From contig NZ_OY763930.1 of the NCBI RefSeq assembly GCF_963667685.1, positions 555,001 through 619,000 of the forward strand: DNA of 64,000 nucleotides, in the 5' to 3' direction. Positions 1 through 64,000 of the stretch are shown here, in pieces. Within the stretch, counting starts at the first letter, position 1. The number at the start of each line of letters is the position of its first letter. This stretch comes from Maridesulfovibrio sp. GTDB lineage: Bacteria; Desulfobacterota; Desulfovibrionia; Desulfovibrionales; Desulfovibrionaceae. Under the pieces are notes generated by a model. The model searched no databases and was not told the origin of the DNA. It was given only the letters and a program-made list of their open reading frames with translations. A program made the translations under genes and the position numbers.

Positions 1-593
1 GTTGTCATCACCACTGCCAAACCCCGATTTGCAAGATTACTTATAATCTCCAACGTTCTGAGCTGATTACCGAAATCCAGATGAGATGTAGGCTCATCCA
101 ATAAAAGAATCCGTGCTTCCTGCGCTATGGCCCTGGCAAACAAAATCAACTGTCTCTCTCCACCGCTGGTCTTGTTATAAGGCTTTTCAGCCAGATCAGC
201 TATACCAAAAGAAGCCATTGCTTGTAACGAAACTTCATAATCATGCGCTGAAGGTGAGGCAAAAGCCCCCAAATGAGCAGTTCGCCCCATGACAACTACA
301 TCTATTGCAGAAAATGCAAAAACAGGGGTGTGCATTTGCGGCACAAAGGCTATCGCCAAGGCTGCTTTTTTACGGCTCATTTCATGAATATGACATCCGT
401 CCAGCTCTACATACCCGAAATCAGGAACAGCCAGCCCGGCCATACAACGCATAAGTGTTGATTTACCGGTTCCATTAGGCCCTAAAATGGAAAGAACCTC
501 CCCTGCGTGAACATCAAGACTTATGCCAGACCAGACAGGCTCACCCTGTTCATATGAAAAGCTCAAATCAGAAACTGACAGAACTATGCCCAT
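1..593 (-). CDS. Iron/metallophore ABC transporter, ATP-binding subunit (C-terminus cut by window edge)
   Basis: ATPase that would power the FecCD-type permease encoded next to it; cytoplasmic. The ATG at 593-591 opens a frame that runs off the left edge after about 197 codons. Visible in order: Walker A GPNGTGKST near residue 37, a Q-loop around FVPQM, the ABC signature as KTSGGERQ (TSGGE rather than LSGGQ) and Walker B ILLLDEPTSHLD. The start overlaps the end of the permease gene by 10 bp, so the two are translationally coupled and the transcribed order is binding protein, permease, ATPase. The family (FecE/FhuC/BtuD) imports ferric siderophores, haem or cobalamin; the substrate cannot be decided from the ATPase. 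Confidence 0.93.
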   Translation of the reverse strand, partial: MGIVLSVSDLSFSYEQGEPVWSGISLDVHAGEVLSILGPNGTGKSTLMRCMAGLAVPDFGYVELDGCHIHEMSRKKAALAIAFVPQMHTPVFAFSAIDVVVMGRTAHLGAFASPSAHDYEVSLQAMASFGIADLAEKPYNKTSGGERQLILFARAIAQEARILLLDEPTSHLDFGNQLRTLEIISNLANRGLAVVMT

Positions 594-1633
594 CCTGTTT
601 TCCCCTTAGTCAGAAGCCATGCGAAAAATGGTGCTCCTACCGTTGCGGTCAGAATCCCCAAAGGAATCTCCGCAGCACTTATATTTCTGGCAACACCATC
701 AATAAGAACAAGGTAGCAGGCTCCCAGAGCAAGACTTGCAGGAATGAGCTTCATATAATCAGGTCCGACCAGCATTCTGGCAAGATGCGGAACAACCAGT
801 CCTACCCATCCTATAATCCCGCTAACTGAAACAGCACTGGCAGTAATCACCGTAACGCCAAGAATCACCCCGATACGCAACTTTCCGGCTTCAACTCCGA
901 GTATTCTGGCTTCCTCATCCCCCAATGACAAAACATTAAGCCGCCAACGCATAAGCATGAGAAACATAATGCTGATCAGCATGGGCAAGAGAACTGTATA
1001 AAGATCCTCCATTGTAATTGAGGCCAATGACCCCATAAGCCAGTAAACAATTGCCGGGAGCTTATCATCAGGATCAGCCATATACTTTACAAGAGAGAGC
1101 AGGGACTGAAAAAAAGCTCCTACAATAACTCCGCCAAGCACAATGATCATATTGCCGCTGCCTTTGTAAAATTTACTCATCAGCCATGCAGCAGAAACAG
1201 CACATATGCCAGACAAAAACGCGCACCCTTGGATCATGAAAGGCTGGTTCCAAATAACAATTCCTAAAGCAGCTCCGAACCCGGCCCCGGATGCAACACC
1301 CAGCACATACGGCGAAACCAGAGGGTTGCGAAAAAGGCCTTGAAATGCAGCCCCCGACACAGACAATCCCCCGCCGATAAGCATTGCCGCGAGAATTCTG
1401 GGCAGGCGCACTTTCAGGACCACCGTCTCCAGTACGCTTGATGAGACCTCGTTCACAGGAATTCCAAGCTTACCGCCGAATATGCGCAAAATATCCATAA
1501 GCTCTACTGGATATCTGCCCCACGCAAGACCAAGGCACATTGCCGCAGCCGGAGCAGCCAGAAGCAGGAAATAGAACCTGCTGCCTGGTGCTCGCCGTTT
1601 TTGTATATTGGATTTATTTATAAGGGATACCAT
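584..1633 (-). CDS. FecCD-family ABC transporter permease
   Basis: Inner-membrane permease of 349 residues, the usual size for the FecCD/BtuC family, with about ten hydrophobic segments. Family hallmarks are visible: the N-terminal YPVELMDILRIFG stretch, VRLPRILAAMLIGGGLSVSGAAFQG near residues 75-100 and, near residue 275, GIIGWVGLVVPHLARMLVGPD, which contains the loop that contacts the ATPase. It probably forms a homodimer. It overlaps the binding-protein gene upstream by 20 bp and the ATPase gene downstream by 10 bp, so this is one operon. The substrate is an iron-chelate or a related metal complex by family; nothing here narrows it further. Confidence 0.93.
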   Translation of the reverse strand: MVSLINKSNIQKRRAPGSRFYFLLLAAPAAAMCLGLAWGRYPVELMDILRIFGGKLGIPVNEVSSSVLETVVLKVRLPRILAAMLIGGGLSVSGAAFQGLFRNPLVSPYVLGVASGAGFGAALGIVIWNQPFMIQGCAFLSGICAVSAAWLMSKFYKGSGNMIIVLGGVIVGAFFQSLLSLVKYMADPDDKLPAIVYWLMGSLASITMEDLYTVLLPMLISIMFLMLMRWRLNVLSLGDEEARILGVEAGKLRIGVILGVTVITASAVSVSGIIGWVGLVVPHLARMLVGPDYMKLIPASLALGACYLVLIDGVARNISAAEIPLGILTATVGAPFFAWLLTKGKTGWA

Positions 1634-2666
1634 AGAATTCTTTATAGTAAGACTGAACCATTGAATCGAGGTCTACATCTTTAAATTTTTCAGGATAAAG
1701 AGTCTTTGCCATCCACAACTCGCCAAGTGCCATTGACTCAGGAAGACAATGACCCCATGGTTTCACATATTCAGGACAAATATAAACTTTATTGTTTTTA
1801 ACTGCGCGAACTTCTTTCCATGCATGATCATTTACTAATTGATCCTTAGCTTCGCGATGACGCCACTGTATGAAAATAACTTCAGGATTCCAGCGCAGCA
1901 CATCTTCCATGCTGACTTCCTTATATCCTACGATTTCAGCGGCAGCCACATTAACTCCCCCTGCTCGTTCCATAATTACACTGGTGTACTTACCACGCCC
2001 ATATGTTTTAAGGTTCGACCGGGCCATGTAGCAACGTACACGTTCAGCTTCCGGAATTATACCGAGATGAGCTTTAAGAATATCCTGATTTGCCTTAATC
2101 ACATTGATCAGTTTCTGCCCCTGTTCTCTCTTTCCAAAAACGTCAGCTATAATTTCGATACTCTCTTTCAAGCCTTCATTATAAGCTTTATCCGCATCTT
2201 TAAGTTCAGGATTGAGCTTTGAAGTCTGCTCGTATCCGGCAGCATAAAGACTGATAGCCACAACAGGAATTCCCGCATCGGTGATCTGGGAGATCATATC
2301 TTTCGGAGCGTAATGCGTGACGAAAACAATATCAGGATTGAGAGCCAGCAAGGCTTCCATATTTACAGTATTAAGCCCGCCCGGAGTAGGCATCTTATTG
2401 ATATTTTTAATACATTTAGCCGCACCCGGAAGATATTTATCCCACTTCTCTAAAATACCGACAACCTTGTCTGTGACACCAAGCTGGATTAAAATATCAA
2501 GAGTCTGATGTTGCAGAATTACAGCTCGGTCAATCTTATCCGGTACAGCTACAGTTCTACCGAGCTGATCTGTGACAGTCCTCTCAGCAAACACGGGAGA
2601 AGAAAGCAGAATCAGACAGTTCGTCATCACAAATATTCCCAAACAAAAGCCAATAAACCTCTTCAT
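1614..2666 (-). CDS. Periplasmic substrate-binding protein, FecB/HemV-like
   Basis: First gene of the importer operon, 350 residues. A cleavable signal peptide is clear: MKR, a hydrophobic core through about residue 24 and an SPVFA cleavage site before ERTVTDQ. The mature part begins with the family-typical VTDQLGRTVAVPDKIDRAVIL and has two Rossmann-like lobes joined by a long helix (PeriPBP class III), with LLALNPDIVFVTH in lobe 1 and LRWNPEVIFIQWRH in lobe 2. The C-terminal part (KVYICPEYVKPWGHCLPES) resembles metal or haem binding proteins of the HemV-2/CeuE type; I cannot choose among iron, nickel-chelate and haem. A GGAG-like ribosome site (AATGGAGATG) precedes the ATG. Confidence 0.88.
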   Translation of the reverse strand: MKRFIGFCLGIFVMTNCLILLSSPVFAERTVTDQLGRTVAVPDKIDRAVILQHQTLDILIQLGVTDKVVGILEKWDKYLPGAAKCIKNINKMPTPGGLNTVNMEALLALNPDIVFVTHYAPKDMISQITDAGIPVVAISLYAAGYEQTSKLNPELKDADKAYNEGLKESIEIIADVFGKREQGQKLINVIKANQDILKAHLGIIPEAERVRCYMARSNLKTYGRGKYTSVIMERAGGVNVAAAEIVGYKEVSMEDVLRWNPEVIFIQWRHREAKDQLVNDHAWKEVRAVKNNKVYICPEYVKPWGHCLPESMALGELWMAKTLYPEKFKDVDLDSMVQSYYKEFYGIPYK

Positions 2667-2929
2667 TTATTCATCTCCATTAATAAAACCGGTACGTGTA
2701 GATGTTGGAACAAATTTCATCACAAGATTTTGATTCAGTATGAATGCCATCAACTATTATGCTCAAAAAAACATAACACTATATTCAAACTAATGGCTAC
2801 GTAAAGAGATTTAAACGCGATATGGCACAAACGAAAAGAACCGCGAAGAGCAGCGTTAAAACGATTATTTGTGGATTAACTTTTTCATAAACCTAGCCGA
2901 CATAATGATTGTTCTCCCGTCAACCATAT
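2667..2929. other. Intergenic region upstream of the importer operon
   Basis: AT-rich, with no convincing ORF. It should hold the promoter of the importer operon on the minus strand. A partial Fur-like half-site (ATAATGATTGTT) sits near 2902-2913 but is too weak to call. I saw no B12-box or other riboswitch core. Confidence 0.4.
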
Positions 2930-2972
2930 CTTGAAAAATAAAAAAGGCCGTCCCTATTGGGGCGGCCTTTAA
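2930..2972 (-). terminator. Rho-independent terminator of the tmc operon
   Basis: Read on the minus strand, an AAAGGCCG/CGGCCTTT stem extended by CCC/GGG closes an AATA loop (2943-2970) and is followed by a T-rich tail. It lies about 27 nt after the tmcA stop codon. Confidence 0.9.
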
Positions 2973-2996
2973 GATCATATAAAGCAGTCAGTCCGA

Positions 2997-3401
2997 CTAG
3001 TGAGCTGCTGGGGCTGCACCGTTTTTGGGGTGGCAACCAGCACAGGATACGGGACCCTTGTCTTCTTTTACATGGCAGTCAGAGCAAAGCTTATGGTAAG
3101 CATTGCGCAGACCTGTTTTGCCTGTTTCTGGTTTAACTGCGTGGCAATCAGAGCACTTCTGGTCTTCGGAAGACTCGCCTTCAACGATCTTTCCGTCTTC
3201 CCAGACGTGATGGCATACCGCGCAATCTTCAATTCCAGCCATTTCATTATGTGCGTCATGTGCGAACACAGCAGCAGGTCTTTCATGCTTAGGGAAAGCC
3301 GGGTCCAGCAAGGAAGTGATATCTTCCTGACAGAACGCGGGAACCATGTAGAGCAAGACACAAGCGGCAATGACCGCAATAGAGAATACTCTTTTAATCA
3401 T
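2997..3401 (-). CDS. tmcA: TmcA, acidic type II tetrahaem cytochrome c3
   Basis: Periplasmic electron carrier that accepts electrons from hydrogenase-linked cytochrome c3 and passes them to the membrane-bound Tmc complex. The start is MIKRVFS at 3401, behind a perfect AGGAGG; a longer in-frame extension would overlap tmcB and lacks this site. The 134-residue product has a signal peptide ending near VPAFC-QEDI and four CxxCH haem motifs (CAVCH, CSDCH, CSDCH, CAGCH), with additional His residues for bis-His ligation. The sequence is rich in Asp and Glu, as expected for type II c3. It is the last gene of the operon and starts 13 nt after tmcB. Confidence 0.93.
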   Translation of the reverse strand: MIKRVFSIAVIAACVLLYMVPAFCQEDITSLLDPAFPKHERPAAVFAHDAHNEMAGIEDCAVCHHVWEDGKIVEGESSEDQKCSDCHAVKPETGKTGLRNAYHKLCSDCHVKEDKGPVSCAGCHPKNGAAPAAH

Positions 3402-3414
3402 TGTAATCTTCCTC

Positions 3415-4728
3415 CTACGCTTCCGGCTTTTCCATGAGGTCATAGATCAGATCACCGAAGAACTTAATCTCCATACCCAGTTCATAATAATGAACGAGAT
3501 CTTCGAGTCCACCATGGCAGTTGTGGCAAGGAGCGAGAATTGTTTTCACGCCAGTTGCCTTAAGCTGCTCGGCTTTGATCTTGTTACCCTTCATACGGAC
3601 GTTTTTAAAAGGAGGACCACAGTTAATAACACCACCACCAGCAGCACAGCAGTAGTTGTGCTCAAGGTTGGGAGTCATTTCAACAACGTTCTCACAAATT
3701 GCATGTGCAAGCTTGCGGGACTGTTCCATCAGACCACGACCGCGGATAACGTTACATGGGTCATGAACAGTGATGGGTTCCTTGAATTTTTCACGCAGTT
3801 TGATTTTTCCAGCTTCAAAAAGCTCCCAGAAAAATTCAATGGAGTGAACAACTTCAATGGGGTACATTTCCCATGCGTCCCAACGGTTACCCTGATCATA
3901 GATGGAGCGGAATGCGTGACCGCACTCACCCATTACGATGCGTTTACATTTGAGATCCAAAGCGGATTCAAAGTGACGCTTTTTAAGGCGGCCCATCATT
4001 TCAAAGTCACCGGTAAACATACACATGTCAGAGTTATCCCAGCCCGGTTCTGTGGGCATGGTGAAATCAACCCCGGCTTCATTGAAAATGTATGCAGCCT
4101 GATAAATCAGCTGGGTACGGAATTTCGGCTCCGGAGCGATAACTGAATAGTAGATATCAGCGCCTTCTTTATCGAGAGGAATGCGCAGGTTAGGCATTTC
4201 ATCACGGGCTTCATCTTCCTGCCACTGCAAAGTATCCGGCCATTCATCATCTTTGAGCCACATCTGGTTCATGGTGGCGGAATGAGAATGTGCGGTATCC
4301 TGAATATACTGTGGGGTTACGCCGAGCTTATGGCACATACGGCGTACCATACTCATAATATACCCAGTGTCGATTCCCAGCGGACAGAAATGAATACAGC
4401 GACGGCAGAGGTTACACTCGGTGTAAGAAATCTGCGCCATCTCATACACTTCGTCTGCGGTCAGCTTGTAGTTCTTGCGCAGAATCTTGCCCAATGTCTG
4501 GTGAACTTTACCAGCAGGAGAATACTTGGGGTCCTTCTCTTGGGACATATAGTAATGGCAGGCTTCGGAGCACATACCGCAACGCATACAAGTCTCAGCA
4601 TAAAGCTTGAGTTTTGCGCCGGCTTCTCCTTCGATAACCTGCTTAAGAGTATTTTCGATACGTTCAGGAGTCAGGCGGGAAACCCCCCGCTCGAGTCCAA
4701 CGTCTTCGATTTTCCTGTCGAATGTCAT
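3415..4728 (-). CDS. tmcB: TmcB, HdrD-like cytoplasmic Fe-S protein
   Basis: 437-residue cytoplasmic subunit of the Tmc complex, related to heterodisulfide reductase subunit D. Two [4Fe-4S] motifs lie near the N-terminus: CMRCGMCSEACHYY (residues about 47-60) and CNLCRRCIHFCPLG (about 106-119). The C-terminal half carries CCG-type cysteine clusters: HDPCN, NYCCAAGGG and APCHNCHGG. By family it receives electrons from the membrane subunit TmcC and hands them to a cytoplasmic acceptor linked to sulfate reduction. GGAG precedes the ATG. It lies 25 nt after tmcC. Confidence 0.93.
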   Translation of the reverse strand: MTFDRKIEDVGLERGVSRLTPERIENTLKQVIEGEAGAKLKLYAETCMRCGMCSEACHYYMSQEKDPKYSPAGKVHQTLGKILRKNYKLTADEVYEMAQISYTECNLCRRCIHFCPLGIDTGYIMSMVRRMCHKLGVTPQYIQDTAHSHSATMNQMWLKDDEWPDTLQWQEDEARDEMPNLRIPLDKEGADIYYSVIAPEPKFRTQLIYQAAYIFNEAGVDFTMPTEPGWDNSDMCMFTGDFEMMGRLKKRHFESALDLKCKRIVMGECGHAFRSIYDQGNRWDAWEMYPIEVVHSIEFFWELFEAGKIKLREKFKEPITVHDPCNVIRGRGLMEQSRKLAHAICENVVEMTPNLEHNYCCAAGGGVINCGPPFKNVRMKGNKIKAEQLKATGVKTILAPCHNCHGGLEDLVHYYELGMEIKFFGDLIYDLMEKPEA

Positions 4729-4753
4729 TTTTAGTACTCCTTACGGGATTTGG

Positions 4754-5413
4754 TTACCAGTCCTTACAGCGACGGACACCGCCGAACTCGGAACCAATAT
4801 AGGCTCTTGTGAACAGGCCGAACAGCATGTGGCTCAAACGGGTGAAAGGAATGCTGATGAGCATAAGTTCACCACAGAGAATATGCAGAATAAGCATGAC
4901 CTTGGCATCACCTATTTCATGGTAAGCCAGTACGCCGGTCAGAAAAACAAGACCGGGAACAGCCAGAGCTATCCAGTCTTTACCGGTGGTCAGGTATGCA
5001 ACGTCTTTCTGCAGAAAACGGCGGGCGCCGAAATATATGCAGCAGACAACAACCAGGATTGCCATGATATCAGCAATATTATCCGGGAGAGTCGGCCAGC
5101 TGATGCCGAAGAACTGATCCCAAAGAACCACATGCCCCAAAAGGAACAGAGGTACAATGACAAGACAAATATGGAAAACAAAGGTCATCATCGCAGTCCA
5201 GGGATTGCGCTGCCAACCAAGTGCTTTAGTAGGATTAATCCATGCCATTATGGAACGGAATCCCCATTTAAGGCTCATGTAATGCAGGGACGAAATATCC
5301 TTTGCCTTTGCGAGCTTGTACATGGAAACGATTCTGTAGATAGAGCCGAGAATAAATACGCCCCAGGCGAACCACGCCAGAGGACCGACAACGAAAGCAT
5401 AAGCACTATTCAT
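4754..5413 (-). CDS. tmcC: TmcC, membrane cytochrome b subunit of Tmc
   Basis: Integral membrane protein of 219 residues with about five transmembrane helices, related to the NarI/DsrM cytochrome b family. His residues suited to haem b ligation lie in several helices (for example FHICLVIVPLFLLGHVV and LILHILCGELMLI). It would link periplasmic TmcA to cytoplasmic TmcB. The C-terminus ends in soluble VRRCKDW. It sits 16 nt downstream of tmcD and 25 nt upstream of tmcB, so it is part of one transcript. Confidence 0.9.
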   Translation of the reverse strand: MNSAYAFVVGPLAWFAWGVFILGSIYRIVSMYKLAKAKDISSLHYMSLKWGFRSIMAWINPTKALGWQRNPWTAMMTFVFHICLVIVPLFLLGHVVLWDQFFGISWPTLPDNIADIMAILVVVCCIYFGARRFLQKDVAYLTTGKDWIALAVPGLVFLTGVLAYHEIGDAKVMLILHILCGELMLISIPFTRLSHMLFGLFTRAYIGSEFGGVRRCKDW

Positions 5414-5429
5414 TTGTAATTCCTCCGGG

Positions 5430-6683
5430 TTAGAATTCGCTTACATCGGCGACGATGCGGACATACTTTCCAGCGTCAATGGCACGAATAAGGATCTTGG
5501 AGCTGTCAGGACTGAAAACAGGTTCCCAACACTGATCAAAGTCTTGGCCGTATGGCTTGCCATCGAGAACGATAGTGTAACGTCCATTTTTTTCAACCTT
5601 GGCAGCAACCTTTGTGCTGTCGGGGCTGAAGACTGGTTTCCATGCCATTGGGAACACACCGGGCCAGACCTTACCGTCACACATAACAGTGTAGTCGTTT
5701 TTGTCTTTGCCAAGTGCTGCGGCACGATTACCGTCGGGACTTACTGCCAGATCAATAACCACCGGAGCAGTAATAGACCAGGGACGACCATCAACTGCAA
5801 CGGTAAAAGAACCGAAAGTAGGTGCCACAATAGCCCAGAGCTTTTCGCCATCTGCGCTGAACTGCTGATGCCAGCAGTTGGCCATCTCGTTCTTCCAGAT
5901 CAATTCGCCATCCTGAGCCATACCCCATTTCCCACCCAGACGAACAGGAGCTACAAGAGCACCGGTTACAGGGTTGAAGCTGGGAGCCCAGACACACTGG
6001 TATTCACGCTGCCAGATTTTTCCATCAACTGCGATGGTGTAATCATAGAGAGTTTTTCTAACCTGACAGGCAACCTTTTCACTCTTGGCATCAAATACCG
6101 GAGTGTAACAGTTCATAAAAACGCTATCCCAGGCAGTACCGTTCACAGCGACAGAGAAGATACCTTTCTGAAAGGTTTCAATATCAGCCTGAGGCATAGA
6201 GGTCACCTGAACTACAGCAGCAGTGGATTTTCCATCACTTCCTGCGGTGAAACTGTTCGCGTTCTCAAAAAAGTTATCCCAGAGGACACCATCCACACCC
6301 ATTCCGTATTCCGTATCCTGCTGCACAGCACAGATAATGGAACCTTCAGGGCCGAACATAGTCTTCCAGATGTAGCCGTAGTTTTCCGGCCAGTGTTCGC
6401 CGTCTACAGACAGAGTCCATTCACCCATCTGCTGGGCAATACCAGTGAACCTGCCGTCAGGTGCGAATTTGGGGTAGAATATCCTGTCGTATGCTTCTTC
6501 CCAAATTTCACCGTTAACGCAAGCTGTGAATTCCAATTCGCCTTTATTAACAACCGCTCCGACCTTTTCACCGTCAGGGCTGGCATGGAATTCTTCCACC
6601 CACTCAAATTTATCGGACCAAGATCCTGTATCCTGGACCTCTCGCCTACCGGGATTCCAATCCCACGTGGACGCATCGGGCAT
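5430..6683 (-). CDS. tmcD: TmcD, Trp-rich WD40/TolB-like propeller protein of Tmc
   Basis: 417-residue protein with no signal peptide and about eight repeats of a roughly 45-residue unit with the pattern FSPDSxKVAAxVxxxGxYTIxVDGKxW. The repeats end in a conserved Trp, which makes the protein strikingly Trp-rich and suggests a beta-propeller. It is the first gene of the operon here; transcription runs tmcD-tmcC-tmcB-tmcA. A strong AGGAGG lies 6 nt before the ATG. By family it is the fourth, cytoplasmic component of the Tmc complex, and its exact role is not established. Confidence 0.88.
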   Translation of the reverse strand: MPDASTWDWNPGRREVQDTGSWSDKFEWVEEFHASPDGEKVGAVVNKGELEFTACVNGEIWEEAYDRIFYPKFAPDGRFTGIAQQMGEWTLSVDGEHWPENYGYIWKTMFGPEGSIICAVQQDTEYGMGVDGVLWDNFFENANSFTAGSDGKSTAAVVQVTSMPQADIETFQKGIFSVAVNGTAWDSVFMNCYTPVFDAKSEKVACQVRKTLYDYTIAVDGKIWQREYQCVWAPSFNPVTGALVAPVRLGGKWGMAQDGELIWKNEMANCWHQQFSADGEKLWAIVAPTFGSFTVAVDGRPWSITAPVVIDLAVSPDGNRAAALGKDKNDYTVMCDGKVWPGVFPMAWKPVFSPDSTKVAAKVEKNGRYTIVLDGKPYGQDFDQCWEPVFSPDSSKILIRAIDAGKYVRIVADVSEF

Positions 6684-6699
6684 CTCACGCCTCCTAATT

Positions 6700-6741
6700 C
6701 CGACAATTCGGTCTATCCGCCAATATTCCGAATATACTCGG
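6700..6741 (-). promoter_or_regulatory. Two inverted repeats in the tmc leader (candidate operators)
   Basis: CCGACAATTCGG (6700-6711) and CCGAATATACTCGG (6728-6741) are each inverted repeats with CCGA/TCGG arms. Their centres are 29 bp apart, just upstream of the tmcD ribosome site, and the second overlaps a possible -10 (TATATT on the minus strand). They could bind a dimeric regulator twice; none is identified. Confidence 0.4.
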
Positions 6742-6822
6742 TTTTCCGGGTACGATTAAGCACCCAAGTTTTCTAACCAACAAAATAGTCCCGTCTTTGG
6801 TCGAAACAAACCTCGTCACAAA

Positions 6823-6846
6823 AAGGCCGGAGACCCGTCCGGCCTT
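6823..6846 (-). terminator. Rho-independent terminator between the acyl-CoA synthetase and tmc operons
   Basis: AAGGCCGGA/TCCGGCCTT nine-base-pair stem with a 6-nt loop and a short T run on the minus strand. It is the second of two terminators in the 421-bp gap upstream of tmcD and insulates tmc from upstream transcription. Confidence 0.75.
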
Positions 6847-6930
6847 ATAACTGCAAGTTAAGTGGCACATTTTACAAAGTAGGACAATACCATCTGAGGG
6901 GTTTGGGCGAGGATTTTTTACAAAATAAAA

Positions 6931-6963
6931 GGGTGAGTACCACTACAATACGGTGACTCACCC
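6931..6963 (-). terminator. Rho-independent terminator downstream of the P-loop/DRTGG gene
   Basis: On the minus strand a GGGTGAGT...ACTCACCC stem, extended inside by a bulge and ACC/GGT, is followed by TTTTATTTTG. It lies about 140 nt after the stop at 7105. The roughly 85 nt between this and the next terminator hold no ORF; the rest of 6684-7104 shows nothing else. Confidence 0.75.
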
Positions 6964-7104
6964 ATCTATAAACACTTAAATTTCAGATAGATATAAAGAA
7001 TTAAAACATCTCAAAAAGCGGAAATTCCACTAAGCAGTTAAAATTAACTATTTTTTATTCCTACGATAACAGTAGGACATATTACCTACCTTTGCAAGAG
7101 GTAA

Positions 7105-8169
7105 TCACAGGTCCAGTTCTTCAAAAATGTAGTCGTAATCTAACTCGGAGTTGACCAATCCTGCTCCGTGATTAATCTTGATCATATCCCTGAGTTTATA
7201 ACTTTCCTGTATTGCTTCCATCTTTTTGGCAACAGCATAAGTATCATCACGCACGACTATAACAGGAATTTCAAGCACTTCCGAGCGAGTAAGAATTATA
7301 TCGTTTGGATATAAGTTACCGGTCAGAATCAAGCAGGGGCAGCTGCCCTCAAGGGCAACCAGCTGGACATCAGCCCTATCACCGCCGACAATGACCGCAG
7401 AGTTCTTGTGCCGCCTAAAATGGGTAATAAAGTTTTCGACCTGCATCGTGCCGATAAGAAAATTTTCAACAACCCTGTCCGCCTTGGCGTGAGCGGAAAT
7501 AATCTTCCCGAACAATCTTTCAGCAAGGTCACTGACCTTGATGGCCCCCATAAGCGGATCACGGGGAATTACACCCAGAACTTTAACTCCTCTCTTTTCC
7601 AGAAACGGAATAATGAGTGAAGTCAGCTCATCCATATAATGTTCAGGAACATCATTAAAAACAACACCAAGAAAATCCTCTCCTAGTTCTCGATGAACAC
7701 GGAGAACATAATCGTAATGCAGTTCACTACTGTAGCGGTCAACCAGAATTGTCTTCGCACCCAGCGCGCGGGAAACGTCCGGCCCGCTCACACCGCAATA
7801 AGTTCCGGAACTTAGATAGCTGCCGGAACCACCGATGATCATAACATCTTTATCCCGACTGAGTTCTTTGTAAGAATCTACGATAGAAGGCATGAGATCG
7901 CCCATGTCTTCGGAAAATGCCTTGATGGTAAAATCGCGGGTAACCAGAACCGGAGTTACTTTGCCCGGGTCCTGCTCAAGATCCAGCACCTGCTGAATGA
8001 AAGCCGCATCCGCATCACCGGGTTTGTCCCCTTCCATATGGGGAACCGCACCCACAGGCTTCATGTACCCCACATTAAATCCGCTGTTGCGAAACTTAAG
8101 TCCCAGGGACATGGCCAGAAGGTTCTTACCGGAGTAACCGGTAGTGGAACCTATATATATACCTACCAT
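7105..8169 (-). CDS. P-loop (BioD-like) and DRTGG-domain protein, phosphotransacetylase N-terminal-domain family
   Basis: 354-residue cytoplasmic protein. An N-terminal BioD/CobB-like nucleotide-binding domain has the variant P-loop GSTTGYSGKN (residues about 7-16) and a conserved MIIGGSGSYLSSG stretch. A DRTGG domain follows near residues 215-330 (GGDRADVQLVAL and CLILTGNLYPND). This architecture matches the regulatory N-terminal region of long phosphotransacetylases without the catalytic domain. It starts 10 nt after the stop of an ADP-forming acyl-CoA synthetase gene, so the pair is one operon and probably acts together in acetyl- or acyl-CoA metabolism. The exact function is unknown; a regulatory nucleotide-binding role is an inference. 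Confidence 0.75.
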   Translation of the reverse strand: MVGIYIGSTTGYSGKNLLAMSLGLKFRNSGFNVGYMKPVGAVPHMEGDKPGDADAAFIQQVLDLEQDPGKVTPVLVTRDFTIKAFSEDMGDLMPSIVDSYKELSRDKDVMIIGGSGSYLSSGTYCGVSGPDVSRALGAKTILVDRYSSELHYDYVLRVHRELGEDFLGVVFNDVPEHYMDELTSLIIPFLEKRGVKVLGVIPRDPLMGAIKVSDLAERLFGKIISAHAKADRVVENFLIGTMQVENFITHFRRHKNSAVIVGGDRADVQLVALEGSCPCLILTGNLYPNDIILTRSEVLEIPVIVVRDDTYAVAKKMEAIQESYKLRDMIKINHGAGLVNSELDYDYIFEELDL

Positions 8170-8179
8170 TTATGCCTCC

Positions 8180-10306
8180 TTATTCACGCCCGTCCTGCTC
8201 TTGGGACGCGCCTGCGGAAATATCAACAACTGTCATCCTGGCATCAGCAACGAGTGCCTCTTCCGAATTAACAAGCACAGGATTGAATTCTGCTTCATAA
8301 ATTTCAGGGAAATCACTGGCAAGACACGACATCCTGATCAAAACATCAGTGATTGCATCGAAGTCAGCGGGTTCGCCTCCCTTGACTCCTTTCAAAAGCA
8401 TGTAAGAACGGATTTCACGTACCATATCGCCGGCATCCTCAACAGAAAGCGGAGCCAGACGGAACGAAATATCCTTCAAAATTTCAACATAAACTCCGCC
8501 CAGTCCAAACATCAATAACGGGCCGAACTGTTTATCCCTGCGAAATCCGACTACGAGTTCACGTGAATGCGGCGAAGCCATCTGCTGGACCAAACACCCT
8601 GCGATATAGGCATCCGGCCGTAAACGCTGAGTCCGGGCAGTTATATCCCAAAAGGCAGCCTTCACCTCCTCAGCGGACTTCAGTCCCAGCCGGACACCAT
8701 CCACATCAGATTTATGGGAGACTTCCGGGGAGGCAATCTTCAGTACAACCGGATACCCGAGTTGCTCTGCGATTTCCACCGCCTCATCACCGGATCTTGC
8801 CAGATCGGCCTCCGGAGTTGGTAAGCCATATGCGGTAACGATGTCGCGGGCCTGAAATTCAACCAGCTCCGAACGTCCTGACTTGAGAACATTATCGACA
8901 ACCTTGCGCGCAGCATCCAGATCGTGTTCCGGAGTAATATAAGTACGCGGAGGGCGGCCCTTCCAGACCGCATATTTATGCATGCAGTCCATGGCCCTGA
9001 CAGCCTGTTTAGGGAAATCGTAAACAGGAATACCGGCTTCGGCAAAGATCTCCCGGGCCGCAGCACTGTTCTTGCGCCCCATCAGACAACAGAAAACAGG
9101 TTTGCTGACCTCGGCCATACCTTCAACTACAGCCTTTGCAACTGAGGTCAAGTCAAGATTGAACATAGGGGCAATGATTACTAACAGACTATTGACTGCC
9201 GGATCGTGTCCCACAACGCGAACAGCCCGGCCATAACTTTCTGCATCAGCATCGCCAAGCAGGTCCACCGGATTATACAATGAAGCATATCCGGGAAGCA
9301 TACGCTGCAATTCGCCAATGGTGTCCGGCGAGAAAGTCGGCATGCGCATAACAGATTCGCCACAGGCATCTGCGGCCAGAATCCCCGGCCCACCTGCATT
9401 GGTCACAATACCGAGGTTCGGACCAAGTGGAAGCTCCTGCACAGAGAAGGCCTTTGCCAGATGGAATAATTCATCGAGCTTCTCTACCCGGATAACACCA
9501 GACTGGCTGAAAGCAGCATTGCAGGCCTTGTCGGAACCGGCCATGGCACCGGTATGCGATGATGCCGCCCTGGCCCCGGCAGGGGTGGTCCCGGCTTTCA
9601 TCATAAGCACAGGTTTCTTCATGGAGACCTTTACAGCCTGCTCCATGAATTGACGCCCATCCTCAATATTTTCGACATACCCGAGTATGACTTTGGTTTC
9701 CGGGTCATTACCGAGATACTCAAGCATTGACGCTTCGTTGATGACAGCCTTGTTGCCAAGGCTTACAAACTTGGAAAAGCCTACATTCGTTCCCAAAGCC
9801 CAGTCCAGAACAGCTACACAAAGTGCACCTGACTGCGAAAAAAAACCGATACTTCCGGCTTTAGGATTTCCTGTGGCAAAGGAAGCATTAACCCCGCCAC
9901 GGGAATTGATTACTCCAAGACAGTTGGGACCAAGCAGATTTACATCATGTTCATTAGCAAGCCGGGCCAGTTCGGTTTCCAGTTGCCAGCCTTCATGATC
10001 TACTTCCTTGAATCCGGCGCTGACCACAATGACCGATCCAACCCCGAGCTTTAACAGTTCGCGAAAGGCTCCAAGCACACCATCTCTGGGAATGGCGATA
10101 ACACCGAGATCTACAGACTCTCCGATTTCAGAAATTCTTTTGCAGGCCTTTAAACCACAGATGGTACCGCCACGGGTGTTAACCGGATATATACGGCCAC
10201 CAAAGCCTGCACTAAGCAGGTTGGACAAAATAGTATTACCTATTTTACCGGAAACAGATGAAGCGCCTACAACGGCAATTGATGACGGAGTGAACAGACT
10301 ATCCAA
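8180..10306 (-). CDS. ADP-forming acetate/acyl-CoA synthetase (fused alpha-beta)
   Basis: 708-residue single-chain enzyme of the ADP-forming acetyl-CoA synthetase family, which interconverts acyl-CoA + ADP + Pi and acid + CoA + ATP. Domain order: CoA-binding Rossmann domain (SIAVVGASSVSGKIGN), two succinyl-CoA-ligase-like flavodoxin domains, with the phosphohistidine motif ASSHTGAMAGSD near residue 248, and a C-terminal ATP-grasp domain beginning about residue 470 (VTAYGLPTPEADLA, GYPVVLKIASPEVSHKSD). It would serve substrate-level energy conservation or acid activation. There is no GNAT domain, unlike protein-acetylating relatives. Start at MDSLFTPSS, with a GGGAG-like site upstream. Confidence 0.88.
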   Translation of the reverse strand: MDSLFTPSSIAVVGASSVSGKIGNTILSNLLSAGFGGRIYPVNTRGGTICGLKACKRISEIGESVDLGVIAIPRDGVLGAFRELLKLGVGSVIVVSAGFKEVDHEGWQLETELARLANEHDVNLLGPNCLGVINSRGGVNASFATGNPKAGSIGFFSQSGALCVAVLDWALGTNVGFSKFVSLGNKAVINEASMLEYLGNDPETKVILGYVENIEDGRQFMEQAVKVSMKKPVLMMKAGTTPAGARAASSHTGAMAGSDKACNAAFSQSGVIRVEKLDELFHLAKAFSVQELPLGPNLGIVTNAGGPGILAADACGESVMRMPTFSPDTIGELQRMLPGYASLYNPVDLLGDADAESYGRAVRVVGHDPAVNSLLVIIAPMFNLDLTSVAKAVVEGMAEVSKPVFCCLMGRKNSAAAREIFAEAGIPVYDFPKQAVRAMDCMHKYAVWKGRPPRTYITPEHDLDAARKVVDNVLKSGRSELVEFQARDIVTAYGLPTPEADLARSGDEAVEIAEQLGYPVVLKIASPEVSHKSDVDGVRLGLKSAEEVKAAFWDITARTQRLRPDAYIAGCLVQQMASPHSRELVVGFRRDKQFGPLLMFGLGGVYVEILKDISFRLAPLSVEDAGDMVREIRSYMLLKGVKGGEPADFDAITDVLIRMSCLASDFPEIYEAEFNPVLVNSEEALVADARMTVVDISAGASQEQDGRE

Positions 10307-10726
10307 ACTATCTCCCGACTATTCCCCGGAAATGACTGGGGATCATTATTACAAAAGCAATATAAATTTTAAAAAAACGTAACGTGAAAAGATAAAAAGA
10401 TCAGGCTTTTTTTGTTACCAGCCTTACAACATTTAAACATAGTCCGAGTAGGGCACTAATGGCAAGTTGCTATAACACACAATATAATTATATTTTTTAT
10501 ACTTGAATTTTAAACCTCAAAATAAAAAACAGAACTTTACGACAATAAATATCTAATTTATATGATATTTCTATTCATAGAATAGCACACTTTGAACCAA
10601 AACACCTAACAATGCGGGATATTGCGCTTTTATCGCCTTTAATGGTATGGCTAAATAAGGGTCGAAATTTAAAAAAACAGACTGCATTAGTCTTGATTAA
10701 TGCGGTCATTTCGAGGTGGTTCATCC
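10307..10726. other. Divergent intergenic region with a hairpin next to the HD-GYP ribosome site
   Basis: AT-rich 420-bp divergent region with no ORF. The only structure I see is a 10-bp hairpin, GACTGCATTA/TAATGCGGTC with an 8-nt loop (10680-10707), ending 5 nt before the GAGGTGG ribosome site of the HD-GYP gene. It could modulate translation of that gene. No c-di-GMP aptamer core was recognised. Confidence 0.45.
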
Positions 10727-11719
10727 ATGGGCTTAACTGATGACTCCATGTTAATTGAAGAAAGTTACTGCTCCATAACAGGAGACATCTTCAAAATACT
10801 TCCTAAAAACAAGCTCCCTTTCAGCTTGTTTAGGATGAATACAACTAACGGTAAATTTACCCCCGCATCAATTCCGGGAAAGACTATTCTTTCTGCCGAC
10901 AAACAGGCTATTGCTGCAGATTGCAACCGGGGTCTTATTTTTATCAAGTTCACAGACATCAATAAATGCAGGCCCTACTTCATATCCCATATACCGACTG
11001 TAATCAGAGATATTTCACACTCCATCCCGGATCAGGAATTGGCTGCCCTTCTCCTTGACGGATTAAAAGTAAACGCAAAAAAAATATATACGGATTCTGT
11101 AAAACTCTACTTTGAGGACTTCCGGCAGACACTTATTGCTGTTGGAGAATTGCTGCATAAAAAGCCGGAACTACTCTGGCTCATGCATCCACTGTTGGAT
11201 TCAAACCATTCTCTGGTCAACAAATCCCTTTCCAATGGCATAATAGGTGCCTCTGTTCTCCTGCACGCCCGGGATATAAAACCTGATTTGCAGATTTTTC
11301 TGGATGCCCTCTTCGCCCTTTTCCTCTGCGATATCGGATTAAGCAATCTCCCGGAGTTTGTTCTTGGCAAAGAATTCTGCCTGTCCCTTGATGAACAAAA
11401 ACGCATCCGCCATCATCCGATCAGTTCCATTGAAATTCTTAGTCTCACCAAATCATTAACTAAAAACTCTCTTAGAGCTATCCTTGAACACCATGAAAGA
11501 ATGGACGGTTCAGGGTATCCTCGGGGCGTAACCAACGACCAATTATCCTGGCTTGGAAAACTTTGCGGAGCTGTCGATTCCTACGTCGCAATGACAATGG
11601 GCCGACCCGGCAAAAAAAGAATGCCCATAGTTAAGGCTCTGAAAATATTGTATAGCGAAGCAACTCAATACGATCCGAATATTATATATGCGTTGGAAAA
11701 AGTTACATACCGTGACTAG
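10727..11719 (+). CDS. HD-GYP-type protein with altered HD motif
   Basis: 330-residue protein. An uncharacterised N-terminal region (about residues 1-150) precedes a C-terminal HD-GYP domain. HHPISSIEIL and ILEHHERMDGSGYPRG match the HD-GYP c-di-GMP phosphodiesterase signature, but the preceding HDIGK motif reads LCDIGLS, so the metal-binding His is Cys and the Lys is Leu. The enzyme may be inactive or a c-di-GMP sensor. Start chosen at MGLTDDSM, behind GAGGTGG at 10713; an upstream in-frame ATG at 10700 lies in the hairpin. The next gene starts 1 nt after the stop. Confidence 0.8.
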   Translation: MGLTDDSMLIEESYCSITGDIFKILPKNKLPFSLFRMNTTNGKFTPASIPGKTILSADKQAIAADCNRGLIFIKFTDINKCRPYFISHIPTVIRDISHSIPDQELAALLLDGLKVNAKKIYTDSVKLYFEDFRQTLIAVGELLHKKPELLWLMHPLLDSNHSLVNKSLSNGIIGASVLLHARDIKPDLQIFLDALFALFLCDIGLSNLPEFVLGKEFCLSLDEQKRIRHHPISSIEILSLTKSLTKNSLRAILEHHERMDGSGYPRGVTNDQLSWLGKLCGAVDSYVAMTMGRPGKKRMPIVKALKILYSEATQYDPNIIYALEKVTYRD

Positions 11720-11720
11720 C

Positions 11721-12968
11721 ATGGGCAGCTGTTCAGCACCACAAAGCAAACTGACACCATGGATCGTATGGGGAATCGCTACCCTGTATTTTTTCTACGA
11801 CTACATGCAGCAGGTTGCTCCAGGTGCAATGGTCACTGAGCTTGCATCCCACTTTAATGCTGGAACAGCCAGCATAGGCCTGATCTCTTCAGTCTATTTT
11901 TATTCATATGCAGTAATGCAGATACCTATCGGTATGATGGCAGACCGCTTCGGACCCCATCGGCCTTTAGCCCTTGCAGCTATCCTCTCGTGTTCTGCCG
12001 GAGCCTTATTCACATTCACCGCCACCCCTGCCGAAGCTGTAGGTGTCAGAATTGTGCTCGGTGCAGCAACTGGCTTCTCTTTTGTTTCCTGTCTTAAGCT
12101 CGTGGATAACTGGTTTCCCCCGCAAAAATTTGCCACAATGGTCGGCCTGACAAATATCATTGGTATGTCCGGAGCGGTAATGGGCGAAGCCCCGCTGACA
12201 GAGTCGGTCAATAGATTCGGCTGGGAAAACACTCTGCTAAGCATTGCAGCGTTCGGTGCTATAATCACCCTGCTCATAATTCTGCTGATCAAAGACCAGC
12301 CGGAAAACGGACAACAGCACAAAATTTCCCCTGACAAAACCCCGACACTTCCAATCCTGATTCAGATTCTAAGAACCCCTTCAGCATGGTTCAATGCAGT
12401 TTATGCCGCTACCATCAACATGGTCTACACAGGGTTCGGAGCACTGTGGGGAACGGTTTTCATCTCCAAGCTGTATAACATTTCAACAACTGAAGCATCG
12501 TTCATGGTTTCCATGATTTTCATCGGGGCCATTCCTGGCAGCTTCTTTTTCGGCTGGTTTTCTGACCGCATAGGTAAGAGGGGCATTCCCATGATTATGG
12601 CCTCCGCAGGAGGTCTCATATGCATGGCAGCTGTCGTCTATGTGCCTCAGGTTCCTTATGAATTTATGTTTGTCTTAATGCTGCTACTCGGATTCTGCTG
12701 CGCCGGTAATGTTGTGGCTTACGCTTTTGGTAACGATATAAGTCCTAAAGGGGCAGACGGAATTTCACTAGGTTTTGTGAACACCTTTCTCATCGGAGGC
12801 AGTGCACTGGCCCAGCCGATAATAGGATGGTTACTGCAATTGCATTCGCAAGGGACAGCCGGAATGGGGCTGATGGAATTCCGCCTCAGTCTGAGTGTTC
12901 TTGTGCTTGCAAAAGCCCTTGCACTTTCATCGGCATTAATCATTCATAAATTGAAACCCAACGAATAA
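11721..12968 (+). CDS. Major facilitator superfamily transporter
   Basis: 415-residue inner-membrane protein with 12 predicted helices. The MFS loop 2-3 motif is present as GMMADRFGPHRPL (near residue 72), with the partial repeat GWFSDRIGKRGIP in the second half. The family suggests import or export of small organic anions; the substrate is not evident. It begins immediately after the HD-GYP stop codon, without a clear ribosome site, so translation probably depends on coupling. Start chosen as MGSCSAPQ because an ATG further upstream would overlap the HD-GYP gene. Confidence 0.82.
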   Translation: MGSCSAPQSKLTPWIVWGIATLYFFYDYMQQVAPGAMVTELASHFNAGTASIGLISSVYFYSYAVMQIPIGMMADRFGPHRPLALAAILSCSAGALFTFTATPAEAVGVRIVLGAATGFSFVSCLKLVDNWFPPQKFATMVGLTNIIGMSGAVMGEAPLTESVNRFGWENTLLSIAAFGAIITLLIILLIKDQPENGQQHKISPDKTPTLPILIQILRTPSAWFNAVYAATINMVYTGFGALWGTVFISKLYNISTTEASFMVSMIFIGAIPGSFFFGWFSDRIGKRGIPMIMASAGGLICMAAVVYVPQVPYEFMFVLMLLLGFCCAGNVVAYAFGNDISPKGADGISLGFVNTFLIGGSALAQPIIGWLLQLHSQGTAGMGLMEFRLSLSVLVLAKALALSSALIIHKLKPNE

Positions 12969-12987
12969 TTTTAACCCTGAACAATAA

Positions 12988-13025
12988 AAAAATCCCGTTT
13001 TGAAATATTACAAAACGGGATTTTC
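12988..13025. terminator. Bidirectional terminator between the MFS gene and the RND operon
   Basis: AAATCCCGTTTTG (12990-13002) pairs with CAAAACGGGATTT (13011-13023) around an 8-nt loop, with A/T tracts on both sides. It serves the plus-strand MFS gene and the convergent efflux operon. Confidence 0.9.
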
Positions 13026-13043
13026 AGCTTAGCTTTTTATTCT

Positions 13044-16000
13044 TCAGTGTTTATCCGGTCCATATTTGCACTTGGTGACCGGATAGTGCGAGGTTAGTCC
13101 GTCGGTCTGCACATTATCATCACTGCGCCTGAATATCTTGCGTAGTGTCATCCGCACATCCTCAAAAATCATATAGAACGCCGGGACCAGTAAAAGGGTA
13201 ATGCCGGTGGCGAAAAGAATACCGAATCCCAATGATACAGCCATAGGAATAAGGAACTTAGCCTGTCTCGAAGTTTCAAGAATCATTGGGGCAAGACCTC
13301 CGAAAGTGGTCAGCGTGGTCAGCATGATAGGTCTGAAACGTGCCGTCCCTGCTTCAAGGACTGAGTCATAAGCGCAATGGCCCTTGCGACGCTGGATGTT
13401 CACGTAATCAATAAAGACCAGCGAATCGTTAACCACAACCCCGCTAAGAGCAACAATGCCGAACAAACTCATCAGGCTGAGACTGTATCCCAGCAGAGCA
13501 TGCCCGATAACCGCTCCAACAATGCCGAACGGAATACACAGCATAACAATCAAGGGTTGAAAGTAACTGCGGAAAGGAATTGCCAGCAGCGCGTAAATAA
13601 CCATCATCGCCATAAGCAGTCCTGAAATAAGACTTTCTGTACTCTCCTGCATATCGGCCTGACGGCCTTCAAGAGAATACCCCAGACCGGGATAATCCGC
13701 TTTAAGCTGAGGTATTACATTAGCTACAACATCGGCTATGATCTGCGATGTTTCCTTCCGTGGGTTAACATCAGCTTCAACAGAAACCACCCGCCGTCCA
13801 TTACGGCGGTCGATGGATGTATAAGCCCTGCCGTCCTTGATTCTAACAACCTCCCGCAACGGGACATCTGTTCCGTCCGGTGTGCGGATCATTAATTCTT
13901 CAAAATCATATTTGGATGCCCGCTCCGCTTCGGGAAGACGGACCATGACCTTGATTTCATTACGGCCGCGCTGCTGACGCAGAACTTCCGCCCCGTAATA
14001 TGAGGCTCGAATCTGGTTGGCTACGCTGCGGGAAGTCAAACCGAGACTGCGCCCTGCCGGAAGCAGTTCAAAATCCAATTGTCTTTTACCGGGAGAGTAG
14101 CCAGAATCAATATCCTTGACCTTTGGATAAGCGCTCAGTGCTTCAGCCAGATCAGCTGAAGCTTTTTTAAGCACTTCGATATCGCTGTGGCTCAGTTCAA
14201 TTTCCAGAGAACCTCCTGAGCCCGGTCCACCACGGTCAGATTCAAAAAGAACAGAATCAGCTCCGGGAACCGCCCCCAGATTACGCCGCCACTGACGGAC
14301 AAATTCTTCAGTATTAATCGGGCGTATGTCAGCATCGGTAAGGAAGACCTGTACTTTGAGCACATGACTACCGCTGGTGCTGCGCCTTCCTGCCCCACCG
14401 ATCTTGGCATAAACACCTTCAACCAACTGATCCCCACCGTTTTCAGCAGCAACTTTTTCTGCTGCGGCCACGGCTCTATCGAGCACCTTCTGAGTTACTT
14501 CCTTAGCTGTTCCATAAGGAAGATCGATAGTCAGATAGGCATAGTCGGACTCAATCTTCGGAAACATGGTGAAGCCCAAACGCCCGCTTTTGATATATGC
14601 AAAAGATAAAATCAGGCAGGCGATACCCAAAGCAACGGTCAGATAACGCCAGTTAACCGCACGATCCAGAAAAGGCCGGTATATTTTATGAACAAAATAA
14701 AGCAGGCCGTTGGAAATCTTCTGCTGGTAATTAAGCACAAAGCTCATGATCCTGCCCGGTTTCCGCTCACTTCCATGTCCAAGATGGGCAGGCAGTACAA
14801 AGAGTGATTCGACCAGTGACACAAAGAATACACTACACACAACCAAGGGAATAACCTTGAATATTTTCCCCATTACCCCGGGAACAAAAAACATGGGCAT
14901 AAAAGCCACAATGTTGGTCAGAACACTGAAAACAACCGGCATGGCAATACGCTTGGCCCCTTCACTGGCGGCGTCGATCCAACTCATTCCCTTCTGGCGC
15001 ATGGTGTAAACATTCTCACCGACGACGATTGCATCATCAACAACAATACCCAGAGAAATAATGAACGCGAACATGGAGATCATATTGATACTCACACCGG
15101 CCGGTGAAAGTATCAGCATACCGCCCAGAAATGATATGGGAATACCCATGGAAACCCAGAATGCCAGACGCGGCTCAAGGAAAAGAGCCAGAAAAACAAA
15201 GACCAGCCCCAGCCCCATATATGCGTTACGCAAGAGCAGATCCATACGCTGGCGATAAATATCCGAGCTGTCATTGCGTACTGCCACATGAATTCCGGCA
15301 GGGAGGCTTTTATTAAACACTTCCAGATTTTTATGCACAGCATCTGAAACGCCTATCGGTGTTTGTTCGCCTATACGGTAAACATCGACCCGAACCGCTG
15401 GCTTTCCGTCGAATGTAGTGATGATGTCATCATTCTGAAAATCTTCCTTAACAACCGCAATATCTTCAAGCAGCACCTGTGTGCCGTCATCCCCTGTAAC
15501 AATGGGAACACGGGCAAATTCACGGGCATAATCACGCCGTTCCTTAAAACGGACCAGAATCTCGCCACCCTCAGTCTTGATTCCACCACCGGGAAGCTCA
15601 ACCGATGTTTTGGCCAGAGAATCCGCAACATCGGCAAGAGTCAAACCGTAAGCTCGGAGTTTGGACTGAGGAATCTCGATAGTAATCTGAAGTCCGCTGA
15701 CCTCGGAAAGCTCAACCTGAGTAATATCAGGATCACCGATCAACTCCTCACGCAGCTGCTCGGCAACTTTGCGCAGGGAAAGGCCATCCGTGTCACCATA
15801 GACCATAAGTGAAAGAACACTGCGCTGGTGTGAGGCTATGCTGATAACCGGGTCCTCAGCTTCCTCGGGAAAAGAAGTAATACGGTCAACCTCACTCTTG
15901 ATATCCTGACTCAACTTTTGCAGGTCGTAGCCTTCAAGAGCTTCCGCGATAATGGTTCCGCTGCCTTCCGCTGCTGTGCTGGAGACTTCCTTAACGCCAT

Positions 16001-16244
16001 CAAGACCGGTAATCGCCTCCTCTACAGATAAAACAATCCCCTGTTCAACTTCTTCCGGGCTGGCCCCGCTGTATGCAACTTGAACCGTTACCGTATCCGT
16101 TGTGAATTCAGGAAAGACCTCCTGTTTAATGTTGAACCCCATAACCAGCCCGCCTACCAGCAAGATGATCATCAGCAGGTTGGATGCCACCGGATTTCCG
16201 GCCATCCATGCGATCGGTCCTGTTTTTTTACTCTGCTCAGCCAT
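13044..16244 (-). CDS. RND efflux pump, inner-membrane permease
   Basis: 1066-residue proton-driven pump of the HAE1/AcrB-like family. It has the duplicated topology of TM1, a large periplasmic domain, TM2-6, then TM7, a second periplasmic domain and TM8-12. The proton-relay Asp pair lies in GIVVDDAIVVGENV near residue 405, followed by GIPISFLGGMLIL-type TM4 features. It is the last gene of an operon with its adaptor and outer-membrane channel and overlaps the adaptor gene by 8 bp. The substrates, probably drugs, dyes or lipid-like compounds, cannot be read from the sequence. A CpxR-type box upstream of the operon suggests envelope-stress control. Confidence 0.93.
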   Translation of the reverse strand: MAEQSKKTGPIAWMAGNPVASNLLMIILLVGGLVMGFNIKQEVFPEFTTDTVTVQVAYSGASPEEVEQGIVLSVEEAITGLDGVKEVSSTAAEGSGTIIAEALEGYDLQKLSQDIKSEVDRITSFPEEAEDPVISIASHQRSVLSLMVYGDTDGLSLRKVAEQLREELIGDPDITQVELSEVSGLQITIEIPQSKLRAYGLTLADVADSLAKTSVELPGGGIKTEGGEILVRFKERRDYAREFARVPIVTGDDGTQVLLEDIAVVKEDFQNDDIITTFDGKPAVRVDVYRIGEQTPIGVSDAVHKNLEVFNKSLPAGIHVAVRNDSSDIYRQRMDLLLRNAYMGLGLVFVFLALFLEPRLAFWVSMGIPISFLGGMLILSPAGVSINMISMFAFIISLGIVVDDAIVVGENVYTMRQKGMSWIDAASEGAKRIAMPVVFSVLTNIVAFMPMFFVPGVMGKIFKVIPLVVCSVFFVSLVESLFVLPAHLGHGSERKPGRIMSFVLNYQQKISNGLLYFVHKIYRPFLDRAVNWRYLTVALGIACLILSFAYIKSGRLGFTMFPKIESDYAYLTIDLPYGTAKEVTQKVLDRAVAAAEKVAAENGGDQLVEGVYAKIGGAGRRSTSGSHVLKVQVFLTDADIRPINTEEFVRQWRRNLGAVPGADSVLFESDRGGPGSGGSLEIELSHSDIEVLKKASADLAEALSAYPKVKDIDSGYSPGKRQLDFELLPAGRSLGLTSRSVANQIRASYYGAEVLRQQRGRNEIKVMVRLPEAERASKYDFEELMIRTPDGTDVPLREVVRIKDGRAYTSIDRRNGRRVVSVEADVNPRKETSQIIADVVANVIPQLKADYPGLGYSLEGRQADMQESTESLISGLLMAMMVIYALLAIPFRSYFQPLIVMLCIPFGIVGAVIGHALLGYSLSLMSLFGIVALSGVVVNDSLVFIDYVNIQRRKGHCAYDSVLEAGTARFRPIMLTTLTTFGGLAPMILETSRQAKFLIPMAVSLGFGILFATGITLLLVPAFYMIFEDVRMTLRKIFRRSDDNVQTDGLTSHYPVTKCKYGPDKH

Positions 16245-17484
16245 TGCCGTTCACCTTTTTGGAATTTGAACCGCTTACTTTCTGTTTCATGGAGCCTGAA
16301 CCGTTCTCACGCACCTTCATATTCTGCAATGGTGCCGAAATATCAGTTACAACCAGCTTTTCTCCGGACTTCACACCTTCAGCAAGGTAAATGAAATCCT
16401 GATCCCGCCAGACCGGTTCAACACTTCGGATATCGAGCACCCCACTATCCAGCATAACCCAGATAGTGTTGTTATCCCGAAAAGCGGTGCGGGGAATGGC
16501 AACAACATTTTCAAGAGTGCCGGAATCAATGTATACGCTCACATAACTGCCCAGCAGCAGAGGACGAACCTCACCACCCTTCAAATTAAGGGGATCTTTA
16601 ACGGAAACAATTACCCGTGCCATGCGGCCTTTTGATTCAAGAGAAGGCAACAGACGAAGGACTTCTCCTTCACGTTCCATTACAGTGTTGCCGCTGCTCA
16701 TGACGACGCGGGCCTTTGAGCCTTTATAATTATTTTGAGACGATGGAACACTGATACTAGACAGACGGTCCACAGGAACAGAAACGACCACCCAGAATTC
16801 ATCTGTACCCACCAATGAAGCGATTGTTTCACCGAGAGTAAGCTGAGCACCGAGATCAGCACTCTTGCTGACGACCATACAGGAAAAAGGTGCGGTCACT
16901 CTTGTTCTGCCCAGATCAATGCGGGCCTGTCTGAGTTTGGCTTTAGAAGATACAAGGTCCGCCTTGGCCTTTTGCAGGTGCGGCTTACGCAGGGCAAGTT
17001 CTGCCTCCTGAGCTGTTCCACCGGAAGATTTCTTAAGCAACTTCCATTCGCGCCCGGCCACTCGCTGCTGTCCGCTTTCGAGTTTTAGATTATATTCTGC
17101 TTCGGCGACCACAGCCTGCTGCTGCTGAACAGCCAGTTCATAGTCAACTGGATCAATGCGCAGAACTTCCTCTCCTTTTTCAAAATAGCCACCGGGGATA
17201 AAAGAGTCACTGACTGAAATAACCCTTCCGATAACCTGCGGTTCAAGACTAATTTCCCGTGCAGCTTCAACAGTACCCATAACCGGGGTCCAGACCTGAT
17301 AATTATCAAACGCCAGGACGTTCACATTTACCAGCGGTGCGGATACAACCGGAGCTTTTTTCTTGGCTACCGGCCTGGTGGCTATCAATGTCTTTGCTCC
17401 AATCACGGCAACAGCCACTATCAATAAAGGAAGGACTCCCTTTAAACCTATCTGCTTGATATAATACCATACTTTACTAGCCAT
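16237..17484 (-). CDS. RND efflux periplasmic adaptor (membrane fusion protein)
   Basis: 415-residue HlyD/AcrA-type adaptor. An N-terminal membrane anchor (GVLPLLIVAVAVIGAKTLIA) is followed by a beta-barrel/lipoyl half-motif (GRVISVSDSFIPGGYFEKGEEVLRIDPVDYE), a helical hairpin (about residues 115-200, AVVAEAEYNLKLESGQ to LRQARIDLGRTRVTAPFSC), the second lipoyl half and a C-terminal membrane-proximal domain (VAIPRTAFRDNNTIWV). It bridges the RND pump and the TolC-like channel. It sits 2 nt after the channel gene and overlaps the pump gene by 8 bp. Confidence 0.93.
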   Translation of the reverse strand: MASKVWYYIKQIGLKGVLPLLIVAVAVIGAKTLIATRPVAKKKAPVVSAPLVNVNVLAFDNYQVWTPVMGTVEAAREISLEPQVIGRVISVSDSFIPGGYFEKGEEVLRIDPVDYELAVQQQQAVVAEAEYNLKLESGQQRVAGREWKLLKKSSGGTAQEAELALRKPHLQKAKADLVSSKAKLRQARIDLGRTRVTAPFSCMVVSKSADLGAQLTLGETIASLVGTDEFWVVVSVPVDRLSSISVPSSQNNYKGSKARVVMSSGNTVMEREGEVLRLLPSLESKGRMARVIVSVKDPLNLKGGEVRPLLLGSYVSVYIDSGTLENVVAIPRTAFRDNNTIWVMLDSGVLDIRSVEPVWRDQDFIYLAEGVKSGEKLVVTDISAPLQNMKVRENGSGSMKQKVSGSNSKKVNGNG

Positions 17485-17486
17485 AT

Positions 17487-18983
17487 CTAAATACCCTCTT
17501 TTACGGGAGCGGTTTCTCTTTTAATCTTGTCTGCTACAACTACAGCAGCCTCATCATCCGCGTCAGCCTTAAGCTCCGCCCCGTCTTCAAGGGCATCGGT
17601 CCATGTTCCGCCAAGCGCACGGTAGAGGGAGACTCTGTAGCTAAGCAGGTCTGCCTCATCCTGTGCAATGTTGATCTCAAGGTCATGCACGCTGACCAAC
17701 GCACTGAGCACCGGCAGGTAATCTTCAAGACCCTGTAAGTAACGAGAACCGGCTTCATTAAGATTCAACTGCGCTGCTTCAAGCTGATTCTTGCGGGCCT
17801 CGATATATTGATGCTGCCACTTCTCCTGCACCAGAGAATCCTGAACTTCCTTGAAAGCTGTATAAACCGTATCTTTATAGTTAAGCATACGCTCATCAAC
17901 AACAGCGCGGGTCCGCTCAACTTCGGCCTTGCGCTGATAGCCGTCAAAAATAGGCCCGACCAGCGAAGCGGTGAGACTCGTCATCCAACCGGAAAAAATG
18001 TTGGCGAGTTCGGCGCTGGAAAGCATAGCCTCTGCCGAAAGACTAAGTGAAGGCAGACGGTCAGCTCGCGCGGCACTTACAGCCCAATCAGCTGATTGCA
18101 GTTTAAGCCCAGCCGCACGGACATCCGGGCGCATGGCAAGCAGGTCAAAAGGAATACCCAATCCCGGAAGCTCCGGTAGTTCCGGAAAGTCAGCGGTGGC
18201 AATATCAACAGTCCCGGCAGGCTTCCCCAGCAGATAGGCAAGCTCATGCAGCTTGAGCTGTTCAGCCGCTTCAACCGGTGGAATCAAGGCACGTGTCCGG
18301 GCAGTGGTTTCCCTCTGCTGAAAAACATCAAGGGCAGTGGCAAGAGAGTTTCGGAAGCGAAGTTCAATAAGTTCAAGATAGGTTTCATTAGTTTCAAGCT
18401 GTTTTTTATAAATCGCCTTTTTCTTGCGCTGCAACTGAATTTCAAGCCAGCGTTTTACTACTTCCGATGCTACGGTCATGGCCGCTGAATTCACATCTTC
18501 TCGTGACGAAAGATAATTCAGTTCGCCGGTGGCGGCTTTGGCCTCAATCTTTCCCCAAAGGTCTATTTCATATGATGCGGCCAGCCCCAGCTTATGAGTA
18601 TCGGTTGATGTAGACCCTTTCTTGCCTTCAGTCCCGTCACTGCCAGACTTGGAATTGTTGTAGGAGCCTTTCCCATCCAGTTTGGGATAAATATCGGCCC
18701 GCGACTGCACTGCTGTGGCCCGCAGCTGACGCAATTTAGCCCAAGCGATACGCACATCGAAATTAGCTTTAAGGGCTTCTTCAACCAGCCTGTTCAACTC
18801 TTCATTGTGAAAGCTTTCCCACCATTTACCCAGCTCACGCGGCTGGCTGGAATATAGCTCATATTGCAAGGGAACGCCCATCGTCATATTATCACGCGGG
18901 TCGGGCTGAAACGGGGAACATGCAGAGAGCCCGAAAACAGCCAGCATGCAGATTGCAGTTAATTTCAACTTGGTTAAGGACAT
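17487..18983 (-). CDS. NodT/TolC-family outer-membrane efflux lipoprotein
   Basis: 498-residue outer-membrane factor, the first gene of the efflux operon. A lipoprotein signal ends in the lipobox LSAC (Cys at about residue 22). Two TolC repeats follow, each with long coiled-coil helices: VEEALKANFDVRIAWAKLRQLRA near residue 75, and LRMARPDVRAAG-type motif (LLAMRPDVRAAGLKLQSADW) near residue 285. It forms the trimeric exit duct for the pump. The C-terminal extension is rich in Asp, Ala and Glu. The gene is divergent from the two-component system at 19131. Confidence 0.92.
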   Translation of the reverse strand: MSLTKLKLTAICMLAVFGLSACSPFQPDPRDNMTMGVPLQYELYSSQPRELGKWWESFHNEELNRLVEEALKANFDVRIAWAKLRQLRATAVQSRADIYPKLDGKGSYNNSKSGSDGTEGKKGSTSTDTHKLGLAASYEIDLWGKIEAKAATGELNYLSSREDVNSAAMTVASEVVKRWLEIQLQRKKKAIYKKQLETNETYLELIELRFRNSLATALDVFQQRETTARTRALIPPVEAAEQLKLHELAYLLGKPAGTVDIATADFPELPELPGLGIPFDLLAMRPDVRAAGLKLQSADWAVSAARADRLPSLSLSAEAMLSSAELANIFSGWMTSLTASLVGPIFDGYQRKAEVERTRAVVDERMLNYKDTVYTAFKEVQDSLVQEKWQHQYIEARKNQLEAAQLNLNEAGSRYLQGLEDYLPVLSALVSVHDLEINIAQDEADLLSYRVSLYRALGGTWTDALEDGAELKADADDEAAVVVADKIKRETAPVKEGI

Positions 18984-19064
18984 ATTTAACTTCCCTTTGA
19001 ATTATATTTTTAATTTCTAATACCCGTAAAAGCGCAAAAGAGTGTGTGGATGTTGATAAAAGTT

Positions 19065-19079
19065 GTAAACAAATGTAAA
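19065..19079 (+). promoter_or_regulatory. CpxR-type box between the efflux operon and the CpxRA-like genes
   Basis: GTAAACAAATGTAAA is a perfect match to the CpxR consensus GTAAA-N5-GTAAA. It lies in the 147-bp divergent region, 52 bp before the response-regulator start and 82 bp before the efflux operon start, and could control both. A CCCCTT/AAGGGG inverted repeat follows at about 19093-19110. Confidence 0.65.
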
Positions 19080-19130
19080 AAAGGCTCTTTTCCCCTTCCA
19101 GCTTAAGGGGTGTAGAGGTACGTTCTAAAA

Positions 19131-19832
19131 ATGGAACAACAATATCCCGTACTCATAGTTGACGACGACGCAAAACTCAGGGAACTGCTTACCCAGTACC
19201 TTGCAGGATACGGCTATGAAGTATTCACCCTGCCTTCCGGTGAAGGTATAGTCGAAGAAGTAAAAAAAACAGCACCCGGAATCGTCATCCTTGATATTAT
19301 GATGCCCGGTAAAGACGGACTGGAAGTACTTCGCGCCCTGCGCCCGCATTCCAACGTCCCGGTAATTATGCTTACCGCCAAAGGGGAAGATACCGACCGC
19401 ATTGTCGGCCTTGAACTGGGAGCTGACGATTACGTTTCCAAGCCTTTCAATCCGCGTGAACTTCTTGCCCGCATCAAGGCGGTTCTCCGCCGGGTGCAGG
19501 AACCTGGACGCCCTTTAGGAAACAACTCCGGACAGATAGAGACGGCCGGAATAGTTCTGCATCTGGCCCATCAGAAGCTGGAAATCGAAGGGCAGTCCAT
19601 AGATCTCTCCTCCACTGAATTCAAACTGCTTAAATCACTAATGGAAAACTCAGGGCAACCAATGACCCGCGATGCCCTGATGACTTCTGTCTGGGGTAAG
19701 GATTTCAATGCCTTCGACCGCAGCATAGATGTCCACATCAGTAAACTGCGCGCCCTGCTAAAACCGTATCCAGACCATGAATCACGCATCAAAACAGTAT
19801 GGGGAACCGGTTACATGTTCGTAGGTGAGTAA
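19131..19832 (+). CDS. OmpR-family response regulator, CpxR-like
   Basis: 233-residue DNA-binding regulator. The receiver domain has the acidic pocket VDDDAKLRELL, the phosphoacceptor Asp in VILDIMMPGKDG (about residue 55), a Thr in VIMLTAKGE and the Lys in DYVSKPFNPREL. A winged-helix output domain follows from about residue 135 (LSSTEFKLLKSLMEN, RSIDVHISKLRALL, KTVWGTGYMF). Its stop overlaps the kinase start (TAATG). Nearby GTAAA-N5-GTAAA repeats and the divergent efflux operon point to a CpxR-like role; orthology is an inference. Confidence 0.92.
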   Translation: MEQQYPVLIVDDDAKLRELLTQYLAGYGYEVFTLPSGEGIVEEVKKTAPGIVILDIMMPGKDGLEVLRALRPHSNVPVIMLTAKGEDTDRIVGLELGADDYVSKPFNPRELLARIKAVLRRVQEPGRPLGNNSGQIETAGIVLHLAHQKLEIEGQSIDLSSTEFKLLKSLMENSGQPMTRDALMTSVWGKDFNAFDRSIDVHISKLRALLKPYPDHESRIKTVWGTGYMFVGE

Positions 19833-21199
19833 TGAAGATAAGCCGTACCTACCTTAAAATTTTCCTTTCCTTTCTGATGGTGCTGGTAGTTTCCGAACTG
19901 ATTATCTTCGGGCTACTGCATCTGTCTTGGGATAAAAGCCCCCGTATTCTACATTTGGAACGGCAGATCTTAACAGTCAAAGATCTTGTGGAACTAAAGA
20001 TTGATGGGCAACCCCGTTCCCTCGAAGAAGAACAAAAACTTCTGACGCCTCTCATAATCACATTAGGCAAATCTTTAGAGGCGCATATATGGGTCACTGA
20101 TCCATACGGAAAAGTGATTGCGTCTTCATCTCCAAAAATCCCCGATATGGATGAATTCACTACCGGAGATGCAGCAAAATCTCATGAAGGAGTGTACGTC
20201 TATAAAAAGAGCAAAAACGGTATAAAAAGCGTCTACGGAGTTTATACTGCGAACCTTCCACAGGGCTATCCATTTACCTACCACCTTTATCATTCTTTTC
20301 GAAAATTTGACGAAGAAAGCTGGTTCATCCGTGCTCAGATTATTTTGACCATTATTGCCGGCATATTTCTTATCCCGGTTTCAAGGCGTGTAGTCCGCCC
20401 GCTAAAGGAACTGACCGCTTCAGCGTCCAGAATGGGTAGGGGAGATCTTAAGCAGAGAGTGGAGATCAAAGGTAAAGATGAAATAGCAGAACTTGGTCAG
20501 GCCTTCAACCACATGGCCGAAGGTCTGGGAAAAATGGTCAAATCAAGCCGGGAATTAACTGCCAATGTCTCGCACGAACTCCGCAGCCCGCTGACACGCA
20601 TGCGCATCTCCCTTGAAATGCTCAAGGAAAATATCGAAAGGGGGGACACTGCCGGATGCAATACTTTTGTTAACGGCATGCAGGCCGAGATTACCCATAT
20701 GGATGAACTAATAGGCAGAATAATAGAATTCTCCAAACTGGACATGCATAAGCACCCGGCCATGAATGAAACCGTCGACATGAAGGAATTGCTTTCAGAA
20801 CTTTTGGAACAATACAAATGTGTTGCGGAACGAAATAACCTCAAGTTGAAAATCTCACTTGACGATCTCAAGCTTTCCAACTGTAACCGCAATGGGATAA
20901 GAATCGTAATGGACAATATTTTCGGTAATGCCTTCAAGTATACTGACCCAGAAGGGACAGTTATGGTAAACCTTGATCAGCATGGCAAAAACGTGCGCGT
21001 TCAGGTGACCAATACCCACGCTCCATTGCCGAAAGAAGATCTTGAAGAAATTTTCAATCCATTCCACCGCCTGAAAGCGCAGGAAATTCCCGGTTCCGGT
21101 CTGGGACTTGCCGCCGCAAATAAAATTATACGCATTCACGATGGTGAAATTCGAGCGGAAAACTGCTCAGACGGATTTAGGATCACAATAGAACTTTAA
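19832..21199 (+). CDS. Sensor histidine kinase, CpxA-like
   Basis: 455-residue membrane kinase. TM1 lies at about residues 8-30 and a periplasmic sensor at about 30-165. TM2 (IILTIIAGIFLIPVS) is followed by a HAMP domain (RRVVRPLKELTASASRMGRGDLKQRV). HisKA carries the phosphorylated His in NVSHELRSPLTRM (about residue 247). The HATPase domain has the N box (NIFGNAFKYTDPEG) and G2 box (GSGLGLAAANKII). The arrangement is typical of CpxA/RstB-like kinases. It is coupled to the regulator gene by the TAATG overlap. Confidence 0.92.
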   Translation: MKISRTYLKIFLSFLMVLVVSELIIFGLLHLSWDKSPRILHLERQILTVKDLVELKIDGQPRSLEEEQKLLTPLIITLGKSLEAHIWVTDPYGKVIASSSPKIPDMDEFTTGDAAKSHEGVYVYKKSKNGIKSVYGVYTANLPQGYPFTYHLYHSFRKFDEESWFIRAQIILTIIAGIFLIPVSRRVVRPLKELTASASRMGRGDLKQRVEIKGKDEIAELGQAFNHMAEGLGKMVKSSRELTANVSHELRSPLTRMRISLEMLKENIERGDTAGCNTFVNGMQAEITHMDELIGRIIEFSKLDMHKHPAMNETVDMKELLSELLEQYKCVAERNNLKLKISLDDLKLSNCNRNGIRIVMDNIFGNAFKYTDPEGTVMVNLDQHGKNVRVQVTNTHAPLPKEDLEEIFNPFHRLKAQEIPGSGLGLAAANKIIRIHDGEIRAENCSDGFRITIEL

Positions 21200-21213
21200 A
21201 TAAAGGGAATTTC

Positions 21214-21639
21214 ATGAGCATCAGCCTGCACTTTAATACGGAAAATATCGACTGGCAGAAGATAGCGGAAATTTTTGAAAAAGCTCCGTTGGGAACCCGC
21301 GAGCCTGAAAAACTGGCCCGCGCCGCAAAGAACAGCGCACTTGTCTGCTTTGCCAAGGACGGTGATAAATTCGTCGGATTCGCCCGCGCCATCAGCGACT
21401 TGGAATATCAGGCTGCCATCTACGACCTCTGCATACTCCCGGATTACCAATCCAAAGGGGTCGGCAAAATGATCATGAACGCCTTGAAAGAGAAGCTCGG
21501 TCCGCTGAGCATCATCCTCTATGCGGTTCCGGGCAAAGAAGGATTTTACAAAAAGCTGGGCTTCGTGCCCATGCTCACCGCCATGGGCATTTTTCAGGAT
21601 GAAGCCGGAATGATTGAGCGAGGATATCTGGAAGGTTAA
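21214..21639 (+). CDS. GNAT-family N-acetyltransferase
   Basis: 141-residue cytoplasmic enzyme that would transfer an acetyl group from acetyl-CoA to an unknown amine. The acetyl-CoA site is IYDLCILPDYQSKGVGKMIMNAL (near residues 69-91, Q-x-K-G-V-G motif A). A late KEGFYKKLGFVPM segment is typical of motif B. It begins 14 nt after the kinase gene, so it may be read from the same transcript. Nothing shows the substrate. Confidence 0.88.
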   Translation: MSISLHFNTENIDWQKIAEIFEKAPLGTREPEKLARAAKNSALVCFAKDGDKFVGFARAISDLEYQAAIYDLCILPDYQSKGVGKMIMNALKEKLGPLSIILYAVPGKEGFYKKLGFVPMLTAMGIFQDEAGMIERGYLEG

Positions 21640-21641
21640 GA

Positions 21642-22262
21642 CTATTTCTGCCCTACGAGTACAAAAGTTCCGTACTGCCTGACAACGCCTTCTTTATCCG
21701 GCTTGCTGTATATGCCGTGCGCATGGTGACTGACGGCCGAAAAACCTGCTTTAGTAACCATAGCAGCCAACTCGTCCGGTTCAAAACCATTATAGGGAAC
21801 AACGTTGTCACCATGAAAACTGCCATCTTCGGGCAGCAATTCTCCCACAATAAGTTTACCGCCACTTTTCAAAAGTCTGACCATCTGCTGCAATACGTCA
21901 GGGAGATCAGCTACATGGTGCATGGCCATGGAAGTAAAAATAGCATCAAGAGAATTTTCAGGAATTCCCGATTCATGCATTGAAACAGAGAGAACCCGGA
22001 CATTACCATAATCTTCGTTTTCCAATTTTGCTTGGAGCATCCCCAGCATGGCTTCCGAAGTATCCAGAGCGTAAAGAGTCTTCACCTTTTTACCGAATCT
22101 CAAGCCGACCAGTCCTGTTCCGCACCCGAAATCCAGAACTTCACTATCTTTGCTGAAATCAACTTCTTTTTCTACCTCAGCAGCAAACTCATCAATAATT
22201 CTGAGTCGCTCCGGGTTGCTGTCCCATTCCTTTGCCTTAATAATAAATTTATCGTGAAACAT
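21642..22262 (-). CDS. Class I SAM-dependent methyltransferase
   Basis: 206-residue UbiE/Methyltransf_11-type enzyme. SAM-binding motif I is VLDFGCGTGLVGLRFG (about residues 43-58), motif II is LYALDTSEAMLGML, and a post-motif reads LDAIFTSMAMHHVADLP, followed by LLKSGGKLIVGELLPEDG. The acceptor is unknown. It converges on the acetyltransferase with only 2 bp between the stops and no obvious terminator there. Confidence 0.88.
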   Translation of the reverse strand: MFHDKFIIKAKEWDSNPERLRIIDEFAAEVEKEVDFSKDSEVLDFGCGTGLVGLRFGKKVKTLYALDTSEAMLGMLQAKLENEDYGNVRVLSVSMHESGIPENSLDAIFTSMAMHHVADLPDVLQQMVRLLKSGGKLIVGELLPEDGSFHGDNVVPYNGFEPDELAAMVTKAGFSAVSHHAHGIYSKPDKEGVVRQYGTFVLVGQK

Positions 22263-22364
22263 TACTTCTTCCTATAAGAACGATTAAATATTTGAATATC
22301 CCCAGCTGGTTCTTACGCCGACGGGTAAACCAACAAGGAGAATTCTATTACAAAACAAAAGGAA

Positions 22365-22397
22365 CGTCCGGGTAAGTTGATTATCCCTACCCGGACG
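22365..22397 (-). terminator. Terminator of the aromatic/trp supercluster
   Basis: CGTCCGGGTA (22365-22374) pairs with TACCCGGACG (22388-22397). On the minus strand a T-rich stretch (TTCCTTTTGTTTTG) follows. It lies 7 nt after the trpA stop. Confidence 0.85.
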
Positions 22398-22403
22398 GTT
22401 ATA

Positions 22404-23174
22404 TTATTTTTTCCAGACCTTCATAAATTCAGCACTGCTCTTACCGGAATCAATGTGTTTGATCAGTGCGGAGCCGAAGACCGCCGCATCAACCACTCCT
22501 TCCAGCTCCTTGAGCTGTGAAGGCTCTTTCAAGCCGAAGCCCAACGCAACCGGAATATCGAAGACTTCCTGAGCCTTGGCAAGACCTTCTTTTACTTCCA
22601 CAGGCAGGGAAGCTGTGCCCCCGGTGGTTCCCAGAACAGAGACATAGTAACAAAAACCATTGCCGCCATTTGAATAAAGAGCCATGCGCTCAGGTTCGGT
22701 ATTCAAACCGACCAACGGGATCAGCGCGATGTCGTACTCGGCGAGCAGGTCACGGAACTCCGCACCTTCCTCAAAAGGCAGGTCGGCAATAATTAATCCA
22801 TTCACTCCGGCAGCCTGCGCATCCTTGGCGAATTTTTCCAGTCCATATTGCAGTACCGGGTTGTAATATCCCATGAGCAGCACCCCGGCGTCAATTTTAG
22901 CGCGATGCTCGGCAAGACCTTCAAGAATCCACTTCAGATTAATCCCATCTGCAAGGCATTTCAATGATGCAGCCTCAACCACCGGACCGTCAGCCACCGG
23001 ATCAGAAAAAGGCATACCGATTTCAATTACATCAGCTCCATTCTCGTCCAGTTCCAGAATTTCTTTCCAAAAACGTTCACGGTTGGGATATCCACCGGGC
23101 AGGAACGGAATCAGGCCGAGACGACCTTCTGCTTTAGCTTCATTAATTTTATCTGCAAGTTTGGTAATACTCAT
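22404..23174 (-). CDS. trpA: Tryptophan synthase alpha chain
   Basis: 256-residue TIM-barrel subunit that cleaves indole-3-glycerol phosphate to indole and glyceraldehyde 3-phosphate. The catalytic Glu lies in DVIEIGMPFSDPVADGP (about residue 47) and the catalytic Asp in GLIIADLPFEE (about 128). Phosphate-binding glycines appear in VSVLGTTGG and ALGFGLKEPSQ. It forms a complex with TrpB, encoded 12 nt upstream. It is the last gene of the trp block. Confidence 0.95.
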   Translation of the reverse strand: MSITKLADKINEAKAEGRLGLIPFLPGGYPNRERFWKEILELDENGADVIEIGMPFSDPVADGPVVEAASLKCLADGINLKWILEGLAEHRAKIDAGVLLMGYYNPVLQYGLEKFAKDAQAAGVNGLIIADLPFEEGAEFRDLLAEYDIALIPLVGLNTEPERMALYSNGGNGFCYYVSVLGTTGGTASLPVEVKEGLAKAQEVFDIPVALGFGLKEPSQLKELEGVVDAAVFGSALIKHIDSGKSSAEFMKVWKK

Positions 23175-23186
23175 TTTATAGCTCCC

Positions 23187-24365
23187 CTATTTTCCGTGCT
23201 CGGCAAGATAATCTTCAAGAATACCCATGTCCTTATCCCCGCGACCGGACAGGTTGACTATGACGTTGGCGTCTTTGGGGATTGAATCCCGGTTCTCCAG
23301 AACCCAGGCCACAGCGTGAGAACTTTCCAGCGCGGGCAGGATACCTTCTCTGCGGCAAAGCATCTGAAATGCGTTCAGTGCCTGATGATCGTTCACTGTG
23401 CCGTAAGTTGCGCGGCCGCTGGCATGCAGATGCACGTGCTCGGGACCGACACCGGGATAATCCAGACCGGGAGCAATGGAATGTGAGGGCAGGATCTGAC
23501 CTTCCTCCGTCTGAAGCAGCAGTGTGTTCATACCGTGCAGCACACCGGGAGTTCCCAGATTTATAGGTGCCGAGTTGGTGCAGCCCGGTTCTCCGGTTCC
23601 GGCTGCTTCAACACCTACAATTTTAACCGACTCTTCCTGTACGAATTCGTGAAACATACCGATGGCATTGGAACCGCCACCAACGCAGGCTACGACCATG
23701 TAAGGCAGTTCGCCTGTCTTTTCCTTGAACTGTGCCTTGGCTTCACGGCCTATGACAGCCTGAAATTCACGCACCAGCAGCGGGAAGGGATGCGGACCTG
23801 CCGCAGTACCAAAGCAATAATGAGTGGTGCGCTGGTCGGCTATCCATTTACGCAAGGCAGCGTTAATGGCGTCTTTCAGGGTCTGTGTTCCGGATTCCAC
23901 AGGAACGCATTTTGCGCCCAGCAGTTCCATGCGGCGAACGTTGTGGGACTGGCGTTTAACGTCCAGCGCCCCCATGTAGATTTCACAATCGAGATCAAGC
24001 AGGGCCGCGGCTGTTGCGGTGGCAACACCATGCTGGCCTGCTCCGGTTTCAGCGAGCAACATGGGTTTGCCCATCATTTTGGTCAGCAGGGCCTGCCCGA
24101 CGGTGTTGTTAACCTTATGCGCTCCGGTATGGGCGAGGTCTTCACGTTTGAGCCAGAGGTTGAAACCCAGTTCACGAGAAATGTTCGCGCAATGAGTCAA
24201 TGCGGTGGGACGCCCCACGAAATCTTTCAGAAGTCTGGTAAATTCCTGCTGAAACTCAGCTGATTTCATAATTTTTTCCATGGCCTCTTCAAGCTCGAGC
24301 AGCGGCGGCATGAGCAGTTCAGGTACAAACTGTCCACCGTAATCTCCAAAATATCCTCTTTTCAT
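23187..24365 (-). CDS. trpB: Tryptophan synthase beta chain
   Basis: 392-residue PLP enzyme that joins indole and serine. The PLP lysine is in THTGAHKVNNTVGQ-like context (LAHTGAHKVNNTVGQALL, about residue 84), with GCVGGGSNAIGMF-type phosphate binding (ACVGGGSNAIGMF) and NLSGRGDKDM near the C-terminus. Start chosen as MKRGYFGDYGG at 24365, behind an AAGGA site. A 33-residue upstream extension in the same frame (MKSPEKLF...) is non-homologous and comes from the intergenic repeat. This is the standard TrpB1 size. Confidence 0.95.
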   Translation of the reverse strand: MKRGYFGDYGGQFVPELLMPPLLELEEAMEKIMKSAEFQQEFTRLLKDFVGRPTALTHCANISRELGFNLWLKREDLAHTGAHKVNNTVGQALLTKMMGKPMLLAETGAGQHGVATATAAALLDLDCEIYMGALDVKRQSHNVRRMELLGAKCVPVESGTQTLKDAINAALRKWIADQRTTHYCFGTAAGPHPFPLLVREFQAVIGREAKAQFKEKTGELPYMVVACVGGGSNAIGMFHEFVQEESVKIVGVEAAGTGEPGCTNSAPINLGTPGVLHGMNTLLLQTEEGQILPSHSIAPGLDYPGVGPEHVHLHASGRATYGTVNDHQALNAFQMLCRREGILPALESSHAVAWVLENRDSIPKDANVIVNLSGRGDKDMGILEDYLAEHGK

Positions 24366-24543
24366 TTTCTTATCCTTATTTTGGTATGCCTTCGTCGACC
24401 CTGCCGGGAGCCTCTCCGAGGGCCAAAAAAAACTTTTTGTAAAAAGTTTCTCTGGACTCTTCAAAAACTTTTATCAGGGCTTCGCCGACATGTATGACAT
24501 ATCGTCATTAGGCTGGCGCCGGAGACATACGTTAATTTTTATT
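24366..24543 (-). repeat. Intra-operon repeat-like element between trpF and trpB
   Basis: 178 nt with GC-rich arms (CCCTGCCGGGAGCC and GGCTGGCGCCGGAG) around an A/T hairpin, AAACTTTTTGTAAAAAGTTT. It resembles a Desulfovibrio dispersed intergenic element known to me by appearance. A related GC-rich core (CCCTGCCGGGGGCC) recurs at about 60877-60895. It may lower downstream expression of trpBA or stabilise mRNA. Confidence 0.45.
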
Positions 24544-25161
24544 TTAGCGGGCCATAGCTTCAAAAGCCGCAGCCAGTTTATTCTCATCTTTCTTACCGGG
24601 AGCCGATTCCACGCCGGAGTTCAGGTCTACTCCGCATGGCTTGGCTGCGGACAATGCCTCGTTTAAATTATCGGCGGAGAGGCCACCCGCCAAAAGCCAT
24701 GGGACCGGAATGGTTACTTCATTGAACAAATCAAATTCCAAAGATTTGCCATGGCCTCCACCGAATTTTCCGGCATCAAAAAGCATGTAGCTGCAATAAG
24801 GTGCGAAACGGTCAATATCGTCCTGAAACTCTTTTACCGAATCATATTTCTGCGGCCAGAAAACCTTGATGACCAGCTCTTTGCCTATGGCTTTGCAGAA
24901 TTCTTCATTCTGTCCGCCATGCAATTGCGCAAAGTCGAGTACTCCGTTTTTCAAGGTTTCATGCACTTCCGCAGCACTCTGCTTTACGAATACGCCGACT
25001 TTTTTTGCCCCACCGGTTTTAATGGAGCGGGCAAAAGACACATCCACATTACGCGGGCTGGAAGGATGAAAAATGAATCCCAGAAAATCAGCGCCATACT
25101 CTTCACACATGGCAGCGTCTTCTGCGGAAGTCATTCCGCAAACCTTGACCAGCAGACTCAT
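24544..25161 (-). CDS. trpF: Phosphoribosylanthranilate isomerase
   Basis: 205-residue TIM-barrel enzyme of Trp synthesis (Amadori rearrangement of PRA to CdRP). The catalytic Cys is in LVKVCGMT (residue 8) and the catalytic Asp is in MLFDAGKFGGGHGKSLEFD (about residue 128). The Gly-rich phosphate site is PWLLAGGLSADN, and the C-terminal GVDLNSGVESAPGKKDENK is the family signature. The start overlaps the trpC stop by 4 bp (ATGA), indicating translational coupling. Confidence 0.95.
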   Translation of the reverse strand: MSLLVKVCGMTSAEDAAMCEEYGADFLGFIFHPSSPRNVDVSFARSIKTGGAKKVGVFVKQSAAEVHETLKNGVLDFAQLHGGQNEEFCKAIGKELVIKVFWPQKYDSVKEFQDDIDRFAPYCSYMLFDAGKFGGGHGKSLEFDLFNEVTIPVPWLLAGGLSADNLNEALSAAKPCGVDLNSGVESAPGKKDENKLAAAFEAMAR

Positions 25162-25937
25162 GACCGCCCCCCTGCGACCAGCGCGGACAACTTAGCCTGC
25201 GGGTCCGGGCTGGACATGATTGATGTGCCGATGAGCACGGTATCGTAACCAAGTTCATTCATTTGTGCGCAATCTTCAGGATCATTGATTCCGCTGGCGC
25301 ATATCCAGATTTCCCCGTCATCTTTCTGCTTAATGAACTCAATGGAGCGGTTCATATCGATGCCCAGTGTATCAAGGTCACGGTTGTTGATCTGGATAAT
25401 CTTCGCTCCGGCCTTCTTGGCCCTTGCGAGATCTTCTTCATCAAAAGCTTCAACCACTGCATCCAATCCGAAAGCATGGCTCTGCTCGATCATCTCTTTA
25501 AGATAACCGTCATCTTCAAACATACGCACGATAACCAATAACGCAGAGGCCGGGGTTGCAAGAGTCTGGTCGATCTGCATCAGATCGGTGAGGAAATCCT
25601 TACGCAGCATAGGCAACCCGCTGGGTTTGATTTCATCAAGATAGGTAAGGCTGCCTTTGAAGTACTCTTTCTCAGTAAGAACGGAAATAGCAGAAGCCCC
25701 CCCCGCTGCATACATTTTTGCAACATCTCCGGCACTCAAACCAAGGTTTATGTCACCCTTGGATGGAGAAGCACGCTTGTACTCGGCAATGACCTTCAAT
25801 CCGCCCTCATCCCTGCGAATGGCGTCAGCAAATGAGGGACGCTCGCCAGCATAGGGAGTAAACTTTTTCCCTTCGTTCTGCATCTGCGCAAGCATATCCA
25901 GCTCGACCTGTTTCGCTTTTCTGAATTTATCCAGCAT
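25158..25937 (-). CDS. trpC: Indole-3-glycerol phosphate synthase
   Basis: 259-residue TIM-barrel enzyme that closes the indole ring. Family motifs: VIAEYKRASPSKG (catalytic Lys near residue 55), ISVLTEKEYFKGS, MLRKDFL with the second catalytic Lys (about 113), INNRDLDT and ICASGINDPED. It overlaps trpF by 4 bp and lies 3 nt after trpD. It is not fused to TrpF, unlike in enterobacteria. Confidence 0.95.
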   Translation of the reverse strand: MLDKFRKAKQVELDMLAQMQNEGKKFTPYAGERPSFADAIRRDEGGLKVIAEYKRASPSKGDINLGLSAGDVAKMYAAGGASAISVLTEKEYFKGSLTYLDEIKPSGLPMLRKDFLTDLMQIDQTLATPASALLVIVRMFEDDGYLKEMIEQSHAFGLDAVVEAFDEEDLARAKKAGAKIIQINNRDLDTLGIDMNRSIEFIKQKDDGEIWICASGINDPEDCAQMNELGYDTVLIGTSIMSSPDPQAKLSALVAGGRS

Positions 25938-25940
25938 GGC

Positions 25941-26930
25941 CTAGTATTCCTTGTCTACGCCTTTAGCGACTTTGGCCTTTGCCTTTTCCATTCCATCTGC
26001 CAGAGATATGCCGTCCAGAATGGAAATCGCCGCACCGAGGTTAATGGCAACCATGTCCAGCATAGGCTGTGGAGCCTTTCCTGACAGAACTTTGCGCATA
26101 GCCGCCAATGCTTCATCCCGGTCTTTTACCGCCACTTCTCCCGGCCTGGAAAGCTCGAATCCGTAATCCGCAGGATCAATCTTAACTTCAGTCAGCCTGC
26201 CGTCTTCTACCAGAATCGCATCATTCATACCGAAGGGGGTCAGCTCGTCAAAATTGCCAGCACCGTGAACCACGTAAGCCTTCTCCACATTGCTCAGCAC
26301 CAGAACTTCAGCCATAAGCCGCAGTATTTCCGGTCGGCCCACACCTACTATCTGATGAGTGGGACGAACGGGATTCAGCAGGGGACCCATGAGGTTGAAA
26401 AGGGTCGGAATTCCAAGCTCTTTACGAATGGGAGCTATTTTTGCGAATGCCGGGTGGAAATTGGGGGCAAACAGAAACACAAATTTATCCCGGATCAGCA
26501 CATCTCGTGCTTCGTTCACCGAAACATCCAAAGAAATCCCCATAGCTTCCAGCACGTCAGCACTGCCGCAAGTAGAAGAAACAGCCCTGTTGCCGTGCTT
26601 GGTGACAAGGTAGCCCATGTCTGCAAGGTAAAGTGAGACAGCTGTTGAGCAGTTAAAACTGTTGGTTCCGTCACCGCCCGTTCCAACTGTATCAATACAG
26701 GGACTGTTAATACCCTTGACCAGCTTGGCTTCACGCAGGGCAGCGCGCACACCGGCAGCAACTTCAACCGCTTTCTCGCCCTTGGCTCTCAAGCCCATGA
26801 GCAGTGCTCCGGCCTGTGCGTTGGTCATTTCACCGGAAAAGAGTTCTTCGAATACGCCGTCCGCCTGTTCCGTGGTCAGGTCCTGCCCTACGCTCAGAGC
26901 TGTCAAAGCTTCATTTATTATCTGTGACAT
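25941..26930 (-). CDS. trpD: Anthranilate phosphoribosyltransferase
   Basis: 329-residue enzyme that transfers the phosphoribosyl group of PRPP to anthranilate. It has the PRPP-binding motif [17 protein letters not shown] (about residues 81-97), the [19 protein letters not shown] segment, and anthranilate contacts around [12 protein letters not shown]. It is separate from TrpG here, unlike the fused enterobacterial TrpGD. It lies 30 nt after trpG and 3 nt before trpC. Confidence 0.95.
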
Positions 26931-26960
26931 TTGTATTTCCTTCTATATATAATGATAGAG

Positions 26961-27533
26961 CTAAATCTTTCCGTCCAAAAAGTTCTTAAGAAGTTTCGGG
27001 CCATCCGGGGTCAAAATCGATTCCGGGTGAAACTGCAGACCTGTCCACGGACGGTCTTTATAACGCAGCCCCATAACTTCGTTCTGCTCAGTCCATGCGG
27101 TCAGCTCCAGCTTATCCGGTGCTTCATCCACATTTACGATCAGGGAATGGTAGCGGCAGACATTGAAAGGATTATCCAAACCGCTGAAGATTCCGTCATT
27201 GTTGTGAAAAACATCGGAAGTTTTACCATGCATTATGCGCCCGGCACGTACCACGGAAGCCCCGGCAAAATGGCCTAAAGTCTGATGACCGAGGCAGACG
27301 CCTAGCACCGGGATTTCCTTGGGTAGCCGGGCAAGAAACTCAAGAGACAACCCTGCATTTTCCGGATTGCTGGGACCGGGAGAAAGGCAGACCCGTTCCA
27401 GCTTGCCTGATTCGGCCAGCTCAAGTATTTCCTCGCGATCATTGCGCAGCACCAGCGGATCAGCACCCAACTGCTGAAAAGCCTGCACAAGATTGAAGGT
27501 AAACGAATCAAAATTATCCACGAGTAAAAACAT
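26961..27533 (-). CDS. trpG: Anthranilate synthase component II (glutamine amidotransferase)
   Basis: 190-residue class I amidotransferase that supplies ammonia to TrpE. The catalytic triad is visible: nucleophile Cys in LGVCLGHQTLG (about residue 80) and His-Glu in GLQFHPESIL (about 170). Start chosen as MFLLVDNFDSF, the family N-terminus, which overlaps the trpE end by 20 bp; a longer frame open upstream lies inside trpE and is not real. Confidence 0.94.
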   Translation of the reverse strand: MFLLVDNFDSFTFNLVQAFQQLGADPLVLRNDREEILELAESGKLERVCLSPGPSNPENAGLSLEFLARLPKEIPVLGVCLGHQTLGHFAGASVVRAGRIMHGKTSDVFHNNDGIFSGLDNPFNVCRYHSLIVNVDEAPDKLELTAWTEQNEVMGLRYKDRPWTGLQFHPESILTPDGPKLLKNFLDGKI

Positions 27534-28929
27534 CACCGCCCTCCGATTGCAGAATTTCCTTAAGTACCCTTGCCTTGTTATTGCATTCCTTCCATTCCAT
27601 TTCAGGATCGGAATCATAAACAATTCCTGCTCCGGCCTGCCAATGGCACTTGCCGTCACGAATCCACATGGAACGGATGGTGATTCCGGTATCAAGGTTG
27701 ATGGAATCTTTATCCAAGCCGATAAAACCGATGCATCCGCCGTAGGGACCTCGCGGAACTTCCTCAATCTCGGAAATGATTTCCATGGCTCTGATTTTCG
27801 GAGCACCGGAAAGGGTTCCTGCCGGGAATGTAGACTGCAATACATCAATGGCATCATGATCATCACGCAAATCAGCTTCCACATAGGAAGTAATATGCAT
27901 AACATGGCTGAAATATTCGATCTGCTTGAACTTTTCGACAGTGACCGTACCGGGCTTGGCGATGCGGCCAAGGTCGTTGCGTCCAAGGTCGACCAGCATG
28001 ACGTGTTCGGCTATTTCTTTGGGATCGGCGAGCAACTCTTCAGCATACTTCCGGTCCCCCGCAGCATCTTTCCCGCGTGGACGGGTTCCAGCGATAGGAC
28101 GGACTTCAAGCCTGCCCTTTTCACAGCGGGCCATGACTTCCGGGGAAGAACCGAGCAGAATTTCCTCACGGCTGAACTTCATGTAAAACATAAAAGGAGA
28201 GGGGTTGGCCTGCCGCAACCTGCGGTAAAGATCAAAGGAGTTACCACTGAACGGTGCAGAAAATCTGGTAGAAAGAACCACCTGAATGCACTCGCCGTCA
28301 GCAATCAATTCCTTAACTTTTTCCACACCTTTCTTATATTTTTCTCGCCCGGGAACCGCAACAGGATCACCTACTCTGGTGGGTTCACAGGTCGCACCGA
28401 AAACAGGCGGGTTAAAGTCAAGTTCCGCGTCCTTATCAATTGAAAGGAAACAGCAGCTGTGCTTGAGATGATCAAACAGAACAACTTTACCCGGAAGGGC
28501 CAAACGAACTTCAGCATCTTCAGCAGGAAGCTTGTCTCTCAACTTCGGTTCCAGCATTCCGGCGATTCCGTAACCCAGCGTTCCGTATAAACCTCGGGTC
28601 AGAGGTGGTAGTTCCCCAACTTCCGGCTGGGCATTCAAATGCAGAGCTTTCATGACCGCACGCATACCGTCCAGAAAATCCATACCCGAATAAGTTGCCA
28701 GCCCGGCCAGTCTTGAGTCTGCACACTCAACAGACAACTTGCCATTCACTGGTGAAAGTTTGAGCCTGAAATCCCAGGCGATAAGGCTGTAACGACCAAG
28801 TCGCCCGTCAACCTCGGCACTTTCCAATAGAATCCCCGGCGCATCACCTACCAAACCCAGATATAGACTGATCGGGGTCTGCGTATCAGCTGGCAACCAT
28901 CTGCCATACTGGGTAAGTTCAATTTTCAT
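27514..28929 (-). CDS. trpE: Anthranilate synthase component I
   Basis: 471-residue chorismate-utilising enzyme that produces anthranilate, feedback-inhibited by Trp in the family. The N-terminal regulatory region holds LLESAEVDGRLGRYSLI, which matches the LLESA Trp-binding motif (about residues 34-50). The catalytic domain has PIAGTRPRGKD, EHVMLVDLGRNDLGRI, TFPAGTLSGAPKIRAM and a C-terminal GGCIGF segment. It is the first gene of trpEGDCFBA. Upstream lies a terminator just after tyrA; a GGAG site lies 8 nt before the ATG. Confidence 0.95.
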   Translation of the reverse strand: MKIELTQYGRWLPADTQTPISLYLGLVGDAPGILLESAEVDGRLGRYSLIAWDFRLKLSPVNGKLSVECADSRLAGLATYSGMDFLDGMRAVMKALHLNAQPEVGELPPLTRGLYGTLGYGIAGMLEPKLRDKLPAEDAEVRLALPGKVVLFDHLKHSCCFLSIDKDAELDFNPPVFGATCEPTRVGDPVAVPGREKYKKGVEKVKELIADGECIQVVLSTRFSAPFSGNSFDLYRRLRQANPSPFMFYMKFSREEILLGSSPEVMARCEKGRLEVRPIAGTRPRGKDAAGDRKYAEELLADPKEIAEHVMLVDLGRNDLGRIAKPGTVTVEKFKQIEYFSHVMHITSYVEADLRDDHDAIDVLQSTFPAGTLSGAPKIRAMEIISEIEEVPRGPYGGCIGFIGLDKDSINLDTGITIRSMWIRDGKCHWQAGAGIVYDSDPEMEWKECNNKARVLKEILQSEGGDVFTRG

Positions 28930-28983
28930 TTTAAAATCTCCGTTTTATCCTTTACTGTAACTACTCACACCAATTTTATATAT

Positions 28984-29066
28984 AAAAAAAGGCCGCGTTC
29001 TGGGAGAACGCGGCCTTTACATTTTAGATGCACTTCTCCCTAGGTATTATTTTCACGCCACCACCA
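28984..29066 (-). promoter_or_regulatory. Candidate Trp attenuator formed by the end of tyrA and a terminator before trpE
   Basis: Three consecutive TGG codons end the tyrA frame (29058-29066), its TAG stop is at 29042-29040, and a terminator begins 22 nt later: AAAGGCCGCGTTCT/AGAACGCGGCCTTT with loop CCC (29018-28988), followed by seven T. GGGAGAA starting at the stop codon (29040-29034) is complementary to TTCTCCC (29008-29002) in the terminator 5' arm and loop. A ribosome stalled at Trp codons would leave GGGAGAA free to pair and weaken the terminator; a ribosome reaching the stop would cover it. The terminator and Trp codons are observed; the switch is inferred. The antiterminator is only 7 bp. 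Confidence 0.6.
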
Positions 29067-29825
29067 AGAAGCACGGTCTGCAAGCAGATCCATGTCGCCA
29101 GCGGCTGCAAGGGAGAGGAAAGAACGGAACAGGCGGGTCGCTTCCTGACTGTACTGATTGGCATCGGTAATAGTACCGAAGAGATCACTGTCCTGAGTAA
29201 CCATTTTACGCGCTGATTCCAGTCTGCGCTTAAAAGACGGGGTTACAAATTTCTTAATATTGGGAATTTCCCGTGAACAGGCCAGAAATGCAATTGTCGA
29301 ACTGAAGTTCAGTGCCTGAATCATAGCCATGGCCTTGTCATGCTCTTCGATGGAAGATTCAAACGCACCGAAATTAAGACGTTCGAAAAAATCCTTAACG
29401 GCCAACAGTGCCGGACGGTCCTCTTCGCGTTCTGCTACAAGAGCCACTGTGGGATCAAAATCAGTGGGAATAACCGGGCCGAATAACGGGTGTGTGCCAA
29501 CAACCGGGCCGTCATAAGCGCGCAACATCTGCTGCACAGGACGCCCTTTAACCGAGCCTACATCAGAAAGAATAGCTCCTTCACGCATATGCGGAATAAC
29601 AATGGGCAGCACTTCATCCATAACCGTTACCGGAATGCATAGAATTACCAAATCGGTATCAGGCAGACGGCGCGCCATCTTCTCCTCATCGAGCGGGGTA
29701 TCAAAACGGTAGACCATCATTCCCGCCCGTTCGGCAGTGAGCGCGAGGAACCCACCCATCTGCCCACGGGACCCGATGACGGCTACGCTATGAATTTTTT
29801 CAAACTCGCACTCCATGACTAACAA
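29040..29825 (-). CDS. tyrA: Prephenate dehydrogenase
   Basis: 261-residue NAD-dependent enzyme that converts prephenate to 4-hydroxyphenylpyruvate for Tyr synthesis. The nucleotide site is VAVIGSRGQMGGFLA (about residues 14-28). GTHPLFGP (about 110) is the substrate-binding signature, and HDKAMAMIQALNFSS follows. There is no fused chorismate mutase. The C-terminus reads ASWWWRENNT; three adjacent Trp codons right before the stop are unusual and face a terminator upstream of trpE. It overlaps aroA by 7 bp. Confidence 0.92.
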   Translation of the reverse strand: MLVMECEFEKIHSVAVIGSRGQMGGFLALTAERAGMMVYRFDTPLDEEKMARRLPDTDLVILCIPVTVMDEVLPIVIPHMREGAILSDVGSVKGRPVQQMLRAYDGPVVGTHPLFGPVIPTDFDPTVALVAEREEDRPALLAVKDFFERLNFGAFESSIEEHDKAMAMIQALNFSSTIAFLACSREIPNIKKFVTPSFKRRLESARKMVTQDSDLFGTITDANQYSQEATRLFRSFLSLAAAGDMDLLADRASWWWRENNT

Positions 29826-31153
29826 CCATTTCCTTTTTTAACTTTTTCCCATTCTTCCCAGAAACCGGGAAAGGACTTGTCCACACACCCGGGTTCTTCA
29901 GGGACTGATTCGATACCTGCCATTGCGAAAATAGCGGTGCACATGGCTAATCTGTGGTCATCATAGGTCTTGAAAACTATGCGTTCGCCCTTCTTGAGCG
30001 GAGCCGGGAAGATGGTAATGGAATCATCAGTAATCTCGGCCTTACCGCCTGCACGAATGATTTCGGCGGCACTTGCTTCTAAGCGGTCACACTCTTTGAT
30101 GCGCAGGTGGGCAACATTGGTTATGGTGGTCGGGCTGTCCGCAAAAGCCGCAACCACGGCCACAGTGGGGACGAGGTCCGGGCATTTACCCATGTCAACT
30201 TCTACACCGTGAAGCTTTGAAGGATAGACAGTAACGCTATGCTCGTCGCTCTCAATTCTCGCGCCCATGGATTCAAGGATATACATGATAGCCCGGTCAC
30301 CCTGAAGGGATTTCACTGACATGCCATCAATCTTAACAGGTTTGTCACCTACTGCCCCGGCAGCAAGGAAGTATGAAGCATTGGACCAGTCGCCTTCAAC
30401 CCGGTATTCTTCCCGGTCAAATTTCGAAGGTTTAACCACGAAACGGATTTCACCGGGCTCAACCTTTTCAACTTTTCTCCAATCTATCTTTTTCCACACA
30501 CCATTCTTCTTGCTCTGGACCTCAAACTTTATCCTGAAATCTTCCATAACATTCAGGGTCAATGCAACATAAGGCCATGAAACTGCCTTCTTCCCCACGA
30601 CATTGATTACAGTTGTCTCGGCCGCGAGAGGAGCACCAAGCAACAGTCCTGAAATGTACTGGCTGGATTCTTCAAGGGAGATATCAATTTCTTTTCCTTT
30701 GAAACCGCAAGCTTCAAGAGTTACAGGCGGGTAACCCTGCTTATCGGAAAAAGTAACCTTGGTTCCCTGTGATTCCAGAGCGCTGGTCAAAGCACCTATG
30801 GGACGGTCATGCATGCGGGGAGTTCCCTGTACCCTGAAAAGTCCCTTGCCTGCTCCGGCCAGAGCTGTAATTAACCTGCAGGTTGTACCGGAATCACGCA
30901 TCTCCAGCACAGCAGGTTCTTTTATGCCGCCGCGAGGACCACCAGCCATGCCGGTCACGGTAGTGGCTGTACCGTCTATGTTAAAATGTGCGCCCATGGT
31001 ACTCAGGCAATCCATGGTCCGGTTGATATCATTACTGTCCAGCGGATCAAGGACCACTGTGGAACCTTCAGAAAGAGCTCCTGCGATAAGAGCCCTGTGA
31101 GACAGGGATTTAGACGAAGGGGCTTTAATTACAATCACGTTATCAGAAGTCAT
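29819..31153 (-). CDS. aroA: 3-phosphoshikimate 1-carboxyvinyltransferase (EPSP synthase)
   Basis: 444-residue shikimate-pathway enzyme that joins phosphoenolpyruvate and shikimate 3-phosphate. It has the N-terminal KAPSSKSLSHRALIAGAL, the RDSGTTCRLITALAG motif (about residue 86), GDWSNASYFLAAGA and C-terminal YDDHRLAMC. The DSGTTCRL in place of the class I NAGTAMRPL type motif suggests a divergent class. It lies 76 nt downstream of pheA and overlaps tyrA by 7 bp. Confidence 0.93.
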   Translation of the reverse strand: MTSDNVIVIKAPSSKSLSHRALIAGALSEGSTVVLDPLDSNDINRTMDCLSTMGAHFNIDGTATTVTGMAGGPRGGIKEPAVLEMRDSGTTCRLITALAGAGKGLFRVQGTPRMHDRPIGALTSALESQGTKVTFSDKQGYPPVTLEACGFKGKEIDISLEESSQYISGLLLGAPLAAETTVINVVGKKAVSWPYVALTLNVMEDFRIKFEVQSKKNGVWKKIDWRKVEKVEPGEIRFVVKPSKFDREEYRVEGDWSNASYFLAAGAVGDKPVKIDGMSVKSLQGDRAIMYILESMGARIESDEHSVTVYPSKLHGVEVDMGKCPDLVPTVAVVAAFADSPTTITNVAHLRIKECDRLEASAAEIIRAGGKAEITDDSITIFPAPLKKGERIVFKTYDDHRLAMCTAIFAMAGIESVPEEPGCVDKSFPGFWEEWEKVKKGNGC

Positions 31154-31229
31154 TTTTTATATTCCTGACTATTGTCATTTAAATTTATTACAAGCAATTC
31201 GACAAAGGCAAATACTGTGGAAAGTTTCC

Positions 31230-32333
31230 CTAAAACTTACTTCCATCCTGAGATCCTGCCGGATAGCAGCCGAGAATTTTAAAAGTCAGGCAACGATTTT
31301 TGAGATCTTCGATAAGAGCGGCATGTTCGTCAGCTCCGAGATCGCCTTGCAGGTCAACGAAAAACATATATTTCCACTTTTCGCCCAGAGCAGGACGGGA
31401 CTCAAGCTTGGTCATGTTTATGTCATGACCGGAAAGCTCATTAAGGACCTCAACCAATGCACCGGGCCTGTCCGGGGTAGTGAAAAGCAGTGAAGTCTTG
31501 TCACGCTTATCTTCCTGACCGGGCTTAGGTCCGATAATAAGGAAGCGGGTCCAGTTGTCAGGGAGGTCTTCAATAGCTTCTGCGGCGATGTGCAGTCCCA
31601 AAAGGTTGGCCAGCTTAACATGCCCGACGGCTGCAACAGGCCCGTCACTATCTGCCACCAGCTGGGCTGCTTTTGCAGTGGATTCCACAGACACAAGCTC
31701 TGCGCCGGGCATGTTGGCCCGAAGCCACCCGGTGCATTGCTCAAGTGCCTTGGAGTGTGAATAGACAGTTTTGATCTCGCTGATGTCGGCCCCTTTAGTC
31801 ATAAGACCATGGCTGATACGATGGTAAAGCTCGGCCTGAATGAAAACCGGGTAACGCATAAACAGATCAACATTCTGCCCGACCGTTCCCTTAAGCGAAT
31901 TTTCAAGGGGAATGATGCCTAAGTCGGCTTCGCCTTTGGAAACGGCCACAAAAATATCTTCAAAATTGTTCTTGGGGAGCAGGTCGGCCTGACGTCCCAT
32001 GTAATGTAGTCCTGCAAAATATGAAAAAGTCCCTTCGGGGCCTAGATAGACCACGCGCTCAGGCCTCTGTAACCTGCGGGAAGAAGAAATAATTTCGCGA
32101 TAAATTGCTTCAAGGTGCTCGGGGGGAAGAGTTCCGGGGTTGCGCTCGATAAGACCGCGCAAAACTTCCTGCTCCCGAAAAGGCTTGAAAATCTGGTCTG
32201 ATGATCCTGCCTTTATCGCACCAACAGCTAGAGACGCGGCAGCACGTTTATTGAGAAGATCAAGAATTTCAGTGTCGAGTGAATCGATTTCCACTCGCAA
32301 ATCGCCAAGATTTTTTTTGCTGGACTGTGACAT
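31230..32333 (-). CDS. pheA: Bifunctional chorismate mutase/prephenate dehydratase
   Basis: 367-residue enzyme for Phe synthesis. An N-terminal AroQ chorismate mutase domain (about residues 1-90: LRVEIDSLDTEILDLLNKRA, PFREQEVLRGL) is followed by a prephenate dehydratase domain (about 95-275: VYLGPEGTFSYFAGL, PLENSLKGTVG, NWTRFLIIG) and a C-terminal ACT regulatory domain (about 285-360) with the Phe-binding LESRPALGEKWKYMFFVD. Feedback inhibition by Phe is expected. It lies 6 nt after the dehydroquinate synthase gene. Confidence 0.94.
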   Translation of the reverse strand: MSQSSKKNLGDLRVEIDSLDTEILDLLNKRAAASLAVGAIKAGSSDQIFKPFREQEVLRGLIERNPGTLPPEHLEAIYREIISSSRRLQRPERVVYLGPEGTFSYFAGLHYMGRQADLLPKNNFEDIFVAVSKGEADLGIIPLENSLKGTVGQNVDLFMRYPVFIQAELYHRISHGLMTKGADISEIKTVYSHSKALEQCTGWLRANMPGAELVSVESTAKAAQLVADSDGPVAAVGHVKLANLLGLHIAAEAIEDLPDNWTRFLIIGPKPGQEDKRDKTSLLFTTPDRPGALVEVLNELSGHDINMTKLESRPALGEKWKYMFFVDLQGDLGADEHAALIEDLKNRCLTFKILGCYPAGSQDGSKF

Positions 32334-32339
32334 TTTTTA

Positions 32340-33323
32340 TTAATCCTCTGAAATTTCTTCTTTGATACGCATTCCGAAATGGCGTCCTGCGTCATCAACG
32401 CGGCAAAGTATCTGATCGCCTTCTTTCAGTGTTACGACACTGACAGGCTCACCGTCGCTACTGACAACACGAATGGTCTCCGCATTCTGGAGAAACACCT
32501 TGCCGGAAACAGGTCCTTCGGGGGTTTCAACTTCAGCGCTGATCAGCAGCATGGGACGGATTTCAAGCTTGCTGCGACCAACCACGGCAACAGACGTATT
32601 GCCGTCCTTGTCAACTACAAGCACCTCGGACCCGGAACGTAATTCTTCAAGATAAGTGGTTTTATCACCGGGCGTAAGTGCATAGGCATGGACGGCACCT
32701 GCATTTACCCTGAAAGGACGCGCCGCAACGTAGGGGTTTGATTCTGTTTCAGCATGTACAAGAAAGGTGAAGGCGGAAGAATTTCCGGTCAGAATACCCT
32801 GCCCTTTCTTGAGCTTGGAAGTGGTATCCACGCAGACTCGATGAGCCAGTCCGGCAGACTCGATTTTGGTAATTGTTGCTTTCTGTAATTCCATCTTGCC
32901 CTGCGAGAGTTTCAGTTCGGCTACGATCTGTTTAAGATCGGCAGCACCTTCGGGAGTGACCACGATGGCGTCGGCTCCACGCTCCATAACGGAAGCAGCA
33001 AGTCTTGCGCGTTCGAGAGATTCAGCTTCAAGGGCGAGGGCGTCAATCTGGGCAAGCAGGTTTTCAACCGGGATAATTTCCCAGCCGGCTGCGAGGCAGA
33101 CATCTTTGCCTTTTTTGTCAAGTTCCACCGCAACAGCTTCATCCGCTTTTTCATTGATAGCTACGCAAGGCATATCTTCGGGTGTAATTACGGTAACACG
33201 GCCTAGGGATTCAATGGTCTCTTTGTCTTCCGGTGAAGTCAGGATCGCGTCCACACCGGACTCCAGAGCGAGGCTGACAAGATTCTTCTCGAAGGGGATG
33301 GCTTTAAAAATAATTTTTTTCAT
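32340..33323 (-). CDS. 3-dehydroquinate synthase II (archaeal type)
   Basis: 327-residue member of the archaeal-type DHQ synthase family (AroB'), which makes 3-dehydroquinate from the ADTH synthase product by oxidative deamination and cyclisation. It shows no similarity to classical AroB. Features: an N-terminal acidic segment, AAGWEIIPVENLLAQIDA (about residue 80), and the C-terminal barrel-like region with GSEVLVVDKDGNTSVAVVGRSKLEIRPMLLISAE, which is typical of the family. It is paired with the ADTH synthase 34 nt upstream, as in methanogens and Desulfovibrio. Confidence 0.88.
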   Translation of the reverse strand: MKKIIFKAIPFEKNLVSLALESGVDAILTSPEDKETIESLGRVTVITPEDMPCVAINEKADEAVAVELDKKGKDVCLAAGWEIIPVENLLAQIDALALEAESLERARLAASVMERGADAIVVTPEGAADLKQIVAELKLSQGKMELQKATITKIESAGLAHRVCVDTTSKLKKGQGILTGNSSAFTFLVHAETESNPYVAARPFRVNAGAVHAYALTPGDKTTYLEELRSGSEVLVVDKDGNTSVAVVGRSKLEIRPMLLISAEVETPEGPVSGKVFLQNAETIRVVSSDGEPVSVVTLKEGDQILCRVDDAGRHFGMRIKEEISED

Positions 33324-33357
33324 TTTGTATTCCTGAATTTCAACCTAATGCTGGCAA

Positions 33358-34155
33358 CTATTCGCCAATGTGCGCGAGAGCGTTATCTACAGTTTCGTCG
33401 TTGTGAACAATCATGTGCAGGGCTTCGACAAGCTTTACACGGTTTTCATGCTGGAAGACATTACGGCCAACTGAAAGTCCGGCACCGCCCGCCTCAATGG
33501 AATCGGAAACCATCTGCAGGAAATCACGGGTTGAATCGAGCTTAGGACCACCGGCAATGACAACCGGGATACAGCAGCCTTCGACCACATCTTTGAAGGT
33601 TTCAATATCCCCGGTGTAGGGAACTTTTACGATGTCAGCTCCCAGCTCTTCGCCTGCGCGTGCGCAATGGGCAACAACGGCGGGATCGAATTCATCTTTG
33701 ATCTGGGGACCGCGGGCGTAAACCATGGCCAGGACCGGAACTCCCCAGCTGGTAGCTGCGGAAGCAACTTTGCCGAGATCGGAAAGCATCTGCGATTCGG
33801 ATTCATCACCGAGATTTACATGAACTGAAACAGCATCGGCTCCAAGACGAAGCGCGTCTTCAACAGTACCGACAAGTGTTTTTTTATTAGGCAGGGGGGA
33901 AAGGCAGGTGGATGCGGAAAGATGAACAATGAGACCAACGTCACCGCCTTCTTCACGGTGGGAGCAGCGGACCAGGCCTTTGTGCATGAGTACGGCATTG
34001 GCTCCGCCTTTGACCATATCGTTAACCGCCCGGCGCATGGACCGCAGCCCTTTGAGAGGTCCGACACTTATACCATGGTCCATGGGTACTACGATTGTCC
34101 TGCCGGTATTACGGTTTACGATCCGCTCCATTCTTACGCTTTTACCAATCTGCAT
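33358..34155 (-). CDS. 2-amino-3,7-dideoxy-D-threo-hept-6-ulosonate (ADTH) synthase, class I aldolase family
   Basis: 265-residue DeoC/FbaB-like TIM barrel, the first structural gene of the supercluster. It would condense a 6-deoxy-5-ketofructose phosphate-derived unit with aspartate semialdehyde, replacing classical DAHP synthase. Motifs: [15 protein letters not shown] (about residues 22-36), [12 protein letters not shown], the Schiff-base Lys in [10 protein letters not shown] (about 180), PVVIAGGPK and [14 protein letters not shown] for phosphate binding. A 72-nt spacer separates it from the leader terminator. An alternative reading is fructose-bisphosphate aldolase; pairing with the DHQ synthase II gene supports ADTH synthase. 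Confidence 0.85.
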
Positions 34156-34220
34156 TTTAATATCTCCCGAAGTTTGCCTCTAAGTTCTCCAAGATCCGCT
34201 TCCCTTTGGCGACCCGTGTT

Positions 34221-34262
34221 AAAAAAAAAGGGCCGCCGGCGATTCTTCGCCTGCGGCCCTTT
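34221..34262 (-). terminator. Leader terminator (attenuator) of the aromatic supercluster
   Basis: On the minus strand AAAGGGCCGC-a-GGCGA pairs with TCGCC-g-GCGGCCCTTT around AGAA (34262-34228), followed by nine T. It lies 30 nt after the leader-peptide stop and 66 nt before the first structural gene, with no minus-strand gene upstream to terminate, so its job must be conditional termination. GGAGGTTTGC (34316-34307) can pair with the adjacent GCAAACGACCTC (34278-34267). Confidence 0.88.
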
Positions 34263-34291
34263 CGTAGAGGTCGTTTGCTATGTTTCTTTTT

Positions 34292-34402
34292 TTACTTTTT
34301 GTACAAGCAAACCTCCACCCGACCACAAGCGTGGGTGCACCAAAAATAAAAAAAGTAAAAAAAGTATGAGAGGCCAGTGCCTAGGGTGTTGAAAGTCTGC
34401 AT
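34292..34402 (-). CDS. Aromatic leader peptide (36 aa, YFFYFFYFW run)
   Basis: Short frame with ATG at 34402 and TAA at 34292-34294. It encodes 36 residues beginning MQTFNTLGTGLS and containing nine aromatic codons in a row, Tyr-Phe-Phe-Tyr-Phe-Phe-Tyr-Phe-Trp (34366-34340), then WCTHACGRVEV and LYKK at the end. It sits between a TTGACA promoter and a strong terminator ahead of ADTH synthase-DHQ synthase-pheA-aroA-tyrA-trp. This is the design of ribosome-mediated attenuation leaders (compare PheL and TrpL). No Shine-Dalgarno is obvious and the predicted transcription start is very close to the ATG, so it may be leaderless or use a more distal promoter. Confidence 0.85.
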   Translation of the reverse strand: MQTFNTLGTGLSYFFYFFYFWCTHACGRVEVCLYKK

Positions 34403-34409
34403 GAAGTGA

Positions 34410-34438
34410 ACTTAACCGGGTATCGAAAAAATTGTCAA
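34410..34438 (-). promoter_or_regulatory. Promoter of the aromatic supercluster leader
   Basis: On the minus strand TTGACA (34438-34433), a 17-bp spacer, then TTAAGT (34415-34410). The -35 is perfect and the -10 weak. Transcription would begin close to the leader-peptide ATG at 34402. Confidence 0.55.
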
Positions 34439-34647
34439 CAACTTTATTTATTTTTTTACCTTCATTAATATAATAAACACCATTTGTTATTTTTATCTAT
34501 GTTACAGCTTGTCACAAAATATAATATTTACCTTTTTGTTATTTAGACCACATTCAAATACGACAAAAACGTTCAGAAATACATTTTTGTAATCGACATT
34601 TTTGAGTTATTTTAAAAAAATACAAACATTTCAATATCTTATATTTT

Positions 34648-34663
34648 TGGCACAGTCCCTGCT
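34648..34663 (+). promoter_or_regulatory. Sigma-54 promoter of amtB-glnK
   Basis: TGGCACAGTCCCTGCT has the -24 GG and -12 GC of RpoN promoters with the required 10-nt spacing. It lies 48 nt before the amtB ATG and fits nitrogen-limitation control through an NtrC-type activator, whose site I did not identify in the AT-rich upstream DNA. Confidence 0.8.
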
Positions 34664-34710
34664 TAGTGAAAAACATCCTTGAAGCAATCAACACCCCTAA
34701 GGAGGACTGT

Positions 34711-36081
34711 ATGACTATTAAACGTTCGATGGTAGGCCGCAAAACCACGGCCCTAGCAACTCTCATGCTCCTGGCAGCACCTTCCGCAGCTTTCGCGGCA
34801 GAAGAGGCAATGTCCCAGACCCACGGTAACATTCTTTGGACCCTTCTTGCCGCTATTCTCGTATTTTTTATGCAGGCAGGATTTGCATGTGTCGAAGCTG
34901 GATTCACCCGCGCAAAGAGTGCCGGTAACATCCTGATGAAAAACTTTCTCGACTTTGCAGCAGGATCAGTAATCTTCTTTCTTTTCGGATTCGGACTTAT
35001 GTTTGGCCTTGATGCAGGCGGCTTTGTCGGAACCTCCGGATTCAGCCTCGCCGGAATCGGGCTCACCGATCCTGACTCACAGTGGACCCTGACATTCTGG
35101 TTCTTCCAGTCTGTATTTGCTGCAACCGCGGCGACAATCGTATCGGGCGGTATTGCTGAACGGACTAAATTCAGCAGCTATATTCTCGTAACCTGCATCG
35201 TGACCGGACTTATCTATCCTATCTCCGGGCACTGGGCATGGGGCTCTCTCTGGCTCGGCGATTCCGGTGCTGGCTGGCTTGAAGGCATGGGATTCATGGA
35301 CTTCGCAGGATCAACCGTAGTTCACTCAGTTGGTGGATGGATCGCCCTGGCAGGTGCCATGGTACTCGGCCCACGCATCGGTAAATATACTGCGGACGGT
35401 AAAGCAAAGGCTATCCCCGGCCATAACATTCCCCTGGCATCACTCGGCATATTCATCCTCTGGTTCGGCTGGTTCGGTTTCAACCCCGGTTCCACCACCA
35501 CAGCTGACGGCTCCATCGGTCTCATCGCCGTAACAACAAGCCTTTCCGCCTGTGCGGGTACCCTTGGTGCAATGTTCACCTCATGGTTCAAGTACGGCAA
35601 GCCCGATATTTCCATGACCTGTAACGGCGCTCTGGCAGGGCTTGTAGGTATCACTGCTCCCTGCGCAACCGTAACCCCGGCAGCTTCCCTGATCATCGGT
35701 CTTATCGCAGGTGTGCTGGTAGTTCTCTCCATCGAGTTCATTGATAAAGTACTCAAAGTCGACGACCCGGTTGGTGCGGTTTCCGTACACGGTGTATGCG
35801 GGGCATGGGGAACTCTGGCTTGCGGATTGTTCACAACTCCCGCTCTCAACGACGGAGCAGGCGGCCTCTTCTACGGCGGCGGATTCGCACTGCTCACCCC
35901 TCAGATCATCGGCATAGTAGTATGTTTCTTCTGGGCATTCGGAATGGGTTACCTCGCTTTCAACATCGCCAAGGCAATCATGGGTGTAAGGGTTTCCGCT
36001 GAAGAAGAAATGAAGGGTCTCGACATCTCTGAGCATGGCATGGAATCATATAACGGCTTCCAGATCTTCTCCAACGAATAA
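34711..36081 (+). CDS. amtB: Ammonium transporter
   Basis: 456-residue trimeric ammonium channel. Start chosen as MTIKRSMVG at 34711, with AAGGAGG 6 nt upstream; a longer in-frame start at 34666 would precede the ribosome site and contain the promoter end. A signal peptide (ending AAPSAAFA-AEE) is followed by about 11 transmembrane helices. Conserved pore features are PISGHWAWG (first pore His, about residue 177) and SVHGVCGAWGTLACG (second pore His, about 358), and FFMQAGFACVEAGFTRAKSAGN in the first helices. It is followed after 30 nt by a PII gene that would gate it. Confidence 0.95.
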   Translation: MTIKRSMVGRKTTALATLMLLAAPSAAFAAEEAMSQTHGNILWTLLAAILVFFMQAGFACVEAGFTRAKSAGNILMKNFLDFAAGSVIFFLFGFGLMFGLDAGGFVGTSGFSLAGIGLTDPDSQWTLTFWFFQSVFAATAATIVSGGIAERTKFSSYILVTCIVTGLIYPISGHWAWGSLWLGDSGAGWLEGMGFMDFAGSTVVHSVGGWIALAGAMVLGPRIGKYTADGKAKAIPGHNIPLASLGIFILWFGWFGFNPGSTTTADGSIGLIAVTTSLSACAGTLGAMFTSWFKYGKPDISMTCNGALAGLVGITAPCATVTPAASLIIGLIAGVLVVLSIEFIDKVLKVDDPVGAVSVHGVCGAWGTLACGLFTTPALNDGAGGLFYGGGFALLTPQIIGIVVCFFWAFGMGYLAFNIAKAIMGVRVSAEEEMKGLDISEHGMESYNGFQIFSNE

Positions 36082-36111
36082 TCGAATCATCATAAAGAGA
36101 GGAACAAAATA

Positions 36112-36441
36112 ATGAAACTAATCATCACATATATCAGGCCCGAATGCCTTACACCGGTAAAGCAGGCCCTCTACGCCAAAGGAATCTACACCATGTCGGT
36201 AACCAACATCCTCGGCTCCGGTAGGGGAGCGGGATTCACAGAAACATACCGCGGTGTTGTAATGGAAGTTAACCTGCTCAAAAAAATACGTATTGAAATC
36301 GGACTTGCTGAAGATAAGGTTGAATCTGCTCTGGAAGCGATCAAAACCGGTGCTCAGACAGGCAAAGAAGGAGACGGCGTAATCTTCGTGCAGGACCTGA
36401 CCAGAACCATCAGAATCAGAACAGGTGAAGAATCACTTTAA
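36112..36441 (+). CDS. glnK: PII-type nitrogen regulatory protein (GlnK-like)
   Basis: 109-residue PII protein that would bind and block AmtB when nitrogen is sufficient. It has the N-terminal MKLIITYIRPECLTPVKQALYAKG, the T-loop (GRGAGFTETYRGVVMEVNLLKK, broken up: GRGAGFTETYRG then VVMEVNLL), and the B- and C-loop regions TGAQTGKEGDGVIFVQDL and RIRTGEE. The T-loop lacks the Tyr at the position of Tyr51 (RGAEY in enteric PII; RGVVM here), so regulation by uridylylation is unlikely. It is co-transcribed with amtB, the standard arrangement. Confidence 0.93.
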   Translation: MKLIITYIRPECLTPVKQALYAKGIYTMSVTNILGSGRGAGFTETYRGVVMEVNLLKKIRIEIGLAEDKVESALEAIKTGAQTGKEGDGVIFVQDLTRTIRIRTGEESL

Positions 36442-36507
36442 CTGATAAGGGTTGGCAACATAACTCTTTAAGAAAAACCACTCTAACCCCAATTATTGTA
36501 CAGCAGG

Positions 36508-36617
36508 CCGGGTTTAGCATCGGCAGCTAAGCCCGGTTCATCCCCAAGTCCGGTGACCACCTCCACCGGACCAAGATGGTCGGAAGGGACTTCCCACCCT
36601 TCCGGCCTCTTTTTTTG
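36508..36617 (+). ncRNA. Candidate structured RNA: three hairpins ending in a terminator
   Basis: Three consecutive stems: CCGGGTTTAGC/GCTAAGCCCGG (36508-36536), GTCCGGTG/CACCGGAC (36548-36571) and CGGAAGGG/CCCTTCCG (36581-36604), the last followed by GCCTCTTTTTTTG as a rho-independent terminator. The region follows glnK by 66 nt. It may be the 3' end of the amtB-glnK mRNA or a separate small RNA; a TATTGT -10-like box at 36496-36501 is compatible with its own promoter. The remaining DNA to 36813 shows nothing else. Confidence 0.45.
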
Positions 36618-36813
36618 AAACATCTATAAGCTCAAAGAAATTGAGATTAAAATCAGCTTCCAACGGCTTAGGCCTAATCACCATTAGAACACAAATAACT
36701 TCCAATAGATTCGCTTCCATGCTTACAAAGCACTTAATATATTCAGACGAAGCCATGGCTATGAGCATCTCTACGCCAGCCGCCGAAGGCAACCACAAAA
36801 AAACGACTGCATT

Positions 36814-38037
36814 ATGAATAGTATTTTAGATTTCTCCATAAAAGAACTGATTGAGCAAGATTGTCTCACTACGGTATTGCAGCCGCTCATTTCAATGAAC
36901 CGTAAAGGCTTACTTGGCTTCGAGGCCCTGACCAGAGCTGTTCACCCCCGCACCGGTGATACCATTCCTCCGATTACACTTTTCAGCATGTGTGAGGATT
37001 TTGAGACCTTAACCCTGCTTGACCGGGCCTGTCGTAGAAAAGCCTTTGAAACATTCGCCCCAATCTCAAAAAAGGACCGCTCCCTGCTTTTGTCGGTGAA
37101 TATTGATGCGGCGATCATCAATGAAGAGACATTCGGCTACGGCATAACCGGTAAGATGGCAAAAAAATGTAATATTCCTGCAAGCAATATCATCCTTGAA
37201 ATCATCGAATCCAAAGCAGGAAATGACAGGGCACTTAGTTCTTTTGTTGAAAAATCCCGCGGCTACGGATTTCTTATCGCCCTTGATGATGTCGGAACCG
37301 GACACTCCAATCTCGACCGCATTCCATCTCTTGAGCCGGACATTATCAAGATAGACCGCTCTCTGCTCACTGGTATAAATGAGTATTTTTACAACAAAGA
37401 AGTTACCCGGTCACTGATCAACCTGGCCGAGCGCACCGGCAGTCTTCCGCTGGCCGAGGGAATTGAAACCGTTGATGAAGCGCTGACTCTGCTCAGTATG
37501 GGGATTGATGTTTTTCAGGGCTATTTTTTTGGACGTCCCATGCCTGCGGCAATAGCTGCCAAACCTGATATTACTCCGATTAAATATCTCGGTTCCCGCT
37601 TCAAAACGCACGTTCTTGAGAAGATCAACCGCCAGAAAATAATGGAAAAAAGCTACAAAAAAATGGCTGTAAAGCTTTGTGAAGTACTCAAAGACGGCAC
37701 ACCCAACACAGCTGACTCCGCACTTTCCGCCTTCATTACCGAGAACACGGCCATAGAATGTGCATATATTCTTGATACCAACGGTATGCAGATCTCCGAA
37801 ACAATCTGTAATCCGTATAAATTAAAAGAAAGCCGTCGGCTCATCTACCAGCCGGCTCCACAAGGCGCAGACCACTCCCTGAAAGAATACTACCTGACCA
37901 TCAAATCAGGGAACAGCTGGCATACCACAGCTCCATACATTTCGCTGGCGTCCGGCAACAGCTGTGTTACTGTTTCTACCCAAATGGACGACACACCTCT
38001 GTCCCCTATCCTGTGTATTGATATCAGCACCCGGTAA
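36814..38037 (+). CDS. EAL-domain c-di-GMP phosphodiesterase
   Basis: 407-residue protein. An N-terminal EAL domain (about residues 10-245) keeps the catalytic features: GFEALTRA, NIDAAIINE, ILEIIES, LDDVGTGHSNLDRI, PDIIKIDRSL, LAEGIETVDEA and DVFQGYFFGRPMP. The usual DDFGTGYS is DDVGTGHS here. The C-terminal region (about 270-407) looks like a small PDC/PAS-like sensor (AYILDTNGMQISETICNP). No transmembrane segment is seen, so it is cytoplasmic. It should hydrolyse c-di-GMP to pGpG. Confidence 0.88.
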   Translation: MNSILDFSIKELIEQDCLTTVLQPLISMNRKGLLGFEALTRAVHPRTGDTIPPITLFSMCEDFETLTLLDRACRRKAFETFAPISKKDRSLLLSVNIDAAIINEETFGYGITGKMAKKCNIPASNIILEIIESKAGNDRALSSFVEKSRGYGFLIALDDVGTGHSNLDRIPSLEPDIIKIDRSLLTGINEYFYNKEVTRSLINLAERTGSLPLAEGIETVDEALTLLSMGIDVFQGYFFGRPMPAAIAAKPDITPIKYLGSRFKTHVLEKINRQKIMEKSYKKMAVKLCEVLKDGTPNTADSALSAFITENTAIECAYILDTNGMQISETICNPYKLKESRRLIYQPAPQGADHSLKEYYLTIKSGNSWHTTAPYISLASGNSCVTVSTQMDDTPLSPILCIDISTR

Positions 38038-38126
38038 TCAGTCCGGCATTTTAATAATTACTATATTGCAAGCGCTTAATGATTGGCATATTCTTCCTGC
38101 CTCACTAAAATCAAAGGACCGGGAAG

Positions 38127-39035
38127 ATGAATAAAGACACCCAGGACGGACTTGTATATGCCGCAGCCTCCTTCATCATGTGGGGGCTCCTGCCAATCTA
38201 CTGGAAATCACTTGAAGCAGTTCCAGCTCTGGAACTTCTGTGTAATAGAATTGTCTGGTCGCTCTTTTTTGTTGCAGCTTTGCTTTCCTACAAAAAACGC
38301 TGGGCAGAAGTAAAAACCGCCCTTGCTGACAAAAAAGGTAAAATACTGCTGACCCTGAGCAGCTGCCTTATCGGGCTGAACTGGTTTATTTACATATGGG
38401 CAGTTAATCACGGCCATGTAGTGGATACCAGCATGGGCTATTACATGACTCCGCTGATGAACACCCTTCTCGGCTTCATATTCATGAAAGAAAAATTGAA
38501 TAGACTGCAGTTCATCGCAATCATGTTTGCGGCTTGCGGAGTAGCATATTCAATAGTTGATTACGGCCACATTCCGTATATAGCCCTTACTCTGGCTGTA
38601 TCTTTCGCTTTTTACGGCCTAGTTCGGAAAATAATGAAAGTCGAGTCATTACCGGGACTTTTCGTGGAAACAGCCATACTGACTCCCATATCTGCTGCAT
38701 ACCTTATCTGGCTGGCTTTTTCAGGTGAAATCAGTATATACAAGATAAGCATCTTGGAAAATATCCTGCTATTTGGAGCAGGTGCAGCGACATCTCTCCC
38801 GCTCATATTTTTTGCACACGGCGCACGCAGGCTTCGGCTTGTAACACTGGGTATGATGCAATACATATCCCCCTCGCTGGCGCTAATGCTCGGAGTATTT
38901 GTTTATAAAGAACCTTTCAGCCCTTCCAGACTGGTCATTTTCGGGCTTATTTGGATGGGGATAGCGGTATATGTTGCTGATGGCATGAGCAAAAATTTCA
39001 AGATCAAGTCTAAGATCAGCAATTCATTGAAATAG
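38127..39035 (+). CDS. rarD: RarD-type EamA-family permease
   Basis: 302-residue integral membrane protein with about ten helices and two EamA (DMT) repeats. The N-terminus (DGLVYAAASFIMWGLLPIYWKSL) and LNWFIYIWAVNHGHVVDTSMGYYMTPLMN are characteristic of RarD. The second repeat holds ARRLRLVTLGMMQYISPSLALMLGVFVYKEP. The physiological substrate is not known for the family. A GGGAAG site precedes the ATG. Confidence 0.9.
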   Translation: MNKDTQDGLVYAAASFIMWGLLPIYWKSLEAVPALELLCNRIVWSLFFVAALLSYKKRWAEVKTALADKKGKILLTLSSCLIGLNWFIYIWAVNHGHVVDTSMGYYMTPLMNTLLGFIFMKEKLNRLQFIAIMFAACGVAYSIVDYGHIPYIALTLAVSFAFYGLVRKIMKVESLPGLFVETAILTPISAAYLIWLAFSGEISIYKISILENILLFGAGAATSLPLIFFAHGARRLRLVTLGMMQYISPSLALMLGVFVYKEPFSPSRLVIFGLIWMGIAVYVADGMSKNFKIKSKISNSLK

Positions 39036-39087
39036 CTTAAATGCAAACCAGTAACGATAGTACTGGAAAATCAGCCCGGAGCCATCT

Positions 39088-41382
39088 TTGATTCTATCTG
39101 CTAAAACCAATTTCTTTATCAGTAATTGGGTCCCTCTCAAACTGATTATTCCCTTAATTCTAATTTTAAGCACTTCCATCTACCTTTGCGTTAAACTGGA
39201 CACCATGTCCATTCGCGATCAGGAACGTATATTCAACGAACAGCAGGCCCTTCAGGCCAAACTTACCGCGACAGCACTTGAAGACAAGCTCGACGGTATT
39301 GTGAGTTCAACGACGACCCTTGCCGACTATTCTTTAGTCGATTTTATAGAAGGCAGGCGCTCAGCCAAATCAATCAAAAGGCTATTTAAAATCCAACAAA
39401 ATGACTTTGACCCGCTCATGATCTTGAGCTTTTATACTGCCCAAAAAATCGAACTGCTTACTTCCGAGATAAACTCCCCTAAGCTTATCCGTGCCCACCA
39501 AGTGGCTAAGGGCTGGACTGAAAAATACTTCTCTGCGGTTTCTGGCATGCGCTCGGGATTCTTAACAACAGTACCAGTGATTGATGAACAACTGCGCTTG
39601 GCCGGAATCATGCTCCCGATTCTGGTTGAAGACAAATTCGCGGGACTGCTGACCATAGTCATCGATCTGGACAAAATAACCGAAAAATACATGATGCCCC
39701 TTCAGTTAGGGAGATACGGGTCAGGCTATATCGTCGACGGATCTGGGACAGTATTATTCGACCAAGAATCTGAAATAATAGGAAAGAACGTATTCGAACT
39801 CCACAAAGAATACCAGGACGTGATAAAAATTGATTCACGCATGCTGCATGAACCGAATGGAGCCGGGGAATATTCCTTCACAGTCAAACGGAACAAGTTT
39901 GTGGAGCGCAAACTTGTTGCATGGGCAACAGCAAGACTGGGGGAAATGAAACTGATTGTCGCCATTTCCGCTCCTGAAACAGATGCCACAAGCTTTATGT
40001 CCTCCGCCAAGGCAATACGTGCAACGATGCTTGGTTTCATACTGATCCTTATCTTCGCCATTATTTTCTTTTTTTACTACTACAATTCGCAACAACTGCT
40101 TATTAGCCAGAACAAGGAGTTACGCAGCAAGGATAATTTATTTGAAGCTATAGCCGGAAATGTACCGGGCATAATTTACAAATGTGAAATAAGCCAACCT
40201 TATACAATGCATTACATCAGCTCCAAGATTGTTCGGGTCACCGGCTACCATACTGAAGACTTCCTCAAAAGCGGAAAAAGCCTGTATTATGAGCTTGTAC
40301 ATCCCGAAGACCGTACTGCGCTCAAAAATGAAATAAGCAAAGCTACTGGCGACAACTGCTCATTTGAATATGAATATCGAATCATCCACAGTGACGGCAC
40401 GGAACGTTGGATGTATGAAAAAGGCACAAAACTTCCTGAAGAAAACAGTATGGTTGGATTCATTCTCGATATTACTGATCGCAAATACAGAGAAGAAGCT
40501 TTAAGGTGTGCGGAAGAAAACTACAGGACGCTGTTTACAACCGCACCGCTCGGCATTTTCCAGACAACACCACAAGGAAAATTCATCCATGCAAATAAGA
40601 GGATGGCTTCTTTTTACGGATATGATTCAGTCCAGAATTTTTTAGATGGGATTACAAATATTTCACAAGACTGCTATGCCTGTTCCACCGAGCGGGACCG
40701 TCTCATTACTATCCTGGAAAAATTCGGCCATACAGATAACTTCGAAGCTGTGCATAAGCGCAAAGACGGTACAACCTTCTGGGCCAGTGAATCCATTATG
40801 GCAAGAAAAGATGAAGAAGGTAAAATCGTGCGCATCGACGGGTTCCTCCTTGATATTTCAGGACGAAAACAACATGAGGAGATCATGCGCCGTCTGGCCA
40901 TGTTTGATAGCCTGACAGGACTTCCCAACAGAGTACTGTTTGACGACCGTATGAAACAGGCACTCTCACACGCAAAACGAAACAGAATGAAAGTGGCTAT
41001 CCTCTACGCTGATCTTGATAATTTTAAACAGGTCAATGACGAGTTGGGCCATATGGCCGGGGATATAGTACTTAAAGAAGTGGCAGGAAGATTTAGTGAT
41101 TGTCTTAGAACAAGCGACACCCTTTCGCGCATCGGCGGAGATGAATTCATTTTTATCCTGCAGGATGTAGGGACCCGTAGTGAAATAGAAGTGGTAGCCA
41201 ATCGTATCATCGAATCCATGCGACCTCCCTTCTATGTTGGAGAAAAAATTTACCGAATGGGTGTCAGCATAGGGATAAGTATATATCCTGAGGACAGCGA
41301 GATCAAAGAACACCTGATCCGAATTGCCGACGAAGCTATGTATAAAGCTAAGAATAGAGGTAAAAATAAATTTTCATTTTAA
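39088..41382 (+). CDS. Membrane diguanylate cyclase with Cache-like sensor and two PAS domains
   Basis: 764-residue signalling protein. The start is a TTG at 39088. TM1 lies at about residues 14-34, a periplasmic Cache-like sensor at about 35-305 (YGSGYIVDGSGTVLFDQESEIIGKNV is typical of dCache), TM2 at about 310-335 and two PAS domains with PAC segments at about 350-605 (GYHTEDFLKSG, WMYEKGTKLPEEN; GIFQTTPQGKFIHANKRM, FWASESIMARKDEEG). The C-terminal GGDEF domain has an intact RIGGDEF motif preceded by the inhibitory I-site RTSD, five residues upstream. It should make c-di-GMP under product control in response to an extracellular ligand. Confidence 0.9.
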   Translation: MILSAKTNFFISNWVPLKLIIPLILILSTSIYLCVKLDTMSIRDQERIFNEQQALQAKLTATALEDKLDGIVSSTTTLADYSLVDFIEGRRSAKSIKRLFKIQQNDFDPLMILSFYTAQKIELLTSEINSPKLIRAHQVAKGWTEKYFSAVSGMRSGFLTTVPVIDEQLRLAGIMLPILVEDKFAGLLTIVIDLDKITEKYMMPLQLGRYGSGYIVDGSGTVLFDQESEIIGKNVFELHKEYQDVIKIDSRMLHEPNGAGEYSFTVKRNKFVERKLVAWATARLGEMKLIVAISAPETDATSFMSSAKAIRATMLGFILILIFAIIFFFYYYNSQQLLISQNKELRSKDNLFEAIAGNVPGIIYKCEISQPYTMHYISSKIVRVTGYHTEDFLKSGKSLYYELVHPEDRTALKNEISKATGDNCSFEYEYRIIHSDGTERWMYEKGTKLPEENSMVGFILDITDRKYREEALRCAEENYRTLFTTAPLGIFQTTPQGKFIHANKRMASFYGYDSVQNFLDGITNISQDCYACSTERDRLITILEKFGHTDNFEAVHKRKDGTTFWASESIMARKDEEGKIVRIDGFLLDISGRKQHEEIMRRLAMFDSLTGLPNRVLFDDRMKQALSHAKRNRMKVAILYADLDNFKQVNDELGHMAGDIVLKEVAGRFSDCLRTSDTLSRIGGDEFIFILQDVGTRSEIEVVANRIIESMRPPFYVGEKIYRMGVSIGISIYPEDSEIKEHLIRIADEAMYKAKNRGKNKFSF

Positions 41383-41577
41383 CCAGCGCAGAAGTTTTAC
41401 AAAAAAAGCATATTTTCAGTAGCATACCGCGCACATAAAGAGTTCAATCAGTTGTATTGACCCCACATACCGATATGCTAAAACTAGACGCAAAGGGTCA
41501 CAACGTGCCGGGTATTTCCATGTGCACTTTCTCCACCCTTAATATCACAAATACACTACTATTCTTTGGAGAAAAAA

Positions 41578-42996
41578 ATGAACATTCGCATTGAACACGA
41601 TTGCATAGGACAGAAGGAAGTTCCCGAGGACGCTCTATACGGCGCTCAAACCATGCGCGCATCAGAAAACTTTCGCATTACAGGAATACCCATTTCACAC
41701 TATCCTCATATTATTTATTCAATGGCCCAAATCAAGAAGGCAGCCGCGCTGACCAACAATGAACTCGGCAATCTTGATGATGAAAAAACAAAAGCCATTG
41801 TCTTTGCCTGTGACGAACTGCTGGCAGATAAATATCATGACCAGTTTGTGGTCGATATAATCCAGGGTGGAGCAGGCACATCCACTAATATGAATGCCAA
41901 CGAAGTCATAGCCAACATCGGGCTTGAGTATTTAGGCTTCAAACGCGGAGAATACGATAATCTGCACCCGAACATTCACGTAAACATGGCCCAATCCACA
42001 AACGACGTGTATCCAACCTGCCTCAGACTGACATTGATAGCCAAGATGGATCAACTTATTGAGGACATGGAATACTTACAGGAAAGCTTCGCTGCCAAGG
42101 GTAAGGAATTTTCACACATTCTAAAAATGGGCCGGACCCAGCTTCAGGATGCAGTGCCCATGACTTTAGGTCAGGAATTCACATCCTACGCAGTTACGGT
42201 CGGTGAAGATATCGAACGCGTTCGTGAAGCTAAGGCCCTTATCTGCGAGATCAACATGGGCGGAACAGCTATCGGCACTGGTCTAAACGCACCGCCCAAG
42301 TATGCTCAGCTGGTTACCAAAAAACTGAAAGAGATCAGTGGATTCGATCTTGAACTGGCACCTGACCTCGTTGAAGCAACTCAGGACACAGGAGCATACG
42401 TGCAGCTTTCGGGCGTGCTAAAGCGCGTAGCTGTTAAAATTTCAAAGATCTGCAACGACCTGCGTCTGCTTTCTTCCGGACCGCGCTGTGGATTTAACGA
42501 AATCAACCTTCCGCGCATGGCACCCGGTTCCTCCATTATGCCCGGCAAGGTCAACCCGATTATCCCGGAAGTGGTCAACCAGATAGCTTTCACTGTCATA
42601 GGCAGCGATGTAACCGTAAGCATGGCGGCAGAAGCCGGACAGTTGGAATTGAACGTGATGGAACCTGTTATTTCAGCCAGCCTGCTCAATTCCCTGACCA
42701 TTATGCGCCGGGGTTTCCGCACGCTAGCCGACCGCTGCATCTCGGGTATAACTGCTAACGAAGATGTCTGCCGGGGTTATGTGGAAAACAGCATCGGGCT
42801 GGTTACAGCTCTCAACCCCTACATCGGCTACGAAAAGTCAACCGAAGTAGCCAATGAAGCGCTCACCTCCAACCGGTCAGTATACGAAATCGTCATTGAA
42901 AAGGGATATATGTCACAGGAGGATCTGGACAAAGCACTTTCCCCCGAAGCCATGGTTAACACCCATCCGCTGAGTCTCGTCGAAACAGAAAATTAA
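41578..42996 (+). CDS. aspA: Aspartate ammonia-lyase (aspartase)
   Basis: 472-residue member of the fumarase/aspartase family that deaminates aspartate to fumarate. Start chosen as MNIRIEHDC at 41578, behind GGAG (41568-41571); an in-frame TTG 12 nt upstream is less likely. Signature motifs: MAQSTNDVYPT (about 138), GRTQLQDAVPMTLGQE (about 185), and the SS-loop GSSIMPGKVNPIIPEVVNQ (about 318) with the catalytic Ser. It probably provides fumarate for respiration or balances aspartate use. A strong terminator follows. Confidence 0.95.
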   Translation: MNIRIEHDCIGQKEVPEDALYGAQTMRASENFRITGIPISHYPHIIYSMAQIKKAAALTNNELGNLDDEKTKAIVFACDELLADKYHDQFVVDIIQGGAGTSTNMNANEVIANIGLEYLGFKRGEYDNLHPNIHVNMAQSTNDVYPTCLRLTLIAKMDQLIEDMEYLQESFAAKGKEFSHILKMGRTQLQDAVPMTLGQEFTSYAVTVGEDIERVREAKALICEINMGGTAIGTGLNAPPKYAQLVTKKLKEISGFDLELAPDLVEATQDTGAYVQLSGVLKRVAVKISKICNDLRLLSSGPRCGFNEINLPRMAPGSSIMPGKVNPIIPEVVNQIAFTVIGSDVTVSMAAEAGQLELNVMEPVISASLLNSLTIMRRGFRTLADRCISGITANEDVCRGYVENSIGLVTALNPYIGYEKSTEVANEALTSNRSVYEIVIEKGYMSQEDLDKALSPEAMVNTHPLSLVETEN

Positions 42997-42997
42997 A

Positions 42998-43035
42998 AAA
43001 CAAGCCCGCGCAACATCGGTTGCGCGGGCTTGTTT
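42998..43035. terminator. Bidirectional terminator between aspA and the discoidin-like gene
   Basis: AAACAAGCCCGCGCAAC (42998-43014) pairs with GTTGCGCGGGCTTGTTT (43019-43035), a 17-bp stem with A and T tracts on the two flanks. Confidence 0.92.
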
Positions 43036-43116
43036 AATTTCTGCCGTAGCTGAAAGTACGTTACACCACATCATTTCTGCAAAAAGCGGAAGATAATTCT
43101 CATGTTCCGCTTCTCT

Positions 43117-44112
43117 TTAAAATTCGGTTTTATTTTTTACTTTCCATTCGCCGTACTCTTTCTTCAAATGAAAGAGTGAGTTTTCTTTTATCTGATGCGG
43201 TTGCATATCGTAGATGACAGTGTACTCCCCTTTGACCCAAAGCTCCACTTCTGACGGAGTAAGCGTTCGGATGCTATATCGCAGACCGGATGTTGAAACA
43301 ACTGCTTGCTGATATTTCTCCAACACCCCTCGCCTGACCAGCATATCCCGGAAACTCTCGAACGTGGAACTTTCGAGCATGAATTTGTCCTGCGTATGCA
43401 TGCGAGGATATTCCTCATTTATGGTCACAAAATTAGAATAAAATTTATCAAAAAAAGCTTTGAGCTCATCAAGAACAACTTTCTTTTTTTCCAGCTCACT
43501 CATTTTTTGGTAAAGAGCTTGCTTCTCTTCAACACTCATCTTGCGAGTATTTAGCACCACAGCTTCACCGGCAACAGAAGTATCCAAAGGATCTTTCTCT
43601 GTTGCTGCAGCCGCAGCCAATTCCTCAGGAGTTATACGGTGGTATTTAATGACTACCTCCGCAAGCCCTGCATAATCCACATTTTTCTGCTGATAAACTG
43701 AACGGACTTTGATTCCCAGACTGGTGGTAGGAAACTTGCGAATTCGTGGGCCTTGTTTAATATCTGAGTCAATTAGAGTAAATTCCTGCCTCTGACCACC
43801 GGAGAAAGAAACTGATACATCTTTAATCCGGTTGACCTTGCCCATCTTGCCACCAGCAACTCCATTCACAATCTCAACGGAATCCACAATAACCTGCGCC
43901 GGAAAAAAGAACTGCACCCACTCCCCGGCCCCACTTCCTTCGCCGTCCTCTATCCAGCCGGTAGTACTGTTTCCGTCAGTAAGATAACTGCTATCAAAGA
44001 CTGTTTCCCCGTCGATGGAAACAAAGGAAGAAGTCCGGACATGAAAGGGTTGCGCGAGCACGATTGATGGAATGCACAAAAAGAAAACAAGAAATATTAA
44101 TTTACGAAGCAT
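43117..44112 (-). CDS. Exported protein with discoidin-like (NADase-type glycan-binding) domain
   Basis: 331-residue protein with a clear signal peptide (MLRKLIFLVFFLCIPSIVLA-QPF). Residues about 25-165 resemble discoidin/F5-8C-type domains: YLTDGNSTTGWIEDGEGSGAGEWVQF, then VDSVEIVNG and IRKFPTTSLGIKVRSVY with YAGLAEV. This pattern is known from NADase-type glycan-binding proteins. The C-terminal part (about 195-331) has a Lys/Glu-rich helical segment (SELEKKKVVLDELKAFFDKFY) and a DUF4440-like or cystatin-like fold possibility; I cannot name it. The function is unknown, probably surface or periplasmic binding. GGAG lies 9 nt before the ATG. Confidence 0.75.
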   Translation of the reverse strand: MLRKLIFLVFFLCIPSIVLAQPFHVRTSSFVSIDGETVFDSSYLTDGNSTTGWIEDGEGSGAGEWVQFFFPAQVIVDSVEIVNGVAGGKMGKVNRIKDVSVSFSGGQRQEFTLIDSDIKQGPRIRKFPTTSLGIKVRSVYQQKNVDYAGLAEVVIKYHRITPEELAAAAATEKDPLDTSVAGEAVVLNTRKMSVEEKQALYQKMSELEKKKVVLDELKAFFDKFYSNFVTINEEYPRMHTQDKFMLESSTFESFRDMLVRRGVLEKYQQAVVSTSGLRYSIRTLTPSEVELWVKGEYTVIYDMQPHQIKENSLFHLKKEYGEWKVKNKTEF

Positions 44113-44197
44113 GTATTGATCTCCGGAGGAAATAGTCTTGAAAGAGCCTTGCTGACCGGAAAAATTATATCGGAAAGGTTATGGGCTGAAAATAAAA

Positions 44198-44227
44198 AAG
44201 CCCGTCTTTCTTAGGGAAAACGGGCTT
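44198..44227 (-). terminator. Terminator of the RRM protein gene
   Basis: On the minus strand AAGCCCGT...ACGGGCTT is followed by TTTTTATTTT. It begins 47 nt after the RRM gene stop and separates it from the discoidin-like gene. Confidence 0.85.
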
Positions 44228-44273
44228 AAGAGCAACTAGATTGCTCAGAAAAGACAGTCAAACTATATATTGA

Positions 44274-44537
44274 CTACCAGCGGGGGCGCGGTGCGCGAGG
44301 CTTCGCTTCGTTAACCTTGAGGTTACGACCGCCGAAGTCTTTACCATCCAGAGTGTCGATAGCATCCATTGCGCCAGCGTCTTCCATTTCAACAAAACCG
44401 AAACCACGGGGACGACCGGTTTCTCTGTCTTCGATGAGTTTAACAGATACAACTTCACCGAAAGCTTCGAAAGCAGCGCGGACTTCGTCTTCAGTTGCAG
44501 ACCAGGGCAGGTTACCGACATAGATGTTCTTGGACAT
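44274..44537 (-). CDS. RRM-type RNA-binding protein
   Basis: 87-residue single RNA recognition motif protein of the bacterial Rbp/cold-inducible type. RNP2 is KNIYVGNLPW (residues 3-12) and RNP1 is GRPRGFGFVEM (about 40-50). The tail is short and basic (PRAPRPRW). Start chosen as MSKNIYVG at 44537, with AGGAG upstream; an extension to 44573 has no such site. It follows a DEAD-box helicase gene by about 250 nt, and both would act in RNA folding or cold response. Confidence 0.92.
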   Translation of the reverse strand: MSKNIYVGNLPWSATEDEVRAAFEAFGEVVSVKLIEDRETGRPRGFGFVEMEDAGAMDAIDTLDGKDFGGRNLKVNEAKPRAPRPRW

Positions 44538-44596
44538 TAAAAATTCTCCTAAAAAGGTGTAAAAAACTTTCACGCAAATGCGTTAGGTATAATAGA

Positions 44597-44631
44597 AAGG
44601 AGCAGCGTACAAGATGCGTACACGGCTCCTT
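44597..44631 (-). promoter_or_regulatory. Hairpin in the leader of the RRM gene
   Basis: AAGGAGC/GCTCCTT outer stem with an inner self-complementary GTAC/GTAC, in the 248-nt gap between the helicase gene and the RRM gene. It could be the helicase-gene terminator (the T tract TTTCTATT is weak) or a cold-sensing leader element for the RRM mRNA. Confidence 0.4.
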
Positions 44632-44785
44632 GATATACCTGATAAACTAAAACCAACTTCCTTCCAAGAGGCCGTTGGCAACTGAATACACATTTTGGCG
44701 ACTTCCATATAAAAGTCAAGAGAAATATTTAGAAAATAAATAATTTCTACACAAAACCAAAATAACATTGCAGCAAACCATCTGA

Positions 44786-46354
44786 TTATACTTTAGAAAA
44801 ACGTGAAGGACGGCGTTTTCTCCTTGGCGGACGAGCCGTTTTACGCTTAGCACCTTCATCCTGGGAGCCTTTAGATTCTGCGGATTTACGCTTCGCTACA
44901 GGGCGTGAATCACGTTTTTCATCCGAATGCTTTGCCGAAGCGCCGCTTTGTCTGCGTCCGGAGCCTGGCTTATTTCTACCTTCAGATCTGCGCTCTTCAC
45001 CGGATCTGCGTCCGTCAGCGGATTTGCGTCCTCTGGACGGCTTACGATCCCCTGATATTTGAGTCTCTTCAGTATATTTGATATCTCCGCCGGACTTGCG
45101 TCCATCGGTGGACCTGCGTTCCCCGGCAGACTTGCGTCCCCCAACCGGTTTACGGCTCCCGGCAGGTTTGCGCCCTCCCGCAACTCTGCGACCTTCACCA
45201 TTTGACTGGTCCGTATGGGTGTCAGGCTTCTCATAATCAAAACCTTCCATGGTGCGGAGCTCTATGGAATATCCCACGGCCTTTTCAATCTCGCGCATGA
45301 GTCGCAGGTCATCTCGGGTGACAAAAGATAATGCGCTGCCGCTACGCCCAGCACGTCCGGTCCTGCCGATACGGTGGGTATATGTTTCAGCAGTGTCGGG
45401 AACATCAAGATTGAGCACATGACTGATGCGGTCGCAGTCAATTCCGCGTGCCGCAATATCAGTCGCCACCAAGACCCTGAATGTTCCGTCCCGGAATCCG
45501 TCAAGGGAACGCTGACGCTGGTTCTGGCTCATATTTCCCTGTAAAAATGTTGCCTTATGGCCCCTTGCGACAAGTCGGCGGGCAAGATTCTTGGCCTTAT
45601 GCTTGGTCCGGGTGAAGACCAAAAGACTGTCGTAGTCTGTTTCCGCAAGCACCTTAAAAAGAAGACTGTTCTTCAGATGCTGGCTGACAGGGTAAAACGC
45701 ATGTTTCACTGTGTTGGCCGGGGCGGTATTCGCAACCTGCACTGTTGCCGGACGGTACAGCATTTTGTCCGCAAGGTCGCGGATATCATCAGGCATGGTT
45801 GCGGAAAAAAGCAGGTTCTGGCGGCGCTTGGGCAGGCGGGACACAATCCTGCGAATATCAGGCAGAAACCCCATATCCAGCATACGGTCGGCCTCATCAA
45901 GGACTAAGGTCTCCACCGTATCCAGCTTAATAACCCCTTGATTCATAAGGTCCAACAGACGTCCGGGGCAGGCGACGACGACAGAAGAACGCCGTACGGC
46001 CTGAACCTGAGGCATAGCTCCGACACCGCCAAAAACAGCGGCACTGCGTATTCCTGATTCGACGCCAAGTTCCATAAAGTTTTCATGAATCTGCAAGGCA
46101 AGTTCACGGGTTGGTGCCAGCACCAACACCCGCACCGGACCTTCTCCGGAAAATTTATTATCCAGCAGACGCTGCATTATAGGTAAAGCAAAGGCGGCGG
46201 TTTTGCCTGTTCCTGTCTGGGCAAGGCCCATGACATCGCGGCCTTTGAGAACTTCAGGAATGGCTCTATCCTGAATGGGGGTCGGCATTTCATAGCCGCA
46301 AGCATCGATTCCGGCCATGATGCGCCGGTCAAAAGAAAATTGTTTAAAACTCAC
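44786..46354 (-). CDS. rhlE: DEAD-box RNA helicase, RhlE type
   Basis: 522-residue ATP-dependent RNA helicase. The core (about residues 1-375) has all motifs: a Q motif (GYEMPTPIQ), motif I AQTGTGKTAAF, PTRELALQ, VACPGRLLDL, LDEADRMLDMGF, FSATMP, VFTRTKHKAKNLARRL, ATDIAARGID and HRIGRTGRAGRSG. The tail of about 145 residues is basic and repetitive, rich in G-R-K-S/P units (GGRKPAGSRKPVGGRKS and similar), and likely binds RNA non-specifically. The neighbouring RRM gene fits an RNA metabolism or cold-adaptation role. Confidence 0.93.
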   Translation of the reverse strand: MSFKQFSFDRRIMAGIDACGYEMPTPIQDRAIPEVLKGRDVMGLAQTGTGKTAAFALPIMQRLLDNKFSGEGPVRVLVLAPTRELALQIHENFMELGVESGIRSAAVFGGVGAMPQVQAVRRSSVVVACPGRLLDLMNQGVIKLDTVETLVLDEADRMLDMGFLPDIRRIVSRLPKRRQNLLFSATMPDDIRDLADKMLYRPATVQVANTAPANTVKHAFYPVSQHLKNSLLFKVLAETDYDSLLVFTRTKHKAKNLARRLVARGHKATFLQGNMSQNQRQRSLDGFRDGTFRVLVATDIAARGIDCDRISHVLNLDVPDTAETYTHRIGRTGRAGRSGSALSFVTRDDLRLMREIEKAVGYSIELRTMEGFDYEKPDTHTDQSNGEGRRVAGGRKPAGSRKPVGGRKSAGERRSTDGRKSGGDIKYTEETQISGDRKPSRGRKSADGRRSGEERRSEGRNKPGSGRRQSGASAKHSDEKRDSRPVAKRKSAESKGSQDEGAKRKTARPPRRKRRPSRFSKV

Positions 46355-46587
46355 AAATATATCCAGTAGTGAAAGGACTGTATCTGACGGCTGCGCGTGA
46401 CGGCACCCGTGCTGCGGAATTTTTATTCCGAATACTTAATAATCTCAGGGACGTAGGGGATAAGGGCTTCGAAAAGCGAAGCAGATTTCCAGATAAAAAA
46501 ATATGATCTTTGCATGCGTCCAGTCACGCCGAGTTATGGAGTTAGTGACTTATTATATAGCAAATGTAAAGAATAAAAGTGCAACAA
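46355..46587 (-). promoter_or_regulatory. Long leader region upstream of the DEAD-box gene
   Basis: About 230 nt without a gene on the minus strand before the helicase start. It holds a GCTTCG/CGAAGC hairpin near 46468-46484. Long structured leaders are common for cold-inducible helicase genes. No promoter is assigned. Confidence 0.35.
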
Positions 46588-46623
46588 TAAAAATTCCGCA
46601 GCACCAAAGCACTGCGGAATTTC
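46588..46623 (-). terminator. Terminator of the sahR-ahcY operon
   Basis: AAATTCCGCAG (46591-46601) pairs with CTGCGGAATTT (46612-46622), followed by TTTTATTG on the minus strand. It lies 36 nt after the ahcY stop. Confidence 0.88.
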
Positions 46624-46658
46624 AATATTCAGATCAACATCCCGGGAGGGAAGTCTTA

Positions 46659-48134
<1,476 letters not shown>

Positions 48135-49049
48135 TTATTTTTTTGTTGCTATGCATACAAGGACTGTCAGTCCTTCATTTACTGGATAACGGCGAATATC
48201 CACGGACCCGAGTCCTGCGTCCTGCATCCATCCGCCAAGCTCTTCTTCTGTGAATCCCAGTCTGCGGTCACCGAATTCGCTGCGCATGCGCTCGTTGGAA
48301 TGCGAAAGGAAATCGGCAATTACCAGCTTACCGCCGCTGGAAAGGGTCCGGGCTGCTTCCGCCACAGCTTTGTCCGGGCGCGGCAGGTGATGCAGGACCA
48401 TGGAAATAAAAGTCAGGTCCGCTTCCCAGTCGCGCAGAGGCAGGTGGGTCAGCTCACCAATACGCAGGCTCACATCAGGATGGTTGCCCAATCGTTTCTC
48501 GGCCAGTTCAAGCATCTTGGGAGAACTGTCCACCCCTATGACGGTTTTACATTTGGACAGCAGGCTCTCCAGCAGGGAACCGTTTCCGCAACCGAGGTCT
48601 ACGCCCACATTGCAACGTTCCACAAGGGTCAGCAGTTCGCTGTCCAGATTGAATTCACCGAAGACATCGCTCTGCAAGCGTTCCCAGTCTTCAGCAATTT
48701 CATCAAAAAATTTGCGTGTCTCCATGTTACGCTCTGCCAGAACCTTTGCTACACGGTGGCGATCTTCTTCGACCTCCGGTTCATTTTCTATGAGCCAGCT
48801 GATGGATTCTGCAAAACGATTACCGCTTCCTGCGCGGGCCAGACGGTAGAAATTCCAGAGACCTTCCCTTCTGGATTCCAGAAGACCGCTCTCATGCATA
48901 ATTTTCAAATGCCGGGAAACACGCGGCTGGGACATGCCCAAGACCTGCACAACTTCACCAACATTAAGTTCATTATCCCGCAACATGGCCAAAAGCCTGA
49001 TACGAATCTCATCGGACAGTGCCTTGCTGAATTTCAAAATTTCCATCAT
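48135..49049 (-). CDS. sahR: SahR, ArsR-type regulator fused to a SAM-methyltransferase-like domain
   Basis: About 304 residues. An N-terminal ArsR winged helix (about residues 1-85: FSKALSDEIRIRLLAMLRDNELNVGEVVQVLGMSQPRVSRHL) is followed by a C-terminal methyltransferase-like domain (about 120-300) with GVDLGCGNGSLLESLLS, VIGVDSSPKMLELA and FISMVLHHLPRPDKA. The SahR family is known to repress methionine-cycle genes, including ahcY, with S-adenosylhomocysteine as effector; the adjacency to ahcY supports this. Start chosen at the ATG-ATG pair (49049/49046), since the longer TTG start has no ribosome site. Confidence 0.85.
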   Translation of the reverse strand: MMEILKFSKALSDEIRIRLLAMLRDNELNVGEVVQVLGMSQPRVSRHLKIMHESGLLESRREGLWNFYRLARAGSGNRFAESISWLIENEPEVEEDRHRVAKVLAERNMETRKFFDEIAEDWERLQSDVFGEFNLDSELLTLVERCNVGVDLGCGNGSLLESLLSKCKTVIGVDSSPKMLELAEKRLGNHPDVSLRIGELTHLPLRDWEADLTFISMVLHHLPRPDKAVAEAARTLSSGGKLVIADFLSHSNERMRSEFGDRRLGFTEEELGGWMQDAGLGSVDIRRYPVNEGLTVLVCIATKK

Positions 49050-49067
49050 ACACCCCATCGGCAAAAC

Positions 49068-49083
49068 ATAACGACATCTTTAT
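49068..49083. promoter_or_regulatory. Candidate SahR operator
   Basis: ATAACGACATCTTTAT is an inverted repeat (ATAA-x-GA/TC-x-TTAT, one mismatched pair), 18 nt upstream of the sahR start and directly next to a TATATA -10-like box (49083-49088). This is a plausible autoregulatory site for sahR-ahcY. Confidence 0.5.
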
Positions 49084-49306
49084 ATAACAAAAACTGAATA
49101 GGCACTACCCCCCGACAAGGGAAGCGTCAAGCACTAATATTATACATAGACGCATAAAACCGAAGACGGACTGGAAAGCAACGGAGTTAAGACATATTCT
49201 CGCGCGACAACATTGGTATGATGTGAATTGCCTGAAAACTTTTGCCAAGATTAAATTTAATGTATAAAGAATCTTCACCGAGATCATAACAGGTATATCA
49301 TATAAT

Positions 49307-49810
49307 ATGGCAGCAAAAAAAAAATATAACGGTCCCCGCAAGCATGTCTTTCATCCCCGGCAGCGCAAAATACGCCACATGGGAGAGGCCATGGGCGACT
49401 ATGTTTCGAGCATGGACGGTGAGTATAAACTCATGATTCCAAGGCTTTGGAAGGCATGGCCCGAGTTGATGGGCGAACTGTCCGAGTTTGCCAAACCACT
49501 TGGGCACCGCAAGCGGACATTGATCCTTGCATCGGAAGACTCAGTGGCTGCTCAAGAGCTGTCCTACTTTGCCCCGGAGATCCTTGAGAGAATAAATTCA
49601 TTTTTTGGTAAAGAAGTCTTTGACAAGGTACTGTTTGAGCTGCTAAACGGCAGGGTTCCATTGGACGGGTACGAATTGAAGCGTACTGAGTTCAAGGACG
49701 CCAAGATCAAGAAACCCGGCAAAATAGGCGGGTTGAAAGACAAATTTGATCCAGAATCGGCGGTCGGAAGATGTTATCTGAAATACGTCCGCCTTTTTGA
49801 AAAATCATAA
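49307..49810 (+). CDS. DciA-like protein (DUF721 family)
   Basis: 167-residue protein. Residues about 40-125 (MIPRLWKAWPELMGELSEFAKPLGHRKRTLILASEDSVAAQELSYF and EILERINSFFG, in shortened form) match the DUF721 pattern of W-x-x-x-G, a basic strand and alternating hydrophobics. DUF721 includes DciA, which loads the replicative helicase in bacteria lacking DnaC/DnaI. The N-terminus is Lys/Arg-rich (MAAKKKYNGPRKH). The ribosome site is weak. Assignment to helicase loading is family inference. Confidence 0.72.
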   Translation: MAAKKKYNGPRKHVFHPRQRKIRHMGEAMGDYVSSMDGEYKLMIPRLWKAWPELMGELSEFAKPLGHRKRTLILASEDSVAAQELSYFAPEILERINSFFGKEVFDKVLFELLNGRVPLDGYELKRTEFKDAKIKKPGKIGGLKDKFDPESAVGRCYLKYVRLFEKS

Positions 49811-49846
49811 ATTTCAGGGCACAAAGCCCACTTTAAGGAGGATTAT

Positions 49847-50194
49847 ATGAGCGATGAAACCCCCACCCTCGAGAGCCTGGAACTTAGCAAGCCCCTCGAA
49901 AAAATGACCATCAAAGACCTGCGTCAGCTCTGCATTAACAAAATGCCCCTGATCGCCGGTGCTTCCGGTATGGACAAGGAAACCATCATTTCCAACATCA
50001 AGGAATACCTTGGAATCGTTGAAGAAGAAGGTGCAGTTTCCCCTTACAAAGATCGTATTCTTTCCATCAAAAGAAAGATGAGAGAAATGCGCATCGAGAA
50101 AAAAGCTGCAGGTGGCCGCAAAGAGCGTAGCCAGCTCCGCCGCAAAATCAACAGAATGAAAAAACAGACTCGTGCTCTTGCTAAGTCTGTATAA
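49847..50194 (+). CDS. Small basic protein with SAP/Rho-N-like N-terminus
   Basis: 115 residues, behind AAGGAGG. Residues about 15-60 (EKMTIKDLRQLCINKMPLIAGASGMDKETIISNIKEYLG) resemble the helix-extended-helix of SAP or Rho N-terminal domains, which bind nucleic acids. The C-terminal half is strongly basic and probably coiled (SIKRKMREMRIEKKAAGG, RRKINRMKKQTRALAKS). It lies 36 nt after the DciA-like gene and just before the tRNA array. I do not recognise a named family; nucleic-acid binding is an inference. Confidence 0.65.
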   Translation: MSDETPTLESLELSKPLEKMTIKDLRQLCINKMPLIAGASGMDKETIISNIKEYLGIVEEEGAVSPYKDRILSIKRKMREMRIEKKAAGGRKERSQLRRKINRMKKQTRALAKSV

Positions 50195-50237
50195 TAATTT
50201 TATTTTCGAAATACGTTAAGAATTTCGAAAATAGTTG

Positions 50238-50266
50238 TTGACAAGAAGAGCCAATCCAAATAAACA
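50238..50266 (+). promoter_or_regulatory. Promoter of the first Gln/Glu tRNA array
   Basis: TTGACA (50238-50243), a 17-bp spacer, then TAAACA (50261-50266), 13 nt before tRNA-Gln. It is closely matched by the promoter of the second array. Confidence 0.75.
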
Positions 50267-50279
50267 CTCTTCTCGTTGC

Positions 50280-50354
50280 TGGGACATCGTTCAATTGGCA
50301 GGACGACGGGTTCTGGTTCCGTTAATCAAGGTTCGAGTCCTTGTGTCCCAGCCA
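50280..50354 (+). tRNA. tRNA-Gln (anticodon CUG), copy 1
   Basis: 75 nt including an encoded CCA. Acceptor TGGGACA/TGTCCCA with discriminator G. The anticodon stem is ACGGG/TCCGT with loop TTCTGGT, giving CTG, which reads CAG. The T-loop GTTCGAGTC is standard. Confidence 0.95.
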
Positions 50355-50376
50355 ACAACAAAATTTTATGAGATGC

Positions 50377-50454
50377 GTCCCCATCGTCTAGCCTGGCCCA
50401 GGACACCTGCCTTTCACGCAGGCGACAGGGGTTCAAATCCCCTTGGGGACGCCA
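50377..50454 (+). tRNA. tRNA-Glu (anticodon UUC), copy 1
   Basis: 78 nt including CCA. Acceptor GTCCCCA/TGGGGAC with discriminator G. The anticodon stem is CCTGC/GCAGG with loop CTTTCAC, giving TTC, which reads GAA and GAG. Identical to the other four copies. Confidence 0.96.
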
Positions 50455-50549
50455 CTCAATAAAATAGACTTGAACTGCCAGAACAAGTCTTACAAAAATC
50501 CGGCTTCACGCTAATCGGCCATAGTGAAGCAGGTAAATATTCAAGATGC

Positions 50550-50627
50550 GTCCCCATCGTCTAGCCTGGCCCAGGACACCTGCCTTTCACGCAGGCGACA
50601 GGGGTTCAAATCCCCTTGGGGACGCCA
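50550..50627 (+). tRNA. tRNA-Glu (anticodon UUC), copy 2
   Basis: Same 78-nt sequence as copy 1, 95 nt downstream of it. The spacer is related to those in the second array. Confidence 0.96.
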
Positions 50628-50636
50628 CGAAATTTC

Positions 50637-50665
50637 AAAGCCCGATTCGCAAGAATCGGGCTTTT
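50637..50665. terminator. Terminator of the first tRNA array, convergent with dsdA
   Basis: AAAGCCCGATTC/GAATCGGGCTTTT hairpin, directly after tRNA-Glu copy 2 and 37 nt beyond the dsdA stop on the other strand. Confidence 0.88.
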
Positions 50666-50701
50666 CGTATTTTAAAGCAAAACAGCAGACAGCGGTATCC
50701 C

Positions 50702-52063
50702 CTATCCACAAAGCTGCTTACCCTTCTTATAGTAGGCAGCCATTTCATCATCAGGAACCATGCTCCCGCCTGTACACCATGCGAGATGGGTAGCCTGTTC
50801 CATTTTCCCGATCAGGTTATGCCGGGCAAGATAATCCTGATCAGCCAAGACTCTGATGATACCGGGAACTCCGGCAAGTGCTGACGGTTCCAAAGCCATT
50901 TGTTCGGTATCCGCTATCATGGCGAGAAACAGATACAGATTCTCGTCACTGACTGTAATTACCCCATCCAGAAGTTCATGCAGAGTTCGCCCGACAAATC
51001 CGGAAGGTCGCCCGACAGCCAAGCCATCAGCTGCGGTCAGGTTATCTATTCCGAAATCCTGCACACTCACCTCATCATGCAATCCGGTGTATAGTCCTAG
51101 CAGCATGGATGGAGAATGGGTTGGTTCGGCAAAAATACAATGCACATTGTCTCCGAAAACCAACTTCAAACCAAAAGCAACCCCGCCGGGCCCACCGCCT
51201 ACACCACAAGGGAGATACGCAAACAAGGGATGCCCCTCATCTACCACAACCCCCATTTCATCGAACTGCTTTTTCAAGCGTCCGGCGGCAACAGCATAAC
51301 CCATGAAAAGATTGATCGAGTTTTCATCATCAATGAAATAGCAGCTCGGATCAGCAGCAGCTTCGCGGCGCCCTTTGGCTACAGCCAGACTATAATCAGA
51401 TTCATATTCCAGAACGTTAACACCTTTTGAGCGCAACATATCCTTTTTCCATTGCCGTGCATCAGCAGACATATGTACACTGACTTTAAAACCAAGCTGC
51501 GCCCCCATAATTCCTATTGAAAGACCCAAGTTACCCGTCGATCCAACTGCAATGGAATGCTTCCCATAGAAAGATCGGAACTTTTCTAAATCAATTATCG
51601 AGTAATCATCAGCTGTAGTCAGCATCCCGGTTTTCAGGGCCAACAACTCGGCGTGTTTCAGAACTTCATAGATTCCCCCACGAGCCTTAATGGAACCGGA
51701 AATAGGAAGGAGATTATCACACTTGGCAACCAACCTGCCCCTGAGAGTCAAACTGTACTTTTCTTCCAGTGCCGCTTTCATGGCAGGAATTTCCCTGACA
51801 GGAGACTCTATAAGACCTCCAGCATCAGCTGTTTCAGGAAAGACCTTGGCAATGTACGGCCTGAATCTTTCCAATCTATCCACGGCATCCATGACACCAG
51901 CTTCGCCAAAAGGTATTTCAGCTGCCGCATCAGCAACTTTTTTAATTTCGGTATTAAACCAGCTGACCTCTTCACACCAGACCAGCTGCTGTATAATCGA
52001 ATGAAGTTCAATCCACTCATCCACGCTCTTTCCGCCATATTTTTTAGCAGTCACTGTAATCAC
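50702..52063 (-). CDS. dsdA: D-serine ammonia-lyase
   Basis: 453-residue PLP enzyme that deaminates D-serine to pyruvate. Motifs: the PLP lysine in [18 protein letters not shown] (about residue 123), [31 protein letters not shown] for phosphate binding (about 285), and the C-terminal [20 protein letters not shown]. The length fits the family. It is transcribed opposite to the tRNA genes and sits alone between the two tRNA arrays, without a dsdX transporter or dsdC regulator, which suggests insertion or a rearrangement between repeated tRNAs. Confidence 0.94.
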
Positions 52064-52163
52064 CTCAAGATAAATTGCGTCATTAACTAAGGAATATAAT
52101 ATGTAAACAATTAATAACAGTCACTCCACTCTTCTCTTTTTTTAAAAAAAATTTATTTTCTTG

Positions 52164-52192
52164 TTGACAGCAACCTCAAATATACATAAAAG
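52164..52192 (+). promoter_or_regulatory. Promoter of the second Gln/Glu tRNA array
   Basis: TTGACA (52164-52169), a 17-bp spacer, then TAAAAG (52187-52192), 13 nt before tRNA-Gln copy 2. Confidence 0.75.
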
Positions 52193-52205
52193 GTTTTCTC
52201 GCTGC

Positions 52206-52280
52206 TGGGACATCGTTCAATTGGCAGGACGACGGGTTCTGGTTCCGTTAATCAAGGTTCGAGTCCTTGTGTCCCAGCCA
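52206..52280 (+). tRNA. tRNA-Gln (anticodon CUG), copy 2
   Basis: Same 75-nt sequence as copy 1, including CCA. A long stem, ACCCGCTTC/GAAGCGGGT (52294-52329), lies in the spacer before tRNA-Glu copy 3 and may be a processing or partial termination signal. Confidence 0.95.
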
Positions 52281-52344
52281 GCAAAAATTTTTAACCCGCT
52301 TCATAAAGTATCAGGCTGCTGAAGCGGGTCTTTTATACAGATGC

Positions 52345-52422
52345 GTCCCCATCGTCTAGCCTGGCCCAGGACACCTGCCTTTCACGCAGGCGACAGGGGT
52401 TCAAATCCCCTTGGGGACGCCA
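52345..52422 (+). tRNA. tRNA-Glu (anticodon UUC), copy 3
   Basis: Identical 78-nt tRNA-Glu. It begins a tandem repeat of about 172 bp (tRNA plus spacer) that recurs at 52517 and 52688. Confidence 0.96.
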
Positions 52423-52687
52423 TCAGCAAAAACGACTTGCCAGTCAAGTCTACATATAGAAACCGGCTTCGTAAAAAGTGATTCAGGCCACTGAAGCAGG
52501 TACATATTTAAGATGCGTCCCCATCGTCTAGCCTGGCCCAGGACACCTGCCTTTCACGCAGGCGACAGGGGTTCAAATCCCCTTGGGGACGCCATCAGCA
52601 AAAACGACTTGCCAGTCAAGTCTACATATAGAAACCGGCTTCGTAAAAGTGATTCAGGCCACTGAAGCAGGTACATATTTAAGATGC
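52423..52687 (+). repeat. Near-identical spacers of the tandem tRNA-Glu repeat
   Basis: The 94-nt spacer after copy 3 and the 93-nt spacer after copy 4 differ only in an A run (GTAAAAAGTG versus GTAAAAGTG). Together with the tRNAs they form a 172/171-bp tandem duplication, apparently recent. The copy 1-2 spacer at 50455-50549 is a diverged relative (shared GAAGCAGGTA...ATTCAAGATGC-like end). Confidence 0.9.
52517..52594 (+). tRNA. tRNA-Glu (anticodon UUC), copy 4
   Basis: Identical 78-nt tRNA-Glu. The spacer that follows is the same as the one before it, apart from one A in a short A run. Confidence 0.96.
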
Positions 52688-52765
52688 GTCCCCATCGTCT
52701 AGCCTGGCCCAGGACACCTGCCTTTCACGCAGGCGACAGGGGTTCAAATCCCCTTGGGGACGCCA
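52688..52765 (+). tRNA. tRNA-Glu (anticodon UUC), copy 5
   Basis: Identical 78-nt tRNA-Glu, the last of the array, followed 11 nt later by a terminator. Confidence 0.96.
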
Positions 52766-52776
52766 CTTTTCAAAAA

Positions 52777-52812
52777 AAAAGGGTTGAATCGAAAGATTCA
52801 GCCCTTTTCTTT
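52777..52812. terminator. Terminator of the second tRNA array, shared with the convergent gene
   Basis: AAAAGGGTTGAATC (52777-52790) pairs with GATTCAGCCCTTTT (52795-52808), with a T-rich tail on the plus strand and nine T on the minus strand. Confidence 0.9.
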
Positions 52813-52833
52813 TACTTTCTGTACCAGCCATAT

Positions 52834-53247
52834 CTAATGAACTCCGGTAATAACCCCAGCGCGCTGCACGAATTTTACCAATCCATCGCGATCAACGAAG
52901 ATAGCCTGCGGACTGGAACCGACCTTCATCACATCCTTAACTTCACCTTGAGCACTAATCCGGTAAAGCCTGTGCTGTGAAGCGGACAGAACATAGAATG
53001 CATTTTTGGGGGCAGCGCAGAAACCGCTGATATGACCGAATCCATCCGAAAAACGAACCCATTCCCCATCACCATAAACAACATAAACAATCCCTGAATC
53101 CTGATCAGCAATATAGCGGCTGTGTTTGCCCTCCGCCACAAGCATCCCTGCGTCCGAAGAAGTAACACCGGACGCACATAGTATAATAACAACCAAAAGC
53201 ACTGTAATCAGCCGACTTGCAAGACCTGAAATATACAATCCATACAT
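52834..53247 (-). CDS. Small exported protein with propeller-like repeats, function unknown
   Basis: 137 residues from MYGLYISGLAS at 53247, behind GGAGG. An N-terminal hydrophobic segment (LITVLLVVIILCASGV) is a signal peptide or anchor. The rest is a string of short beta-type repeats (SRYIADQDSGIVYVVYGDGEWVRF, shortened; AFYVLSASQHRLYRISAQGEVKDV; QAIFVDRDGLVKFV), like two or three blades of an NHL or beta-propeller protein, too few to close a ring. It is divergent from a LysR gene that may regulate it. I do not recognise it. Confidence 0.6.
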   Translation of the reverse strand: MYGLYISGLASRLITVLLVVIILCASGVTSSDAGMLVAEGKHSRYIADQDSGIVYVVYGDGEWVRFSDGFGHISGFCAAPKNAFYVLSASQHRLYRISAQGEVKDVMKVGSSPQAIFVDRDGLVKFVQRAGVITGVH

Positions 53248-53345
53248 TTTTAGAACCTCCAATTAGTATTTGATTTAAGATATGGCAAAGTATAATACTG
53301 ATCCAATACCATTTAACTGAATATTGAGACCAAAAAGGTATCACT

Positions 53346-54233
53346 ATGCGCATGCGTCAATTACGCTATTTTATCGCTGTTGCTGAAGAGCTTCACTTTG
53401 GAAAGGCGGCAGAACGGTTGCATATCCAGCAACCGCCGCTCAGCAGACAGATTCAAAACCTGGAAGAAGAGCTGGAAGTCCTGCTGTTCAAACGCAACAA
53501 CCGTAAAGTCGAACTTACAGAAGAAGGCAAATACTTCTTGCAGGAAGCAAAAGAAATGCTGAGCATCATGGACCGCTCCAGAACAACTCTCCAGGCCATG
53601 GGGAATGGGCAGGCGGGCAAGCTCAAGGTCAGCTTTATTTATCTGGCCCTGTCTTCGACTTTCCCGCAGGTCGTGGGCGATTTCATAAAAAATTTCCCTG
53701 AAGTTGATGTCAGCCTCTACGATGAAAATACATACGACCAGATTAATGCGGTCCAGGAAGGAACCCGGCACGTGGGCTTCGTGACCATGAACCTTGTGGA
53801 CACCAAGGGCCTTAAGTGCATGATGGTTCATAAGACAAGTACCTGTGCTGCTATTCCTGCCAGCCACCCCCTTGCGAAAAAAAACGTGCTGACTCTGGAG
53901 GATCTCTCGGAACTGCCCTACATATGCAGCACGGATTCATACTGCCGCATGCGGGTAAAAGAGATGCAGAAAATTTTCAACGAAAGAGACCTTGAGCTTA
54001 AAATAGGTATGCAATACGAACGCAAACACACCGGGAACGTATTTGTCGCTGCGGGACTTGGCTGGACGGTAATCAACAGTGATTCAGCAGGAACCATCCC
54101 CGACGGAATAACCCTCAAACCCCTTGAGATAGAGTTGCATCCCTTTGAGATAGGTCTGATCTGGAATCCGGAAAGAATAACCCCGCTGGTGCGAAATTTT
54201 ATTGAGTTTTACAAGCAGCGCATTGAGGAATAA
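53346..54233 (+). CDS. LysR-family transcriptional regulator
   Basis: 295-residue regulator. The N-terminal winged helix (residues about 1-60) starts MRMRQLRYFIAVAEELHFGKAAERLHIQQPPLSRQIQ (shortened form of the LysR signature), and a CatM/BenM-like substrate-binding domain follows (about 90-295; QAGKLKVSFIYLALSSTFPQ). The family binds small aromatic or organic acids. The divergent partner is the small exported protein at 52834; the target is not known. Confidence 0.9.
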   Translation: MRMRQLRYFIAVAEELHFGKAAERLHIQQPPLSRQIQNLEEELEVLLFKRNNRKVELTEEGKYFLQEAKEMLSIMDRSRTTLQAMGNGQAGKLKVSFIYLALSSTFPQVVGDFIKNFPEVDVSLYDENTYDQINAVQEGTRHVGFVTMNLVDTKGLKCMMVHKTSTCAAIPASHPLAKKNVLTLEDLSELPYICSTDSYCRMRVKEMQKIFNERDLELKIGMQYERKHTGNVFVAAGLGWTVINSDSAGTIPDGITLKPLEIELHPFEIGLIWNPERITPLVRNFIEFYKQRIEE

Positions 54234-54324
54234 TCTAATCAGGTTGTTTGTGATTGAATCAAAAACAACAGCCATTAACTGATTTACCTAAATAATTTCA
54301 TATATTTTAAGAAGGACTCCACAC

Positions 54325-54852
54325 ATGCCCATCCCAACCCCGGAACAATGCGAGGGACTCCTCGCTTCCCACAACACCCCGGAAACAACTGTAATCCACT
54401 CCAGAATAGTCCGCGACGTTGCCCGGCGCATTGGGCGCGATTTAAAATGGCTGCGCGACAGAGGGCCCAATCTGGCCCTGATATCAGCAGGAGCCTTATT
54501 GCATGATATTGCCAAAGGTCAGGAAGACCATGCTGCAGCGGGAGCAACTATTCTACGGGAAGAAGGTTATGCCGAAGTAGCTGACATCGTTGCCGCCCAT
54601 AACGACCTTGAATATTCCGGAGAACTTCCAGTTACCGAGAAAGAAATCGTCTTTATTGCCGACAAACTGGTCAAAGGTGACCAGATGGTCACAGTCATTT
54701 ATATGTATGACCATAAAATAGACGCATGCGGGAATGATACCCAAAAGATAAATAATTTGAAAAGACGCAAAGAAACGGCATTGCGCATTAAGACATCCAT
54801 TGAACATGAAACCGGTAAAAACCTTGAAGAGCTGGCAATTGCTGAAGATTAA
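54325..54852 (+). CDS. HD-domain phosphohydrolase
   Basis: 175-residue cytoplasmic protein with an HD domain. Metal ligands: His in VIHSRIVRDVA (about 24), HD in GALLHDIAKGQEDH (about 60-61), a further His in the same helix, His in AAHNDLEY (about 93), and Asp in FIADKLVKGD (about 112). This is the layout of small HDIG hydrolases acting on nucleotides or similar phosphates. It ends 281 bp before the GAK cluster and shows no clear link to it. Confidence 0.85.
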   Translation: MPIPTPEQCEGLLASHNTPETTVIHSRIVRDVARRIGRDLKWLRDRGPNLALISAGALLHDIAKGQEDHAAAGATILREEGYAEVADIVAAHNDLEYSGELPVTEKEIVFIADKLVKGDQMVTVIYMYDHKIDACGNDTQKINNLKRRKETALRIKTSIEHETGKNLEELAIAED

Positions 54853-55041
54853 TTTTGCCACATATAATTTATAGCTGAACATCTCGTAATATAAATATAT
54901 TCTGTAAAGATCAGCGGATTCACACTGCCCCGGTCCCACCGGGCAGGTGTACAATCTAAAATATCTAAATATATTTAAATGGTTCTGCGAATGAAACAGT
55001 CCCCTTGAGCAGTTGCCAAATTGTAACAAAACCGCAACAAT

Positions 55042-55093
55042 TATGATATGTTGATCGTATAAATCCTATAAGGATAAACTGGCAGGCTGCCAG
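55042..55093 (+). promoter_or_regulatory. Promoter region and paired inverted repeats upstream of the GAK cluster
   Basis: A TATGAT -10 (55042-55047) with a weak TTGTAA upstream is followed by two inverted repeats: ATCCT-ata-AGGAT (55063-55075) and CTGGCAG-g-CTGCCAG (55079-55093). Both lie in the presumed leader, 41-71 nt before the first ATG. They may be operators. A further hairpin, CTGCCC/GGGCAG, sits at 54925-54946. The rest of 54853-55041 shows nothing. Confidence 0.45.
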
Positions 55094-55133
55094 CCTTGCA
55101 GCAATTAACATCAGAGAAATACGGAGAGTTGTT

Positions 55134-55691
55134 ATGGCAAAAAAAACTAAAATTGAAAAATATATACAGCCCGGCGAACTCCCGGCCTTCCTGCGTAAAA
55201 TGGCTGACGCCCTTGAGGGCGGAGCACCCGAAGACGATGCATATCTGGTAATGATTGAAGGTTTCAAGAAGCTTAAGATCAATATTCGAAATGAGTTCGG
55301 ACACACAGCCGTTAAAGTCACAGCCAAACCAATGCCTGAAGAACATGACGAGATCCCTGACGACAAAACAGAGAACTCCGCAGCAGAAGAGACTACAACG
55401 GATAAACCAAAATATAAGACCATTAAAAAAAGGATGAAAGCATCCTTCAAAGTCATCTTCAAATCCGTACATGCCGGCACCATTCCCCCTTCCGGTGTGG
55501 TGGAAGAATTCATGGCCGATTCACAGCTCATGGTCAGCTACGAAGGGTATGGTGATGAATATTATGATGAATACATGGAAGCATGTGAAAAATTCCAGCA
55601 GGCCTGCACCGACTCAGATGTCGAGGCAGCCCACAAAGCCTGTGACGAGATAAACAGCATTACCGCCCACTGCCATTCAAGGTATAAATGA
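55134..55691 (+). CDS. GAK system XXXCH-domain protein
   Basis: 185-residue cytoplasmic protein with no signal peptide. The N-terminal part (about residues 1-75) resembles an amphi-Trp-like unit (EKYIQPGELPAFLRKMADALEGG). A charged linker follows (PDDKTENSAAEETTTDKP), then a helical C-terminal domain (about 95-185) ending SITAHCHSRYK, the x-x-x-C-H motif that names the family. The ending looks like a cytochrome c' haem site that has lost its first Cys (also ACEKFQQAC and HKACDE). It is the first gene of the cluster, with CGGAGAG before the ATG. The function is unknown. Confidence 0.78.
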   Translation: MAKKTKIEKYIQPGELPAFLRKMADALEGGAPEDDAYLVMIEGFKKLKINIRNEFGHTAVKVTAKPMPEEHDEIPDDKTENSAAEETTTDKPKYKTIKKRMKASFKVIFKSVHAGTIPPSGVVEEFMADSQLMVSYEGYGDEYYDEYMEACEKFQQACTDSDVEAAHKACDEINSITAHCHSRYK

Positions 55692-55700
55692 GAGGATAAA

Positions 55701-56843
55701 ATGACCGCAGAAGCATCCTGCCCCGCAGCAGTAAAAGTTTCCCCTGAAATTACTGACGAGGACCGCCAACGATTCCACGAAGTGATATCCACAGAGCTCG
55801 CCGACTGGCAGATTAAGCAGGTAATCACCCCGTCCAAAATATATCCCCGGCAGGAAAATCTGCTGGCGGCGCACTGGCATCCTGAATTTGTTCCGCTAAA
55901 GTATATTTCACAACGTGTTGAGAACATGTTTCCCAACGTGCACGACAAACTCATGATCCCCACCCAGCATAACGTGCTTATGAGCTACGGGGACTACACC
56001 GGGGTTGAAGTTGACTGCTATGCCAGCGGGTTCAACCAGAAAGTGCAACTTCTGCTCCACTTTGAAAATGAAAAAGTGCAGGAAGCCCACGTGCTGAAAT
56101 CCATGCTGGCCCACACTTTTAAATACCGTTCATCTCAGCTTTTCCAATACATGGACACAATAACCAAACCGATTAAAGACCGCATTGGAAAAGCGGCCAA
56201 ATCCACCGGCGCGGATGAGGATCTTGTGGATATGGTCCGGGTATACGTGACCAAGGTGCAAACAATGCTTGATGAAGAATGGTCCAGTGTCCCCCGTGAT
56301 TCAATCAAAAACAAACTGCTGCGCAACTACTTTGATGCCATGCGTCCGAAATATGGCGACAACCTGATAAACCGTATCCAGGCCTACCTCAAGGAAGTCA
56401 AGAAACTTGTCAAAGCAGATTTCTCCTTGAAATTCTTTTACCGGGCAACAGAAGTAATCGAAGAAGCTCGTTCGCTTGGCGGATGCGTTGTCATTCCCCA
56501 CCCTGAAGAATTCTGGCCCATTCTTCTTGCAAAATACGATGTTGACGGCATTGAGGTCTGGAACCCGCAATCTCAGCGTTACACCGAATTTCTGATCTCC
56601 GTGGTTAATGAGCAGAACGCATCACGTCCTGCCGGAAAAAAAGAACTGCTTATCTTCATGGGCGATGACTGCCATATGAGTGAGAAAACCAAGCCCCTGG
56701 AGACTCAGGACCCGATCAAGGCAGCCCGCGAAATCGGCCTGCAACCAGCATGGGACAACCTGAATATCAGGAAAAAGCTGATTATAGCAGGAATTGACCG
56801 CGCTTCGGTGATAGAAGAATATAAAATCCGTATGGCCGGTTAA
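55701..56843 (+). CDS. PHP-like metal-dependent phosphoesterase of the GAK cluster
   Basis: 380-residue cytoplasmic protein. PHP-type metal ligands appear in order: LLAAHWHPEFVPL (His-x-His, about 53-55), a long helical insertion (about 130-235), CVVIPHPEEFWP (about 264), DVDGIEVWNPQSQ (about 283) and LIFMGDDCHMSEKTKP (about 316, an Asp-x-His pair). PHP enzymes hydrolyse phosphoesters with several metal ions. It begins 9 nt after the XXXCH gene. The helical insertion makes it unlike common PHP proteins, so the substrate is open. I assign PHP by motif pattern only. Confidence 0.68.
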   Translation: MTAEASCPAAVKVSPEITDEDRQRFHEVISTELADWQIKQVITPSKIYPRQENLLAAHWHPEFVPLKYISQRVENMFPNVHDKLMIPTQHNVLMSYGDYTGVEVDCYASGFNQKVQLLLHFENEKVQEAHVLKSMLAHTFKYRSSQLFQYMDTITKPIKDRIGKAAKSTGADEDLVDMVRVYVTKVQTMLDEEWSSVPRDSIKNKLLRNYFDAMRPKYGDNLINRIQAYLKEVKKLVKADFSLKFFYRATEVIEEARSLGGCVVIPHPEEFWPILLAKYDVDGIEVWNPQSQRYTEFLISVVNEQNASRPAGKKELLIFMGDDCHMSEKTKPLETQDPIKAAREIGLQPAWDNLNIRKKLIIAGIDRASVIEEYKIRMAG

Positions 56844-56937
56844 CTATAGATAATCTTCGTCATCTAATCTTTACAGAACTGCAATCATTCTCGTTACGCG
56901 CAGTGTTAATAAGCAGCGAAACATCCTATGGAGAAAC

Positions 56938-57213
56938 ATGATGGCTGGCGAAAAAAAATTTGTATTTGAATCACTGCAGGATGCGGAAACCATCCGAACT
57001 TTCCTGCAATCCCTTGTCGACGGATTTGAGTCCGGAAATATAAAACTTTCCACCAACGGCGATAATATTGAACTGCACCCGGAAGGTCTGCTTAATTTTA
57101 CAGTAAAAGCTAAAAGAAAAGCCGGTAGCAATAAAATCAACATTAAAATCGGTTGGAAAGATTTTGACATAGAGGCAGAAACTTCTGACAAAACCCTAAA
57201 CATCGATATCTAA
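56938..57213 (+). CDS. Amphi-Trp domain protein (GAK cluster), copy 1
   Basis: 91-residue protein, essentially one amphi-Trp domain: FESLQDAETIRTFLQSLVDGFESGNIKL (helix, shortened), then alternating strands NGDNIELHPEG, LNFTVKAKRK and INIKIGWKDF with the conserved Trp. The family is small, occurs next to ATP-grasp and HprK-like kinases, and has no known activity. TATGGAG precedes the tandem ATGs at 56938/56941. It is followed 3 nt later by the PhoU-kinase fusion, suggesting tight coupling. It may be a carrier, substrate or adaptor; this is inference. Confidence 0.82.
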   Translation: MMAGEKKFVFESLQDAETIRTFLQSLVDGFESGNIKLSTNGDNIELHPEGLLNFTVKAKRKAGSNKINIKIGWKDFDIEAETSDKTLNIDI

Positions 57214-57216
57214 ATT

Positions 57217-58875
57217 ATGCTCACATTTGAAGGGTTGGACGAAAACTTTAAATTCCTCATTATTGAGGTTTTAAATCAGCTTAAGTCTACGCGGGAATTT
57301 GTAAATACACCATCCCGCTCACTGTTCCGCAAAATAACATCACGTGATGACTACATCGATAACCTCAAAACTGTTATCGAAAACAAATCATACTCGCGAA
57401 TTAACAGTTCCATTGACCTCGACACAAAGTTGCTGAATAAAATAAGGGCCATACAGGTTTCATCCGTAAATCTGGAACGAATCGGCGATCATTGCGTCAA
57501 CATTGTCAACCAGATGGCTTATCTGGAAGACAAGGGACTGGTTAACCGCTACGAAAGCGCTGAAGCATTCGATATAATTGAAGGAACGGTTGCTAAAATC
57601 GCCGACGGCTTCAATTCTGAGGATATGCCTCTGGCTCTTGAAATATGCAAATCAGAATACCGTCTGGATTCACTCTACAAGGATAACTTCAACCGCATTA
57701 TGGCTGAAATGGGTAGCGGGAAAAACATCCCTGACCTTGTTACCTGCCTGTTCATCTTCCGATATCTGGAACGGATCGGCGATTCCCTGCTGAATATCGG
57801 GGAAGCAATCATTTTTTCCATTCTGGGGGAGCGAATCAAAATTGAACAGTTCGAATCCTTGCAGCAGACTTTAAGCGTTTCCGGTTATGACGGGTCTTTT
57901 TCTGATATTGATTTTCAGGGAATATGGGGCTCACGCTCCGGTTGTAGAATCGGACGGGTACAGGCCAAGGGGGAGGACAGTACAAACAATCCCCCGGTGG
58001 CACAGGGAAGTATCTATAAAGAAGGTAATCTCGACAAAATCAGACTGGAAAAAACCAGCCTTGAACAATGGGCTAAACGTTTTCCGGGAATGGTTCCTGA
58101 AATTTTCGGTTTCCACGAATCCAAAGAAGAAAACAAAGGGTCCATGCTTGTCGAATTCCTGCCGGGCTGTACACTTGATACAATGATTCTGACTTCGGAC
58201 GACAATGATCTGGAAAACGCCCTGTTCACCCTTGAACAGACTCTGCGCCATGTCTGGACCACGACTAAGAAAGAGCAATCAATCCAAACAACCTTCATGG
58301 CCCAGCTCAAGGCCCGTCAGAATGGCGTTTTGCAAGTTCACCCGGAGTTCCACCGCAGCGCATGCGTGATGGGTTCCGCAGAAATCATCTCCTCCGAAGA
58401 CCTGCTCAACGAATGCGCAGCCATTGAAGAATCCCTTCCGGCTCCATTCACAGTATTCATTCACGGCGACTTTAATTGCAACAATGTTGTTTACAGCAAC
58501 GACGATGAACGGGTCAGGTTCATTGACCTGCACCGCTCCCGCGACTTTGATTACATTCAGGACCTGTCAGTCTTTCTTGTTTCCGGATTCCGTATGCCGG
58601 TTTTCGAACGCCCTATCAGAAACAAGATCAATGCTGTAATCTCACGCATGTACAATTTTGCTGAAGAATTCGCTAATGAGAACAATGACCATACATGGCA
58701 GGCCAGGTTGGCTCTTGCCTTGGCGCGCTCCTTCTATACTTCCACGCGATTCGAATTCAACTACGCTTTTGCCAAGGAAATGTTCAACCGCTCCATGTTC
58801 CTGCTGGAAAAAATAAACCGCTACAGCGGGAAGTGGAACAAGTTCATTCTGCCTGAAGACATTCTTCACTACTAA
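57217..58875 (+). CDS. PhoU domain fused to an aminoglycoside-phosphotransferase-like kinase domain
   Basis: 552-residue cytoplasmic protein. Residues about 1-215 form two PhoU helical repeats with metal-binding signatures NLERIGDHCVNI (about 88) and YLERIGDSLLNIGEAI (about 187). A linker leads to an APH/choline-kinase-like domain (about 235-552): LVEFLPGCTLDTMI as hinge, catalytic loop FIHGDFNCNNVVY (HGDxxxxN, about 422) and the metal site RFIDLHRSRDFDYIQDLS. PhoU alone controls phosphate uptake; fused to a kinase-like domain it may sense phosphate or a metal cluster and phosphorylate a small molecule or protein. The fusion is unusual. Confidence 0.8.
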   Translation: MLTFEGLDENFKFLIIEVLNQLKSTREFVNTPSRSLFRKITSRDDYIDNLKTVIENKSYSRINSSIDLDTKLLNKIRAIQVSSVNLERIGDHCVNIVNQMAYLEDKGLVNRYESAEAFDIIEGTVAKIADGFNSEDMPLALEICKSEYRLDSLYKDNFNRIMAEMGSGKNIPDLVTCLFIFRYLERIGDSLLNIGEAIIFSILGERIKIEQFESLQQTLSVSGYDGSFSDIDFQGIWGSRSGCRIGRVQAKGEDSTNNPPVAQGSIYKEGNLDKIRLEKTSLEQWAKRFPGMVPEIFGFHESKEENKGSMLVEFLPGCTLDTMILTSDDNDLENALFTLEQTLRHVWTTTKKEQSIQTTFMAQLKARQNGVLQVHPEFHRSACVMGSAEIISSEDLLNECAAIEESLPAPFTVFIHGDFNCNNVVYSNDDERVRFIDLHRSRDFDYIQDLSVFLVSGFRMPVFERPIRNKINAVISRMYNFAEEFANENNDHTWQARLALALARSFYTSTRFEFNYAFAKEMFNRSMFLLEKINRYSGKWNKFILPEDILHY

Positions 58876-58899
58876 ATAAGCTAATAACAGGTGCCAACT

Positions 58900-59775
58900 A
58901 TGAAGATAGGTGTAATAGGACTTAAAGGAGCGTGGTCTTCAGAGCAGCTTGCTAAAGCTGTAGCTGAGAAGACCGGCCGCGAAACTACAATTTTTGAAAT
59001 GCAGGATGTACGCCTCGACCTTCCTTCCGGCCTGGCAATGGTGGAAGGAGAAGACCTTTCCACTTACGATGCACTGATCATCAAAAAAATTGGAAAGCAG
59101 TACTCCCCTGATCTGCTGGACCGTCTCGAAATGTTGCGTCTGCTTGAAGGACGCGGGGTGAAGATTTTCTCCTCCCCATACTCCATCCTGCGTGTTCTGG
59201 ACCGCCTGACCTGCACAATCTCGCTACAGCTGGGCGACATCCCCATGCCTCCGACCACCATCACCGAAGACGTGGATCACGCCCTTGCCGCAGTAGAAGA
59301 ATACGGAGAAGCTGTTTTTAAACCGCTCTACAGCACCAAAGCCAGAGGCATGTTCGTTCTTAAACCCGGACCTGACGCACGTAGGATCATTGAGGATTAT
59401 CACAAAGAGTACAATACCATGTACATCCAGAAAACCATTGACCTCAATGACAGCGACCTAGGTATAGCTTTCCTAGGCGGTGAATATCTGACCACTTATG
59501 CCCGCTGTAAAACCACCGACTCATGGAACACCACAACCGTTAATGGCGGCAAATACGCTCCTATGGACCCACCTCAGGAAATCATAGATCTCGCCCGGAA
59601 GGCGCAGGCCATCTTCAATCTTGATTTCACCTGTGTCGATGTTGCCATTACCCCTGATGGACCATTTATTTTCGAGGTCTCAGCCTTCGGCGGCTTCCGC
59701 GGTCTGCTTGACGCTCGCGGAATCGATGCAGCAGCACATTATGTAGACTATGTGATAAAAAAGGTGGAAGGATAA
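58900..59775 (+). CDS. GAK system ATP-grasp enzyme (RimK-like)
   Basis: 291-residue ligase-type protein. Start chosen at MKIGVIGLKG (58900), preceded by CAGG; a GTG 9 nt upstream is an alternative. A Rossmann-like N-terminal region (GVIGLKGAWSSEQLAKAV) is followed by ATP-grasp elements: AVFKPLYSTKARGMFVLKPG (about 143), YIQKTIDL, LDFTCVDVAITPDGPFIFEVSAFGGFRGL (about 245-272, shortened). The usual metal-binding E-x-N of RimK-like enzymes is EVS here. ATP-grasp enzymes join a carboxylate to an amine or thiol through an acyl phosphate. Its TAATG overlap with the kinase gene couples them. Confidence 0.85.
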   Translation: MKIGVIGLKGAWSSEQLAKAVAEKTGRETTIFEMQDVRLDLPSGLAMVEGEDLSTYDALIIKKIGKQYSPDLLDRLEMLRLLEGRGVKIFSSPYSILRVLDRLTCTISLQLGDIPMPPTTITEDVDHALAAVEEYGEAVFKPLYSTKARGMFVLKPGPDARRIIEDYHKEYNTMYIQKTIDLNDSDLGIAFLGGEYLTTYARCKTTDSWNTTTVNGGKYAPMDPPQEIIDLARKAQAIFNLDFTCVDVAITPDGPFIFEVSAFGGFRGLLDARGIDAAAHYVDYVIKKVEG

Positions 59776-60863
59776 TGAACAAAAGCACAATCACCAAATC
59801 CGCAATTGTAGAAAAATACCGCACTGAATTCCCGGCCAAAGAAGCAATTTTCATCGACTTCGGTGGCTGCGTAATTGAAACCCGGGTCAACAGCTCCGAA
59901 TTACTGGCTGACCTGACCAACTACTTCAAAGAATTTCTGATAGACGCCGAAAATGGCGATATCATGGTCACCGCCCACGAATGTCCAAAGACCGATCTCG
60001 GCCTTGAATACACAGTTAAGCAACCCGATCCGGGCAAAACCAAAATCAAAGAAGAATTCTACAACCTTTCTGACGGACGTGTTGTCTACAAGCGACTGAC
60101 AGGAATGGTCTTTGTCTTCGGAAACGGCGATAACATCGCCATCGGTCCCTGCATTGAAAACTCCAATCAGGTCATAAACTTCATCAACAACCGTTTCATT
60201 GAGTACAAGCTTAACAAAGGTTCCTTCCTGGGTCATGCTGCTGGTGTAATCGAGAACGGACGCGGAATCGCCATGGCCGGTTTCTCGGGAATGGGTAAAT
60301 CCACCCTCGCTCTGCACCTTATGAGCCGCGGCACTACCTTCGTCAGCAATGACCGTGTCATGGCAGAAGACAACGGCGATTCCCTTACTATGTACGGTGT
60401 AGCCAAACAGCCGCGCATCAATCCCGGAACAGCACTGAACAACCCGGACCTATCATGCATCGTTTCTCCCGAAGACAAGGAAAAGTTTATGTCCATGCCG
60501 AAGGAAGAACTATGGGAGCTTGAGCACAAATACGATGCTCTCATCGACGAGTGCTACGGAAAGGGTAAATTCATTCTCAAAGCTCCCCTCAGCGGACTGG
60601 TTATCCTCAACTGGCAGCGCGATAATTCCGAGACTATTGTCAAAGTTGTCGACCCCAAGGAGCGCAAGGACCTTCTTCCCGCCTTCATGAAAGGAACCGG
60701 GCTCTTCTACCTCCCTGATTCCCCTGAAAAAGAAAATGATCCCGAGGTTGACGCCTATGCGGATCTTCTGTCAAAGACCACGCTCATTGAAATCAGCGGC
60801 GGTGTGGATTTCGATAAAGCAGCAGATGTCTGCCTGAAATTCATGAAAGAAGGTAAGATTTAA
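59775..60863 (+). CDS. HprK-related kinase B (GAK system)
   Basis: 362-residue protein related to HPr kinase/phosphorylase. The Walker A is MAGFSGMGKSTLAL (about residues 166-179). The following FVSNDRVM (about 193) holds the Asp that is part of an Asp-Asp pair in HprK (ND here). The region KAPLSGLVILNWQRD continues the kinase fold. The N-terminal 150 residues are family-specific. No HPr or PTS gene is nearby, so the substrate is probably a partner of this cluster, for example an amphi-Trp or XXXCH protein; that is inference. Its ATG overlaps the ATP-grasp stop. Confidence 0.86.
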   Translation: MNKSTITKSAIVEKYRTEFPAKEAIFIDFGGCVIETRVNSSELLADLTNYFKEFLIDAENGDIMVTAHECPKTDLGLEYTVKQPDPGKTKIKEEFYNLSDGRVVYKRLTGMVFVFGNGDNIAIGPCIENSNQVINFINNRFIEYKLNKGSFLGHAAGVIENGRGIAMAGFSGMGKSTLALHLMSRGTTFVSNDRVMAEDNGDSLTMYGVAKQPRINPGTALNNPDLSCIVSPEDKEKFMSMPKEELWELEHKYDALIDECYGKGKFILKAPLSGLVILNWQRDNSETIVKVVDPKERKDLLPAFMKGTGLFYLPDSPEKENDPEVDAYADLLSKTTLIEISGGVDFDKAADVCLKFMKEGKI

Positions 60864-61016
60864 TTAATTTAAGCCTCCGGCAGCCCTGCCGGGGGCCGTA
60901 CCCCCTTTTGTTATGGCTTCGCTGTCAGTTATCCGAAAGACGGCTTAATACGAAGCATATCTAAAAAGTCTTTTGAAAAAAGGGATGGGGTCTGATAAAG
61001 GAAGACACAAAATAAT
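60864..61016 (+). repeat. Intergenic repeat-like element inside the GAK cluster
   Basis: 153 nt between the kinase and CofD-like genes. A GC-rich core, GCCTCCGGCAGCCCTGCCGG then GGGCC (60873-60897), resembles the element between trpF and trpB. AAAAAGTCTTTTGAAAAAAGG follows. It has no ORF. It may affect downstream expression. Confidence 0.4.
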
Positions 61017-62204
61017 ATGCGCATTAAGATTGAACGTGAAGTCATGGTTCCGGACCCGATCAAACTGGAGCGTTGCCGGAGAACTCCGGACCTCGGCCCG
61101 AGGATTCTTTTTTTCAGTGGCGGCACCGCACTCAAGAAGACTTCTTCCGTGCTTGCCCAGTTCACGCACAATAGCATCCACGTGATCACTCCGTTTGATT
61201 CCGGTGGAAGTTCCGCCGTAATACGCAACCAGTTTAACATGCTGGCTGTGGGCGACATCCGCAACAGGCTCATGGCCCTCGCGGACCAATCGGTGCTTGG
61301 AAACCCGGAAATTTACAGACTGTTCGCTTATCGTCTGCCAAAGGACGCCGGTGAAGAAGAGCTGCGGGCTGAATTTGAAGAAATGATGTGTTGCAGGCAT
61401 CCGCTGGTCCGCAACATTCCCGCCCCGATGCGCAAAATCATTCGCAACCACTTTATCCAATTCGCTGACTTCATGGGCGACTTCAATCTGCGCGGAGCAA
61501 GCATAGGAAATCTAATCCTCACCGCCGGGTATCTTACCAACCGCCGCCACATTGATCCGGTAATATATATATTCTCAAAGCTGGTTGAGGTTCGCGGCAT
61601 TGTGCGCCCGACTGTCAATAAAGACGTCCACCTCGCAGCTGAGCTGGAGGACGGAAGCTTTGTTGTCGGCCAGCATCTGCTGACCGGAAAAGAAGCCTCT
61701 CCCCTCAGCTCCGGTATAAAAAAGCTCTGGCTGGCAGAACATCTTGACGACTCCACGCCCTGCACTGTGCAGATCAGAAATAAAATGAAAGTACTGATCA
61801 ACAGCGCGGAACTTATCTGCTATCCTCTGGGGAGCTTTTACTCCAGCGTGGTGGCCAACCTGTTGCCTGTAGGAATAGGCAAAGCCATCAGCGATACCCG
61901 GTGCCCGAAGATTTTTACTCCAAACACTGGAACGGACCCTGAACTGAAAGGACATTCTCTTACGGACCAGATTCACAAACTTCTGTACTATTTACGTAAG
62001 GACGATCCCGAGAACATCACTGTCAGCGACGTGCTTAACTTCGTCCTAGTTGACTCAGTGAATGGAATATACCCCGGCGGTGTCGATAAAAAAGAGATCA
62101 ATAAACTCGGTATTCAGGTGATTGATTGCGAGCTTGTCAGTGAAGAAAGCACTCCCTATCTGGACCCGCTCCTTCTTTCACAGGCCCTGCTCTCACTGAC
62201 CTGA
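61017..62204 (+). CDS. GAK system CofD/YvcK-like protein
   Basis: 395-residue protein of the CofD/YvcK fold, which binds nucleotide-type phosphates and in CofD transfers a phosphoester. Motifs in order: ILFFSGGTALKKTSS (Gly-rich loop, about 30), ITPFDSGGSSAVIRNQF (about 59), VGDIRNRLMA (about 80), RGASIGNLILTAGY (about 160) and ICYPLGSFYSSVVANLLP (about 265). No F420 pathway genes are nearby, so it is probably not a true CofD. Start at MRIKIEREV; GGAAG lies upstream. Transferase or regulatory roles are both possible. Confidence 0.85.
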   Translation: MRIKIEREVMVPDPIKLERCRRTPDLGPRILFFSGGTALKKTSSVLAQFTHNSIHVITPFDSGGSSAVIRNQFNMLAVGDIRNRLMALADQSVLGNPEIYRLFAYRLPKDAGEEELRAEFEEMMCCRHPLVRNIPAPMRKIIRNHFIQFADFMGDFNLRGASIGNLILTAGYLTNRRHIDPVIYIFSKLVEVRGIVRPTVNKDVHLAAELEDGSFVVGQHLLTGKEASPLSSGIKKLWLAEHLDDSTPCTVQIRNKMKVLINSAELICYPLGSFYSSVVANLLPVGIGKAISDTRCPKIFTPNTGTDPELKGHSLTDQIHKLLYYLRKDDPENITVSDVLNFVLVDSVNGIYPGGVDKKEINKLGIQVIDCELVSEESTPYLDPLLLSQALLSLT

Positions 62205-62230
62205 GGACCGCATAATAAGGCAGGTACACA

Positions 62231-62578
62231 ATGAGTAAAGACGGAAAAGCTAAAGTAAGCTTGAAAAAAAAAGTCGGCCATGAAGAGGCAGTTACCATTC
62301 TGGAAGATCTCCTGAAAGGATTTAAAACAGGAAATATGATCTTGCAGAACGGGGAAGAATCCATAACACTTAGTACATCTGATAAAATCAGCTTGGAAAT
62401 CAAAGCCAAAACTAAAAAACTGAAAAACAAGCTCAGCATAGAGCTTTCATGGAAAACGGATTCTCTCGAAACCGATGATTTCAGCATTACTGAAGCTGTG
62501 GATGAAGCTGAAACGGAACAGGATGCTTCCACAGCAGATATTTCCAATAAAGCCAAAGTCATCAAAAAAGCAGAATAA
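62231..62578 (+). CDS. Amphi-Trp domain protein (GAK cluster), copy 2
   Basis: 115-residue protein. Residues about 14-82 form an amphi-Trp domain (GHEEAVTILEDLLKGFKTGN, then NGEESITLSTSDKISLEIKAKTK, shortened, and NKLSIELSWKTD with the conserved Trp). A Lys-rich N-terminus and an acidic, low-complexity tail (DEAETEQDASTADISNKA) flank it. It is a second copy of the domain seen at 56938, with the same strand pattern. It is the last gene of the cluster, 26 nt after the CofD-like gene. Confidence 0.8.
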   Translation: MSKDGKAKVSLKKKVGHEEAVTILEDLLKGFKTGNMILQNGEESITLSTSDKISLEIKAKTKKLKNKLSIELSWKTDSLETDDFSITEAVDEAETEQDASTADISNKAKVIKKAE

Positions 62579-62600
62579 TACTCCCTTTTACTCGCTATAG

Positions 62601-62638
62601 AACTCCTCTCCGAACGTGCGGTGAGGAGTTTTCATTTT
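62601..62638 (+). terminator. Terminator of the GAK cluster
   Basis: AACTCCTC (62601-62608) pairs with GAGGAGTT (62623-62630), followed by TTCATTTT. It lies 23 nt after the stop of the last cluster gene, which supports a single transcript. Confidence 0.78.
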
Positions 62639-62727
62639 AAAGACGTATCGCATTTCTACTAGCCAAAACATGCGCAATACTTATTCTTATGTGTAATTCA
62701 ATTCACATTCAGAAAACAGGAAACAAA

Positions 62728-63591
62728 ATGTTACCAGTTATAATTGATCCCGAACTCTGCAAAGCGGACGAGCTTTGTGTGCATGTATGCCCCCTTTCAG
62801 TTTTAACTATAGAAAAAAAAGGTCTGGCACCGGCCGTTCACCCCAAAAAGATCAAATACTGTATAAACTGCGGACACTGCATGTCAGTCTGCCCCACCGG
62901 GGCCATAACCTTAAGTGCGTTTGAAGGCGAACTGGCCATTCCTTTCACTAAAGAAGAACTTCCCGATTACAATGAAGTGGAAATGCTGATCAAAACCCGT
63001 CGCTCTGCCCGCAAATTCACGAAAAAACAGATCAGCACCGCTGACGTGGGTGAACTGATCCACACCGCAGCTTATGCACCTTCAGGGCACAATGCTCAGA
63101 CCGTTTCATGGACTGTTCTGGATAGCCCGGAAAAAGTTCATGAACTAGGAGAAGTCGTAGTTGAATGGATGGAGGAAATGGTCAAGCAGAAAAATCCGCT
63201 GGCGAAAAAACTATTTCTGTCCGGACTGGTCAATGCTTGGAAAAAGGGTAACGATGTCATCTGCCGCAACGCACCTGCGGCTATAATCGCATGGGCCCCA
63301 GAGCAGGGAATTACCCCGCAGGCCGACACTGTTATCGCCACCAACACGCTTGAACTGGCCGCCCACGCCAAAGGATACGGAACATGCTGGGCCGGGTACG
63401 TAGTATTGGCCGCTGCATATAGTCAAAATGTACTGGATTATCTGGCCATTCCCGGCGGCCACATGGCCTACGGAGCATTGTTCATCGGGCACCCGGCAAC
63501 AAAGTATCGCAACATCCCGGCCCGGCACAAAGCTAATCCGGAAGAGATTAACGGTAAATGGGTCTTTCGAGCCCGTCCCAATGCACATTAA
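62728..63591 (+). CDS. Ferredoxin-nitroreductase fusion protein
   Basis: 287-residue flavin and Fe-S protein. Start chosen as MLPVIIDPELC at 62728, behind AGGAAA. An N-terminal 2x[4Fe-4S] ferredoxin domain (residues about 1-65) has a variant first cluster (CKADELCVHVCP) and a standard second one (CINCGHCMSVCP). The nitroreductase domain (about 80-287) shows RRSARKFTKKQIS for FMN binding, AYAPSGHNAQTVSW and a later ATNTLELAAHAKGYGTCWAGY. This fusion is common in anaerobes; the substrate is unknown. Electrons probably come from reduced ferredoxin rather than NADPH. Confidence 0.9.
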   Translation: MLPVIIDPELCKADELCVHVCPLSVLTIEKKGLAPAVHPKKIKYCINCGHCMSVCPTGAITLSAFEGELAIPFTKEELPDYNEVEMLIKTRRSARKFTKKQISTADVGELIHTAAYAPSGHNAQTVSWTVLDSPEKVHELGEVVVEWMEEMVKQKNPLAKKLFLSGLVNAWKKGNDVICRNAPAAIIAWAPEQGITPQADTVIATNTLELAAHAKGYGTCWAGYVVLAAAYSQNVLDYLAIPGGHMAYGALFIGHPATKYRNIPARHKANPEEINGKWVFRARPNAH

Positions 63592-63667
63592 GAATCTCAT
63601 TTGATAAAAAACCATAACTATGGGCACTTAACGCAGCTATTTGCCTCATGGTTTTGCTAAAATAAAT

Positions 63668-63703
63668 AAAGCCTGCAATATCGCGCACGATATTGCAGGC
63701 TTT
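63668..63703. terminator. Bidirectional terminator after the nitroreductase gene
   Basis: AAAGCCTGCAATATCG (63668-63683) pairs with CGATATTGCAGGCTTT (63688-63703), a 16-bp stem with a better T tract on the minus strand, so it may mainly serve the partial gene at the right edge. Confidence 0.88.
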
Positions 63704-63771
63704 AAGCTGGGCAGCATATAAAATGTATAGCAAAATTTTATCTTAAAAAGAGAATGTGTGATGGCCGTAGA

Positions 63772-64000
63772 CTAAATACGTTTACCCGGCTTAAAGGCTG
63801 TACTAAGGAATTTTGGAGTAAACAATCTCAGTGGGTTGCGCACAAGAGTATCGGGCATGAAATGATACCAGCGGTATCCCAGGCGATGGTAGACTTTTTT
63901 TGCCATACATCCATACCCGGTCTGTCTTGCTGCCCATAGGGCTGCATCACGCTGGCAGCGGGAAGAAGCAACGGCTTTGAAGATTTTATCGCTGAAACCT
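63772..64000 (-). CDS. Partial protein of unknown function (C-terminal 75 residues)
   Basis: Open minus-strand frame entering from the right edge and stopping at TAG (63774-63772). The 75 visible residues are rich in Arg, Tyr and Leu: GFSDKIFKAVASSRCQRDAA, WAARQTGYGCMAKKVYHRLG, YRWYHFMPDTLVRNPLRLF and a basic end, AFKPGKRI. The stretch MPDTLVRNPLRLFTP is vaguely like the C-terminal CFI-box segment, but I cannot name a family. The frame is supported by the codon pattern, by the terminator beyond it and by the absence of a better plus-strand frame. Confidence 0.55.
   Translation of the reverse strand, partial: GFSDKIFKAVASSRCQRDAALWAARQTGYGCMAKKVYHRLGYRWYHFMPDTLVRNPLRLFTPKFLSTAFKPGKRI

Follow-up and report, generated by a model that had tools for sequence, protein, structure and literature searches.

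The window analysed here is a stretch of 64,000 nucleotides from a Maridesulfovibrio genome, and the locus of interest within it consists of eight open reading frames on the + strand (Table 1). A check of the open reading frames in the window placed all eight at the coordinates and on the strand given by an earlier, sequence-only reading. That reading had described the families as being catalogued together in a GAK system, and the five NCBIfam GAK models (TIGR04354, TIGR04355, TIGR04356, TIGR04357 and TIGR04358) do indeed all score over their cut-offs within this one cluster. The NCBIfam entries TIGR04354–TIGR04358 supply curated names without a function, and no papers on the GAK families were found in the open-licence PubMed Central literature. 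The PHP protein and the PhoU-kinase, which are constant partners here, lie outside the five models.

Table 1. Features of the GAK locus (positions are those of the window).
Feature	Position	Strand	Support or remark
PhoB-type tandem box GTAACA-N5-GCAACAA	55023..55040	+	94 nt upstream of XXXCH start
XXXCH protein	55134..55691	+	TIGR04358, 118 bits (cut-off 40)
PHP-family metallo-phosphoesterase (predicted), RNase AM/BAD_1165-like	55701..56843	+	fold model matches
Amphi-Trp-1	56938..57213	+	TIGR04354, 69 bits (cut-off 31)
PhoU domain + APH-type kinase fusion (PhoU-kinase)	57217..58875	+	Pfam PhoU, APH
ATP-grasp ligase, RimK/LysX/MptN-like	58891..59775	+	TIGR04356, 474 bits (cut-off 300)
HprK-related kinase B (HprK-B)	59775..60863	+	TIGR04355, 586 bits (cut-off 200)
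GC-rich hairpins in HprK-B/CofD gap, possible attenuator	60873..60905	+	
GAK 'CofD-like' protein, YvcK/UPF0052-like	61017..62204	+	TIGR04357, 569 bits (cut-off 340)
Amphi-Trp-2	62231..62578	+	TIGR04354, 61 bits (cut-off 31)
Operon terminator hairpin	62599..62632	+	-19 kcal/mol, z -3.5

The proposal of a terminator shared by all eight genes holds in part: the terminal hairpin is present, but the 153-nt gap between the HprK-B and CofD-like genes contains a second strong hairpin (60873-60896, 24 nt, found once in the window; z for the whole gap only -1.9), and because of it the CofD-like and amphi-Trp-2 genes may be partly uncoupled from the genes upstream. The ATP-grasp gene starts with GTG, with an alternative ATG at 58900. 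An RNA element was rejected as an explanation of the locus, as no Rfam family matched between 54000 and 63700. Anti-phage defence was likewise rejected, with 0 PADLOC matches for 8 of 8 proteins (E ≤ 0.01; a library of systems described by 2023).

Gene content of GAK loci in other genomes

The gene order of the cluster is that of its relatives and recurs in many genomes, so the cluster is not a chance assembly. The GAK families co-occur far above chance: among 297 genomes, HprK-B and the ATP-grasp ligase were each detected in 20 and together in 19, and amphi-Trp proteins are encoded in all 20 HprK-B genomes (in the same genome, not always at the same locus). The co-occurrence of the families is strong, but it is not strict. 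Named loci were selected by a contig search with a PHP alignment, which kept 80 of 238 loci, a selection that cannot show how often the other members occur without PHP. In 72 PHP loci the most constant partners were the PhoU-kinase (68/72) and amphi-Trp proteins (67/72) and the least constant was the CofD-like protein (48/72); L062 and L104, on the same contigs as L012 and L013, were left out of the counts, and L108 and L117, which look like one contig, are both included in this tally. Ten loci, of which two probably represent a single contig, have every family except CofD, and in genome G040 a CofD match is absent altogether.

A contig scan with a single CofD protein as the query gave no matches. 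CofD was rejected as a marker of the system: this genome carries a second over-cut-off copy that is not part of a GAK cluster, and in genus g3 seven genomes encode CofD over cut-off without matches to HprK-B, ATP-grasp, PHP or amphi-Trp. XXXCH also occurs outside GAK clusters; of eight such loci fetched, four (L141, L144, L146 and L147) bear an XXXCH label, and no explanatory neighbour was seen at them.

Predicted activities of the cluster proteins

The closest solved structure to HprK-B is the HPr kinase/phosphorylase 1jb1 (E 8e-6), which aligns with only a core of about 50 residues, HprK-B having a long N-terminal part of its own. The two share the P-loop kinase core, the His and the second Asp, whereas the ADDR of 1jb1 reads SNDR in HprK-B, the first Asp being replaced by Asn. 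N192 and D193 are invariant in 14 of 14 sequences, so that the Asp-Asp pair of HPr kinases is absent, and the HPr kinase model TIGR00679 gives 31.4 bits against a cut-off of 240. Because Asn stands in place of the HPr-kinase Asp in all 14 sequences, kinase activity of HprK-B is not assured. The earlier remark that no HPr or PTS gene lies nearby is true of the cluster, but this genome encodes elsewhere a free HPr that carries HARP and DAKSIL motifs along with an HPr-type Ser site (found in this genome, the only one covered). A second HprK-like gene was not found with the TIGR04355 profile among the 6 of 15 candidates scored.

The GAK 'CofD' protein scores over cut-off to the broader family PF01933 'CofD' (129 bits) and below cut-off to the YvcK model TIGR01826 (121 bits against 196). 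Of the five solved chains that match it at E ≤ 0.01 (best 1.6e-36), two carry the title UPF0052, and the other three, labelled hypothetical or uncharacterized, are taken to be YvcK-type; none of the five bears the title of CofD, the 2-phospho-L-lactate transferase. With YvcK/UPF0052 (2ppv, 2hzb, 2o2z) it gives a two-part profile match (E 1e-36) and has GGxxL and GDxRN in common, whereas it has DSGGSS for D[DN]GGS[ST], an extra N-terminal segment and an insert. Judged by model scores and solved chains, the protein is YvcK-like, which eases the puzzle raised by the sequence-only reading that the textbook role of CofD does not fit. F420-like chemistry through a true CofD is not favoured, the protein being nearer to YvcK.

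For the PHP-like protein, neither NCBIfam (E ≤ 0.001) nor Pfam (over cut-off) yielded a family match. Its fold model (pLDDT 85.8) has the PHP phosphoesterase fold and is nearest to BAD_1165 and RNase AM, from which it differs in its 50-residue N-terminal extension, at 14-18% identity. With PHP motifs that were assigned by eye and are conserved among relatives, it is a predicted metallo-phosphoesterase that resembles RNase AM, an enzyme described in the passages covered as a 5′-3′ exoribonuclease (PMC9410882). Both halves of the PhoU-kinase are over their Pfam cut-offs (PhoU 84.5 bits, APH 39.9 bits); the PhoU domain matches solved PhoU chains (E 2e-17), with 94 bits to the full-length PhoU model against a cut-off of 130. 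Its PhoU ExxxD motifs (E87/D91, E185/D189) are invariant in 11 of 11 sequences, as is the APH motif HGDxNxxN...D. The solved structures nearest to the ATP-grasp ligase are 3vpd, an S6 modification protein, and 1uc8, a lysine biosynthesis enzyme, and its model scores, 139 bits with MptN and 100 bits with the RimK family, are both below cut-off.

The XXXCH protein combines an amphi-Trp-like N-terminal domain, recognized by alignment and from relatives (no TIGR04354 match to it in the window), with a four-helix domain that is related in sequence to cytochrome c′ and ends in CH; no signal peptide or export signal was seen by eye. The C-terminal CH aligns on the heme CH of cytochrome c′ and is retained in 64 of the 67 XXXCH matches over 45 bits, whereas the CxxCH heme site occurs in none (0/67), the first heme cysteine being missing; the fusion to an amphi-Trp-like domain is a further difference. 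In amphi-Trp-1 the sequence SLQD (Ser12) lies just ahead of a helix, as placed by eye from the XXXCH model. The SxQD motif is found in 78 of 85 amphi-Trp-1 sequences and in neither amphi-Trp-2 (0/34) nor the XXXCH N-termini (0/11), and Ser12 is a candidate site for the reversible conjugation or phosphorylation that the sequence-only reading had suggested for the amphi-Trp and XXXCH proteins. Against solved structures, amphi-Trp proteins match best to dIG14 (3.9e-5) and scIg12 (0.0075), presumably both designed proteins, followed by cullin segments with E values from 0.15 upwards.

Evidence for phosphate control

The tandem box upstream of XXXCH is the sole match of the longer box pattern within the window, where 0.01 is expected. 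The core pattern GTAACANNNNNGYAAC (GTAACA-N5-GYAAC) has 7 matches in the 4.42-Mb genome (3 for the control read backwards), with copies in the same orientation at the GAK, pstSCA and pstB-phoU promoters; as the pattern was derived from the GAK and pstS promoters, pstB-phoU is the only independent match. A further match, oriented the other way, sits 318 nt away from an alkaline-phosphatase-like gene. In this genome pst and phoU score over their NCBIfam cut-offs, and the best PhoB candidate scores 259.5 bits against a cut-off of 296, a value reached in just 2 of the 11 control genomes with a match.

In the passages covered, the PhoB box of D. vulgaris is a direct repeat, (c/t)GT(n)AC, with a 4-bp spacer, found upstream of only 14 of 30 PhoB targets (PMC3333781). 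On the reverse strand the box upstream of XXXCH reads TGTTGC-N5-TGTTAC, one base off this published consensus. The Pho regulon of D. vulgaris (PhoB DVU1083) has the same direct-repeat box type and pst/phoU as co-targets, whereas its spacer is 4 rather than 5, and GAK genes are not named among the passages covered (PMC3333781). With a generic PHO matrix, whose weights were hand-set from the E. coli consensus, the window box reached only p 0.08 against 60 shuffles.

For the relatives, the published D. vulgaris repeat was taken first and scanned at spacings 3 to 7, upstreams shorter than 300 nt being left out. At spacing 5 the exact repeat occurs in 10 of 87 GAK upstreams and 4 of 281 controls (p 1.5e-4), and with one mismatch in 24 of 87 and 19 of 281 (p 1.1e-6), p-values that are too small because the GAK loci are related to one another. 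At spacings 3, 4, 6 and 7 the exact counts were 0, 2, 0 and 0 of 87 for GAK and 1, 0, 1 and 0 of 281 for controls. The 281 controls remain from 315 after removal of 34 upstreams overlapping a GAK promoter stretch, which high-scoring controls had turned out to share; without removal the count at spacing 5 is 8/315. Even a 9-of-10 box is missing from 63 of the 87 GAK upstreams.

Pst genes lie within 10 kb of 12 of 91 GAK loci, five of which have pstSCAB and phoU, and there is none within that distance at 79 of 91, many contigs ending sooner; the score thresholds applied to Pst genes and other neighbours were chosen by the analyst. A PstC-like ORF of L042 matched no family at E ≤ 1e-10 (1 of 10 queries). 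Loci without PHP or ATP-grasp are left out of the count, and with them L014, a CofD-only locus that adjoins Pst genes. The phosphate link, at first guessed from the PhoU domain, gains support from the box in common with the pst genes of this genome, from box enrichment at spacing 5 in relatives and from the Pst genes near those 12 loci. The GAK operon very probably belongs to the phosphate (PhoB) regulon.

A proposed modification circuit and its alternatives

As a whole, the reading of the cluster as a PhoB-controlled operon encoding a cytoplasmic modification circuit is moderately probable. Phosphate shortage would lead PhoB to turn on the operon. HprK-B would phosphorylate a serine of amphi-Trp-1, for which Ser12 is the best candidate; such a serine switch is possible but doubtful. 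The PhoU-kinase may touch the Pst/PhoR/PhoU machinery, sense phosphate status in this way and phosphorylate a second substrate, and the RimK-like ligase may attach amino acids, either to a tail or to a small molecule. Phosphate would be stripped off by the PHP enzyme, or released by its cleavage of short RNA and nucleotides. The YvcK-like protein, which is the part most easily dispensed with, could tie the circuit to the metabolism of nucleotide sugars or of the envelope.

It is somewhat unlikely that the operon instead makes a small molecule or cofactor for phosphate shortage, with the kinases yielding a phosphorylated precursor, the YvcK/CofD-fold protein acting as transferase, the ATP-grasp ligase adding glutamate-like residues, the PHP enzyme trimming and the amphi-Trp and XXXCH proteins as carriers. 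The sub-cut-off scores of the ligase to MptN and RimK-family models are in keeping with such a pathway, and optional late steps would account for the way members drop out by degrees around a PHP/PhoU-kinase core; YvcK-likeness of the putative transferase, the ten loci complete except for CofD, and G040 argue against it. Salvage of phosphate from RNA or nucleotides, in which the PHP enzyme does the main job and the other members regulate, draws on the likeness to the exoribonuclease RNase AM, but a substrate cannot be read from a fold match, and the ATP-grasp ligase and two kinases are left unexplained, which makes this improbable. That HprK-B is the organism's HPr kinase, linking phosphate status to carbon control through the HPr encoded elsewhere, accords with that HPr and with the lack of a second HprK-like gene among the candidates scored, but is made very improbable by its low HPr-kinase score, SNDR in place of ADDR and the amphi-Trp proteins in every HprK-B genome.

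The modification circuit might be extended, in a speculative and rather unlikely form, to a second, intracellular arm of the phosphate-starvation response, in which HprK-B would phosphorylate an HPr-like amphi-Trp-1 close to where its helix begins, the PhoU-kinase would relay Pst/PhoR phosphate status to metabolism, and a heme- or metal-binding, cytochrome-c′-like amphi-Trp partner would add redox or NO input.

Annotation gains at once from a YvcK-like 'CofD', a cytochrome-c′-like XXXCH protein and a PHP member that had no name. Placement in the phosphate regulon tells when to look and names candidate partners, and a Pho response with an attached kinase/ligase circuit would represent new biochemistry. 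Phosphate limitation is thought, in the passages covered, to be important for anaerobes such as sulfate reducers (PMC5193443), and the GAK operon is probably part of how these sulfate reducers cope with low phosphate.

Composition and distribution of the operon

The cluster had been read from sequence alone as eight genes closed by a shared terminator, and translation with profile searches bore out every gene, its order, strand and coordinates, as well as a clear terminator at the end of the operon. All five NCBIfam GAK families were matched over their curated cut-offs in profile searches of the window proteins. The two of eight operon proteins outside these models are the PhoU-APH kinase fusion and the PHP-like protein, for which NCBIfam and Pfam searches gave no family over cut-off. 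Spacing of adjacent genes runs from a 1-base overlap to a 94-nt gap, except between HprK-related kinase B (HprK-B) and the CofD-like gene, where a 153-nt gap contains a strong GC hairpin.

Among 297 genomes of the same phylum, matches over cut-off were found for HprK-B in 20, ATP-grasp in 20, XXXCH in 20, CofD-like in 24 and amphi-Trp in 55; strong PHP matches (>=368 bits) occur in 21, a weak twenty-second genome (G250) being left out. The strict co-occurrence put forward for profiling held as a strong association, with 19 genomes common to HprK-B and ATP-grasp, and failed as a strict one. HprK-B shares 16 genomes with PHP, 15 with CofD and 13 with XXXCH, and amphi-Trp is present in all 20 HprK-B genomes. 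HprK-B stands without PHP in G295 and in G042, G078 and G193 (each <90% complete), and PHP without HprK-B over cut-off in G118, G218, G219, G241 and G262. XXXCH and amphi-Trp are found also where other GAK families are absent.

Scanning named genomes with PHP gave 238 loci; the 80 retained are mostly from Desulfobacterota, with others, judging from record titles, from Zixiibacteriota, Phycisphaerae or Phycisphaerales, and Eisenbacteria. At the 72 having PHP and sufficient flank, the PhoU-kinase is present in 68, amphi-Trp in 67, ATP-grasp in 63, HprK-B in 60, XXXCH in 55 and CofD in 48, and all seven families in 38. CofD alone is missing at 10 of the 72 (L108 and L117 among them look like one contig). 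Some apparent losses are splits of the cluster: in G277 and G213, ATP-grasp, one HprK-B and CofD sit at a second locus. A CofD-less form (L083, L088, L092, L094, L099, L100) is followed immediately by a chorismate-synthase-like gene and, in all but L094, preceded by a shikimate-kinase-like gene, both named by eye.

Seven genomes of one genus (g3) carry CofD over cut-off with no match to other GAK families, and a second CofD/YvcK-like gene of this genome adjoins the deoxyribonuclease IV gene (nfo), outside any GAK cluster. The GAK label of TIGR04357 is thus non-specific, since CofD genes over its cut-off stand outside GAK clusters.

A PhoB-type box and Pst neighbours

The motif GTAACANNNNNGYAAC occurs seven times in the genome, against three for the backwards pattern. 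It was derived, after a generic scan, from the GAK and pstS promoters, so the copy before pstB-phoU is the independent confirmation; by our arithmetic, one of the five other sites would land <=200 nt upstream of pstB-phoU, correctly oriented, with a chance of about 1e-4.

Box copies in the genome and other features
Feature	Position	Strand or orientation	Remark
Box copy 1	94 nt 5' of XXXCH (GAK)		reverse-strand read TGTTGC-N5-TGTTAC
Box copy 2	about 80-95 nt 5' of pstS		reverse-strand read GGTTAC-N5-TGTTAC
Box copy 3	about 150 nt 5' of pstB-phoU		reverse-strand read (pstB) CGTTAC-N5-TGTTAC
Box copy 4	318 nt 5' of alkaline-phosphatase-like gene	opposite	gene match E 8e-36, yet 124 bits vs cut-off 540
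Box copy 5	about 100 nt 5' of EAL-domain gene
Box copy 6	about 410 nt 5' of GGDEF gene
Box copy 7	end of a gene immediately before hmcF
OmpR/PhoB-type response regulator	window 19146-19820	+	213 bits to PhoB model, under cut-off; second in genome
Seven tRNA genes (Gln-CTG, Glu-TTC)	window 50280-52765		two similar blocks; looks like a duplicated cluster
ORF	window 50702-52063	-	flanked on both sides by tRNA blocks
Second CofD/YvcK-like gene	L011:7004-8149 (G000:C1:624037-625134)		~5 kb beyond window end; 401 bits vs TIGR04357 cut-off 340

For D. vulgaris, Rajeev et al. 2011 (PMC3333781) describe a gel-shift-checked PhoB box in which (c/t)GT(n)AC is directly repeated across a 4-bp spacer, and which they found in front of 14 of 30 DAP-chip targets; the GAK and pstS sites are each one base off this repeat. 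The period here is 11 nt (5-nt spacer), equal to that of the E. coli box (7+4, per the same paper). Two of the seven boxes stand before cyclic-di-GMP genes of the EAL or GGDEF kind (L139 and L140; G000 C2 and C3), in agreement with the HD/EAL phosphodiesterase genes that this paper places, with pst and phoU, among D. vulgaris PhoB targets.

In other genomes, with the start of the first gene set by our ORF choice, 87 GAK upstreams score above 315 controls with the generic matrix (Mann-Whitney p 6e-6, the loci being related); 18 pst/pho upstreams, as positive control, gave p 6e-5. The exact published repeat at spacing 5 occurs in 10/87 GAK upstreams vs 4/281 controls, and at spacings 3, 4, 6 and 7 in 0, 2, 0 and 0 of the 87; a spacing preference of this kind speaks against base composition as the cause. 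With <=1 mismatch the counts are 24/87, the window included, and 19/281. The majority of GAK upstreams are without such a box.

Neighbour clustering and family searches, with not all matches over model cut-offs, placed PstS, PstB, PhoU, PhoH-like, arsenate reductase, MgtE and a PHP-glycosyltransferase protein beside GAK loci. At least one Pst gene lies <=10 kb away at 12 of 91 loci under score limits that we set, where chance would give <1 (our arithmetic, assuming ~1 pst operon per 4-Mb genome and ignoring kinship). All of pstS, C, A, B and phoU are near GAK in L023, L041, L042, L052 and L054, and L042, L052 and L054 are collinear (pst, then phoU, then GAK). In two of 27 genomes from a set not selected for Pst, G089 and G161, PstB and a GAK-family gene are 1-2 kb apart; G161 has CofD as its sole GAK family over cut-off. 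The PHP-domain/glycosyltransferase gene, found <=10 kb from GAK at eight of the 91 loci (L041, L058, L063, L065, L072, L097, L107, L018), may, at a guess, encode a lipid-remodelling enzyme.

Candidate target and function

HPr kinase uses a serine at a helix start. At 78 of 85 loci the amphi-Trp protein encoded between the PHP and PhoU-kinase genes has SxQD immediately ahead of its helix, and the sequences of the other seven show the serine retained in four; the motif was found in 0/34 proteins of the second amphi-Trp type and 0/11 XXXCH N-termini. This serine, which loosely resembles the one that HPr kinase uses, is a candidate modification site.

No paper on the GAK system was found under family names or neighbouring terms in the open-licence PubMed Central literature. 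Phosphate limitation is described in D. alaskensis G20 (Bosak et al. 2016, PMC5193443), in passages that name Pst, PhoR, PhoU, Agt and OlsF and contain no gene recognisable as GAK.

Of other functions, a cofactor pathway is unlikely and RNA or nucleotide salvage more doubtful, while control of the cell's own HPr, for which an HPr gene elsewhere in the genome speaks, has a slightly slimmer chance still. By the regulon evidence, the operon probably belongs to the low-phosphate response, in which HprK-B and the PhoU-linked kinase would act on the small amphi-Trp proteins, the phosphoesterase would oppose both kinases and the ligase would add a second modification.
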